Below are positions 1 to 64,000 of a stretch of DNA of 64,000 nt, one piece after another. Within the stretch, counting starts at the first letter, position 1; every line of letters starts with the position of its first letter. This stretch comes from Mariannaea sp. PMI_226 (taxonomy: Eukaryota > Ascomycota > Sordariomycetes > Hypocreales > Nectriaceae). The notes beneath the pieces were generated by a model. It worked only from the letters and a program-made list of their open reading frames with translations, ran no database searches and was not told where the DNA came from. A program made the translations under genes and the position numbers. Location of the stretch: assembly GCA_024336345.1 (NCBI GenBank), contig JANFOG010000011.1, positions 682,001 through 746,000 on the forward strand, read 5' to 3'.

Positions 1-1043
1 TGCGGAACGCGAATGAATAGCGGTTCACATAATTTCGAACGAGCACAATCATTCGAATCCAAGAGACTGAGAAAACAATGAGCTGGGAATCGAGTTGACA
101 GAGGAGTCTCGGCCTATTTCACTCTAATGATGGAATATGGATTCCCCCATGCAACTGTTGGAGTATGGAATGCTTGGGCAAGTTACTATGTGGACTTTTT
201 AACTCGAGTAGTTGAGCCTTGTGATCAAGGTATAGTCAGTAATATATCGCAATGCAAAAGTAATAATGATAGAAATAAGAGTGAAGGGATCTTTGATAGT
301 CGGGAACAGCTCCCGATAAGAGTCCGGATGTGATGCCCAAACTAGTAGCTGCTCGGCATCACCAACTCCACCCCCGCCTCCGGAGTCGGCATTGCCAAGG
401 CAAAACATCGGCGCCGAGTGGGAGATTGAACAAGTAACAGCAAGTTTAGCTGTAGGTCAAACAAGGGAGGGGACAGTGTGGTAGGATAATAAATCACTAT
501 TCTAGCTATTCCAAACCGAGATGCATATTTGCTTCTTTGATAAAGCCCTTTCCCCAGTGCGATATCCCGCTTGTATACTCAGCGCCATCATTGAATGCAA
601 TGACGCCATTTGTCTTCCACCTGCCCTACTAGAGGAGCTAAGTAGGGGGACTTTTACGTAGGCATGCGTTGGTATTACATACAAGTAAGTAGGGAGCTTA
701 TGATTATTACTATAAGTAGTATTTTTATTACCATGGGCGAGTGGCGGTACAGGCCACGCGAGTAGTATTGTCGCCATTTACCAAAGATCCGCCGCAATAT
801 TAGTCATCCCGTCCTCGCCCTCATTTTGCCAACCAAACAGCGATGTCGCAGAATGAGCAAACCCTGCTGCCGTGCCCTCTTCCCATCCCGTTTGTGTGGA
901 GTTGATTTCGTTCCTGGGGGTCCAATTGACGTCCCGCCAAACGCAATTACATCCAGTACGCTGCACTACACTTCAAAGGCGTTTTTAAACCGATACCCTC
1001 CTGTCGCGCTTGTGACTTAGTAATGCCCTGAGGGTCGGCTTTA
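1..1043. other. intergenic, upstream of kynurenine aminotransferase
   Basis: No reading frame here has protein-like composition or a recognisable motif. The short ORFs on both strands overlap one another and look like chance. The last part, roughly 780-1043, is presumably the promoter and leader of the aminotransferase gene. I see no RNA gene. Confidence 0.6.
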
Positions 1044-2648
1044 ATGTCTCGCTCCATAATAACCTCAACTCGCCCTCTGCTTCGGGTTACCCTTCGATCA
1101 AACCCTCCACATCCTCTCTTCAAAGCGTATTCCAGCACAATGGCTACAACCAAAAAGCTTCAGCCCGCCTCCAGAGTTTCTGGCCAGAAGCAAGATGTTT
1201 GGTATGTATCGCAACCCAGCTTTGCCAGCTTCTGCTGGTGTTAGCTTGGTTTCCTATATAGCTTTCCTGTCCCATCCCTTCCCCTTCTTCTTTTTCACTT
1301 CTGCAGTCTGGTTCTCGTTCTGATATAACCTCAAGGACTATCATCAACGAGGCGGCAGCCAACTCGCCCAACCAGCCCATCGTAAACTTGGGCCAAGGCT
1401 TCTTCGGGTACAATCCGCCCAAGTTCATCCTCGAGGCTGCCAAAGAAGCCCTTGACCGCGTAGATGCCAACCAGTACTCCCCTACCAAGGGTCGTCCGCG
1501 CTTGAGAAAGGCTCTTGCCGATGCTTACTCTCCCTTCTGGGGCCGTGAACTCAACCCCGAGACTGAAATCACCATCACGACAGGTGCCAATGAGGGCATG
1601 CTGAGTGCGTTCATGGCCTTCATTGAGGAAGGTGATGAGGTCATTGTCTTTGAGCCTTTCTTTGATCAATATATCAGCAACATCCAGATGCCTGGCGGCA
1701 AGGTGGTTTACGTTCCATTGCACCCCCCTGTGGACGGCGCCACAAAGACTTCGTCCGCTGGAGAGTGGTCCCTCGACCTTCAAGAGCTAGAGAAGGCCAT
1801 TACTCCCCGAACCAAGATGATCGTCATCAACAACCCCCGTAGGTGTACTTATATCAAAGCCTGTTGACATCAACTAACCCTATCTAGACAACCCTATTGG
1901 CAAGGTTTTTACCCGAGAGGAGCTGCAGGGAATTGCTGATCTTTGCGTCAAGCACCAAATCATTATCCTCTCTGACGAGGTGTATGACCGTCTCTTCTAT
2001 GTTCCCTTTACCCGCGTTGCCACTCTGTCACCAGAGGTCGAGAACCTGACCCTGACTGTGGGATCGGCTGGCAAGAATTTCTATGCCACTGGATGGCGTG
2101 TCGGTACGTTGGAAAAGTTTCACGTTGAATTATGGATTAACTAACAAACACCAGGTTGGTTGATTGGCAAGCCTGAACTGCTGCAATACGTATCTGCGGC
2201 CCATACCCGCATTTGCTTTACTTCGCCGTCTCCCTTACAGGAGGCTAGCGCTGTTGGTTTCGAGAGGGCTGAGAAGGAGGGTTTCTGGGATGAGACGATC
2301 AAGGACATGAAGGGCAGGATGAACCGACTCAACGAGGTCTGGGATGAGCTTGGTCTTCCTTACTCGGAACCCGAGGGCGGCTACTTCGTTCTTGTCAACA
2401 TGGCCAAGGTCAAGTTGCCAGCCGATTACCCATTCCCTCCTCACGTTGCCGACCGCCCGCGTGACTTCAAGCTGGCCTGGTTCATGATCCAGGAGCTCGG
2501 TGTTGCCGGAATCCCCCCAACCGAGTTCTATACCGAGGGAAATGCCTATTTGGCTGAGGACTACATCCGATTCGCAGTTTGCAAGGAGGATCATGTGTTG
2601 GAGGATGCCAAGGAGCGACTGAGAGGACTGAAGAAGTATATTCAATAG
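1044..2648 (+). CDS. BNA3: kynurenine aminotransferase (BNA3-type, PLP fold type I)
   Basis: Class I/II aminotransferase that converts kynurenine to kynurenic acid with a 2-oxo acid acceptor. Exons: 1044-1201, 1336-1838, 1888-2103, 2155-2648; all introns are GT-AG and the joins restore family motifs (DVW|TIINEAA, NNP|HNPIGK, WRVG|WLIG). Visible motifs: LGQGFFGY near the N-terminus, the TGANEG cofactor loop, NNPHNPIGK, SDEVYDRL with the PLP-contacting Asp and Tyr, and SAGKNFYATGW containing the Schiff-base lysine. The protein is 424 aa from the ATG at 1140, or 456 aa from the in-frame ATG at 1044. The 32-residue extension is rich in Arg and Ser with no acidic residue, like a mitochondrial presequence, so two isoforms are possible. 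Family assignment is firm; substrate preference is inferred, since glutamine transaminase K-like activity is common in this family. Confidence 0.9.
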
Positions 2649-3037
2649 TGAGACGTGAGAGAAAGAGAAGAGAAGAGAAGAATAAGAAGGCGTGTGTTGA
2701 CAAAGCGAATAAGGAATAGTAAAATCTAGAAAGAGGTCATAGATGACTCGAAACATAAATAGGATAGATCTGCCCAGAGACTTGAAACAGATACAAGGAT
2801 AATAAGCATAAGGTACTCTTCATCAGAACAAGATGTGTAAGTGACTGGTGCGGTTGAAACAGGGTCCGATCCGCGGTTCAAGAGAGCCAGGGTTTGTAAA
2901 CAAGTAGGGTCCCAATATCCAATAATAGCAAATCTACGGAGTGCCAGGCCCTGGTTTGCTGACTTGAAGGGGGGGTCCATGTCCATGACCATGTTGCCTC
3001 GGTATGCGAGGTGATGTCGGTCCGTTATGAGATAGTT

Positions 3038-3688
3038 ATCAGACTCAATAATACTATTTATGCCTCTTGTATTAACAAAAGGACATCATTGGACCATCCC
3101 TTATTAGAAATATTTACTCCATTCGTGAGTATTGAAACTATCGGAGCCCTCCAGGGACGCGGAAGCTCAAAGGTGGCAATCCCCGATCGTGGAGATGGCC
3201 TATCAGCAGCCGGAGCCGGCCGATCCAGCCCAGCGCCGACAGGTGGATCTCAGTTTTGGGGAGGGGGGGGCCAAAGCGCATCCTGGTGACCACGGTGAGC
3301 CTGGTGAATAAGCGCGGGGAAGGGGGCGACTTTGGGGCTATTTGGGGCTGCTTCGGTACTCGCTTCCTAGGCTTGGGGCCCTGAGCTGTGGGGGGCGGTG
3401 CGAATGTGTACCAATTTGGCATAGGCTTATCAGTGATTATCAGTGCGCAGCTCACCTTAAAACAGGGCGGCAGTATACCGCCACCATTGAGCATAATCGG
3501 CACCAGGCGACCTACGCTTCACACAAGCCCTGTTCCTGTTTAGCAATTGATGATTGGTCTGCATGCCTCTAGCTTCCTGTTGGAGACAGCTGGCTATCAG
3601 CAGGGAGAAGCGGCGAGATGGTCGTTGCTAAAGATGACGTTGCGATGCCCCCCTTATGTGACTGCCATTCGCTATCTAGCCTTATCAG
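3038..3688. promoter_or_regulatory. cluster of GATA-factor (AreA/NIT2-type) sites
   Basis: TATCAG (CTGATA on the other strand) occurs at 3038-3043, 3201-3206, 3428-3433, 3438-3443, 3595-3600 and 3683-3688. Each extends to an HGATAR match. The pair at 3428 and 3438 is spaced exactly 10 bp, about one helical turn. AreA/NIT2 GATA factors are known to activate purine catabolic genes when preferred nitrogen is scarce. That the sites act on the xanthine dehydrogenase gene is inferred from position and density. Confidence 0.5.
3210..3223. promoter_or_regulatory. near-consensus UaY-type purine-induction site
   Basis: The sequence is CCGG-N6-CCGA. The binding site of the Aspergillus UaY activator, which mediates uric acid induction, is TCGG-N6-CCGA, so one base of eight differs. 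It lies about 770 bp before the xanthine dehydrogenase start and 3 bp after a GATA site. Function is inferred. Confidence 0.4.
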
Positions 3689-3993
3689 TGTCGACGTACC
3701 TCGACTCTGCGACTTGCCTCAGATGCCTTTAGTTGGGGAAGGAAGTTACCTTAGGTAAGGAGGCGATGACAAGCATGTTTGCTCGTCCCGTGAGTCTTTG
3801 CATGTTACATTTCTCTTGCCATCTTGCAACATAAAATCCATTTTCCTTTCCTCTCTACTCTCTTTGCTTTTGGGACCTAGAATCCGATCAATCACCTTTC
3901 ACTTCTTTCCGCTTTTTGTGCCCTGGCATTGTATCTGCTCTAGATCCATTTCTTCAACCCCAGCCTCAACCTACTGATAATATCGAGAACATA

Positions 3994-6900
3994 ATGGCGC
4001 CCGGCGCCGTCTCCCCCGTGCGGGACAGTTGCCCAGAGACTTTGGCTGCTCTCACGTCCAAATTTGATGACACTTTGCGATTCTACCTGAACGGAACTAG
4101 GGTAGTACTTGACGATATTGACCCGGAGGTTACCGTTCTCGAGTATCTACGTGGCATTGGACTGACAGGAACTAAGCTGTAAGCAACTGTTATTTCGAAC
4201 CCCTTCGATGTTGTGAGTGATGTTAACCCTATACTGCAGTGGTTGCGGCGAAGGCGGTTGTGGCGCTTGCACCATCGTGGTCAGTCAGTTCAACCCGACA
4301 ACGAAACAAATCTACCATGCGAGTGTCAATGCCTGCTTGGCCCCTCTCGTCAGCTTAGACGGCAAGCATGTCATCACGGTTGAGGGCATTGGCAACACAG
4401 AGAAGCCACACCCTACTCAAGAGCGAATCGCTAAATCCAACGGCAGCCAATGCGGCTTCTGCACACCTGGAATTGTCATGAGCCTCTATGCCTTGCTTCG
4501 AAACAATGATGCACCTTCCAAGGACGAGATTGAAGAGGCTTTCGATGGTAATCTTTGTCGCTGTACCGGCTATCGATCTATTCTCGATGCAGCACAAACA
4601 TTCAGCGTTGACACGCTTTGTGGGAAAGTGAAGCAAAATGGAGGATCTGGATGCTGTATGGCCAATGGCAATGGACCGCCCGATGGGGGATGTTGCATGG
4701 ATAAGAAGACGTCCAGCGAGCCAATCAAGAGATTTACGCCTCCTGGCTTCATCGAGTATAATCCAGAAACGGAACTCATCTTCCCCCCGGCTTTGAAACG
4801 GCATGAGATGCGACCTCTTGCCTTTGGGAATAAGAGAAAGAAGTGGTATCGACCTGTCACACTCAACCAACTTCTTGACATCAAGAAAGCTTACCCCCAA
4901 GCGAAAATAATCGGCGGAAGCACCGAAACTCAGATCGAAACCAAATTCAAGGCCTTGCAGTATCCTGTTTCGGTATACATTGGTGATATACCAGAATTAC
5001 GACAATATGAACTCAAGGATGACCATCTCGAGATTGGCGGAAACGTTATCCTTACCGATTTGGAGAACATATGCGAGCAGGCAATTGCCCATTATGGCCA
5101 GACTCAAGGACAAGTTTTTGAGGCAATTCTGAAGCAGCTCAAGTACTTTGCGGGTAGGCAAATTCGAAATGTTGGCACGCCAGCAGGCAACCTGGTGACT
5201 GCATCACCCATTTCTGACCTGAATCCTGTACTATGGGCTGCAAATGCTGTCTTAATTGCCAAGTCGGCAAGTAAGGAAACGAAAATTCCAATGTCACAGT
5301 TTTTCACAGGTTACAGAAAAACAGCTCTTCCCCAAGATGCCATCATCTCATCAATTCGCATCCCTGTTACAACGCCCAAGGGCGAATTCTTCCGTGCCTA
5401 CAAGCAAGCGAAGCGCAAAGACGACGACATAGCCATTGTAACAAGTGCACTTCGGGTTAAGTTGGATGAAGACGGCATCGTCAAAGAATGCAATCTCATT
5501 TACGGCGGTATGGCAGCAACCACTGTGGCAGCGAAATCGGCCATGGAGTATTTGTTGGGCAGAAAGTTGGCAGACCTAGAAACGCTCGAGGGAACTATGA
5601 CTGCTCTTGGTACTGATTTCGATATGGCCTTCAGTGTCCCCGGAGGGATGGCCTCGTACCGAAAGGCTTTAGCGTCCGGCTTCTTCTATCGATTTTATCA
5701 TGACGTCTTGACCAATATCAATGAGGACTCTAGCGATATCGATAGCCATGCAATCGATGAGATTGAGAGAGAATTCTCGACTGGAAAGGTTGACGAGCAC
5801 GCCGCGGCAGCCTACGTCAAGGAGGTCACCGGACAGTCCAAGAATCACTTGTCTGCATTGAAGCAAGTGACTGGCGAGGCACAATACACCGATGATATTC
5901 CTCCTTTGAAGAACGAGCTTCACGCGTGCTATGTGCTGTCAAAGAAAGCGCATGCAAAGATCCTGTCTGTCGACTACGGCCCTGCGTTGGATATTCCTGG
6001 TGTAGTGGATATTGTGGACAAGGACGACATGCCTTCTCATGAGGCCAACATGTTTGGCGCTCCTAACTTCGATGAACCTCTGTTTGCCGAGGACAAGGTC
6101 TTCACAGCTGGTCAAGTCATTGCCCTAGTTTTAGCAACGACACCAGCCAGAGCCCAGGAGGCAGCACGAGCGGTTAAGGTGGAATATGAGGATCTCCCTG
6201 CCATCTACACCATCGAAGACGCCATTGAACAAAACAGTTTCCACAAATTTCAACAGGGGATCAAGAACGGTGATACTGAAGAAGCGTTCAAAAATTGCGA
6301 TCACATCTTCACTGGCACAGCAAGGATGGGAGGACAGGAGCATTTCTATTTTGAGACGAATGCCTGCCTAGTCGTTCCAAAACTTGAAGATGGCCAGTTG
6401 GAAATCTTTGCAAGTACCCAAAACGCAAATGAAACGTAAGTAATTCAACCTCTGCCTGGTATATGATGTCGTATGCTGATTAAATGTTAGTCAAGCTTTT
6501 GCCGCTCGAGTGTGCGATGTGCAATCCAACAAAGTCGTTGTTCGTGTCAAGAGACTGGGTGGCGCTTTCGGCGGCAAAGAGACTCGTTCGGTTCCACTGA
6601 GTTCAGTGCTAGCTTTAGCTGCGAAGAAGACCAAGAGACCCTGCCGATATATGCTCACTCGTGAAGAAGACATGGTAACCAGTGGCCAGAGACACCCGTT
6701 TCTTGGAAAGTACAAGGTTGGCGTCAACAAAGACGGCAAAATCCAAGCCCTTGAGGTTGATCTTTACAACAACGCCGGGTGGACTTACGACCTCAGTGCA
6801 GCTGTTTGCGAGCGAGCAATGACTCACGTGGATGGGTGCTACAAGATTCCAAACATCTTGGTCAGAGGCCATCTATGCAAAACAAATACGATGTCAAACA

Positions 6901-8213
6901 CAGCATTTAGAGGCTTTGGGGGTCCCCAAGGCATGTTCGTCTGCGAGACCTACATGGAAGAGATAGCAGATCGGTTGGGAATGCCGGTAAATACTCTCCG
7001 CAAAATAAACATGTACAAGGACGACGATCATACGCACTTTAATCAAGGGCTAGGAGATTGGCATGTGCCTCTGATGTTCCAGCAAGTCCAAGACGAGTCC
7101 AACTACAGCGGGCGGGCCGAAGCTGTGGCAGCATTCAATAAGTCGAATAAGTGGCGAAAGAGAGGCATGGCGCTTATTCCCACAAAGTTTGGAATTTCGT
7201 TTACAGCTCTATTCCTCAATCAGGCTGGTGCTCTGGTTCATATCTACCATGACGGGTCTATCTTAGTGGCACACGGAGGCACAGAGATGGGTCAAGGCCT
7301 TTACACGAAGCTCACTCAAGTTGCAGCACAGGCGCTAGGTGTTCCTCTGGACGACGTTTTCATCTCCGAAACGGCCACCAATACCGTAGCCAACGCCTCA
7401 TCAACTGCCGCTTCAGCATCGTCAGACTTGAACGGCTATGCCATCTACAACGCTTGCCAACAGCTCAATGAGCGTTTAGCACCATATCGAAAGAAACTCG
7501 GTCCAGATGCGAAGATGAAGGACCTCGCAAATGCTGCGTACTTTGACCGAGTCAATTTATCAGCTCAGGGATTTTACAAAACACCCGAAATTGGATATGA
7601 TTGGTCTACAAACAAGGGCAAGATGTTCTTTTACTTTACTCAGGGTGTAGCCGCAGCCGAGGTAGAGATTGATCTTCTCACTGGTACATGGACATGTATA
7701 CAAGCAGATATCAAGATGGATGTAGGTCAATCGATAAATCCGGCCATCGACTACGGACAAATTCAAGGAGCATTTATCCAAGGATTAGGACTGTTTACGA
7801 TGGAGGAATCCCTATGGTTACGGAACGGCCCAATGGCAGGAAATCTTTTCACGCGGGGACCTGGGGCTTACAAGATTCCCGGATTCAGGGACATTCCCCA
7901 AGTTTTCAACGTGTCACTGCTCAAGGACGTGCAGTGGAAAGAGCTCCGGACCATCCAACGCAGCCGAGGTGTAGGGGAGCCACCATTATTCATGGGCAGC
8001 GCAGTATTCTTCGCGATTCGCGACGCTCTCAAGTCGGCTCGGTCGAGCGTAGGTGTGGTGGCGCAGATCGGCAAAGATGAGAACCCAGGGCTATTGAGAC
8101 TGCAGAGTCCGGCTACGCCTGAGAGGATACGGTTGGCGTGTGAGGATAAGATTATGCACAAGGCGAGGGTCATGCCGAAGGAGGGGGAGAAGAGTTTCTT
8201 TGTGGCGATATAA
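3994..8213 (+). CDS. hxA: xanthine dehydrogenase (purine hydroxylase I)
   Basis: Molybdenum-iron-sulfur flavoenzyme that oxidises hypoxanthine to xanthine and xanthine to urate with NAD+. Exons: 3994-4178, 4240-6435, 6491-8213; 1367 aa, the usual family size. Domain order: first 2Fe-2S cluster (Cys64, 69, 72, 94), second cluster (CGFCTPG and CRCTGYR), a fungal Cys/Gly-rich linker, FAD domain (IGGSTE loop, about residues 245-480), then the two molybdopterin domains. Active-site residues are present by alignment with bovine enzyme numbering: Glu824 (Glu802), Arg902 (Arg880), Phe936 in FRGFGG (Phe914) and Glu1290 in GVGEPP (Glu1261). An in-frame ATG at 3916 would add 26 residues; 3994 is preferred because it starts closer to the family N-terminus. 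Paralogous nicotinate hydroxylase (HxnS) is the main alternative and cannot be excluded by eye. Confidence 0.92.
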
Positions 8214-11200
8214 GGCCCAGGTATGAGTGGTCAGTTCAGGTCCAGGGATTGTGTGTGGTGCATAGCTGGGAAGGACGGAGGCTCATGTGGGGGATCCATT
8301 CTGACCTAATCGAGATACCGGTCAGATTTTACGATAATGTGTTCACGATTTCGAGTTTCGGTTTTCATTGTTCAAGGAATGTTCATCTGGGATTGCTACT
8401 TGATTGGCTTTGGCTCATACTGTGTATACGAATTCATGCATCTGAACGTGAATGGCTTCTAAGGTCTCGGGCATCGGCACTGATTATAAGCCGCAATGTG
8501 ACAATACGTTGGTCAACGTGACCGTGAAGAGCGCGACGTAGTGATTTTGATTGGGAAAAAAAAGAAAGTTGAGGGACTAACAGCTGCATGTGTCAAAGGT
8601 CGATGTTGATCTCAAGGGATCGTGTGAGATCTGCCAAGTCACTCCGGACGTGGCTTGGGGGATTGTTGACCAATATGCATGCATATACCCCCACAATGCA
8701 TCATGGCATGAAAAACCTGGCAGGCATCTGCTCAATAAAGGAACTAAAGAGGCGTCCGGGATGGCGTGTGTGGGCTGTGTTGTTGAAATTGACATTGGCA
8801 TCTGGAGGTACTTGGAAGCTGATTACACCGCTTGACGGAGTTGGTTGTAAGCGAAGCGTTTTGTTCCGTCAACTCTCATTGGAGGGCCAGGGCATTGTGA
8901 TTGGGGAGTAGTCTAGAGCTGTGCAAGGCCACGCAGGGTTGAACAACGAATCTTTCCAGTGGTCAGATGAAGCGACTAGAATAGACTGAGAAATGATGCT
9001 ATGGCAAGGGGGGGATTTTGGCTTAAAGAGATGAGTATGGTAAGTCGTATGAATGTACCGTGGCGTGTTAGTCGAGACGATGGAGGCACGATGCACTCCG
9101 TGCTCCGTACCGATTTTGGTCGCTTGACTCGTTGGCGACTGAGCTTGTTGATTGGCTAGGATGAAATGTCTTGCATTGATCGTATCGGTCCAGCGGGTGG
9201 GCGTCACACGGGCACAATCCTACAAGCACTTTCTTGTTTATTACTCCGTAGGTACCTTATTAGTTTCAGTACTACTATGTATGGAGTAGGAGGAGGAAGG
9301 AAGAGAGAGTAGCTGGCAGCTTCTGAAAAAGCACTAGGGTGAACGGCATTGGGGTGAAGATTTGAAGTAATTAATGGATCGATGGAAGATGGGGAATACG
9401 GATTGCAAACCCGGGGGGACAGTGCTGCCACTTGTATTACTATGTACAAGATGCCCGCTTGCGAAGGAGATAGATCCCTGACTTCCTAGGTGCTTCCCGT
9501 CAATACCTGGCATGCGAGGCAATAAAGAAAAATAAGGGTACATAGCTACTGCAGCCGAATACGGGGCGATATTCCGTGCATTACTCTGCCATAGTACATA
9601 GTATGTAAGGACTGCTAAGTATGTGCTTCGGTAAGTAGTCGATATCCCATACGATGGAATCCCGAATACCTTACGTACAGAATTACTCCTTTGAGGTTCA
9701 GATATTCTCAAAGGGAGAGAGCCAGAGACTCGCTCAACAATAACAATAGCCGTAGTTAGCCGATGATCGGGACGGACGTGAGGCCGTGTGGATTTCTCTC
9801 TTGACCGAAGACCCGGAAAAATGGGAGGGGGTGGCCGGAAGCGCTTTTGGCAAATGCCCATCCCGAGTACCTCGAAAGAGAGGAAACTGAGAATACGAAA
9901 CTTTGTACTCTTGCTTGATTCACGCCACCCCAGGTGAGGCATTGCCTAGTCCAGCAAAGCGCACTTCAGCCCCGTCACGCCCTGACAGCACAGCTCGAAA
10001 TTGGTTCCACGCCCGTCACAAACACTGTGCAATGCAGCAGGAGTAGCAGCCCCGAAAGTACATTAGAACGGAGCTGTATCCCGAAAGTGCACATTTTCAT
10101 CTTCTTAGGTAGGTACTGTAGGTAGGAAGGTAGGTAAGTACAAGAGGACAGTGCCATGCATGTACTGATATCGTAATGAAACGTCTCTGGTCTAAGCTGT
10201 CGATATCGTACTGTACATACCCTACCGAGTTATCTAGGCAGGTAATCTAAGCATGAGGAAAATCGTATCAGTCGGGTCTCATTTGAAAAGATCATGCCAG
10301 AATAGCTACCTCGACAGGCAACATCAGCCGTTGGTGATGATAACTGCAAGGGAAAGAAAAAACCCAGCTATCCAGGGCCCAACAAAGACCCGCGCCAATA
10401 CAGCAAGGAAGTGGTCTGACAGGGCCAAAATGACGAATCGGAATCTCACTGGTGTCAGCAGATTTTCGGTCTACGGGCTCTAGCAGGCTGGGCAGTGCAC
10501 CTTTTCTCACGCCCAGCGGGACCCCCCCTGGTACACAAAAACCTGACCGTGTGCAGCACGCAGGCAGTGGAGGGATGTAATTGCGTACTTGCATGCCTCT
10601 ACTCCATAACAGCGGATGAAAAGATCGGATTGCGATGTATCATCGACGACTCACCTCACCTAGCGGCTTCTCCGTACAATATGGGGAATCATTACAAAGC
10701 AAAAGTACGGGGCTGCTTTCTCCTCACAGTCGGTGATTTACCAAATCTTTAATTGAATAGACTCTTCTCTGTTTTCCCCTGTTCAGAGCCCGATCCGGTG
10801 CACTGATTATGCCCATCATGATGATGTGCATATTGGTGGTGTGTTGTTTTGTTTGTTCATGTGGTGTGCAATTTTTGCCTGTTGATCGATCAGTGGCTGT
10901 ACGTTTACCCAGGGGTGATTTTACCGTGCGAACTGCATTCAAAGAGATACTGTGCACCATCCTAAATGTGCCAGCCTAGTTGAGCTGGAATCTAGGACGG
11001 CGTCGTGGCATGCCAGTTTTCTGCAACGATGCCGCCCTTACTTCAGGCGCATAGAGATGGAAGAAGAAATTGCCAAGCAGATGTTGATGATTTCTCACTA
11101 TTACAGAGAAAGATGCAGATATGAGACACCATCTTCAACTCAGTTTGTCACATTAGTGTACCTAGGTAAGGTAGGTAGCCAATTATCAAGTTACACAATT

Positions 11201-12914
11201 AGTGAGGGTGTGCGGACGACTCCCTACTGAGGACTCCACCTTGATTTTGGCTTGTTGGAAATAGAAGCAAAACCCGCCGCGGCACAAAGCACAGGATCAT
11301 AACCAACCGGACTGATTGGAGGGGCTTACGCCAAGCAAAACATTCACCTGCCCGGTGAACGAGTGACCGACCTTTTGGGGGGGGCTCCCTGACCTCTCTG
11401 GGCTTCCTTTCTTTTCTCTCACCAGCATCCTTCAGAACAGGTCCCGCCAGTAGGTCCCGCCGTTACAGTGGCACAGGCCTTTGACCCTGTCACATGGCAC
11501 GCAGCCATCTCGAGGCCCTGGAAGTAGAACTCCATCAAAGGCACTGTACGTCTGTGCCGAGCTGTTAATTTACTTGGAGCCAACGGCGCTCCCAATTTCT
11601 CTTTTTTTTTCTACTTCGCCGATCCGTCTACGGATACGGCGTACTCAATTGAAAAGGGTCCTGAATCCCTGCCGTCGTACTCTTACGAACGGCCGTGCTT
11701 TTCGAGTTGCTGGATAGAGGTTGGAGGAGTGTTTTTTTTTCTCTCACCAGCGAATGCTCAGGTAGTGATATCATCCACTCAGGCCAGACCTTGTACCATT
11801 ATGGCCTAATATGCCATGATGCCATCGTTCGCAAAGATAAACAAGGACAGAATAGACGGGGGGTCAATTGTCCACTAACACGGCCAAGTAATTTTCCTGC
11901 CTTCCATTGCTCATTTCATTTTTTGTTCCTGCTCCCACTTACAGAGCACCTCGCCTTGTCCACCTATGGGATGTTCCGTAAAAGTACCATCAACGCGCGA
12001 CTATTTGGAAATACATGGATACATACTTGTACTAGTGAAGCATCGTTGTGTAAGTGCAAGGAATTGCGACTGTGTCGTAGGGACACAGATAGACATTCTT
12101 TCTCTGTCTAACTAGGTAGACGTTGATAAACTTTGCCCCGTACTTACCTTACCTACACATACTTGAAATCGAGAATGAAGTAAGAAAAAAAACACTTTCT
12201 CCAGCATCTCATCCCACTGCGCAATAAACCGCATCCATCACAGCGCTCATTACTAGAAAGTCTGTGAACTTGGACTAAGGTAACAGGCCATACCTGCACT
12301 AAAAACTAGCCCCCCCTCTGACCCCTCGGCCACCCTTCTCGCGCGGTGCTGCAACCTGCTACCCCCACAGTCCGTCCGCTCTTTGGGCGACCGGGCCCAG
12401 TCCGCGCCCATTCCGGCCCCAGGTCAGGTCAAACTTCACCGTCCGGGTGCCTCCATCATACTTTTGCTTTCCTTCCGAGCTTCGACCCAAAATTTGGGTG
12501 GCTTTGACGTCTTGGGAGGGTTTTTTTTCCCCCCTTCTGTTCCGAGTTCCCTCACCTTCGCCACCAACCAAACCAACCCTTCGCACTCCCTACAGCGCCA
12601 ATTCCATACCGTCGAACATCGCGCCACTTTACCGAGAGCCTCATCGATCAGCGTCCTTCTCCCGCCGCCTTGCCGGGCTTGGGCGTCACGAGCGAACGCC
12701 AACGCCTTACTGCCGAGAGAGTACGAAACGCGCATGCCCTCGCGACCCCCCCTCAGATCGCAATTGCAACCGAGAGCACCGATCTTCGGATGGACTTGTG
12801 TTCACTCACCCTGAACCCGTAAACTCGTCCAGGACTCTGCAACGAGCCGCAAATGATCTGCGAACCTGACGCCCCATTGCGTAACCTCGAGATCCAATGG
12901 GAGCATAGGACAAC
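8214..12914. other. 4.7 kb intergenic region upstream of the AcuM-type gene
   Basis: No frame longer than about 200 codons and none with coding-like composition. It holds scattered TAGGTA-type runs (for example 10107-10141 and 11159-11177), T-tracts, and a C/T-rich stretch from about 12300 that is probably the promoter and long leader of the next gene. Several small overlapping ORFs at 12380-12870 could act as upstream ORFs, but nothing supports them as genes. Confidence 0.5.
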
Positions 12915-15461
12915 ATGACCGACCGGAACCCCGCCGCCATGGGCAAGAGCGGCAAGACAGGCGACCGTATGAAAGCTGAAGATGGTAAAGGAAAAGGCGA
13001 CAAGCCTGCTGATGGCGCGATAGCCACAACTCATAAGAGTCCCAAGAAGAGACGCAAGGTGAACCACGGTACGCAATAATCCCCACCCGAGTCATCCAGA
13101 CCAGTCTCGGCCTCCTCTGTGATATCTCTTAAACAAGTCTACGCGAAGGTCAGGCTTGGTCTGAGGTGTTGGGACCTTGTGGCGCTTTGGATCTGTGCGG
13201 TTGCAGCTGGTGAGCGACAACAAGCACCATTCAGATTCCATTGAGGCCCAACTCAAGAAAAAAAACAATGAGCTGAGTCGAGGCTGTCGCAAGGAGCAGT
13301 ACTTTATCAAATTGGACCTTGGGCTAACATTGTTGGGTCGCGCGCGATCCCTACAGCTTGTGTATATTGTCGACGTTCTGTAAGTCAACCAAATAAGTCT
13401 CAGCAATGCAATTGGCTCCAGCCATTGTCCACCGGCAGGTTGAGGCGCCTAGAATGTTTTGCTATGCGTTCTCTAGGCGGCGACACAACGCCAACCTCGG
13501 ACATATCCTCCTAGGCTCCCCTTCCCCTTCCCCCCTCCCGCTACTCACATTTGCACCATGACTTTTAAGAGTTGTCGCTGACCGGCTGTTTCTTGTGCAC
13601 GATTAGCACATGACCTGCGATCTCGTACGTATTACCTTAACCAAAAACTCCTTCATCTACAGTTGGCGCCGCCTCTATTGCTCCATGAGTGGAGGAAGTA
13701 GTGTGGTTATCACAGAAATGGAGGGGTTTGCTTGCTTGACCGTCTTATGCGCTAACACCTTGAATAGGAGAGACCATGCACGAGATGTATCAAACGTAAT
13801 ATTGGACACCTTTGCCACGACGAGCCCCGCGATGCCGATTCCAAGAAGGCCAAGAGCGTCCAGAGTATACAGAGCTCCTCCGTCGTCGATGAATCAGACG
13901 CCCAGTCCGATATTGCCCACAGCTCCATCTCCAGCACAATGGGCCCACCCCCAAACTTCGATGGGACCAGACGCAAGTCAGGGTTCGCGGCAGGGGGCAT
14001 GATGGGACAAGGCAACCCGCTGCTCGTGCAACCGGGGGCTGTGTCCGGTCTGCAGGGAAATACGTTGAACAATGGGAACAGCAATGCGAATCAATGTACG
14101 TCTCAAGCTTTCTTTGTCCTGCCAGGGCCTGCCTTAGGGCCGGCCTGGCCTCTTTTTTTTTTCACTTTTCTTTTCTTTTTTTTGTTTTGTTTGTTTGTCT
14201 CTCCGATACTTGCGGTGGAGAACGGGAGCGGCCGTCACCGACTTCTCTGACCTTGTGTATATGGACTGACACGCCACTTAGTCGCCGGTTTCCAGGATGC
14301 GTGGATGACTGCTCAGAATCATTTTCATGATATGCACAGCTACCACCCCAACTACATGATTGCTCCCGAAGTCACCCACGAGTTTAACTTGCTGAACGAC
14401 TTCCTTCATACTAGCTTGCTCGATGACGGTGGCTTACCGTCTGACGATCAGCAGAGTCCGGCATTCAGGCGGACAAGCCAGTCGGACATGTTATCCGGCT
14501 TTGGCAACAACAACTCACTGCAACCAGGCAGTGCAAACACGGCAAATATGCCAGGGGGAGCAATGCTGCCGCCCCCGCCGAATCTCGATGCAAAGAGCAT
14601 GTCGAGGAACGTGGTGCCCGCCGACAAGGCCAGGGAGTATTACCTCCAGGCTGCCGATCCATCTGGCAACGATACCCCGGAGGAACGCATGGGTCGTGTG
14701 CTCAGGGCCAAATATGAAGCTGGCCTACTCAAGCCCTTCAACTATATCAAAGGCTATGCCCGGCTTGGCACTTACTTGGACAGCCATATCGCCCCTTCGT
14801 CTAAGCAGAAGATTCTGCGGACCATCAACCAGTTCCGACCCAAATTCCGAGAAAAGGCTCAGGGTTTGACGGATATGGAGCTGGTTTACGTCGAGATGTG
14901 GTTCGAAAAACAGCTCATGGACTACGATCGAGTATTCGCTAGCATGGCTGTACCTGCATGTTGTTGGCGAAGAACCGGTGAAATATTCCGGGGTAACAAG
15001 GAAATGGCCGAGTTAATCGGAGTCTCAGTGGATAAGCTAAGAGATGTGGGTTCAACCTTTTTTGCCGATCCTGGCCACGGCGATGTGACCAGTCTTATTT
15101 GGGGATGATGGGATCACTAACCTCTTATGTCTTGCATGTAGGGAAAGATTGCTCTGCACGAAATATTAACGGAAGAGTCTATGGTGCGGTACTGGGAAGA
15201 ATTCGGAACCATTGCTTTCGACCCAGCCCACGAAACGCTTTTGACGGCTTGCTCACTCAAGAATCCGGACTCGTCACCCAAACACCCCGTCGTGAAGTGC
15301 TGTTTCTCCTTCATGATTCGACGCGATGAGCATAAATTGTACGTATTCATGTCTTCCTATGCTAATTTCCCGAGTTGAATTGATAGATTGCTGACCGACT
15401 ACTTCACAGACCTGCGCTCATCGTGGGCAACTTCCTGCCCCATGACCCACCCACACAATGA
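12915..15461 (+). CDS. acuM: Zn2Cys6 activator of gluconeogenesis, AcuM/Rds2 type
   Basis: Nuclear transcription activator expected to switch on gluconeogenic genes during growth on non-sugar carbon. Seven exons: 12915-13068, 13357-13379, 13607-13624, 13768-14095, 14282-15045, 15142-15338, 15410-15461; the joined frame is 511 aa with no interruption. The zinc cluster is C53-X2-C-X6-C-X5-C-X2-C-X8-C81, ending in the family signature LCHDEPR. It is preceded by a basic PKKRRKV at residues 43-49, nearly identical to the SV40 large-T nuclear signal. The C-terminal half carries the conserved PAS-like region of this family (GVSVDKLRDGKIALHE, RYWEEFGTIAFDPAH, GNFLPHDPP). The first introns split the zinc cluster into microexons of 23 and 18 nt. 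AcuK/Ert1 is the sister family. I favour AcuM because of the SHMTCD and CHDEPR zinc-cluster sequence, but from memory only. Confidence 0.82.
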
Positions 15462-15976
15462 AGATGAACAATACTTTCAGAAACATCTTGTTATATAATC
15501 CTGTATTACCTGCTGGTTAGGTTTCCAGAAGTGGTAATCAGGTGACTATGGCTCAAGGCAAAAAGGCTTGGATTGAATAACTGTTTCCGTTTCAACGCTT
15601 TTTTTTTCTCTGGGCGCCAGGTTATACGTGGGCCGTTGCCTCGTATATAAAATAGCTACATATCGTCTACAAGACACAGATAGTATCGTGTGCGTTACTA
15701 CAGAACATCATCTTTTTTGGCGTTTTGCATGCTTTTCGTTCTACATTTTTCTTTTCCATTCTGAGTACTGCTTTTCGATTGTGGCTTTGTGGTAAATATG
15801 TTTTAAGAGGAAGGCACCATTAGAGAACTCCTGCCTCAGTGAATATACGAACTCAACCAAGACAAAATGTCCCTTCGCTCGATTCGCGAAACCAACCAAC
15901 TGCATATCAACAACTTCACACAACGCATTCTAAAAAAAACAAGGTGTTCAAGTCTATTTGACTGTTCAAATCCGGT
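15462..15976. other. intergenic between the AcuM-type and Zip4-type genes
   Basis: Holds the 3' region of the activator gene and the promoter of the meiotic gene. I see no coding frame or RNA gene. Confidence 0.5.
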
Positions 15977-18900
15977 ATGGCTCGTCCAGACCCGATTGCG
16001 TCTGGACGCGAGAGGAAGATCCGTTCAGTTATTGGTCCGCCCTCCCCTTCCACAGTTTATTTGTTCCTGCTGACAGAGGAAATCGAAAAAGATTTTGCCG
16101 ATGACCTTCTCACGAAACTGCCCGTCTTACTCGACAATAGCTCGACTGAAACCCTCCTCGCCGATGTCAATCATCATATCCACACCGTCAACTCTCTTCC
16201 CCAAAAGGCTAAATGCATATCACCTCAGATGGCGAAAGATCTCAAGGATCGTGGAAGGAAGCTATGGAATGGCTGTATCAGGGAAAAGAGGGTGCATACT
16301 GATTCTTCGATTTCGGTGGCGAGGCCAAGGCTGTTCGTTAGGGTCAGGTTGCTCGCCTTCCTGATCCACGTGTTGGCGCGGGAGATTTACAACACCCAGA
16401 AGAACGAGGTCGGTACCGATGAGCATGTCATATACCTACTGAACTTGGCATTGGTTGTTGGAAGAGTTTGTATCGAGGGTTCAGATCTTGACGGGGCGCG
16501 CCTGGGACTACACAAGGTAGCTGACTATGTCGAGAGGCTGAAGGCAATGGATGAGCAAAGAACTCATCGAGATGATATAGCGATGACGAAGAGGTTTGAG
16601 GCAGATTACTTGACAATGAGGATGGCTTTGGTAAGCCAAATTCCTTGATATTGCATCAGAGATATCACTGAAACAAGAATAAATCCATAGGCATGGAAAG
16701 AAGATCGACTCGACGTCGCGGAACACATGTATTCAAAGGCAGAAGCACTTCGTCATTACTCGGATCCCTTGTCAGCTGAACATATGGCTGACACTCTGCA
16801 ACACATTGGGAGTGACCTCGCTTCTAAAAGTGATCACAAGATGGCGTTGAAATGGCTCCGACGCGCCTATGAGTTGATCAACAGCCAGGAGATAGAACAG
16901 CTCTCCAGCCAGAGCCTAAACCTACGCCTAGCAATCTGTCACGACCTCATCCAAGTGCTCCTAACAGTTGGTTCCCCTGAGTGTATCCAAGAAGCCGAAG
17001 ACTTAGTTACCTACGTCGAGTCTGAAATTGGTGACAAGCCCGTCGTATTACACTGGAGACTTGAACTATTACAAAAATCACCAGGAGAGGCGTTTGATAC
17101 CGATGCTTGCGCCAGCATCCTGCGACGTATGATCCGATCCATAGATTTTTCAGATGCTGTCCTCGGATTTCTACTTCACAATATCAAACAAATCCGGGAT
17201 AGAAGCTCCCAGTTGGCGATTGGCCTTCTCGATGAGCTCCTTCTGACGAAGTTGCTGATATTCAAGAACGTAGAATGGATTGGGAAAGCTCTTGTGCATC
17301 GAGTTTGGATGAGCACCGTGGAAACCGAATATTCTGAAGGAGTCAATAATCTATCTGCTCTTTTTGATCGAGTTCCTCTCGAGTCTGATAATTTGTTGAA
17401 AACAGATGTTACTGTTGCGGTCCAATCGGTAGGTCTGATGCAGGGTAGGTGAGGCAAACTTGAGGCTAACTCAGCTAAGCTCATATGGAAGAAGATAGAA
17501 GCTGTCTGCACTAAGAAACAGTATAATATTGCGGCACAATGGTGCCAACTGGGCCTTCATCCAATATTTTCTAACTGCGGTGAGGCAAATAAAGGGAAGC
17601 TAGGGAGAAAGTTCATCACATGTGCAATGAACTGCGGCAATGTTGATGTCGCCAAATCCACGTTTGAAGCAATGTCGACCACTGTTCGAGATAACCCACT
17701 GACCAGATATCTAATGTTCAAGGTCTCTCTCATTGGATGGGACCATGAATTAGGTTGCGAGTGCATCGACAAGCTGAGCAGATGCTCTGACAAGGAAAAA
17801 AGCCGAGACATTCTTTACGCCTGCGTCCGAGAGGCACAGCAAGTTGGAGACAGACTATGTACTCTGGTTGCTTTGAAGGCTGTTACAGAGAGGTGTGGTT
17901 CAGAAACCGCTCCAACTGCTCATTTACCTTGTATCATGCGTTGCGCCATTCGATTAATTCATCTGATCGAGAATCAGGAAGAGGAGGGCTCGAATAATGG
18001 TCCTGGGTTAACGGAGGATACATGCCAGATATTTGAGAAAGGTGGGTTTTTATTTGTTTTCTCAAGTTCACAAGTGATTATAGCTTACATGAGTAGCTGC
18101 TGAATATGCAAGATCGGATCCTAGAGATTCGGAAAATGGTAAAATATTTACTCTACCAGAGCTGGAGTGGTTTCGAAAGAACGCATACAACATTGGTGTG
18201 AAAAAATGCCATGTCTAGGACCTGTGTCATTTGATTCGAATATTCAATTCTTGCCTTGGGTTTATGAATTGCTACCCGGATGATATTCCGTCAGGAGAGA
18301 GACATGATATCCAATACATGGTGATGCGCTGCCACTTTATCGTGTCAGCGGGTCTTGTCTCACAGGCCCGAGCAGAGGACAAGATCGAAGAGCAATTTCA
18401 GCGTTATGTTGAGATGCGACGACATATCGCAGCCTTCGATACCGCATTAGAGAGTGCACTTCTGGAGGAATCACGATCGGGGGACGAACGCATCCTGAAG
18501 GACATGCGTGCTAAAGCTGCAACACTCTTTGTTTTCGATTTTGAGGGCGCCGTTTGTCTCAGGAGCTGGGACGAACTAAGTCAAATTGTCAGAAAAGCAA
18601 AGATTTGCAAAGATGAATCAATGTATAAGGCTATTGGGGACTGTTTATTAAGAAGTCATGCTCCAGGAAATGGTGAGACAGTATCCCTAAAATGCTGAAC
18701 TTTGGATGGGCAAGCATGGCTAACACCCTTTTGGTATTGGCAGTGCTATATGCGACGATGCGTCTAATTATCAATGAAATATTTGAGCTGGAGGATTTTG
18801 ATATCCTGAGGCTGGCAAAGTATCTTCGGTGTTTGTTCCAGGCTACCCTGCCACTTGACGATGAGGTGGCATTGCAAGTCGTCGAGCAAACACTGCAGAT

Positions 18901-19195
18901 TGCTCGCGAGGGAAACCAAGTGCGTACAAACCTGCATCGCCTGAATTCCTGAAGTCCGGCTGACGTTAATTTATAGATGAATCGGCCGCTACCTACCGAC
19001 GAACTCGACTGGGTAGTTGCCACGACCTTCAATCATGCAATCGACATTCTTGCACGCGGCGATGGAGCACTTTGTCACCGGTGGGCGCTCAAGGCCCTGG
19101 ATTTGGCGGAATATATGGATGATAACGGCTACATGCAAAATATCATCCGAGAAAGAGTTGCCAAGTTGGGGTTGATGAACAAGAATAAAGAGTAG
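15977..19195 (+). CDS. ZIP4: meiotic crossover protein Spo22/Zip4, interrupted by one in-frame TAG
   Basis: TPR-like helical protein of the SPO22/ZIP4 family, a ZMM scaffold that links the synaptonemal complex to crossover sites in meiosis. Exons: 15977-16630, 16691-17428, 17480-18041, 18097-18672, 18744-18919, 18977-19195; all introns GT-AG. The frame codes for 974 residues if codon 692 is read as an amino acid, close to the yeast length. Family segments include the N-terminal LLADVNHHIHTVNSLP, KWLRRAYELI, ELEWFRKNAYNIG and the C-terminal HRWALKALDLA. Codon 692 (18216-18218) is TAG, in a context (KKCHV-x-DLCHLIR) where relatives, as I recall them, have tryptophan. Without recoding the product stops at 691 aa and loses 282 conserved residues. 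No other frameshift or stop is seen, and splicing around the TAG does not keep frame. The first 30 or so residues are weakly conserved, so an extra upstream exon is possible. Confidence 0.85.
18210..18224 (+). other. in-frame UAG in a predicted hairpin loop (possible A-to-I editing site)
   Basis: 18213-18215 (GUC) pairs perfectly with 18219-18221 (GAC), leaving UAG as a three-base loop. After one U/C mismatch, CA (18210-18211) pairs with UG (18223-18224). The candidate adenosine is 18217, with U on its 5' side. Fungal sexual-stage A-to-I editing is reported to favour a 5' U and a hairpin-loop position. Editing would give UGG (Trp). No expression data are available here. Confidence 0.45.
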
Positions 19196-19766
19196 ATCAG
19201 ACGCACTGTGTGTCACTGCATCACTGCCCTCGCCCTTCCTGTCAGGGTCAGAATTTCTGTGTAGATAATTTGCACTTGCAACGACGATAGTCTTTCTTCT
19301 TTAACTAAATTGTTTGCCAATCAACGTAGCTGTTTCCGCTCCTGCATCGATAATCACGGACTTGGCTACCTCATCGTCTATGCTTCCTTGCACCTGAATC
19401 GCCCTCTGCCCACCATGCCTTCGGATGATGTCAGCTGTGATGATCACTGCCCTCTTACTTGTAGTCTGCATCCTGAACAGCCTTTTTGACAGGATAAAAC
19501 AACAGTGGTCAAAAATTCGTTAACTGGCAAGGCGGTAAAATCAAATAAAAATCATAGCAGAACAAGGGGGGGAGTCAATGCAGATGGTTCTGCTTGAATT
19601 GGGGTATATTATTTTTTGTAACTCTCGCAAAAACCATTGGACTTATGAAAAAGATCCTCATAAATCTATCCATACAATATAAATAAAACATTAATCTCAT
19701 CAACATGACTCTTTTAGAGCATTTAAGTCCTCCCTTTCCCCCCTAAAAAAAAGTGCCAACAAAAAC
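19196..19766. other. intergenic between two convergent genes
   Basis: Shared 3' region of the Zip4-type gene and the Zn2Cys6 regulator. AT-rich towards 19500-19750. Nothing else is recognisable. Confidence 0.5.
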
Positions 19767-22286
19767 TCAGATAATATTCGCAATGCTCAGGCGATCCTTG
19801 GAGTTGCTGAGAGTACCGTCTCTCGAACTTCGGTTGCTGGCGGTAGCTGTGGGACTTGCTCTGGGACTGCTTTCGGGTCTAAACCTTGGAACGTCGCCTA
19901 ATCGAGGGATGTTGACCGCCGAATTGTGAGTCTCGCTCTTGATCGGCGGTGGTAGAGTCCAGATAGAAGTGTTGGCGGACGCCGGTTTTGTATTTCCTCC
20001 CACGTCGAGTCCACTTATCGCCCTCTCTAGCACGGCCCAGCCGTCCCAGTCCTTTTGTTCTGATGTGGTTAAACCAGTCCGTATTTCGTTGCTGGCAAGG
20101 CCGCTGACATTGCGTGTAGGCTGAGATGTCATGACTACTGAGGACAGCTGGGGCAGTTGTATTTCACGTTCTAGTCCTGGCCAGAGCCAAGAATTATCTG
20201 GAGATGCTTGTAAATCTGTAGAGACATATGCTAGCAGATCCTCATCGCGCGCCAGGAGCTGGGAAACCGCAGTTGTGTCGACAGGCGGTCGTGGGGCGCC
20301 ATAGGAGTGGATTGGTGCAGTTCGGGTTACGTAGTCAACCGCTTCGGCTCTCTTCACTCCCAAAGTAGAGACGAAGAAGGATAGGAACCTGCCACAAGGA
20401 ATCGCGACATCTCTCTTTGCACTGACCGAAGCCAAAGCTCTCACGCAGGTGGAAGCGTGACCGTGATATCCCGCTAGGAGCAAGAAGAGGGTGCATCTGA
20501 ATATGTGTGTTGTGAGAAGAGCGGTTACTCCTTCAGCAAGGAGTCCTGTATTCGATCGCTGGATCAGTGAGACAGTATCAAGAGCCACGTGAGTGCAATT
20601 TTCGACAGCTGTAAACCGGGCCTCGGTAGAGTATTCGGGATCAAGATGATACCGGTGTAGGAGCAGACGGGCATGTAGGAGGTAGGCCAGGGGGGCAAGA
20701 AAGTGGGGTGCCAATGGAATCGTGCTGGAAGGGTCACACGCTGGAGGGAACGTGCCCAGACATTTTTTGAAGTGGCTGTCGAGGTTTGAGATCTGTGTTG
20801 GGGTTAGAGCCGCGGGAGTAGAGGCCGCCAGCAGTGTTGTATAAGACCTGACGACATGGATAACCGCAAGAAGTGAATGTGTGAGCGGTTCAGCCCCATT
20901 GGGAACCAGCATGCCTCCTTCATGGATATATTGATCATCGACGCCAGCAGGCAGTGACACATCACAGCTGTCATCATCAATCAACACCGGCCGACCCAAC
21001 TCCGTAGCGAGGGTTCTATCCAAGATGTACATCATCCACCATGTCCTCCGACGCATTTCGCCCTCGATGACAGGCCAAGGCCCTGATTCGGAATAAAGTC
21101 CTAGGTCCTGACCAACGCGTACTGCCCTCCCTAGCCATGCCCACGATGCAGATTTCAAATTCATCTCGTTGAGGCACAATGAAATCAAAACCAGTGCCCT
21201 CGCGTCGTCGAGCGTAAAGTCGTTGTTCCATGGATCGATCATCTTGTTGGCAGAATCAAGAAACTCCGCAGGTGTGCAGAAAGACGTCTGCTGTGTGACT
21301 GATCCAAAGAGACAGCCTGCTGCGAGAACAGAGAAGAATAATGACAGCCATGTCCTCGACGTCCTTATTGTGTTGCCGCTGGAGTACAGACTATCAACCA
21401 TAGCTCGGAACGTGGGGAAATGTAGGATAGGAAACATTGGATGGCAATGCGTATAGTATGAGAGCAATATTTGATCAGTAACATGCCTCGGAGGCAGTTC
21501 TGGATCCAAATTGTCGTTGTAAACGGTCGCGGGTGCCCGGTACTGTGCCGGGGGTTTCCATATGCCCTTCGAGAAGTTTCGAACGTTTGCTCGTGCCCTG
21601 GCTAACTCTGGAATTGGCATTGGTCTCTTCCGTCGCCTCGGTTCAGATCCGATCGCTGGTAGTTGGGAATGGTGGTCCACGGTGTCAATATCTAGATCCA
21701 TTGATCCATCCCGGTCTTGGAGCATCCGTCTCAAACTATGATTCTCACGCCTCACTCGTTCCACTTGCTTCTCCAAATCCTGGACTTGTTTGATAGAGGA
21801 CATCCTTCTATTCGTTTCCTTGGTAAACTGACATTTGACGTTTCGGCTTGAGCACTCGGAACAGCTTGTAGTCTCCGTGGCATCGCATTTGACCTTCCTT
21901 TCGCGGCATGCATCACAGCTTGGGTCCTTTCTCCGTTGACGGTAGGCTCTCTTTTGTGTTTGGGAGCCTTGGGATCCGATCATGTGCGCATCAGATGGAC
22001 CTGGGGTACTGGCCATAGAATCTGGCCCTTGGCCTAGTGATGACGGGGCCGCCATGAGATTGTGGGAAGGGAAGCCCTGGCTCGTTGTCGGAAGAGACGA
22101 TATACTAATAGGCTGGGGAGTGGGCGTTGTATTTATCCGAGGCTTACTGCTTATCGCTCCGGTCAGATACTGCGAGGAGGACTTTGGCGATGTAGCAGAC
22201 GAGACTGAAGAAGAGTCGAAGGACCTCGTCGATAAGTTGGGAGACCGAGCATGGGGGTTCTGAGAAGCAGCCATAGCTGCACGCAC
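19767..22286 (-). CDS. Zn2Cys6 fungal-specific transcription factor (unnamed)
   Basis: Single-exon frame of 839 aa. After a Ser/Pro/Thr-rich N-terminus, a basic stretch (KRAYRQRRK) leads into a binuclear zinc cluster, Cys124-X2-Cys-X6-Cys-X7-Cys-X2-Cys-X6-Cys152. A linker and a short coiled coil follow (about 163-195, LEKQVERVRRENHSLRRML), the usual dimerisation element. Residues of about 255-600 form the fungal transcription factor middle homology region, with HPMFPILHFPTFR, RTWWMMYILDRTLATELGRP and VSLPAGVDD. The C-terminus is again Ser/Pro-rich and probably regulatory. It presumably binds CGG-containing sites in the nucleus. I do not recognise an orthologue with a known target set. The start is the first ATG; one four codons later (MAASQN) is equally possible. 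Confidence 0.9.
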   Translation of the reverse strand: MRAAMAASQNPHARSPNLSTRSFDSSSVSSATSPKSSSQYLTGAISSKPRINTTPTPQPISISSLPTTSQGFPSHNLMAAPSSLGQGPDSMASTPGPSDAHMIGSQGSQTQKRAYRQRRKDPSCDACRERKVKCDATETTSCSECSSRNVKCQFTKETNRRMSSIKQVQDLEKQVERVRRENHSLRRMLQDRDGSMDLDIDTVDHHSQLPAIGSEPRRRKRPMPIPELARARANVRNFSKGIWKPPAQYRAPATVYNDNLDPELPPRHVTDQILLSYYTHCHPMFPILHFPTFRAMVDSLYSSGNTIRTSRTWLSLFFSVLAAGCLFGSVTQQTSFCTPAEFLDSANKMIDPWNNDFTLDDARALVLISLCLNEMNLKSASWAWLGRAVRVGQDLGLYSESGPWPVIEGEMRRRTWWMMYILDRTLATELGRPVLIDDDSCDVSLPAGVDDQYIHEGGMLVPNGAEPLTHSLLAVIHVVRSYTTLLAASTPAALTPTQISNLDSHFKKCLGTFPPACDPSSTIPLAPHFLAPLAYLLHARLLLHRYHLDPEYSTEARFTAVENCTHVALDTVSLIQRSNTGLLAEGVTALLTTHIFRCTLFLLLAGYHGHASTCVRALASVSAKRDVAIPCGRFLSFFVSTLGVKRAEAVDYVTRTAPIHSYGAPRPPVDTTAVSQLLARDEDLLAYVSTDLQASPDNSWLWPGLEREIQLPQLSSVVMTSQPTRNVSGLASNEIRTGLTTSEQKDWDGWAVLERAISGLDVGGNTKPASANTSIWTLPPPIKSETHNSAVNIPRLGDVPRFRPESSPRASPTATASNRSSRDGTLSNSKDRLSIANII

Positions 22287-23092
22287 TCCCGGGCCCCAGC
22301 CTCTCGCACGCCGGCTGGAAGGGCTCTCACCAGGTTACAAACGTTGAACGATGTTGAGCGGATGTGTGGGAAAGGATGTCCACTGGTCTACCTAGAAGCT
22401 AGGTGGTTAGGTTCGCTGTACACGGAGTTCTTCGTCCTTTTGCGATTCAGCCTGGAATAGCAAGGAGAACGCCGCTTGTATTTTTAGTCAGGCTTGGGAT
22501 CACGAAACGGTTGATCGTGACGTCTCAGCAAGCTCAGGGATGAACTTATGTTCTACGCCGACCGATATCCCGAAATTCTTTCTCAAGGTTGTGTAGCCGG
22601 AGCCCTCCTTGGTTAGGGAAACCCGTTCTGATAAATTTATCCAAGCTGAATATGGTTTAAAAATTGTCAAACCCGATTATAACACTGGAAAAGGGTGTCT
22701 CTGCCGTGCGGCGTCGTGCTGATTCCACGGTAGCATCTGGTACACGCCAATAGATCTGCAACTGAGAGGAGGTTTCTTGAATCGATGCCCAGCAGATTGA
22801 CACTTCAACGGTTGGAGAATGAAGAAAAAAAAAGAATTGTCCAGTTGTCGCCTCAGCAGGCCGAAGTTGCAAAAGCCCAAGAACGACGCGAACAGAGAAA
22901 TCACAAGACTAGGGGGGAGGGTTGAGCCAAACTTGGTGCAAGAGTGGGAACGAAAAGAAATGTTTGGAGAAAGCTGGCGTGTACAAACAAGTATATCGGC
23001 GTCCGTCAGCGACCGGGTACCGCAACAGCACCGTGTTAGTGGTGCTGGTCCGTGATCCGGGGCTCTCCGTGGGTTAAGCAGATTCGGAAATA

Positions 23093-23310
23093 TTATCTGG
23101 ACCAGGTATGGGAAATGGGGGACATGAGGAGAGAAGCCAGGCCCTTGATGGATTCTGGGTGAGTGAGGCTTTTGAGATCAGCAAGCGCCGCTAACATGTT
23201 TCGAGCGTCTCCCTTGGGAGCGATGGGTCCTACAAAGTGACCATTGCCCATTGCCAGATAGGGCCAGCCAAGGTGTTCATAGTCTTTCAAAGTACGGAGC
23301 ACTTGCCCTG
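23093..23310 (-). pseudogene. exon-like coding fragment, possible gene remnant
   Basis: About 70 codons read on the minus strand show strong third-position C/G preference and normal protein composition (VLRTLKDYEHLGWPYLAMG, then VGPIAPKGDARNMLAALADL), unlike the surrounding DNA. There is no ATG at the 5' end. The frame opens just after TTCAG, which could be a splice acceptor at about 23311, and ends in TAA at 23093-23095. I could not find a matching upstream exon. It could be the last exon of an unrecognised gene or what is left of a degraded one. I do not recognise the protein family. Confidence 0.3.
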
Positions 23311-23330
23311 AATTTCAGTTGCATGAGATG

Positions 23331-23351
23331 GTCCCTATTCGTTATAGGGAC
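23331..23351. repeat. 8-bp perfect inverted repeat
   Basis: GTCCCTAT at 23331-23338 and ATAGGGAC at 23344-23351, separated by 5 nt. It lies immediately before the exon-like fragment on the minus strand. Role unknown. Confidence 0.5.
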
Positions 23352-26300
23352 GTCAGTATTCTGGTGGTGTCATATGCTGTAATAGACTTATTATGCTAGA
23401 TGGGTACGGTGCTACTCCAGACATGATGTAGCAGAGGCACCTCTTCCATCATAAATTGATGGATAAGGCCCCGTCATTGACAAAACGATAGCAGACACCT
23501 AAAGACCCAAGGCTCTCAACGGACTAAACCATGCTTTCAGGGCAGGGAGCCTGGTCCTGCATCTTCGGGTAGGGCAAGCTTAGGGGAGTGATGTGCGCGC
23601 TGGATCAATGTGACTTGTGGAATACTTCGCTGTCTAATGTTAATTCCTGTACCGTGTGTCCACCCCGGCGTTTAGATCGGTCCGTCTCTCCTTAACTTGA
23701 TATAACGCAATGTCTTCGCGACTCGGAACTCGAGTTTAGTGCCAAATTAGGACGACTGCTCACAGCGAACCGCCGTCGTGGCTCCTGCTGCAAGACAAGA
23801 AAGATCTGAGACAAAACCTCCCATTAGGTCAACGTATACGCGGCAGATGACCGTCTGCCTCGTAGTTTTGGGTTTGCTTAGGCTTGTCTTGGGAAATGGG
23901 TAGTGATACACATGCTTTGCTGAAGACACATACTATGTACACAGTTGCTCTCGGACATACCCACGTCAGTCGACGGGTGTTGAATATGAGATGATGCCAT
24001 TGCCATAGTGGGCATGTCGGGAGCCATGCCAAAGTCTACACTGTCTCATTGCCCTGCTCGTGGAGACCTGAAGCCAGTTACAGCCAAAGCTGCAATCCGT
24101 CGAGGTCAGTCTCTAGGGCTTGATACTCCTTGAAGGACGCGTGGCGTCACTGGCCGTTAATTGACGACTGGGGTTAAAAAGGCGGGGCCGACCTGCCGCT
24201 GCCGCCCAAAAGAAAGGTCATGGCTCCGACCGATTTGAGTACCTCGCCCGATGATTGCTGGGGTCTGCTCAGAAGCTCCAGCAGAACCTGCAAGTTGCCA
24301 TTGGACCCAGGGCCTGCGGAGCGTGTGGTTTGGCCGGAATTTCAAGGAAGGGGAGCCACTCTCCATGTGTTCACCAATAGAACAGCCTATCCAGAGCCGT
24401 GGGTGGGAAGAGGATGACGAGTCCCCCCCCCTCCCCCCCGTAGGAGTCGTAGTGGGTATTCGGGTCAGAGCCGAGTGAACCGCCAGGAAGGGAAGGGAAG
24501 GGAAGCGCAGTTGACTGGGGGCCGTGGTCTGAAGGGAGGGATCTCGATGGTTGCTGAGGGCAGATTGGGCAGTACAATGGTAACTTACTGCATAGCAGTG
24601 ACGAGTAGGAGGCGCCCACGCAAACCTAGCAAGAATTGCAGGCTTCCTCATGTAAGAGAACAGAGAGCCGGGACAGCGGGATGTGCAGTTGTGGTAGGTT
24701 AGCGAATGTCGGTTTGCTTCGAATCTAGTATCAGATGTGTGGGATCTATCTAGGAGCGCCTCAGCGCCAGGGGTCTTTGAGGTTGATGGGACTTTCAAGA
24801 AAATGGCTCCCTCGCCTTCCCCCTACTAAGTAGAAATAATACAGCCATAAGTTAGCTGAGCTGAGACTACTATGTACTCATCAGTGAAAGTAGTTGATTT
24901 AGCTGAACACTTTTCGGCCATGCGACGCTACTCCACGCTTGGCTGAATGGTGGAAAGACGGGTTGGGGCGAAAGGCTCAACCAGTTCATACTGTAATATA
25001 ACGTGCAGGAGTTACAAGGAGCTTTTTGGGAATTGGTTACGTCGCGCGTCGTAGGTGATGCCAAGCCGGTGTCTTCCAACCCACGTACCATACGAGGTCG
25101 TCAATCAGTAATCTGTAAGTTATTTTCACATTGAAGAAACCGGGACGCCAGGGGGTAAAACAGGCTCGCGCTAGTCCAAGTCCCTGTAAGTTTGATTGTA
25201 TTTTTCCGTATGGGGCGCCTGAATCAATCTCGAGCGGGCACCCAAAAGCTCTGCTCATTTTCGTTTATTGGTAGGGAGAACAAGCGGTCGACTAGAGGGG
25301 CTTACGTCACGCATGGACCGTGAGCAAACATTTAGTGCGATGTACGGATATTGGTGGTCCCGATCCCCATATCTTTGTCATGTGGACTGAGGGCTGAGAT
25401 TGCAGTTGAGTAGTGGCGAGGATTCGACTGAACATGTGTTTGAATAGGTATGTAGGTCGTAGATAGAAACGAGATGCCTAACATAAATTGCTTCGCAGCA
25501 TTGAGAGTACACAAAGAAGAGGCATAGTGGACAAGTTTCTTTTTCTCTCATGTTTCTATTTCTATCGACGAGCGATGACAAACCCACACTATGCTATCTT
25601 GAAATTGTGATGGATTCTTCATTCCTACGGAAGGAAGGAGCTGGTGCTATCAGCAGTACCGTTTCCACAGTATGTATGTGTACTGGTGGGTAGGAAGGGA
25701 AGTGGGCAGTGGTTGGATCGATCCACACTTTCCCTTGTTGAGCTCCGGCGTGCCTTATCCCCGCCAACTTATACACGGACTTTCGTACAGACTTTACTTT
25801 GTAGGTCCTGTAGGCCCTACCCAGAGCTGTGTACGTAGTTTCCCTCCCCAACTTGATGGGTCCCGTCTCACGTGTGACAGGTACGATATCGGTACTTAAG
25901 ATTAGCGGGTGGGAAAGGTTACGTAGGCTTCTTAAATTACAGTAGAAGGACCGACCAAATCTCTTCGTCGCGTGCAGCCCAGGTGCGACGGTTAGGAAAT
26001 TACCCATAAATTACCCACCAAGCAGCCATTGTAGCGACAACGCTGGTGTGATACGCAACTACGGTAGTTACTACCCGGCCTACTTAGTACTTTTGGGTGG
26101 GAGGGTTCCCAGGTATAGTGCCTACCTCCTCTAGTAACTACTGTAGAATACGGGGTGCAAATGTGCAAAACGACGAACAAGGTGCCAAGGTGGGAAGTTG
26201 CTCACACATCCCGGTTCTGCCTGCCGTTCCCGCATCCTCCCCTATACTGATAAGATATGATAAGCCAATGCCAATAGGGAATGCTTGTGTGAATGTAAAT

Positions 26301-29300
26301 GAAAGGCGCCCATTAATTATTTGGCACCCGCCTAATACATATGCACAGAGTGAGTGATTTTGTTTTTGCCAAGATATATAAGACAGTGCGTGGCTATCAT
26401 TGCAACAAAGTGCTTCATAGCCAGATAGACATAACCATGACTCCTCCCATCTTGAGGGTTTGCATTACCGAGGTGCAAGTTCATTAACATCCTCTCTTTC
26501 TTCTCGCCGGGGGTGGTCATCCTCCTCCTCATGGTGTGGGCTTTCGTGGAGGCGGGTTAGATAAGGTAAAGTGGAATCTGGAAAGACTGGCTTATTACTG
26601 TGCCTGACGTAGAAAGAAAGACGTGAGAATGTCCGACCAAGTATACCACCCCTGCCCTGGATTACCTTAGCCCCGACGTTGTGCACCTCCCGTACCTGGG
26701 CAGGTGGTTGTTGCAAACGACGGCCCCCATGATCAAATTTGTCAAAGTCTAGAAAACCGACTCCAGCAATATCCGCATCCTTGTCAACAGCCTGATCGTC
26801 ACTGTCAAAACCCCTCCCCCCAGGTGATTGCGGAGTACGGAGTACCTCCTTCATGCTGGACAGTATATCACCAAATACATCGAACTCCATCATTCAGGTA
26901 CAGCCTTTTCACTGCCCGCCCGCCTTTGGCTGATTTGTAAATCGCAGAAAATCGATGACCGGCGGAGCGTGGGACGCCAATGAACCAGACTGGGACGTTC
27001 ACATGCACCGTTCTTCACCATGATGCCTCGTCCAATTTTCGATTTCATCTTTTCTTCCCTGGAAAGATACTTGTGTGGATGATGAATGGATAAGAAACCA
27101 GACAGGTCGCCACCCCAACGTTCAAAAAGTGGACTTGTCAGCGCATGTACTGTGAGCTGCTAGGCAAGGTAGTAGATACATGCACAAAGTACATGGTATA
27201 TTCCACGTATAGAAGACCAATCAGTCCACTCAAAGCCCTCCTCGGCAGGCGTCGAGATGTAGATGCGCGTATCCGTGTTGTGAAGCTAACGTTGAACAGA
27301 AAAACGTTTTCCTCCAACCGAATAATGGAAGGGAAAGTGTGAGGTGCAGCCCCCTGCAGTGAATATGGGCCTCAGCTGCTTACTTGGCCCCCTCTATTGG
27401 ACAACGCAGAGAAACGCGATGGAACGACATGTTCAGACTTGGCTTTATTTGTCGTATTAATGCAAGCCTCTGGCTTCCGACGCTCCATGGACTTCCACCC
27501 ATCCAATAACATCGCCCGGGTGAGTGCCGAACATAAAGCCCTACGCGGCTCCGCTGCTTTTCATCAGCTGCGAATAGCCGAACCACGTCTTACATAGTCC
27601 CTCAGGAAATGCATGTATTCCAGCCACCTGGCCCATTCAGCTGGTGTAACGACAAGCTGGGATCCTTCGGTCTTTTCCAGCAATGATAGACCTCCGTCGG
27701 ATAACCTTCCCGCCATTGGATTCCAGTAGTGGGGCCTTCATCGGCTTGTTCTTTTGGCTCGTGGAATCTTGGAGATAATCCTTGTCCAGCGAACTGCTCT
27801 TTGGACCACTTCTGACTTGTGATCAGCTCTCAATACTCTTTGTTACAAACGCGGCCCGACGACCGATGGTAACAGCTTTCACTCATATACATTGAAGCAG
27901 ACGCACGCAATCCCTGTCATGTCCATGCGCTTCCTCACACATATAATCCTTTGCATTAACTAATATACAGATCCAAGTCTGTCGCCTCTCGCTAGATCGG
28001 GGTTACAGCTGTTTTTTTTTCTACTGATTACTCTTCAAGCTCGGCACCCCCGTGCAATCTGATGTGATCCCATGTCAGGATTGAGCCGGCCCGTCATAGT
28101 TTAGATTATCCGGCCTCTTGAGTGGAGTTTTTCATCAATAGGCTGATCCTCAACTACGTTATTTACGGATCACGTTGCAACGTCCTGGCCGTCTTATTAC
28201 AATCGATATATCCATGCTAACTCCAGCAGCACCGCGCAGTGCCGGGTTTTCATGCCGATAGATGAGCACTGTTTTTTTAACCTGGGAGATACCCTCCAGT
28301 GACCCATCCTAAGGTCCATCCATATCAAGGGTCCATTGAACTAAACCCGCTCCGAAGGACGTGCTCCTCCAGTAAAGCCTCTGATTACACCTGATTGCAC
28401 CCACATCCCGCAACAAATTTGCAGTTGCACCCCGAGGCTTACGTATGTGTTGTCCCACTATGGCCCGGTTCTACTTTTGGTCCCAGCTCAGGGCCCGGCC
28501 AGAAGTTACTTCAACAGACTACCAGCATACCTGGATCATGGCTGTTGTGCATCAAAAGTTTGTCTGCTCAAGGGAAGCGCTGCTCAATTAGGCATTGGTT
28601 CTAGGAGAAATATTGTTGTGTATATCCACTCATAAAATAATTTTACTCAAAGGTGTTAGGATAACCAAAAACAAAAGTTACATCAAATCGGACAGGAACA
28701 ACGATAAAGGGGGCGTTTTGGTGAGAGAAGACTAGGTTGCAGCCTAAGGAGCTGGTTCTGCCACTATCACCAAGAATTGTTCAAGATGGCAGCATCTAAA
28801 TCAGAATCATTAGACATAAGAATTTACTGCCACCCATGTTGAGCCGCAAGATCTAGGCAATATTAGGATATGACATCGGATATCTCACTCCGATTGAGAC
28901 TTCTCTACCCCAGTGTGGGGAGTACTCCATAGAACAGGGCCAAACATTTGAAGTCCCTCCTTGATACAATCAGACAATCTTTTCGACGGATTCTTTTTGA
29001 TTGCCGCATTTCTTCGTTTCGAAATATTCCAACATTTCTCAAAACTTGTGATAGCAGTTAGCTGATACAGGGACAGGGAAGACAAGTGGTCGAAATAAGG
29101 TATTTATTTTATTGCGTATGATATCAATCCAATTCGATGGACGAACTGGATTGTACGCTGCATTCCAATAGGCAATTATTGGACTATATTTAACATAACA
29201 CGCATGCGGACAGCCTGCTTAGACCAAGAGTATGTTTTACCAAATCATTATACTGGCCTGCATAGTTGTGAATGAAGTCAAGACGGTAACGTCGGAGATA

Positions 29301-31534
29301 TACCAGAGTTCGTGGGCGGGTGGAGGTGCGCATGGGTCTTAAAGCAGATGTAGATAGAGCCCGTGTCTTTTATTTCGAGATTTGATATTCCACGTTTGGA
29401 CTCCTTATTATTCCCTTTAGTTCGTCGTGCGTAGCTCATGGCCCCGGTAGCCTATGTCCCCCTGCCCATATTCAGGTGTCCAACAACGTAGCACCTTCAA
29501 AGACAGGTAACGCGTGTAAATGACGGACTGATCCCAATGGCATGCATCGTACCAATTCTTCTGTCTTTGGTGGTTTTGCAAGAGAGCGAGCGGGGAACTT
29601 GCCCCCAACAATGCAGATTCGCTGCAACTCTGTATTTCAACACTCAAGACTCAAGGCAAGCCAAGAAGTTAGGTAATGTAACCACGCTCGTATTGCCAGG
29701 AGAGATTATTCGTCCAAGCAGTGAATATTTCGATATCAGAGGACGGAAGGATTTCACTATAAGATAGTCGAACTGAAGTTCTTCTTGTGGCCGCAAAAAG
29801 TTGCCGCTACCCCCAAGCTTTGAAATGTTTATAGTACCCCCAAGTCTCTCATCATCACGCAACCACTTACGCCCCCCCAAACACCCCTCCCCTGCCGCAT
29901 CGTCCAACCGTTGAAGACTGAAGCAGAAACATCCGAGGGAGATTTAAACCCCTTCCCCCTTGTTATTGGGGATGGAAGGGCAATAAGGGGTGGTTGGAAG
30001 GGGGGGGACCGGCATACATGCGACCTACCTACTGTACGAATGAATCGGAAGCCAGAGGCGGGTTCGGAGACTTCCATACCCTTGCACCTCCTTCTTGTGC
30101 AAAGACCTCAATATGTCTTAGAGTGCAGAGTGTGGCTGCTGGCGTCGTGCGTGTTGGAGTGCTGATCTCTGCGTACTATGTAATAGCTTGTTTTTTTCCT
30201 TTCCCTTTCTACCTTTTCTCTGGTGCCCTGATCCTGGGCCACGGCCTACATACCTGGCCTTCCAAGCCCACGGGGGCATGGCATGATACAAGGAAGATGA
30301 TGACACTGGACGACGCGAGAGTGTCAGTGCTACCCCAGTCAGCAAACCCAGGCAAGCGAAGGACATGGGCGAATGACCTTGTGCTATCTAAGGGAGTACG
30401 GAGTAAATACATCGGTCAGAGACGGACTCGGGTACAAAGAAACAGCGCGCCGAAGGTTTCTTTAACGGCCATGTTTCTTGGGCACAAATGGATCATCGTT
30501 GGTTGACATGGATAATCGGAAGCGAAAACCCGTTGGGCATCTACCTGCCTGCTCTAGCAACTATCCACCAAGGTATGTTGATAATCAACATAATGATACA
30601 TAGTAAAATGCAATGGGAGTTTTCTTCCAGATTGTAATGGCAATCTGTAGGTACCCGTCAGAAATGCGATTTATCATGTAACCTGTGCTGCCTATGCTCA
30701 GCCCAAAGACTAGCAGCTCAGGGCTGACAATGATAAGTGGCGTTCATGTTCAGCTAGGACGTTTCTGTCGCTTTATTATTATTATCATTATTTTTCTTCT
30801 ACTTATTTTTTTCTTGTTGGCGTGCTGACCGTTTAATGAACGCCACATGGCAAGGGTTTGAGACGATCTGTTGGCAGCATAATCACCACAGAAGAGCGTA
30901 ATAAGAGTATCGCAATTATGGATGCAGTTTGGCGGGGTTTCTGCCTCACAGCTGAAAGGATGGGGGCCAATTTTTGTGATTTCTGATTTACCACTCATAG
31001 ACTGACCACTCACAGACAGGGAGGGGGAGGGGGGCATCGGTGCATTACAGAACGCCAGAGAATGCGCTTCGTACTGTGCTACCTCTCCCACACACTCTCT
31101 CTCAGGAATCGTGAAATATAGCGTTGGTTACAACCTCATGAAATGGCCTTTTTCGGTCCCCCTCGTATTGGGTCAACAAGACTCAGAAACCCTTGACAAA
31201 TGTGTGTGTTGTTTTTCCCTTTCTACCTCTCTGTCCTGTTTCGCTTAACTCCGGTCATCAATGTTCGGAGGCTACCGACAACGGGACTTGTTTATGGGGC
31301 CGGCCGTGTAGCCGAATAGTCTAAGGCAATTGAATACGTTATCAAAATCCCGTCCGAGTTCAAGAATAGAGCATCAAAAACGTGGCATCATCATTCGTCC
31401 CTAACTTCTCATCCTGACAGGCCAACTCCCCGTCTTCAGGACAAGAAGCCTCCAACAATCAGCCCAGAAGTCGCGAGTAAGATCGTTCGCCTCTCTCAGA
31501 GTCAGTGGGCTCATCTATTGCTGGCATCAATTTC

Positions 31535-31552
31535 GTTGAGTCATAACTCAAC
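31535..31552. promoter_or_regulatory. palindromic element with a Gcn4/Bas1-type TGAGTCA site
   Basis: GTTGAGT (31535-31541) and ACTCAAC (31546-31552) form a perfect 7-bp inverted repeat around CATA. The left arm with its flank contains TGAGTCA (31537-31543), the consensus of bZIP activators of the Gcn4/CPC1 family and a match to the TGACTC core of yeast Bas1. It is about 70 bp before the adenine deaminase start. Function is inferred. Confidence 0.4.
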
Positions 31553-31623
31553 TCAGCGCAAATTTGATCAACAACCGCCGCACAACAGAGGAAATAATAA
31601 GAAGAAGAAAGAAGACATAAGCA

Positions 31624-32685
31624 ATGTGCAAATCACCCCTTCACGACCTCGTAGTCTCTCTTCCAAAGGTTGAGCAGCACCTCCACATCGAGGGTTCCCT
31701 GGAGCCCGAACTGCTCTTCACCCTCGCCGAGAAGAACGGGATCAAGCTTCCCGATGATCCAGTGTACGCATCCCCGGAGACTCTCCGTGACCGCTACCAG
31801 CGCTTCACCTGCCTGGATGACTTCCTTCACAACTACTACCTCGGGATGAGCGTCCTCATCACCGAGTCCGACTACGAGACCTTGGCCTGGGCTTACTTCG
31901 AAAAGGCCGCGCGGGACAAGGTGCGGCATGCTGAAATCTTCTTCGACCCTCAGGCGCACACGGCCCGCGGCGTGAGCTACGACACCGTCGTCGCCGGGCT
32001 CACGGCTGCCAAGGCGCGCGCTCAGGCAGAGCTGGGCATCACCGCCGAGTTCATCGTCTGCATCCTGCGCCACCTGCCGCTTCCCGAGTCGGATGCCCTC
32101 GTGGACACCGTCCTGGACCGCGGCCACCTCACTGATGGCACTCTGGTTGGCTTCGGCATGGTGTCGAGCGAAAAGGACTTCCCTCCCGAGCTGTTCAAGG
32201 ACATCTACGCCCGCGTGGCCAAAACGGGAACCCATCTGACCACACATGCCGGTGAAGAGGCCCCTCCGTCCTTTATTTCCTCGTCGCTGGAGCATCTCGG
32301 CGTTTCACGCATCGACCACGGTCTGGCCGCCGGGCAGGATCCTGCGCTCCTTGCCTCCCTCGCGGCCAACCGCACCCTCCTGACGCTGTGCCCGTGGTCC
32401 AACGTGGCGCTCTGTAACATCCCGAGCCTCGCGGACGCTCCCATCCGAGCGTTCCTCGACGCCGGGGTGCGCTTCAGCATCAACAGCGATGACCCGGCGT
32501 ACTTTGGCGCCTATATCCAGGAGTGCTACTGCCGCGTCCAGGAAACGTTCAGCCTAGAGGCCAAGGACTGGGACTGGATTGTTCGCGGGGCAGTCGAGGA
32601 GAGCTGGTGCTCAGAGGAGCGTAAGGGGGAGATTCTGGCAGAGTTGGACCAGGTGCTTGGCGAGTTCAGGGCAATCAGTGCATGA
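31624..32685 (+). CDS. AAH1: adenine deaminase (adenosine deaminase superfamily)
   Basis: Zinc hydrolase that converts adenine to hypoxanthine and ammonia in purine salvage. Intronless, 353 aa, the normal length for the fungal Aah1 group. Metal and catalytic motifs of the family are present: KVEQHLHIEGSLEP with His19 and His21, the catalytic THAGEE with His208 and Glu211, SRIDHG, and NSDDPAYF with the paired Asp289/Asp290. The DDPAYF and SLEPELLF variants fit adenine deaminase better than adenosine deaminase. The start codon follows a purine-rich leader (GAAGAAGAAAGAAG). GC content is clearly higher than in the flanks. The product feeds hypoxanthine to xanthine dehydrogenase, which is encoded about 23 kb away in this window. 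Confidence 0.9.
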   Translation: MCKSPLHDLVVSLPKVEQHLHIEGSLEPELLFTLAEKNGIKLPDDPVYASPETLRDRYQRFTCLDDFLHNYYLGMSVLITESDYETLAWAYFEKAARDKVRHAEIFFDPQAHTARGVSYDTVVAGLTAAKARAQAELGITAEFIVCILRHLPLPESDALVDTVLDRGHLTDGTLVGFGMVSSEKDFPPELFKDIYARVAKTGTHLTTHAGEEAPPSFISSSLEHLGVSRIDHGLAAGQDPALLASLAANRTLLTLCPWSNVALCNIPSLADAPIRAFLDAGVRFSINSDDPAYFGAYIQECYCRVQETFSLEAKDWDWIVRGAVEESWCSEERKGEILAELDQVLGEFRAISA

Positions 32686-33225
32686 GAAAGAGACAAAAGA
32701 AAAACTTAGAAGAAACGGGGCCTTGGTCGAGAAAAGGATACGAGGGAAGAGACGATTGAGTCTTTGATGGTATCAGTTGGCAGAAGGATTGGAAAAACAA
32801 GGAGTTTGTCACCAGTGTTAGAGAGATACCCCGTGATGTGGCGGACATAGAGGGGTCAATCGTCATCAAGTATGTAGCATAAGTTCTCATGATTCATAGG
32901 ATTTGGTCCGCCAAGACTTCTTCTAGTTCCTTGGCACGGTTCAAGCCCTGTTTGTTTTTTATGCCTCCTGTATACCTCCCGTCTTCATGTCTTCCCTCTT
33001 CATTATGCTGATTGGCATTTTCTAAGGATTTCGCTTTCATCTCGCAAGGAAAGCAGACCGTTAGCTATCACACAAAGGGGAGAAGGTCCTCAAAATAAGG
33101 GTTCTTCTCTCGGCCAGTCGCCAGTTGGGTCTTCTTTCAAATAACCCGGACGACCCGACCGATGCATCACCTAGAAGACATCGTTCGCGAAATAGGAAAA
33201 AAAGGGGGGGAGGGGGGGTTAAAGC
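32686..33225. other. intergenic between convergent genes
   Basis: 3' regions of adenine deaminase and Ufd2. A G-rich run (AAAAAAGGGGGGGAGGGGGGGG, split by one A) sits at about 33198-33218. No gene seen. Confidence 0.5.
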
Positions 33226-36200
33226 TCATCCCTCGGTAGTATCCATAGCCCCTTCCTTGAGCTTCTCCTTAGCGGCCTGAACGCGCTCCTCGCGCCACTT
33301 TTCAATCCTCTCTTTCAGCTCCGTCTGTGGGATAGCATCGTCAATCGTCATTGGCTGTCTAGTGAAAGGGTCCTTTGGATCGGAGAGCAAATGCTGAACG
33401 ATGGTAGATCGGTCGACAATGTGTCTACTTGGCAAAAGCACAGGATCCTTCATCAGATCACCCATGATGGGGTCCTCAAACTCCGTTGGGATTTCACCAA
33501 GATCCAGCTCAGCCTGATCGATCTCAAGCTTCGCGTCGATAAACTTACTCTTGAGCTTGCTCCAGCGAGCTATATCCCCAGCATCCTTCTGGTTTCTCTG
33601 GGTCAAGATTTGCGTGACACGATCGAGAATTTCAGGCTTGTATGAGCGACCGTCTGCGGCAACTGCCTCGATAAAGACGGAAGAGTTTCCGAGGTTGAGA
33701 TAGATGTCAACAATATCCGAAATCAGTTGGATTGGTCGGAAACGGTATTTGTCCTTGTTAGCAACGCTAAGCTCGGCATTGGCCTTCTTCCCCGCCAGAG
33801 TCTCGAGGTTGTAGTTCAACATGCTTGCGAGACGGGAAACGATTTCGGGCATGGTGAAAGCCTCAGCCATGGCTTCGGTAAAGAGCTTCATCATCTCAAG
33901 CGTTTCATTGGCCAGCTGCATAAATGACGTTGCTTGGTTGGCTAGGGTTTGATGCTCCTCTTCCTTCTTCTGGCGATCTTCCGCGGAGAGAGTCTGGTCT
34001 TCTAATTGTTTCTCAAGAGCCCGGATCTTAGGGAACTTGGTAAGAGCCTCGTCCAAGACGTAGGTGGCATCGTTCAGTAACATGTTGACGAATTGAACGA
34101 AGAATTGCTTATTCAATCTACAAGTACTGTTAGCATATCATCCGTGAGCATCTTGAAAAGCCACACTCACTTGCTCTCCTGGGTCAACTGTCTCTTGTAG
34201 TGGTCATTGACCCAGACGCATTTGATAACCTGGAAGATCTCATATCGAATATTGAACTTGTCATAGAAGGCCGAGTCGGCACCTGTTGATTCACACTCGA
34301 TGTAGAATCTCATCAGAGCATGAAGAAGGTGATCGTTCGCGAATTTGGAGGAAATGAGCTGGTCGCCAAGCACTCCGCGCTTGAGATGCATGAAGGGCCA
34401 CGTTGCTGAGAAAAGTAATGACACTAGTGATGACTTCAGATAAGGATTCTTGATATATTCGGTTGATCGAAGGAAGGTGATGCAAAGAGCAATCATCTCG
34501 TCACCCACTGCGCTGGGAAGAATGTTTGCCAGGAATCTATATCCGTTGTCAGCAAGCGGGGAGCCTCACTCCCGACTGCAATGCCACGAACCTGAAAATG
34601 AACTTGAAGTTGTCAACAATATTCTGAAGACAATATTCAGGCAGACACGCAAAGAGGTCCAGCTTCTCCGGGGGCAAAGGCAGCCTATGGCCATTGTTAG
34701 TTTGCGTAGACGTGCTGCAGGGAAGGGGAAAAAATCGCATACTGAATCTCCTGAGACTCAAGGCCTGGCTTGTAATTAGATCGAGTCACCAAACGAAGCA
34801 GCCAAACTGAAACATATCGCATGAATTTCAAGGATGTGCCTTGCATGCGCTCGTCTAGAAGAACACCTTCGATCGCATACTTCATCCCGATTGCCTTTTC
34901 CAAAGCGTTGTTGTGGCGTTTCAGGGTTTCCTCTAAAAGTCGTAGCTGGTGAGGGACATTGGCTACTTTGGGCCGCTCTGCCTCCATAGCCTTGAGGTGC
35001 TTTTCCAAATACTTAATATCTCGGTCAAGGTTCTTAAGCTGTGTGTTGCAAGACTCGCTTCCGTAATGGTGGGCAGCCAAGGTCAAGAAGAAAGCCTCTG
35101 AGATAAAATTCGGCTCGCCAGGCACTGTGTTGGCATAGTAGGCATCAGAGTATGACTGATCAGCGTTCAGCTTCGTTTCGTCTTTAATGTCTATGCGAGG
35201 GTTTTTCCGGAAGTAGTCGTTATCAATTTTCTCAACTTTAGTGAAACCATTGTCCATGAAAGGCTCGCAAAACCTGTCAAGAACTGTAGTCACATTGATC
35301 ATGAACCCGTTTGAGGAGATTTCTCTAGAATCCACCTGAATAGCTCGTCGTTTATGGTTCTTGTTCATGACATCAGCAAACCAGTTCAGTGTTCGGTTTC
35401 GTGTGTCTGGGCCGGCTCGTATGAAGGCATTAGCAATAGCAAATAGGTCATCCTGATGTGTTCGAAGCACCATTCGCATAGCATCCTGAGCATTGCGAAT
35501 TCTAGCCTTATCTAGCGTGCGGGGACCCGGGAAGTAGCTCTTGATGACCTCTGGCTGTAGGGGGGAGATGCGGAAGAAGGGACCGAGGATAGTGTCTTTC
35601 TCAATACCAGTAGCAGAGTCACTTTGGTTGAAGGAGGGATGGTTTGCAATGTGAGTAAGCAAAGTAGGAAACCGGGTAAAGGTCAGGAGAGCCTACGACA
35701 ATGTGTCAGGTATCATCCACTTTGTTCGGTGGAGTTGAATCAAGCATACCTGAACATAAGGCTTATAGTCATCATCCATACAGAGTTGACTTAATCTACC
35801 GCTAATCTGCAGCATGGCATTGACAAAGAGGGCAGGAATTTCTTCATCTTCGTCAAACTTCTTAACGGCCTCCCGGATGAAGTCAAGACACAGTCCGTCA
35901 TCAGCTTGGACCCCCTTGAGGAGGTATGGCACAAGAGTATCGTGTCGAGGATTGGGCTGACGGCTATACAATTCGTCAGGCAAGATTCACCAGCTCAACG
36001 TGCATACTCACCCGTAGAGATCCGGCATTATGAAGGAAAATAGGGCACTACTCATGGCTAAACGTTTCGCCTCTTCGTGCACCTCATGTCTAGGACCCTT
36101 GGTTGCTTTAGCTGTATGCGCTGTTTTGACCGCTCGTTTCCAGCACGGTAGGAGATATTGCATCAGGGGTTTCTCTTCAGGCCAAACACCAAGGGCTTCC

Positions 36201-36870
36201 ATAATGGCCTGGTCCAAGTTCCCAACAGATAGTTTCAGCGGCTCGTCAGCGTCGTTCAGCTCTTCATTGAGGGTCGGGAGGAAGGTCAGGCGATGACCAT
36301 GGCTATCCGTCATAATATGAGGGTTGACGGTAATGTGAAATACGTGAGACAGCGTTCTGTTGGCATAGTCTTCGTCGGACTCGGGCTGTGGAGTGGAGGT
36401 GGTGGTCGAGCGTTGGGGTGTACGGTCCGCTGAATCGGCATCGTCAATCTCAGAAGCCAGTCTCTTGCGAGAAACACGAAAGCTACCTGCTGAGTCCGAA
36501 GACTCCGATTTTCTGCTGCTGGTCTTATCACCGAGCTTGCTAGCAGGGTTAGGTTGCGAGCTGGAGCTCGGGGCTGGAGTGATATTGATCTTGGGGCGCG
36601 ATGAGTCGGCGGACGTCGCTTGGGAACTGGGCGCGGGCGCGCGAGAGCGATTCGAAGACTCGGTTTCGGGCGTTGTCTTATCGTCAGATCTCGATGTGCT
36701 AGGAGTTGACGTTCCCAACTTAGCCAAACGTCTCGCTCGAATCTAATATCATGAAGCTATTAGTTCTGGGGTTTGAGGACCGCTAGCGATAGTGGTCGAC
36801 ATGCCTGCTCCATCTTCTCTTTGTCTGGGGCGTCGCCTCCAGTCCAAGAGGGCTGCTCTCCAGGATCCAT
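33226..36870 (-). CDS. UFD2: ubiquitin conjugation factor E4 Ufd2
   Basis: U-box ubiquitin ligase that extends ubiquitin chains on substrates delivered by Cdc48. Exons in transcription order: 36870-36805, 36742-36012, 35963-35750, 35692-34743, 34684-34592, 34536-34171, 34117-33226; 1103 aa. The first about 160 residues are Ser/Pro-rich and variable. The Ufd2 core domain follows (FRISPLQPEVIKSYFPGP, FYIECESTGADSAFYDKF, LNKQFFVQFVNMLLNDATY are recognisable). The C-terminal U-box is FEDPIMGDLMKDPVLLPS with HIVDRSTI and DPFTRQPM, ending about 50 residues before the stop. Six introns; five are GT-AG. The first, 36804-36743, begins GC (CAG|GCATGT) and joins KMEQ to IRARRLAKLG as in relatives. A second ubiquitin-ligase-like gene lies directly upstream on the same strand. 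Confidence 0.93.
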
Positions 36871-37908
36871 TGCAACGTATCTTCAATGACCGGCGAGAGG
36901 AGTTGTACGAGTGGTAAAACAAAGACGTTGGGTGAAAGTTGGAGTGAAAGAGGGTGAAGTTGCAAGGCTGACGTAGAAGGCCAGAATGGTTGACAAATGC
37001 ATGAGCCTCACCACTTTGAGCCCAGCAATCTTCCAGATTTGGGAGTCTTGCGTAGAACTGGTAGTGGGGCAGGGTCGCCTGGGGCTGGAGAGGCGCGGGG
37101 CGGTGAGGCTGGAAGGGCCCTGAGATAGAGCAGCCAGTGGGGAGGTTATCCCAGTCTGTGGCGCTGTAGCCTGGCGCTGGTGCCTGTAGCTAGTTGGTTA
37201 CGTCGTCGCCTTGCACCAACCAGGTAGGTTCCAATTTCATCCAATAACTAAAATAGATTGGATATCCTGCCCAAGGGAGATGTTGAGAAAGATATATATC
37301 CAATACGGATTGGAAGATGCCGGAATAGCAATAATTGATGTCCAGGTAAGAATTATTGTTTGAACAGAAATGAGTGCAAGGGCGCGGATATTTCGGTGCT
37401 CATTTGTCTTGGACGCAAACTCCGCACCTCACCCAAGCCCCTTCATCGCTTGTTAACGCCCAAAGTCCGCCACGGAGCTACAGGAAAGTTGCCGCGGGGA
37501 AATTTATAAGCCCATAAGAGAAGGCCGCAGTCGGGTGGCCCAAGCAGGTCTCATTCACGGGCCCGTGGCAGATATAACGTTATATCAGCTATTATACCTC
37601 TAATATTGAATAGAAAGATTCACAAAAGGCAGATAATGTCGAAATAGTTGATCTAACTACAGCAAAGCATTCTATTCAATGTGGCATATTTGCACTCCGG
37701 TTTGAGTGACAGCTCATCTGGCTCCGATACTTAGTTCAACAATTACGCCGACTCCTAGGCAATGGCTCCAGTAATCATGACAATAATATTCTACCTGCGC
37801 CCACAGTGTCCTTTATATAGAGTAAGGGTATTTTCTTATATCCGACCAAACGCCAAAACATTTCATTCGCAAAGCCGGCCCGATAAATCACATCCAAACA
37901 CCAGCTTG
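36871..37908. other. intergenic, Ufd2 promoter and RING-gene terminator
   Basis: AT-rich between about 37240 and 37860, with several CCAAT/ATTGG boxes and a 16-bp perfect palindrome listed separately. No coding frame. Confidence 0.5.
37571..37586. repeat. 16-bp perfect palindrome
   Basis: GATATAACGTTATATC reads identically on both strands. It lies about 700 bp upstream of the Ufd2 start and 320 bp beyond the RING gene stop. It could be a dimeric factor site, including a GATA/TATC pair, or a chance feature of AT-rich DNA. Confidence 0.5.
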
Positions 37909-39507
37909 TTATAAGCGTGGAAGGTCAGTTTCCTGGCTACTTGACCGGCGGCGCTCTGGAAGTAAATGTACCCCTTCTACAGAACCGTCCCGCCTCATAG
38001 TTGATGAACCTGAATTGTTTGCGGCCCGTATCCGTCCCTCCTCCCGGCTTCGGTTGAGCAGCCAGTTGACATGCATCCTGATCATGTTGATATTGTTCCG
38101 TAGCTCTGTAACCTCCTCACGAATCGGCATGACCTGATTCATAGTCCACATGCTCTGGCGAGCCTCGAGGTGTGTTAAGTTCTGGTGGACTTCCTCGAAA
38201 CCAGCATCTAGATCCAGCATGGTTCTGCTATCGCCTCCTGCCGAATCGGTTCCTCTACGACGGTTCACGGCTGTCGTAACCTCGTTGATCCTTCGATTCG
38301 TCTCATCTTGACGAGTATTCAACTGTTGAATCTGCGATCCTAAATCAGAATATGACTGAATCAACTCTCTTTGATTCCTAATGATTATGCCTGAGGGTGT
38401 GTCGGGGTGAAAGGCGCAAGTCATGGTGTGTGCATTCATCATGCCCCGCAATGAGCGTGCTGGGCAGCCGAGCTCCTGATATGGGCATGCGATGACCATG
38501 CCGTCGCAATCCAGCTGCTGGTGGTTGATCATCTGGTTTCGACGGACTAGCTTCCAACAAGCGTCGCATCGAGTCCTGCTCATAGAACATGAGAGCATAT
38601 GCAAATCTATATCGGGTGCTTCGATAGTGGCGTGACACCGGGGGCAATCAATTTGTTGATGAGGACAATCATCAGTGGTCGGTTTGGAACGCAACCTCTT
38701 GTCGCAATCGGTACCCGGACATGTGAAGTCTCTGAAGCGGCACTCCGTTGTTGCGTGTAGTTCTACCACTTCCCGCCACAACTCCTCCTTGCATCCCCGT
38801 CCATGATATGGACACTTGACCCTCAGGTTATTGAGCTGTGTGCGCACAAGCCGCGCAGCACTGAAACACTGTGGCCATGCGAGATACTCGCGGTCGATGG
38901 GGCATGCTGAGCCTGATGGACTTGAGAAGATGCTCTGCCGCAAGCAACGATAACAAAAAGTGTGGTCGCAGGGAGTGGTTACGGGATCGACGAGAGGATC
39001 ATGACATATAGGGCAGAGAAGGTTGACATCTGGATCATCCAGGTACGTCAGACTGTACATGTCAAAGATGCAATCTCCGCCATATTTTTTAGGGATATCG
39101 AGGGAAGAAGGGTGTGGAAGTTGCATTGGCCCAGAACGACGAAATGAGCTGACGTTGGGCAAGAGTACGCTGGAAGGCCCCGATACGCCAATGTTCGACC
39201 GCTCAAGGGACATTGGCCGTGCTTGGTGGGCTATTTGCGCTCCAACATAGAGAGTATCGGGCGAAGATGGTCGAATAAGACTGGTGATCAGATCTGGAGT
39301 GTGGGATGTGCGGCGGAGACTCCGATGGGGAACTTGTCGGCTCTCGCTAGGGGGCGCAGAAATGCCTTCTTCTTCATCGCTCGAGTCGGACATGAACTCA
39401 AGCTGAGGTGCCGGGGAGCCGGCACTGAGTGGCGATGCTGGCGAACTTGTTTCGGCTTGTGGCGGGGGAGGACTGATGGCTTCAGCCGTTGTCCCGCCAG
39501 TCGGCAT
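37909..39507 (-). CDS. RING-finger protein with TRAF-type zinc fingers
   Basis: Intronless, 532 aa. Residues 1-150 are Ser/Pro-rich and probably disordered, with an acidic SDSSDEEE patch. A RING finger follows: Cys165-X2-Cys168, Cys180, His182, Cys185, Cys188, Cys202 and Asp205, in which the last ligand is Asp (CPID) as in several TRAF-like RINGs. Residues of about 220-360 contain repeated Cys/His pairs of TRAF-type zinc fingers (CPYHGRGCKEEL, CPGTDCDKRL, CPYQELGCPARS). The remainder (about 375-490) is a predicted coiled coil, then a basic Ser-rich tail (PERRRSSSQE). The layout RING, TRAF fingers, coiled coil suggests an oligomeric E3 ubiquitin ligase. No specific orthologue is recognised. 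Start is the first ATG, after which composition fits. Confidence 0.88.
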   Translation of the reverse strand: MPTGGTTAEAISPPPPQAETSSPASPLSAGSPAPQLEFMSDSSDEEEGISAPPSESRQVPHRSLRRTSHTPDLITSLIRPSSPDTLYVGAQIAHQARPMSLERSNIGVSGPSSVLLPNVSSFRRSGPMQLPHPSSLDIPKKYGGDCIFDMYSLTYLDDPDVNLLCPICHDPLVDPVTTPCDHTFCYRCLRQSIFSSPSGSACPIDREYLAWPQCFSAARLVRTQLNNLRVKCPYHGRGCKEELWREVVELHATTECRFRDFTCPGTDCDKRLRSKPTTDDCPHQQIDCPRCHATIEAPDIDLHMLSCSMSRTRCDACWKLVRRNQMINHQQLDCDGMVIACPYQELGCPARSLRGMMNAHTMTCAFHPDTPSGIIIRNQRELIQSYSDLGSQIQQLNTRQDETNRRINEVTTAVNRRRGTDSAGGDSRTMLDLDAGFEEVHQNLTHLEARQSMWTMNQVMPIREEVTELRNNINMIRMHVNWLLNRSREEGRIRAANNSGSSTMRRDGSVEGVHLLPERRRSSSQETDLPRL

Positions 39508-41673
39508 GATGGGATGAGGGATCGCTCGATGGTTTTATCAGGAGAGTGTGAACGCCGAAAGAGAGCAAGAGGCACTTTGACGTTTCAGCGAAACATTTCG
39601 CAGTGGTCGTTGGTGAAGAGGGATGTTCAAGGTCGAGATATTGATAGAGTGAGGGGATCGCGTCACAGTTACGGTTGTGGCAGGTCGAGACGGAACCAAT
39701 CCGAGAGGCATGGGATCATGGAGGGATGAATGGATGAACTGGTTCGTGTTAGTGATGGATAATGGAGCCTACAGTGGCACTAACTATTTTACGGTATGGC
39801 TCCCATGGCGGGGTAAAGTCGGGCATAAGAGAACCTGGAACGTTTGAATCGCCTTGTCGGCGAGACGTTTTGTGGATTCCGAGCAAGCTCGCACGGAGTA
39901 CTTGAAGTGGAAAAAGATATTGTTTATCCGGCCAACGGACTGGAATAACCTTTGACTGCAATCCAATTGCAGGTAGATAGGTAAAGCACCTTCGATAAAT
40001 GTACGCACTCTCTGTATCAACTTCCATTACCTTCTATACGTTAAATACATTACCTTAAAATAAAAGTGATAAATGTTGTAGGGCGTTACGGTAATGAGGC
40101 ATCTGTGCCGTCCACAGGCACGCCTTGGAGGAGGCCAAAGGTACTTGCAACGTCGGTTTCCACAAGCGGACAGGCGCTGCATTTGATTTCAACGAGAATT
40201 CAAGAATAACATAACGCAAACGGCTTGGTTCCAAGTACAAGCGAGTATATAATGCTTGTGGCCAGCATCTTCCACAAACCCAAGAGGTACTACGCACCTC
40301 GCGGTAGGTAAATACGGGAATAGAATGTGTAACATGACATGCTTCGTTCATGGTATACATGCCGCAATTATTTCAACCCCTTGTTCCATTCCAAATTTTT
40401 CGGAGAAAATTTCTGGTGGCACATTCAATCTCCCCAGTTGTCACTCCCTCCCTCCTATTTTATACCTGGTTACACGCCGTAAGACTAATCCAGCTTGTTT
40501 GTTACACAGCAGACAAGCCCTCTGCATGTGCATATTGTCTGGAAGAGTAGAGTAGTACAGGATAATCCGATAGATGCCAAAATTTCCTTGTTTCCTCTTC
40601 GTCATCTAACATGGCATGAATACGTCCTAGACGAGGTACAGACTGCGTCTCAGCTAATTCCGTTTACATACTTGTAGGTTGGCGGCTTCAACGCCGGAAA
40701 TATTCACCTTCTTAGAATTCCCCATCTTATTTGCGAACCATCGTAAGACTCTCCGCCTCGTTCAATTCACGTTCAATTCACGCTTCACAGCCTGCTCACG
40801 CCCATGTCTGCCTAGAAACCGTCTCTCATCTTCGCCTCCTTTTTGAGGCCTTCAACCTGGCCATCATCGAATTGAGGCTCTTTCTTGGGGTCGAGCATGC
40901 CAGTTGCGCCTCTGCCTGCTGACGTGGCGGTGCTTCTGCTGACCTTTCTCTGCAACATGCACTGTCATGCGCTCCGTCAATAGGATTTTGTGAACGACCT
41001 GCGTGTGCGTCGCTCTGCCTTGTGGCCGGTCTTCAACGGTTCAATAATACTTCCAGTACTGTCAGGTTACATGACTCTAGATTTTAATTTTTTATTTTTG
41101 TTAGGGCGTAAACATGGTCGTAGCAAGAGTCTCGCTGCTGCTTGAACAATATATGTTGGCTGCAAACCTCATGTGCAACAAATATGTGTCACCATTCAAA
41201 GCCCCATCGACGCACGTCTCCTTCATCTGGTGTAGTGCGGTTGGTTCTGTCTGGACTCTAAACACTAGATTGATACTCATGCATTCATCCATACCAACTC
41301 TCCATCACATGCTGCAGTCTTATGCAGTCACCATGGGTTGATTGATTCTCACTCGACAGCGTCCATCACCAGATTTCACAGCCTCATTCCGTGATCCCCA
41401 CCTGCTACTTCCACCCGACCAGTCATAGAGCATGATCACTCCGAGCTGGCCTCTCTTTTCTCATTCTGCCTCCGGTGTCGTGCAACGCCTTCTGGTTCGC
41501 CTAATGTGCTCCAGGCATCCAGGCATCTCAGAACATGTAAGTGTATCGAGAAAACATCGTGGGTCTATGCGGGTAGGGCTGAGAGCTATATAGATACCCC
41601 AACATGTCCAGCCTCGCCTGGGCATGTCATTTTAGTTTTCCCACCCCTCTATCTGCTTGAACTTTTTGCAGCT
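39508..41673. other. intergenic between divergent RING and calpain-like genes
   Basis: Carries the two promoters. Small ORFs (about 60-170 codons) lack coding features. An in-frame ATG at 41506 would lengthen the calpain-like protein by 56 residues, but that part does not look like protein. Nothing else seen. Confidence 0.5.
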
Positions 41674-44583
41674 ATGGATCCTTTGGTATTTTCTTTATCC
41701 AAGCCAAAGGCTAAACCACCTCCTAATCCTCAGGCTTTAGTCTCCAGATTTTGGTCTAAATATCATAGCAAATCTCCAGGCAAAGTCACTTCCATCTTCC
41801 CCCGTAGCCTGTACAAGTCTATTCTTCCAGATTCAGGCATTTCGCAATCCCGAGCTCGAAATGCTGCGTCTAGCTACGAACAGGTTAGAGCGGAATGTCG
41901 AGCTCGAGTTCGCGCCGTGGTTGCCGAGTGTGAGCGTACCAATTCCAAGTTTAGCGATCCAGACTTCGATATCGAGACCGACTTCTCCACAAGATCAGAC
42001 AATTGCTTGTATGGCCTGATCAGGGCTTGGGAGAAGGACGATGACGATAACAGTCCTCCAAAAGTTCGTCCTTGGCAAGTCAAAATGTCGCTCGACACGT
42101 TGAGGGACAGTGGTGTCTTAGGCGACACGCTCATGATTGATGTCAATAACTTACGCCAATACATTTCAGGATGTGATAGCTCCTGTAGTGTTGCCCCACA
42201 AAGGCCGGGATCTGTTCATCGTATTCCATGGATATTTGAGAACCCTCAATTCAGCGTTGGTGGTTTCTCAGGCACAGATATCAAGCAAGGAGCAAGCGGT
42301 GACTGTTGGTGGCTCGCCGCTCTTGCTACCATTGCCCATAGGAAAGACTTAATGAATAAGATATGTATTGAGCGAGATGAAGAATGCGGTGTGTACGGGT
42401 TCGTCTTCAACCGAGATGGAGAATGGATCTCAACGGTCATCGACGACAACATGTACCTGACTGAAAAGGATTTCGGGTACGAATCAGACGTCTACGACGC
42501 AACTGGAAAGAAAGCGAGACTTTATAAGAAGCAGAAGCAGACAGGCTCTGAATCACTGTTCTTCGCTAAGTGCGAAGATGAAAACGAGACCTGGCTTCCT
42601 CTTCTGGAAAAAGCAGTCAGTACAAGCTCTACCCTTTTCTATCTCATATTCAAATCACTGACCGCGATATAGTTTGCAAAAGTCCATGGTGACTACGAGG
42701 CGATTGACGGTGGATGGGCCGGTAATGCGGTCGAAGACTTAACTGGTGGCGTGACTACCGTTGTCGCTGGTAACAGGGTTCTCCGCAAGGAACGTCTTTG
42801 GCGTGAGATGGTGACGTCTGATGGCGAGGACAGCGAATTTGTTTTTGGTCTGTCTGCATCCATGCATGGGTGGGATAGTAAGAAGAACGGCCTTGTTCTT
42901 CGCCATGCCTACTCTATTCTTCAAGCCACAGAAGTCGAAGATGAAGAGGGAAACAAATTTAGATTGGTGAAGATCCGGTAAGTAACTTTCTCATCTGGTA
43001 GTCGACTCCCACGTCGGTGGCCAGGGAGCGTGTTTCCTCCCAACTATTTGCTAATTCATCGCCTACAGAAATCCTTGGGGTCAAAAATCCGAGTCTGGCC
43101 TTGGAGAATGGCACGGTCCCTGGTCAGACGGTTCTCGAGAATGGACCCCTTATATGATTCAAAAGCTACGACACAAGTTTGGTGACGACGGCATCTTTTG
43201 GATGGCGTATGAGGATGTCCTCTCAAACTTCAAGTGGATATATCGGACTCGCCTCTTCGACAAAAGGTGGTCAGTCGCACAACAGTGGACGAGTATTAAG
43301 GTATCTTGGCTTTCAGGCTACCTAAGAAAGAAATTTATCGTTGAAATCAAAGAAGAGGGAATGGTTGTGATAGTATTGTCACAAGTACGTCAGGTCTTTC
43401 CAAATTGCCGATGTTTTAAAATCTAACAGTCCAATAGCTCGATTCTCGCTACTTCCGTGACCTCAAGGGTCAATACGATTTCACTCTGCAGTTTCTTCTT
43501 AGATCAGTCGATTCGAATACGACACTGTGCCAGGTTCGTCCTGTCCACACCTGGGACAAACGTTCCATCAACTGCGAACTGAACCTTGAGCCGGGAGTAT
43601 ACGAGGTTATTCCAAGCATCTCAGCTGAACGAACTTCCGACCGTCCTACAGTGGAGAAAGTTGTTAAAGACGCAGCAGATAAAAACCCACAGAAGCTGCG
43701 ACAAGTCGGACTCCAGTATGACCTCGCTCATGCAAAAGGTGGCGTCCTAGATGAAGATGAGGAGCTACAGAAGAGACGCGAAAAGGAGAGGCAAAAGAGA
43801 CGCAAACAGAAGAAGAAGATAAAGCGTGTCAATCATGTGGAAGATGCGATGAGACGGATGGAAGAGGCGTTGCTACTGATGCGGAAGGAACTGAGTAAAA
43901 GTTCCTCGGGAGATGGGGATGCAAAGGACAAAGATACCAAGGAAAAGAAAGAAAGCGACAAAGAAACGAAGGAGAAGGCTTCGAATGAGGAGAACTCGCA
44001 AGACAAGGACGACAAGAAAGACGACAAGAGCACAGATGATAAGGATCTCAAAGCTGAAGTGAAATCTGCCAAGTCTACCCCAACAATGACTCCCGAAGAA
44101 TCTTTCAAAACTGTTTCGGAATCTCAAATACAAGACATCACTTCATCCAAAGCAGATCTCAAATCCGAAACGCCATGTCTCGAAACGACTGCCAAGATCG
44201 AAGACAACAAAGAGCAGGATACAACACCGTCAACTAGTACGTCGCAGACTCCATTGACACCACTAAGTGAAGTTGCACCCGAGACCGATGCACCAAAACT
44301 CGACATGAGAGAAGTCCCGGTGCCAAGCAAGGGAACTGACCCCAATTCTGATCCTGATTCTTCTAATTCAGATTCAGAGTCGGAGTCGGATGATGACTTT
44401 GACTTAGATGGCTCAGACGCCTCATCTGATGAGGAAGACTCGTCTAGGAAGAAGAACAAACCCTGGAACGCTGTCTGTGTGATCGGCTTGAGGGTTTATG
44501 CACAGCACGCAGATATCAAGATTCGCGTGGAAGAAGAGGATGCCAAAGTGGCAGTGGGTGATTCGGCAACTATATCCTCGTGA
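41674..44583 (+). CDS. calpain-like cysteine protease
   Basis: Family C2 protease, 902 aa. Exons: 41674-42615, 42673-42977, 43069-43384, 43438-44583, all GT-AG. The calpain catalytic core has its full triad: Cys211 in GASGDCWWLAAL, His392 in LVLRHAYSIL and Asn417 in IRNPWG, where the Asn lies right at the exon 2/3 join. Residues of about 440-620 resemble the calpain beta-sandwich region (WTSIKVSWLSGYLRKKF, LDSRYFRDLKGQYDF). A lysine/arginine-rich coiled coil follows (about 640-700). A long low-complexity tail of Lys, Glu, Asp and Ser (about 700-850) includes runs such as SDSESESDDDFDLDGSD. It lacks the MIT domain of PalB/Rim13, so it is not the pH-signalling calpain. Substrate and calcium dependence are unknown. 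The ATG at 41674 is preferred over 41506. Confidence 0.88.
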
Positions 44584-46287
44584 ACCAAACAATGAAATTG
44601 GAGAGAAAAGAGTGAAATAATACTGAGAAGGGAGTATAAGGCATAACATGGGAAATTGATCTGCAATTTACAAAGAGATGGATCAGCGGAAGAAAGTGGT
44701 CATAATGAACGAGGTTTTACGTTAGCGATGTGAAAAGCTGTTACGAAACCGATGATCTAATTGTGTAGTCATGGATATGAAATCTCTCCTCGAGTTGGTT
44801 AATTAGTTGGATAAAAAAACTCCTCTTTAATTAATATAGGTTCTAATATATACTTTTGTTCGCCATAACGATTTGTGATTTGACTGAGAGCCCTTGCTTC
44901 ACTTGGTGTTTGAGTATCAATATTCTAGGGTTACCGTTTAATTCTTCCTTTTAGAGGAATGATTTGCAATCCCCTCGTCGACCTGAACCCCCTCCGTTGG
45001 TAGGCACTGCTGGATATTTTCCCTCTCATCCTTTTTAAAGGCCATTGTTATTCTTTTCTTCCTTTGGAGTTGTCTCATCACCTCAGAGCAGTTATCTTTA
45101 GTCGAGCTGCAGGGTAGGGAAAAGCCGTTTGGCCCTGGTGGCTCAAGGTCAATAACCATTCCAGAGGCAATAAGACGAATAGTCGCCGCCACTAAGAATT
45201 AAATTGAGACGCAGATATTGCTATATAATCCAATCCACTGGCCTCCAAATCTATTAGCCCAGTACCGTACTGTATGATGGCTGAGTGCTAGTGTTCCATG
45301 GTGTCGAAGCTTGCAGGATTGCCATTTCCTGCACCCAACGGCTTCTCGCATGAGCACCGTTGCTAGCACATACAAGACAAGCCTAGGGCATCTACTGTCA
45401 CCCAAGGCAGGTACCTAATCTGTAGGTAGGGAAGGGGCACCCAATGCACTGTAGGCGCCGGCAGAAGGTACCCCAGGTCAAGGACCCCCATTGACGTCAT
45501 CCCCCACTCCAATCTAAAGTCCCGCGTGGGACTGGCGCCGCCTTCAAACACTTTCACATGTCAGCAGCTCGCGCATAGGCATAAGCGCATAGCGAACACG
45601 ACGCACACGACACAATCATGTCACGAGTCGTGAGCTCGTGGTTTCGGCTTCCGCCCAAAGCCGTCCATAACCTTTTTGCGCTGGTTTGAAATAGAAACTT
45701 GTCTACGAAGCAAAGTGTTAAGCTATCTATCAGCGGTTTTGTAGGGCTCGGAGCTTTGCTGCTCGTGCCAATTAAGTTTCCATTTTTTTTTACCGTCCTT
45801 CACCCTGAGACCCGGAAACCCGGACTCTCGTCACACCAGAGACACATAATAAAGAATTCTTCCATCAATTGCACGCCAGGGCCAGGGTTCAAGGCCACCC
45901 GTCAGAATTAACTCGCTAAAGTAGCCAACCGCCGCTTCTCTTTTCAACTTTCACAAGCTTTCCATCACCGAGGTAGTACGCCTCCTTCCCTTTCAGCCTT
46001 GTCAGCCTGGCTGGGTCCTTCTCTGGATTGCTACCTGTGACCTCCGCCCTTTTCTTTCATGTGAAGACGGACGATCATCAACCGTTGGCACTTGCACTTG
46101 AACTTGCACTTACACTTGTACTTGCTTTTGCATCCACTTAGGACAGCACAGGACAGGAGGGCGTCAGGCATCATGACGATGAGCCTCTGAGACCCGCCCA
46201 AGCCCCTCCTCATCTGTATTGTTGCAGACATTCCCCTTCAGCCATCCTTACATCACCATCAGTCTCTTCGTTTGTTTCTCCAACGCC
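44584..46287. other. intergenic upstream of the HSL-like hydrolase
   Basis: No coding frame supported. Contains an AT-rich stretch (44800-44870), TAGGTA-type motifs near 45410-45430 and the CACTTG hexamer array listed separately. Confidence 0.5.
46089..46130 (+). repeat. seven tandem CACTTG-like hexamers
   Basis: Consecutive units CACTTG, CACTTG, AACTTG, CACTTA, CACTTG, TACTTG, CTTTTG. The array lies about 160 bp before the start of the HSL-like hydrolase gene, in the probable 5' leader or core promoter. Confidence 0.7.
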
Positions 46288-48543
46288 ATGATAGACCATG
46301 TCCTTGGACGGCCCTCGGCCAAGTCGAGGCGGCTTCAGGTGCTCGCCGTCCTCACCTTTTGGACTTGCTACCTTGTCAAGTAAGCACATCTTGCCTCTTC
46401 CCCGTGGGGTAAAATCGTCTAACACACAGACAGGGGTCATCGACATGGCCCTGCCGCTTCCCAGACTCTCTCTCGGCTCGCCACGAAACGACTGACAGCT
46501 TGGCAAACCGTTGCCCTTACAATGCTCTACCTCTATGCCGCCAGAAACTTCAGCGCCCTAGTTGGACTAGCCAGCCCGGAGCCTATGGCAAATATGTATG
46601 ATGCGACCTATTATCGTGCAACCTGGGTCTTGACTGCGCTGGACGCCGGATTCTGGACGGCCATGAAAATCCGCACCAAGTGGCTTCGTGACCTGGCAAG
46701 CATTGTCTTCTCCGTCTTCTACCTCTTTGCTGCCGAAAAAGCGGACGAGAAGGTACGCAAGGTTAGAGGCATGCTCACCGTGGAGCATCTTCGCGTGGCC
46801 TGGAATAAGGGAACATCACCATACCTGAGCTTCTTCCAGGGTCTTATGCGTCCTCGATTTATGCGATGGCCACCGAGACAGGTTCGAATCCCTCGACCTT
46901 CCGATAGTGATTACAAAGAACCTGTCATGGCCTGGCTTTACTTTGATGGGCCACTGGCAGATTTGGCTCGCCATGATAGACTTATTCTTGACATTCCCGG
47001 AGGTGGCTTCGTTGCCATGGACCCCAGATGTAACGATGATAAGCTTTTTGCATGGGCTGCTAAGTCAGGACTGCCAGTCTTGAGCTTAGACTACAAAAAA
47101 GCCCCCGAATTTCCATATCCCTACGCTCTGAACGAATGTTTTGATGTCTACTCTACCATAATACACACCAAAGGCAGATGCATCGGTCTGCCCGGAATAG
47201 AGATACCCAGAGTGGTTCTTGCAGGAGACAGTGCAGGCGGAAATTTGGCCGTTGCAGCGACGTTGATGATTCTTGAGACGAGCAATATTCACTTTCGTCG
47301 ATCGAATAGGGCAGAATTACCACCCCCTGATGGCCTTGTCTGCTTCTATCCCGCGCTAGACATGAACATTGGCAACTGGATGACGGATGAACAAATGTCA
47401 CTAATCCAAGACCGCAAGATGAAGAAGACAAACCGGCCAATCGTGAGACGCAAGAGCATGCAATACAATGCTTTAGTAGGAACCCCCCACCACTCTGATG
47501 ATGATGAGGATGCATCCCCTTCACTACAGCTCGAAGGGAGCACCATCACGGCCAACGATGCATCCGACCTCTCAAAGTCGGAGGTCAAAAGCCCACATCC
47601 GGAGTATTCTCATGTTGGGGCGCAGAATTTCAGTCGATCAAAGGAGAATGGCTCACCCGCAAAGGAGAAGCCTGCCCAGGTGGAGAGTATCAAGACACGC
47701 CTGGCAACCTCTTCCATGATCTCGTATTTCAACGACAGAGTACTAACCCCAGAGATGATGCGTGCCATGATTATTCTGTACATAGGCCCGCATTATCGGC
47801 CAGATTTCAGCCAAGATTATTTACTCTGTCCTGTGCTGGCGCCGGAGGCCCTACTGGTCAACTTTCCTAAAACCTACTTTCTGACAGGCGAACGAGATCC
47901 ACTAGTGGATGATACCGTGATCTTTGCGGGAAGGCTACGCAGAGCCAAGGAGGCGGCTTTCAGATCGTCAGGCTGGCAGGAGAACGGTAAGGAGCCGGTA
48001 TTTGATGACCGAGATGCTGCCGAGGTGATGCTTATCCCTGGAACATCACACGGTTTCATGCAGTTCCCAGCGCTGTATCCGCCGGCATGGAGACATTTCG
48101 AAAGAAGCGTAGGATGGTTCGACCAACTGTTTGACCACGTTGATGCAATGCGTCTGCGCAACCTTCGCGCAAGGACGGCAGCAATTAATAACGAGGAGCG
48201 ACGTCAGATGCGTATGGAATCAAGTGGTGACGAAGACAGGCCGCTGGAGATCAGTATGACAAAGTTAAACAGACGAAAAAGCTCGACCCAGTCGCAGATG
48301 CCGATCAATGGCAACAGCAATAGCAAAAGCCAGGATGGAGAAAGTGGCAGTGACGTAACAGTCACACCTGCGCAGCCAAACGGCAAAGTCGGCAAGAAGA
48401 CCAAGCGGGAAAGGGGTCGCGGCGGTCTGCTCAACAAAAACAACAACAAGAGCTTGGTTAAACTGAACAGTTCTGACGACCTGCTGGGAAGGCGAATGGA
48501 GGGACTTGCGAGTGGCTTGACGGGGCTGGGAGATGATGACTGA
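46288..48543 (+). CDS. HSL-like alpha/beta hydrolase (lipase/esterase), membrane-associated
   Basis: Two exons, 46288-46379 and 46434-48543; 733 aa. The join gives YLVK|GHRHG and keeps frame. The N-terminus has hydrophobic segments (LQVLAVLTFWTCYLV at about 17-31, WQTVALTMLYLY at about 52-63, and DLASIVFSVFYLF), suggesting membrane anchoring. The catalytic fold follows the hormone-sensitive lipase pattern: oxyanion motif IPGGGF (about 218-223, with Pro where most family members have His), nucleophile Ser at about 297 in GDSAGG, Asp at about 519 in GERDPLVDD and His at about 570 in GTSHGFMQFP. A hydrophilic insert of about 110 residues (around 360-470) and a basic, Asn/Ser-rich C-terminal tail of about 130 residues are not part of the core. 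Probable neutral lipid or ester hydrolase; the exact substrate is unknown. Confidence 0.85.
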
Positions 48544-49291
48544 GACCAAACGAGACACACATGTGCGCGTTTCGGTATGGTTCTAAACTTTTTGCGTCAG
48601 TTCTGAAAACAGGATACTCTCAGAAAAGAGACGGTCATGGTCTATCAGGAGGGAGGATTCGTCGAAATCTCGGCTGTTTCGACTTCCAAAAACCGTATTC
48701 CCCCTTGGTATAAGTCCATTCCATTCGGGGTGTTCACAGCCTCTTCAGACGTCGGAGACAGTATTGCGGGCGTGGGATGGGACATGTTACCATGAGCAAA
48801 AAGTGAGACGTTTTGCCGTGGGAGAATAACCTGACACCGGGTGACGTCGGTGAGATGAGAGCTTATACTCAATGATGCATAAGGAATGCTTGGAGGCAGA
48901 GCAAAGTGCGGGACGGGGCGAGAAGTGGACAAGGTGGGCCGCTTGATCATGATGACGATGGAATTCCTAGGCGATGTAGTCTGTAGGACGGGACAAGACA
49001 GGACAGGGCTGGACTGGACAGGATTGGGCAAGACATAAGAAGAGTCAGACGAGAAATATTAGAAGAGCATGTTCGTGTTGGGAAGTGTTGTCTTTACATC
49101 AAACAGTGGACTGGGCAGTGTACATAGTCTGCATTACATGACACGACATGACATGTAAGGTAAGGATTACGGGGCAAATCTGTACTTGAAAGAGATCAGC
49201 GTCAGCAATGAATAGGTGAAGAAAGCGTCAGCAAGATGTGTGTGCCACCGCGAATGTGTCGGTCCTAGCATGCCGCTCAAGAGTTCAGTAA

Positions 49292-49309
49292 GGGGGGGGG
49301 GGGGGGGGG
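49292..49309. repeat. poly-G tract, 18 bases
   Basis: Uninterrupted run of 18 G, followed by AAGGG. Confidence 0.8.
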
Positions 49310-52300
49310 AAGGGTCGGAAGATTGGCAACGGCTGATTTCACTGTGGTGTGAGCGATCCATAGCTTCCAGAAGAATTCGCGCTGTGGGACAGGACCGCCA
49401 AGCCAAGCCATCAACAACTGACCCTTGTTCCCCAAAATAGGGCTTGGGAATGAAATGATGTACTACTTGTAGTTCATGTACTGCGCCGTACCTTGTCTGA
49501 GGAAAAACAGCCGACGCCCACAAGCAAAGTTGATGATCCGCCAGGTGAAATGGCGAGACGAGGAGGGATTGGTTCACGGACATGTAGGTCCGACACCTCG
49601 CTCTCACAAGCTCCCACTCCCTCAGCATTGTCCGTATTGTCGGCTATCCTTACATAATGGCAGGCTTTTAGCAGGAGAGAAGAAGACGGAATAAAATACA
49701 GTATGAAAAAGATCCGAGACAGGGCTGGGGGTTGCAAATCAATCATAGAAACGTGGGTCTATTTGGCGCAAGGAACAGGGGAGTTAGTGGATGGCAGGTT
49801 AACGCAGATCAAACCTGAAGGATGGAGGGAACCAAGGCAAGGCCCGGGAAACGCCGTGGGCATGGAGTCCTGTAGGTAGGAAATGAAAATGAAAATGAAG
49901 ACGACGAAGAAAAGAATAACAGGACACAAAAATACGCAGTTTTCATGCAAAGCATGGCAAGACGAGGCATTGGCAAACCCGTAGGGTGCCCATTCGCCGC
50001 CTCTCCTGGCCAAAGACGAAAAACATGTTACCTATTGCATGTTACGGAACACAGCAGCCTACAAGATGACTCCAGCGCCAAGTACGCCTTTTCAGTCATC
50101 TCTGCGGCGCATTCGCAAACCAGCCTTCCTAGTGTTAACTGAGACGCCGGGGAGTGTGCAATAAAGGCGTACGAAAATACGTGGTATTTGTTACATTGCA
50201 GGGGGTATCGTTTCGTTGAGGAACGTGGCCGCTTTCCCGTCTTCTTCTATTCATTTTTTTTTCTTCCATTCCACTGATACTTAGATGAAATACCCCGAAA
50301 AGGTACAATGTGAGGCAATTGGCAAAATGCAAAGTACCGACATATGCATATGCATGGATGTCCTGAAAAGGGAGTAACCTGAAGCGTAAAGAACGGGCCA
50401 AGAGAGCCCGGACATTGTTTGGCGTGCAAACAGGGAGGCGGCAGCCTGGTAGGTGAGTTTATGTCAGAGCAGGGGGGCGAGAAAGAAGAAGGAGGGCGGG
50501 AAATCGTGTGTGTGAGAGAGAGAGTCTCGGTGAGCGGTGACAGAAGTGCGTGCATGACAGACATGTTATCCCAAGTGGTCACTCCATAGACACCTACTGA
50601 GACATATCTGCTTTGATGGACGGAAAACAGGTGCCGGGCTTGTTTACTAATCCAAGACAACAGCTCTGACTGCTAAGTTCCTTTAACGGATAGAGAAAAA
50701 AAAACAACTCATGTTCATATGACAAACAAGATAATCAAGAACTGTTCATGGACTACTCCCTGAAGTGCTCGTGTGCGCCAAGTCCTCGGAAGAATTGAAC
50801 CAGTGGTGCCTAAAGGGAAGCGGCATTAACTGGACATCCCCCATTGGCTCCTTGCTACATTTACAGAAAGCATTGATTGAACTACACAGACCGCCATTAA
50901 CGGGAGAACTATAATTGACTAGAGAATAGAGGAGAGAGAGAGTAGGAGAGATGTGGATGGAAGAGGCGGGCCGTTCGTTCTTCGGCGGAACACCAACGGG
51001 CAACGTAGCAGGGGAAGGGCAACAAACAAAACAGCGCTGGCACGTTCCTCGTGGCGAACAGCCGAGAGGAGGGAACAATGCCAGACCGAGCGCAAGGCCG
51101 CGGCGAAGGGAGAGAACCCTTTTCATAGGGAAACCTAAGACGTACCGAAATAGACAAGAAAATGGGTAAACAAGGAAAGAAAAATTGGGACACAAGCTGA
51201 AAAAAAAAGAGATGAGAGGTGAGAGAAAGAGTGATAGTCAGATATTCTGGTCTGCCCCGGCGAGTTGGCCGTCTGTCCGGACACGCCATCCCTCCCTGAC
51301 ACGGCCGTCAGGCAATTCGGGGCAAAAGGCACCTCACGGAGAAACCGGGCACGGGGAACTTGGGGGTTGGCTTCCGCTGTTCCAATCGGTTTTGGACCCT
51401 GATTGAAATCCTTCGTACTAAATTTTCTTCTTTCTTTTTTTTTCCTTCTCCAGACGTGGTCTTTGCTTGTGGTCTGTGTTCGATTCTCAAGATACTCCTC
51501 CTCCTCACATAACATGTTTGGCGCGGTTGACAGGCGTGAACGTATCGCAGCATAAATTAGTACCCCTTAATGTTACCGTAACTAGCGATTTCGTATTCTT
51601 TGAAATTTTTGTATTTACTTTCCAGTTGGAATGCCATTGTTGATTGTTGATTGTTGATGTTGATATTTCGCGTAGATATCGCTGTAATTGGATGCGGGTA
51701 AACTCGTAACGAATCCATCTTCTGGGGTCCTCAAACAGGAGTAATAGCGGACACAAGCAACAGCGACGAGCAAAAACGGCCCGTTAATGCGAGTCACCGA
51801 CCAAGCAATGTTAGTGAGACGATTTCAGGGAAGAAAGAGGTAAATGGACGAATTACATCAAAGATACACGGATTTTCTCTTACCGCCTGGGCTTCCACCA
51901 CAAGGGGAAAAAAAAAAAAGGCCCATGTTCGACGACGCCAAACAAAACATCCCACCACAAGGTGAGTCGTTTTCGGTCAGCCCAGCTCCCGGCGCCAAGG
52001 GACGGACGGTTCTGCGCAGGGACCAGCTTCAGATATCCTTGTCCGCCTGGCCTGGCCTGGCAGCCTTTCTCAGCGAAACGTTGAGGCGTGGAATATGCAT
52101 GGTTGGGGGAATTGGATTCTCAAACATGCTTTGATTCCTTCTTTTTTTCTTTCCCCATCCATCATTTCTGGGTGGCATCTGTCTCAGATACTTGTAAGAC
52201 CTCAGAGGCCGTGCGGACCAAGATATTACCAGTTCTATTCTTGTCTTCGTACTTGATACGAATTGCAGATTACGCACTGAGCTCTGTATTCATGTCTGGT

Positions 52301-53731
52301 TTAATTTTTTCTAGCTCCAGTGAGTTCCTCTCTGCACGACAGTCCAATACCAGCCCAAAGATCGAACCTGAACTTTCCATGAGCTATCTCGCTCTCGCCC
52401 ATTGGTGATCGGCAACCTCCAATGAAAGTCTTACCGAATTTGTCATGACCCGGATGGAGCCTGACAATTGCGCCTTGCAGAAATCGTACATCGCCATTGA
52501 CTACACAAAGAAAACTGATTGGATTTCTGGCAAAAATTACTTGCTACACCCATTCGCTTCACCTACGGCGACGGGGCAAACCATGTAAGTCGAAGCTCCG
52601 ATGAAGTGGATCCTTCGGCCGGGTGCTTCCGTGATTGGCCGGGTGAACGCCGGGGATGGTGTTGTTGGGAAGGGGACCTGCCCACAATTTATGGGTAGGT
52701 CAATCTGTATTTGCCATGTCGATGCAAGCAATTGCCAATGCCCCTTGTCTGTCGGAAAGGACGCAATTGCTTTGATTTGAATATCAATTTTTCATGCTCA
52801 TACCTGGCTTTGAGTTGCGGACTGTATATACTATGTAGCACTTTGTACAGTGAATTAGAAGTGGAGAGTTTCCACTCCACCCGGGGAAAAGGGAAGAAGA
52901 CGGAGGCATGAATGAAGAGAGCATCAGGGCATTATATATGAGTATTCATGATGAATGCGTCGTTGAAATGGGCAAAGGGTTTCGAGGAAGAAATAGAAAC
53001 CACAACCCCAGAGCCACACACATGCAGGAACCCTTGTGTCTGTACCCCAGCCTGGGGTGAAGCAGGGGAAGCACCAAAGGAAAAGAGAGAGTTAAAAAAA
53101 GGGCTGATGCAATGGTGTTGAGTTTGAAGGGGGTGCGAAGAATTGGAAAAAGAAAGTCCTGAGGCAGGGGTGTGGCTCTCACCGGGGGGGACAATGCAGC
53201 AACCCCGTTCCAGAGCGTTGGTAGCAAGGTGAGGGAAACAGGCAATCATGACAAGAGGTTCACAGTGTTTGGGGAAACAGGTGATCCCAGCGGGATGTGG
53301 TCGAGAGTGTGCCGTGGAGAGGCAATACGGACGATGGGAAACCACCACTATTACAGAGAGATGTAGAGACAAATGCATGATGATGTGATGTTGTATGGGA
53401 CGAGGCACGACGGAGGTGAAATGAAATGTGAGGCCGAGGTTGGGAATTGAGAATCATGTTTGAGGAAAACGAGCGGCAGGCAATTTCGGTATGACGGCGG
53501 AACACAACATCCAGCTATGTGGAATACCCCGAATATGCGGTCTAGGAAGAACATAGGATAATGCACCATCATGACAAAACAAAAAGGAACAAGTTGGGAC
53601 AGAAGCAATACATGCCATGCTAGAATCATTGACGTTTTTTTCCCCAGTTCCCAGCTTCCCAGTTAGCCATAGGCCTCGGGCTGGGCGAACATGTTACGTC
53701 AAATGGGAATCCATTCCCCAATTCCTAAATT

Positions 53732-53750
53732 GGGGGGGGGGGGGGGGGGG
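53732..53750. repeat. poly-G tract, 19 bases
   Basis: Uninterrupted run of 19 G, followed by AGGG. Confidence 0.8.
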
Positions 53751-56233
53751 AGGGCACCGTCCGCGACCTCCACTCTAGTGACCCAGCCGCCCGTGTAATT
53801 GTTCCGGACATCGAAGATACATTGCTACAATCCTACGGTGAGATCGTGTTGGCGGCCGAGAAGAAGAATGTACAGGAAGAAAGAGAAGATCCAGAAAAAA
53901 AAGAAAAAGCCGAGGGCAGGCCCGTGGTTGAGACTTCGATGGAGTCGGTACCCTGACGTTATGGGATACATAGTGGGTAGAAGCAAGTGCCCTTTGGGAG
54001 CGCTAATAAACAGCGCCCGTCGGGTAGGCACCTTCGGTAGGTAGCAGGCTGGTATTTCAGGCAGCCCAGTGTAATGGTGCACAGCACACCCGAGGTACAG
54101 AGCAGTTCATGGCCCATGTCCGGACAACAGAGACCGATGAGCTGACCAAAAGAGAACAGGAAAGAAAAAACCATGACGGATGGTCATGTCCAGTTTTCAC
54201 TGATGAAAAGGGCTGGGCCGGGGGGTGTGTGCGCGTCTTTCCGTGTAAGACGGAGAGAAGCAAAAATGGACATGTATTTTAACACGGTGTTCATCCCTCT
54301 TGGTCGCTTCACTTGGTAACTACTTGATAGGTGGTACCAAGTACCCTTTTTTTGTGTTAATTGGAGTTTGGACTTGTCCTGTTTCATTCCTTGTCTACTT
54401 TAGGTTGAGGCAGAACTCTCTGGGGGCAGCAAGAAGGAAGAGGCACGGAAGAGTAGCGCGGATGCAAGTTTGGAGGAGCTGGAATGAGGGGGCGTTCGGT
54501 ACATAGTAGAACAAGACAGACAAAAACGAAAAAACCCCCCCTTTCAGTGGATAATATTGATCAATCAATACGCAATGCGTCCAACGAGCTCGCCGAAACA
54601 AACATGTGCGCGTTACGAATTTTAGTTCCTTGATTTCGAGTTGCGCGCATACAATGCCGAAGACTAAGAGTGGGAAGAGAAGGGAACGGGAGGGGGGGGG
54701 GAGGGGCGTTAAACTAATTACGAACAAAGTGCAGGGAGAATGAGTTAGATAGGTAATAGATAATTGCTAGCGGGAGGCCTTCACTATAGTACGCATATTG
54801 GACATATTTACAACGTACCTGATTGACGCTTCACACTTGCAATATGGACTTTAGACGAATGTTCCCACGTTGTTGTCATGTTCCAGCTATTTCCCAAGGG
54901 GGTTGATCTCCGCTGATGAGCAACCACCGATAGAAACATGTTCGAAAAAGGGAACTAGAAAAAAAAAAAACCTGGCAACATTGGGTTACGCATTATGGGG
55001 TTGTCGGGACAAGTAGGATAGACGGCACAGGAATTAGAGGGGGAAAAAAAACATGCAAGTAAGCAGGGGGTACAAGAAAGTACCTAGCACGTACAGTAGG
55101 CGATGGCCGCCAAAGAATTGATGCATTCAGGGATGGGGTTCTTTTCAATACAGCGCGGTACCTGGTGTCTCCATGTCCATGTCTCTCCACCATCCGTCTC
55201 CATCTGTGTCAATGTCCAATGTCCATCCAATGCTGGCACCGAAGCTGAGAGTGAGGTGAGGCCATCTCGGTGACGGCCCTTTTGGCAATGGCCCATAGTT
55301 GGACCCCCCCCCCATCCCCATCGTCTCCTTTCCCTTCTTCCTAAGCCCAAGCCCCCAGAGAGAGAGAGCCCAATCCCCATGGACCCTCCCTCCCATGCGC
55401 CCCCCATGTCCCATGTCCCATGTCGGTCCTGCGTCGCCTCCCGTAGCGTGTATCTTGTCTTGTCTCGTCCCGTCTCGCCTGTCATTGCTCTGCGCCGTGT
55501 TGTGTCATTGTTCCTGAAAGTATTTCCTCACCTCTCATTCATTCTCCGTCGTAAAAAGCTGAACGGCAGAAAAAAAAAAGTATATAACGTGTCTGCCATC
55601 TCAGCCTAGGAATCTCGTTTCCCTCCCACTCTCTCGCTTCTCCTCCTTTTTATCTCATCCAAACATCTACCCATCTGTATCTCTATATCCTCTCCGCACC
55701 AAAGATTTCTTGTGGTGTTATCCAGATCAATCAACCAAAGGTCATAAGAAGAGACTTTTCCTCTCTCTCTCCAATTCCGTTCTAGTTGGATCGCCTTTTT
55801 CAATTCCCTCTTATAGATCCCGTCAGCTTGTCTTTCTTCAGGCAATCAACCCTCTTTCTTCCCATCTGATATAAAACCGTCCAATCTTTGGATAGTTCCA
55901 CCCACCACCAACACCCAACTTGCATTGACAGCTACCTCTTACGGGCACCGCTCAGAATTACTACCACCACTGGCGCCGCCAACCACCTGCTACTCCTATC
56001 AAATCCTAGCCAGTCAATTTGCCCGGGCTGCATAAAAAAACAATACCCCAAAGTCCCTCCCTCCATATACGAAACAGACTTCGGATTTTCCGGCACGCTA
56101 CTTCTACCGCCACAACCGTCTTTCCCGTGTTAGGCCTGGGTCTCCCCTGGTCCTCGCATTTCGCAGCTGTTTGCGTGGTGAAGCTTGCTGAGCTCATTGG
56201 ACTTTGCTGACTGACCCGGCGAGGAGAGCCGAA

Positions 56234-56248
56234 CCCCCCCCCCCCCCC
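56234..56248. repeat. poly-C tract, 15 bases, in the GAD leader
   Basis: Uninterrupted run of 15 C beginning 80 bp before the glutamate decarboxylase ATG, so probably transcribed in the 5' UTR. Confidence 0.8.
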
Positions 56249-56313
56249 TCGGATTCGTAAATAAACTTGATCGCCCATCCTCCACGTCACCTACCCCTCT
56301 CCTTTCTTTCACC

Positions 56314-58645
56314 ATGAGTCTGGTAGAAAACCCGGAACTCAGTGAGGTTCCTGAAACTATTCCCATTATTGAGACGTCCGACGACGACAACAACACCAAC
56401 GATACCATCGAAACCGCTGCGCCTGCTACCAACGGTTACACCAAACAAACTTCCCCGTCCAAGACAAACGGCTACACCAACGGATCCAACGGATTGACCT
56501 CCCACCCCTCGTTCATTGACAGAATGTCTCATCTCTCCGTTGTGAAAGACAAGGACTCGGACGCCTGCTCGGTCCGCTCGACCAGCTCGCGCGCCTCGCG
56601 TCGTCCCCAGATGCAGCTCTCCAACTACCAGGATGAGTTCACCACCAGTGTGTACGGCTCTCGCTTCGCCGGCATGGACCTCCCGCGTCACCACATGCCC
56701 GAGAATGAGATGCCGCGCGACATCGCCTATCGCATGATCAAGGACGATCTGAGCCTGGACAACAATCCCATGCTCAAGTGCGTATAGCCCTCTCCCTCCG
56801 ATTGCTCCGGTTACTCCCCGTAATCAATCTAAGATTCGTGTGCACATCTTGCTGACCTTTTGCTTTCTTTCTGTCCAAACAGCTTGGCCTCCTTCGTCAC
56901 CACCTACATGGTAAGTGAAGCTTTTATTTGATGGTGACGAAATTATTACCCCTCGGCCCCCTCCCACCCCTCCTCCCGCCCCTCCCTAGTATAGTTGGAT
57001 AGCTGCTTGACCGCTTGAGCAACCCGCCAGATCCGGCCACGCCAATGGCGCATTAGCCCAAATCCCCACAAGCGCGGGGCGTCTTGGCGATGGAGGGGCT
57101 CTCAACTCCACTATAGCTCCAACCTACATCCACCACCATCCAACCATCATCATCATCCTCATCATCATCACCATTCTTGCCTGTGCATCAGACTTCAAAC
57201 TTCATATTTCATTTCATTGAAAATGAAGACATCTGTCAAATCGCCTGCTTCATAGATATGCATCTGAACCTCGCGCTAACATGGCTTCCCCCATCAATAG
57301 GAAGACGAGGCTGAAAAGCTCATGACCGAGTCCTTCTCCAAGAACTTCATTGACTACGAGGAGTACCCTCAATCTGCCGATATCCAGAACCGCTGCGTCA
57401 ACATGATCGGCGACCTCTTCCACGCCCCCGTCGGTACCTCCGTCGGCACCTCCACCGTCGGTTCGTCAGAGGCCATCATGCTTGCCGTCCTGGCCATGAA
57501 GAAGCGCTGGAAGAACCGCCGAGTCGCCGAGGGTAAGAGCACTGAGAACCCAAACATTGTCATGTCTTCGGCCGTCCAAGTCTGCTGGGAGAAGGCCACT
57601 CGCTACTTTGAGATTGACGAGAAGCTCGTCTATTGTACCACCGACCGCTATGTCATGGATCCCGATGAGTGCGTCGACCTGTGCGACGAGAACACCATTG
57701 GTATTTGCACCATTCTTGGTACCACTTACACCGGCGAGTACGAAGATGTCAAGGCCATCAATGATCTTCTCGTCGAGCGAAACATTGATGTCCCCATCCA
57801 CGTCGACGCTGCCAGCGGCGGTTTCGTCGCTCCTTTTGTCGTCCCTGACCTTGAGTGGGACTTCCGTTGCGAGAAGGTCGTCTCCATCAACGTCTCTGGC
57901 CACAAGTACGGCCTCGTCTACCCCGGTGTCGGCTGGGTCATCTGGCGAGCTCCCGAGTACCTCCCCAAGGAGCTGGTCTTCAACATCAACTACCTTGGTG
58001 CCGACCAGTCCTCCTTCACCCTCAACTTCTCCAAGGGTGCCTCCCAGGTCATTGGCCAGTACTACCAGCTCATCCGTCTCGGAAAGCACGGTTACCGCGC
58101 CATCATGAGCAACCTGACCCGAACTGCTGACTACCTTACCGAGACCCTCGAGAGGAAGGGTTTCGTCATTATGTCAGAACGCTCCGGCGCCGGTCTGCCC
58201 TTGGTTGCTTTCCGCTTCCGCACTCCCGAGGAGGGTGGCTCGGCTGAGCGACACTATGACGAGTTTGCGCTTGCCCACCATCTGCGTTCGCGTGGTTGGG
58301 TCGTGCCTGCCTATACCATGGCACCCAACTCCAACGTCAAGATGCTGCGTGTTGTCGTCCGCGAGGACTTCACCAAGAGCCGCTGCGACTCTCTTATCAA
58401 CGACATCATCCTGTGCCTTGGTCTCCTCGACGAGACTGACTTGGAGAGCATCAAGAAGCGTGAAGAGTACATCAAGAAGCACATTTCTGCCGTGGGCAAG
58501 GGCAAGCACTCTCACCCTGTTTACTCGGTTAGTACTACCCCTCCCCCTCTCTGATAATCTGAAGCATCGTAAACTAACATAACCTACTTAGAACGAGACA
58601 CACTCTCTCCAGGGCAAGACGGGTAAGACTCATGCCATCTGCTAA
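56314..58645 (+). CDS. GAD1: glutamate decarboxylase
   Basis: PLP enzyme that decarboxylates L-glutamate to GABA, the entry to the GABA shunt, in the cytosol. Exons: 56314-56777, 56883-56910, 57301-58527, 58592-58645; 590 aa. Exon 2 is only 28 nt and is flanked by introns of 105 and 390 nt; it encodes LASFVTTYM of the conserved substrate region. Recognisable family blocks: SVYGSRFAGMDLPRHHMPE, NLASFVTTYMEDEAEKL, TSTVGSSEAIMLAVLAMK, HVDAASGGFVAPF, and SGHKYGLVYPGVGW with the PLP lysine at residue 366. The N-terminal about 100 residues are Thr/Asn/Ser-rich and fungal-specific. The short last exon ends HAIC. The gene converges with ARG8, whose product also uses glutamate. Regulation may involve the long homopolymer-bearing upstream region, but this is speculative. 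Confidence 0.95.
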
Positions 58646-59352
58646 AGGGATAGACAAGGGGGGTTGGGCATCATATTTGGACTGGCGTCTTAGGGTATTT
58701 TGTGTTTTAAACATGTCATTGGGGGTAGTTGGTGTCTTGTTTATGCAGAGCCTTTACGACTTGATTCTTTGAATTCAAAGACAGCAAATACATGGTGTCT
58801 CTATGTCCACACGCTCCTTTTTCCTCTGCTTCTTTCGGAGTTTTCTATCTTGATTGTTCTTGTGCTTTCTGCAGCTTCATAAGCAACGCTTTTTACATGT
58901 TGCTCCATTTGTGGCTGACCAAGCAAATGCCAATCAAGTTCAAAATTCCTGCATCTCCGGATTCTGCCGATGGTATTGAGGCACTTTTTGGGAGTCAAAA
59001 AGGCTTGCAAGTAGCTTTTTACCTCAAAGGGTAATTTATTATCCTTTTGTTCTCTTCTTTCCATTTACGAGCAATGGGGCTGAGGAAATTTTGGAGACCT
59101 AATAAGACGAAAAAGATAATGTGGATGGTTGTTAAGTGGAATAAATGTGACTTTTTTTTGGGTTCAAAATCAGTGTCTAGGTTCGCTTTTCGTCTCCATT
59201 CAAGAAAAAAAATAAAATAAAATAAATGAAGTTACACGGCTCTCATCCCGAAGCCTCCCAGCTTCCGCCATCCTTTTTTTGAGAAACTAATACAGAAAGG
59301 AAAAAAAACTCCGCAGCAGGTCATAACGTAACAAAGTTTTCGAGCTGGCCAC
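58646..59352. other. intergenic between convergent GAD and ARG8
   Basis: Shared 3' region, T-rich on the GAD side and A-rich from about 59200. No gene seen. Confidence 0.5.
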
Positions 59353-60783
59353 CTATCGAGTAGCGGCAATGGCGGCTTCTAGAATGTCGAGGCCTTGGCT
59401 AATCTCCTCGTCAGAGATGGTCAGGCAAGGCACGAATCGGAGCGTGTTGGTTCCGGCAGTGATGATGAGGAGGCCACGCTCACGGGCGGCCTTGATGATG
59501 GGACTGGGGTCCTCGGAGATCTGAAGACCCAAGATCAGGCCGCGGCCGCGGGTCTCCTTGACGAGGTCGGGGTACTTGGCCTGGAGCTTGGCGAAGCGGT
59601 CCTGGAAGACTTGGGACTTGGCCAAGACGGACTCCTGGAGAGCCTTGTCTGAGAGTCGGTTCACGATGTAGTGAGCCAGGCGGCAGGCCAGGGGGTTTCC
59701 GCCAAAGGTGGTACCGTGGTCACCCACCTTCATCTTGTCGGCGACCTCTTGGGTGACGACGACAGCACCAATGGGGAATCCGTTGCCGAGGGCCTTGGCC
59801 GTGGTCAGGATGTCGGGATGGGCCTCCTTGGGGAGGTTGCCGTGAGCCCAGAAAGTTCCAGTTCGAGAGAGACCGCACTGAATCTCGTCGTATATAAGGA
59901 CGGCGCCAACCTCGCGGCACCGCTTGGCCAGAGCAACAAGGAACTCCTCCGAGGCAGCAATGAGACCTCCCTCACCCTGAATGGGCTCGACGATAACACC
60001 ACATGTCTTCTCGGTCACCAAGTCGTTGATGGCGGCAATATCGTTGTAAGTGCCGACCTTGAATCCAGGAACCATTGGGGCGAAGGGCTTCTGGTATTTG
60101 GGGTTAGGGGTGGCTGACAGACTGCCCATGGTTCGGCCGTGGAAGCCATTCTGGAAGGAAACGACCTCGTACTTTTCGCCTGAAGGGTCGGTCACCTTGC
60201 CAGCCTTCCTGGCAAACTTGATGGCGGCCTCGTTGGCCTCGGATCCCGAGTTGCAGACAAACACCGAGGCGGCGTTGTGCATGGCACCGGACTCGAGCGT
60301 CTTCTCGACCAGGAGCTTGGACAGCGCGCCAGTCCATGGGTTGTAGTAGAGATTTGAGGCGTGGACAAGGGTATTGGCCTGTTTTGATGGGAGGTTGTTA
60401 GGTCAAAAGACAATTCCTTGTTTGGTCCATTTGGTGAATATATGAATAAATAAACTCACCTGGTCAGCAATAATCTTGGCGAACTCGGGATCACAATGCC
60501 CAAGACCATTCACGGCAATTCCAGCCGTAAAGTCGAGGTATTTGCGGTCTTCAACGTCCCATAGCCATGAGCCCTGGCCCTTGACAAAGACCGGAGGCGG
60601 GCGGGCGTATGTGGCGACCATGTAGGGTGCATGCTCGTCGACAATGGCGGCGCTCTTTGAGCCCGGTGCGGGATCGGGGTTTGATAGCGAAGCGAGTCCT
60701 CGGCGAGAGATTGGAGCTCTAGCAACTAGGCGGGAAGCGGCCAGAGGAGCCAATCGGCATCGAACGGGGAGTCGCAGGGCCAT
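59353..60783 (-). CDS. ARG8: acetylornithine aminotransferase, mitochondrial
   Basis: Fourth step of ornithine/arginine synthesis: transfers an amino group from glutamate to N-acetylglutamate semialdehyde in the mitochondrial matrix. Exons: 60783-60460 and 60378-59353; 449 aa. The first about 30 residues (MALRLPVRCRLAPLAASRLV) are Arg/Leu/Ala-rich without acid, a typical matrix presequence. Class III aminotransferase blocks follow: YLDFTAGIAVNGLGH, FVCNSGSEANEAAIKFARK, FHGRTMGSLSAT, VEPIQGEGG, YDEIQCGLSRTG, and TTAKALGNGFPIGA with the PLP lysine, then GDHGTTFGGNPLA. An upstream in-frame ATG exists but would put non-targeting sequence first, so 60783 is preferred. Ornithine aminotransferase is excluded by the presequence and the close match of the QCGLSRTG and GLGHCDPEF segments. 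Confidence 0.94.
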
Positions 60784-62100
60784 GGTTTTGAATTGGATAA
60801 AAACAGAAAGGAAGAAAGAAAAAAAAGTTCTCACAACGAGAATAATTCCAAGAGAATTGACGCGGTCAAAGGGAAGACGGTGAGAATGAGGGTTTGGCGG
60901 GAGAGCCAACGAGGGGTGGGATGTGCTGAATATTTAGTCTCGACTTTGTTTTTGTTATCGATAACCTTGTCCCCCTCCGCTACCGGTCTCGTTATCTGAT
61001 GCGTCACGTCGCAGGGATATTGGAGGAAATTTCTCACAGCACTTATAGACTCATAGCAGTCAAACAAAGGGCGTACGGATGCATAACCCAGTGGGAAAAA
61101 CTAATTAACTCAGCTTTTACTAGAATCGTAGAGTGTTAATTTGCTCTTTCTTCTGCTTGTACCCTGGGCGGTTTTATTCAGTCATCTTTCCCCCGAGCTG
61201 ACTGACTCAACCGTCTCTAATCCGCCATCCCGTTGTCTCCCCCCTCCCATTGCCAAACGTCACGGGGATGGATAATTCTGTTGGTTTTTTTTTTCTTTCA
61301 TTTTTTTCCTTCTGTGACCGCCTCTTAGTCGACCTGTGGCACGTTGGCAATTGAACGCAGAGTATATATACGTACAAGTTAAGTCCAATCGGGGATGGAT
61401 TGTCGTAGTGGTCAACTGTCTGCGTCTTGTGACTAGAGCTGTCTCAGTGTTGCGGGCCATTCATGACATAGTAGCCCGAACAGCAGCTAAAGTGATGTGA
61501 AAACCTCGGAGCCCACTACGTATATAATTCCCTCCTCGCAATTTTGACAAAACGACAATGAGGTGTTCGTTATAAATTACAGGGAATACTCTCTTTGCCC
61601 TTTGTAGCTTTCTATGTCACCACCGAGACAAAGCAAACATGTCCAACTTCGTAATCGCGCTTCTCCCAGCAGAATCAGCAAAAGGTAAGCTAGACCGTCA
61701 AGACACAGGAACTGTTTCTCAAAATATTGAATATGCCCAAAAAAAAAAAAACCAATGCATTAATATACAGCCAGGGATCATGGCTCGCTGGTCCCCATAA
61801 CACCTTATGTCTAAACATGGACCTGTTCCATTATCGACTTTCCTCCTCCCAGCTTATCATCTTCTAATCAGTCTACTACGACCCCCCTCCTTGTTCCCCC
61901 TCTTGCTGTTTGACCTTGCTATTTAAAAAAAAATTATATACATCAAAAGACAGGCTGCTTTGAGAATGTATCGGAAATTCCAAGGTACACGCTATCGCAG
62001 TCTTCTGCCCCCAGATGTCAAATGGACATCGCGAAGTTGCCTATGACCTTCGCGGCACAGTCTGGCTCAACCATGAAGAAACAAAATAGATTTTCTTTTC
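60784..62100. other. intergenic, ARG8 promoter and ATG27 terminator
   Basis: A bZIP site at 61203-61209 is listed separately. A 53-codon plus-strand ORF starts at 61645 and a GTAAGC lies inside it, but nothing supports it as a gene. A-tracts at 61739-61750 and 61925-61933. Confidence 0.45.
61203..61209. promoter_or_regulatory. Gcn4/CPC1-type site upstream of ARG8
   Basis: TGACTCA, the consensus for Gcn4/CPC1/CpcA, about 420 bp before the ARG8 start. Arginine genes are classical targets of fungal cross-pathway amino-acid control, so the match is plausible by position. A seven-base match alone is weak. Confidence 0.4.
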
Positions 62101-63313
62101 TCAAACCGCACTGTAGCCGCCTCGACTGCCAGTGCCTTGCACGGTGTTGAGAACTCGCCGAAGCCAATCCTTCATGAGGTAGGGAACGTCGCGAATGGTG
62201 TCGCTGTGGGGGAGCAGGTCCCATCCGCGAGCTCCGTAGCGATTATAGTTCAACCAGCTGGAAAAGACGAGGTAGGTAGCGATGCCGAGGAAAGCGCTAG
62301 AAAATGTCAGTACGGGCCTCTGAAGGTTGCTAGAGGCTTAGAAGAACTTACATAAGAATGAACCAGGTGAAAAATCCCCAGTGGGAGCTACTGGGGTCGT
62401 CGCCCTCGTCACCACCATCATCGCGCTTCTCACAGGCATATTTGGTATACCAGGTCATTCGTAGGACGTCAATGTCCTTTTCAAGTCCGTAGCTCTCCCA
62501 GATGAGAGCGGCGTCCTCCTTCTTGAGCTGATGCTCTGTAATTGATTCACCATCCTCGCCCTCGCCATCTTTATCGCTGCCCTTGTCATCGCTCTTGTCG
62601 CCGTCCTTGTCCCCATCCTTGCTATCCTTGTCGTCTCCCTCCTTAGTCTCACCTTCATCCTTCTCATCGGCTCGAAGTCGGAGCTTGGAGGCGTCGTATT
62701 TGTCTTCGGAGTCCCATTCTCCCTCAGTACCCGTTCGGTTGCGATCGCAAATGAGTTCGATAACCGCTCTCTGCTCCCGGCCAGCCCTGGTAAGAGGATG
62801 CCTGCCTCCCTTGAGGACAAGTCTTAGGCCCTCCTTCTGTGAGTCGGCGGTGGAATCGCTCGTCTTCAGTCTTGTCGCGGTATATTCAAATTGTGAACCG
62901 CCAGCATTTTCTAGATTGCCTGCGATTGAGGTGACGTCCATAATGGTATCGGTCTCGTCTTGCAAAAGATGGGTGATGGCGCACACTGTTGCCTGTTAGT
63001 CCATGGAAACCCAACTGGAGCGACCCCAGTCCAGCCACCTACCCCTAGTGCCGTTGGGACATTCTTGTCCCTTCTTTGCCTTCCCGCTCTTCTTCAGTGG
63101 CCCGCAAAGGTCAAGTGTATATGTGGTGTTGAAATGCTCGGGAGGGTTGGGCTCGTAACGCGTCGTGACCACGGAGTGCGGCCCCTTCAGCTTTGACAGG
63201 TCGAAGCTGTGTCCATCAACCCGAATATTTTCGCATGTTAGTAGCGAAGCCAGTCCCGGTGCTGGGATGACCAGCAGGGAAAGCAGGAGTGCTGATAATT
63301 GAGGTGTATGCAT
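62101..63313 (-). CDS. ATG27: autophagy-related protein Atg27
   Basis: Type I membrane protein that cycles between vacuole, endosome and Golgi and supports Atg9 trafficking in autophagy. Exons: 63313-63043, 62985-62352, 62296-62101; 366 aa. The signal peptide is MHTPQLSALLLSLLVIPAPGLAS. The lumenal domain has the paired cysteines of the family (LTCENIRVDGHSFDLSKL, LDLCGPL, VIELICDRN, YTKYACEK). A Lys/Asp/Gly-rich low-complexity insert occupies about residues 195-235. One transmembrane helix (FFTWFILIAFLGIATYLVF, about 297-315) precedes a cytosolic tail that ends in YSAV, the tyrosine sorting signal described for yeast Atg27. An ATG at 63370 in frame would add 19 residues before the signal peptide; 63313 is preferred. 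Confidence 0.93.
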
Positions 63314-64000
63314 TGCTGAGAGTGGGAGGAAGGATCGGGAGATAGGATGGGTGATGGCTCTTACGGCCAAGGTAGACCAGAAAGCAAATTAACTTGAAAC
63401 GCAGTAGAAGCTTTGCACTGTTTTGATGAAATGCAAATGGTCCGGTTATCTATCGGGCGCCGATGAAGGAGTTAGTTGATGGACTGGTCGCGTTTGCCTC
63501 GATCTATCACAGGCTCGGAAGAACATGACCAAGATTCCGCACTTGGGCATTGTGTCATCATGCACTAGAGCATTTGAGTACCTAGTGCACGTGACCCAAC
63601 CAAGCCACCAAGGAGCTCATTTTACAGCTGACAGATAACTTACACTTGACCTCCCTCTGTAACTCAAATCATCATACCTTACCTCATTAGGTAAGGTAGC
63701 TAGTTACCAAGGAGAGCTTTCTCTGCTGTCTCCCAACTCAAACAATATCTCAGGCACAACTGTCTACGTCTTGCACTCACATACTCCCCATCAAGTCAGA
63801 GAGAACCAAACCAGCGCACTACGTCAAAACGCTTATATTACTTTCGCACGCGAGATAGTTTTGTCGCAAACTGACGATTCCATGTGCAAGCTGTTATTAT
63901 AATACAGTTTCCCACACTAACCCCTCCCAACACCGCGCATGATCGTAGTAGACATTCACTTCAGCATCAATACACCAAACCCACCCAAGTACCACTCACA
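63314..64000. other. intergenic, ATG27 promoter side
   Basis: No coding frame. Contains the inverted repeat at 63675-63698. Confidence 0.5.
63675..63698. repeat. 10-bp perfect inverted repeat (TACCTTACCT/AGGTAAGGTA)
   Basis: Arms 63675-63684 and 63689-63698 with a CATT loop. The same TACCT/AGGTA words recur, usually near promoters, at about 3746, 10107-10141, 11159-11177, 12141, 45408-45430, 49153 and 49870. Confidence 0.7.

Follow-up and report, generated by a model that had tools for sequence, protein, structure and literature searches.

A TAG codon at a conserved tryptophan position of SPO22/ZIP4 in Mariannaea sp. PMI_226, very probably a restorative A-to-I editing site

The SPO22/ZIP4 gene of Mariannaea and its in-frame TAG

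The locus described here raises the question of how a meiotic gene with one in-frame TAG codon could specify a full-length protein. It is located in the window that we analysed, a stretch of 64,000 nt on contig C3 (i.e., GenBank JANFOG010000011.1) of the 42.2-Mb genome of Mariannaea sp. PMI_226; Mariannaea is a genus of the Nectriaceae (Hypocreales). The gene extends from 15977 to 19195 on the plus strand, and its product matches the SPO22/ZIP4 family (Pfam PF08631) with 186.1 bits against a curated cut-off of 27.5 (E 1.1e-54), which bears out the earlier naming of the gene as meiotic Zip4. From the sequence comparisons given below, we consider it very probable that the TAG is a site where A-to-I editing of the mRNA restores a tryptophan codon.

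The preliminary description of this DNA had joined six exons (15977-16630, 16691-17428, 17480-18041, 18097-18672, 18744-18919 and 18977-19195) into a frame of 975 codons, in which the only stops are codons 692 and 975. Its account of a TAG at 18216-18218 in the context KKCHV-stop-DLCHLIR, after 691 open codons and before 282 more, is exact in that frame. The codon number, 692, is valid for the uncorrected frame only. Residues 20-38 of the uncorrected model are missing from the deposited protein P0001, and each of these positions is a gap in 92-100% of the best 120 of 185 homologs, because a 57-nt in-frame intron was read through. In the corrected model of seven exons, the TAG is codon 673 of the 955 codons preceding the final stop, and the spliced frame is otherwise open, with no second lesion across these 955 codons. 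The window translation and P0001 are identical at 831 of 831 aligned residues. The features of the gene are as follows.

15977-16034, plus strand: SPO22/ZIP4 exon 1, with the start codon at 15977; the first 420 residues match P0001 exactly
16035-16091, plus strand: 57-nt intron (GTCCGC...AAG) missed in the uncorrected model; P0001 and 92-100% of homologs lack the corresponding residues
16092-16630, plus strand: exon 2 (joined frame)
16691-17428, plus strand: exon 3, with the bulk of the Pfam SPO22 domain (E 1.1e-54, profile 3-246 of 274)
17429-17479, plus strand: 51-nt intron (GTAGGT...AAG) with a TGA that breaks the unspliced frame; the Pfam match restarts at 17480
17480-18041, plus strand: exon 4 (Pfam match, joined frame)
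18097-18672, plus strand: exon 5, which holds the in-frame TAG (sequence, joined frame)
18216-18218, plus strand: in-frame TAG at a Trp codon; the predicted A-to-I site is the A at 18217 (sequence, homolog alignment)
18196-18294, plus strand: 99-nt in-frame "intron" of P0001 that removes the TAG; P0001 skips residues 686-718 (junction set by eye)
18744-18919, plus strand: exon 6 (joined frame)
18977-19195, plus strand: exon 7, with the normal stop (joined frame)

We judge the "intron" 18196-18294 of P0001 to be an annotation dodge around the TAG. Some deposited relatives combine SPO22 and a PF24990 domain in one model of 1156-1550 amino acids; these probably come from fusion with a neighbouring gene.

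The TAG codon in homologous proteins

In all, 185 proteins matched SPO22, and the best 120 of them were aligned. At the column of the TAG codon, 54 of these 120 have a tryptophan, 66 have a gap and none has any other residue, so that Trp is the sole residue in all 54 homologs with a residue there, as the preliminary description had expected of relatives. In an alignment of 40 homologs, 26 columns are invariant; these 40 were picked for Trp at the TAG column, which makes the invariance of that particular column automatic. Amongst the nonsense changes that can arise in one step in the SPO22 coding sequence, TGG to TAG accounts for 13 of 380, or 13 of 76 when transitions only are considered.

The gaps are distributed unevenly. 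No residue is found at the codon in 58 of 65 Nectriaceae rows versus eight of 55 other rows (best 120 of 185 homologs), all eight of the latter being from Trichoderma; the rows were sorted by hand from their names and those from the same species are not independent. P0002 was counted in the Nectriaceae from its position in the tree (see below), and the remaining genera by their usual family assignment. The frequency of gaps is itself unremarkable: 26 of 974 positions rank higher than the TAG column or tie with it.

More telling is where the deposited models break off. Eight of the best 120 proteins stop precisely ahead of the codon, those of Neonectria magnoliae, Cosmosporella sp., Fusarium duplospermum, F. 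lateritium, F. culmorum, F. heterosporum, F. poae and F. musae. Twelve others skip through the codon such that the end of the skip is the codon exactly (P0004, P0005, P0006, P0015, P0017, P0023, P0026, P0033, P0054, P0056, P0057 and P0079); for P0006 the skip end was assigned by eye, since the aligner had shifted three residues. The simplest reading of these skips is that TAG ends in AG and is, therefore, usable as a splice acceptor. The exact truncations and exact skips thus point to the same stop in Neonectria, Ilyonectria, Dactylonectria, Cosmosporella and several Fusarium species, as deduced from protein models and not from genomic DNA. The comparison of the codon between related species that the preliminary description had proposed hence favours a shared stop in several Nectriaceae. 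An edited stop would explain why, for 58 of 65 Nectriaceae proteins (best 120 of 185), the region is missing from the model or truncated in it.

We have scored only exact truncations and exact acceptors as stops. A skip alone was rejected as proof of a stop, because skipped models and models with Trp occur together in four Trichoderma species and because other columns are equally gapped.

The skips could also have a more literal meaning, namely, that an in-frame optional intron (e.g., 18196-18294) is truly spliced out so that the stop stays untranslated, or that editing and splicing both operate. P0001 drops 33 residues in frame, and eight Trichoderma models (P0083, P0084, P0087-P0089 and P0094-P0096) leave out an in-frame segment of 33 or 39 residues that surrounds the Trp. 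There is also a precedent in FgBUD14, in which the stop is reported to be edited as well as contained in an alternatively spliced intron. Against this, four of the same Trichoderma species have models that keep the Trp; the 66 gap rows (including truncated proteins and Trichoderma) show 38 different intervals, as expected for ad hoc dodges; and the removed residues are conserved, with the codon kept in 54 of the best 120 of 185 models. According to Liu et al. (2016; PMC4817773), moreover, RNA-seq identified the stop-holding regions of 69 F. graminearum genes as exons that had been misannotated as introns. We regard true splicing of the TAG region in Mariannaea, with or without editing, as improbable. 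A genuine optional intron around the Trp is possible in Trichoderma.

Sequence constraint and structure beyond the TAG

If the sequence downstream of the TAG had ceased to be translated, it should have become less constrained. The identity of the Mariannaea protein to 12 outgroups is 0.505 upstream and 0.572 downstream of the stop, a ratio of 1.13, which is normal though towards the low end of the 1.11 to 1.26 obtained for 17 Trp-bearing rows (each of the 12 outgroups being scored against the other 11). GC3 is 0.493 upstream versus 0.496 downstream. By these measures of sequence, the part beyond the TAG is not relaxed.

An AlphaFold model was built for the Tolypocladium ortholog P0008, not for the protein of the window. 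It is a helical solenoid, nearly all helix (mean pLDDT 87.6, pTM 0.60), in which the Trp is situated in a short turn preceding helix 695-710; truncation at this residue would, in the model, drop that helix and all following ones. A fold search with the Zip4 model returned assorted helical-repeat proteins with low TM scores, and no sequence match to the Zip4 protein was found in the PDB.

History of the codon

A tree was inferred from 56 hand-picked homologs of the 120 plus the window protein, over 740 columns from which the region of the site was excluded; it was made by a quick method that gave a long-branch warning. Of its rows, 21 were scored as stop and 14 as Trp; the remaining 22, with ambiguous skips, received no score. 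The history of the codon on this tree requires at least four changes. The outgroups have Trp, so the simplest account is one change to a stop near the base of the Nectriaceae and three returns to Trp. The stop thus appears to have arisen from a Trp codon near the base of the family and to have been kept in most of it, as far as the sequences indicate.

The apparent returns concern F. oxysporum, P0024 and P0002. Four F. oxysporum proteins with Trp (P0011, P0014, P0045 and P0048) are placed within the stop clade; a fifth, P0013, is off the tree. P0024 is named F. lateritium, yet it adjoins F. poae on the tree, and has Trp. P0002, the sister to Mariannaea on the tree, also has Trp at the codon. 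Its frame, on a contig of 4886 nt, has 1019 residues, is free of insertions at all of the intron sites and extends upstream of the expected start. P0002 resembles a spliced transcript, and its Trp could be genomic or edited.

A general loss of the stop in asexual species is unsupported: F. culmorum and F. poae, regarded as species without a known sexual stage, have proteins (P0101 and P0107) that end at the codon. In F. oxysporum, the RID model P0149 still has a skip near its own codon.

Editing machinery and other candidate targets in the genome

Tad2 and Tad3 both serve tRNA editing and are assumed to be present in Mariannaea. Ame1 is reported to be the sexual-stage activator of the Tad2-Tad3 deaminase, a DUF726 protein with an essential MV500-501 pair, its Ser and His being dispensable for editing. 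The genome has three DUF726 loci with six matches. The AME1 ortholog (649 amino acids, three exons) includes the required pair as M485-V486, and its G516 (replacing Ser), D574 and H614, like that pair, are each numbered 15 lower than the published MV500-501, S531, D589 and H629. The intron limits and exon joins of AME1 and PUK1 were chosen without RNA.

The PUK1 ortholog (L022, C12:4132500-4139500, minus strand) has TAGTAG at the published tandem site, which we read as being in kinase subdomain IX. In 120 rows, the two columns hold W 46 and 57 times and gaps 74 and 63 times, and nothing else. Tandem stops occur at the same site in F. graminearum PUK1, according to PMC4817773. A third in-frame TAG (ILTQFD-stop-YKSL) lies at a less constant column of PUK1, with W in 70 of 120 rows, including the nearest relative Thelonectria, other residues in 49 and one gap; judged from the alignment, it is a possible Mariannaea-specific editing site.

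The RID ortholog has one TAG, at codon 153, in a column with a conserved Trp (120 homologs: W 65, gap 49, other 6, i.e., N 5 and H 1, which look misaligned). RID is a published editing target (PMC11156358); the correspondence here is at the level of the gene. Each of the five in-frame stops studied in SPO22, RID and PUK1 is a TAG in a column in which Trp is found more often than any other residue, a count from a biased sample of the genome because RID, PUK1, AMA1 and a DCP1-like gene were picked as published targets. For AMA1, a TAA was found in the candidate gene, probably intronic. No second gene of the DCP1 type emerged as a further target: the one match was ordinary, without a stop.

Mating type, meiosis genes and the possibility of decay

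The preliminary description had suggested looking at mating-type genes. The mating-type region contains a split HMG-box match beside MAT1-2-1-like and APN2-like genes, identities that we presume from reading by eye, without a family search. A MAT1-2-1-like HMG gene is thus at hand; a genome search run without a positive control yielded no mating-type gene with an alpha box, and, because of this, PMI_226 is probably not self-fertile by itself. Some 1.2 kb from the MAT1-2-1-like HMG box lies another HMG-box frame, partial and between stops (L041, C19:1569478-1569594), which is possibly a MAT1-1-3-like gene or remnant.

With only a MAT1-2-type gene found in the strain, one could suppose that SPO22 is undergoing decay in a lineage that is asexual or sterile, the TAG being an ordinary nonsense mutation. 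Decay is hard to reconcile with 955 codons without another lesion, with normal constraint downstream, and with the same stop deduced for F. fujikuroi (P0023), a species we take to be fertile. Nor would decay lead one to expect only TAG among the five stops of the three genes SPO22, RID and PUK1, each at a position where Trp prevails. The genome also has matches to three further families: none of the six to MutS contains a stop, nor does the single, partial one to SPO11, and of the three to HORMA one spans stops, probably an intron. The alternative of decay or error offered in the preliminary description is, therefore, very unlikely, decay having only a slight chance of being correct. Even less credible is a sequencing or assembly error for a true TGG: the difference is a single base in a single assembly, but independent assemblies of other species yield proteins that terminate or splice exactly at the codon, and in Mariannaea itself further codons that are edited or Trp elsewhere read TAG.

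RNA context of the candidate site

With flanks of 10, 15 and 20 nt, the A at 18217 is in the middle of a three-base hairpin loop with a probability of 0.99, a value also reached by 21%, 9% and 5%, respectively, of 300 random TAGs from the plus strand of the window. The published hairpin test with 30-nt flanks is negative, the loop probability of 0.12-0.14 being below the background mean of 0.31 and reached by 47% of the 300 random TAGs; values at 25 and 40 nt are 0.35 and 0.18. We have dropped the short-flank hairpin as support for editing, given the negative outcome at 25, 30 and 40 nt. In contrast, the three PUK1 sites are in predicted loops when the flanks are 30 nt long (0.76-0.99). Such a loop is reported with 30-nt flanks for about 62% of known sites and is missing from over a third (PMC4817773); primary sequence, chiefly U at -1, is reported to outweigh structure. 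At the SPO22 site, the U at -1 follows from the codon being UAG; +1 G, +2 G and +3 A fit the published preferences, and -3 (U), -2 (C) and +4 (C) mismatch weak ones. Hairpin and neighbouring bases are neither strong support for editing nor a refutation of it.

How the TAG could be used

The proposal that UAG is converted to UGG by A-to-I editing, put forward in the preliminary description, finds support in the Trp column, the constraint downstream, the stop deduced for other Nectriaceae, the AME1 ortholog, the TAGs of PUK1 and RID and the F. graminearum ortholog. In vegetative cells, any SPO22 transcript would give a protein cut at codon 673, without the last 282 residues of helical repeats. 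In fruiting bodies, the Tad2-Tad3-Ame1 complex would deaminate the A of the UAG by the mechanism of F. graminearum, and the ribosome would read the edited codon as UGG (Trp), yielding full-length Zip4 for meiosis. Stop-correction editing of a core crossover gene may then extend well beyond F. graminearum, at the same codon from Neonectria to Fusarium.

Whether selection maintains the arrangement is another matter. The TAG might have been kept since the Nectriaceae ancestor as a translational lock that is opened only in fruiting bodies, an idea that we hold tentatively at most, because returns to Trp occur and because stops persist in some species regarded as asexual. Under such a lock, the RNA and not the DNA would carry the codon for the otherwise invariant Trp, a notion about which we are equally doubtful. 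If the lock were real, lineages that no longer use it could restore the Trp in the genome, as F. oxysporum apparently did. Returns to Trp in close sister lineages would make adaptive versus tolerated editing testable by comparison.

Comparison with known systems

In the openly licensed literature, RNA editing of SPO22/ZIP4 in ascomycetes was found only in Liu et al. (2016), and nothing was found that links Mariannaea with RNA editing or that treats Zip4 together with Ecm11, tetratricopeptides and the C-terminus; locus names, of which one is unverified, led to no further paper. According to that study, the F. graminearum SPO22 ortholog, FGRRES_01563, is one of the 69 genes edited from UAG to UGG in perithecia (PMC4817773), a record that the preliminary description had missed. 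The model of F. graminearum P0062 (FGSG_01563), which we equate with that gene because of its number, leaves out the surroundings of the codon (residues 685-727), and sequence comparison suggests that the edited site is the same codon as the Mariannaea TAG. FGRRES_01563 and Mariannaea SPO22 are orthologs with an in-frame UAG, for which automated models dodge the stop by a false intron; the editing is perithecium-specific and established by RNA-seq in the former and deduced from sequence in the latter.

PUK1 (FGRRES_01058) also has a premature UAG at a conserved Trp that is corrected by A-to-I editing in perithecia (PMC4817773). The Mariannaea ortholog shares the tandem stops and has an additional TAG where its nearest relative has Trp; unlike SPO22, PUK1 specifies a kinase and not a meiotic scaffold. 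CHE1 of F. graminearum resembles SPO22 in that its stop site is conserved among related species, and the CHE1 paper (PMC11169179) describes three kinds of annotation artefact around the conserved edited stop, two of which are seen in SPO22 models: the stop taken as the end, and a small false intron. It differs in being edited in vegetative hyphae and in not being a sexual-stage gene, according to the same text. FgRID and FgAMA1 are sexual-stage genes that require stop correction (PMC11156358), and Mariannaea RID, too, shows one TAG in place of a conserved Trp.

What is new here is the Mariannaea site, its probable spread in the Nectriaceae and the apparent returns to Trp; a 2024 study of restorative editing may cover the conservation. 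Editing of SPO22 itself is already known from F. graminearum, and the view of Mariannaea as a further case of this known mechanism is well supported.
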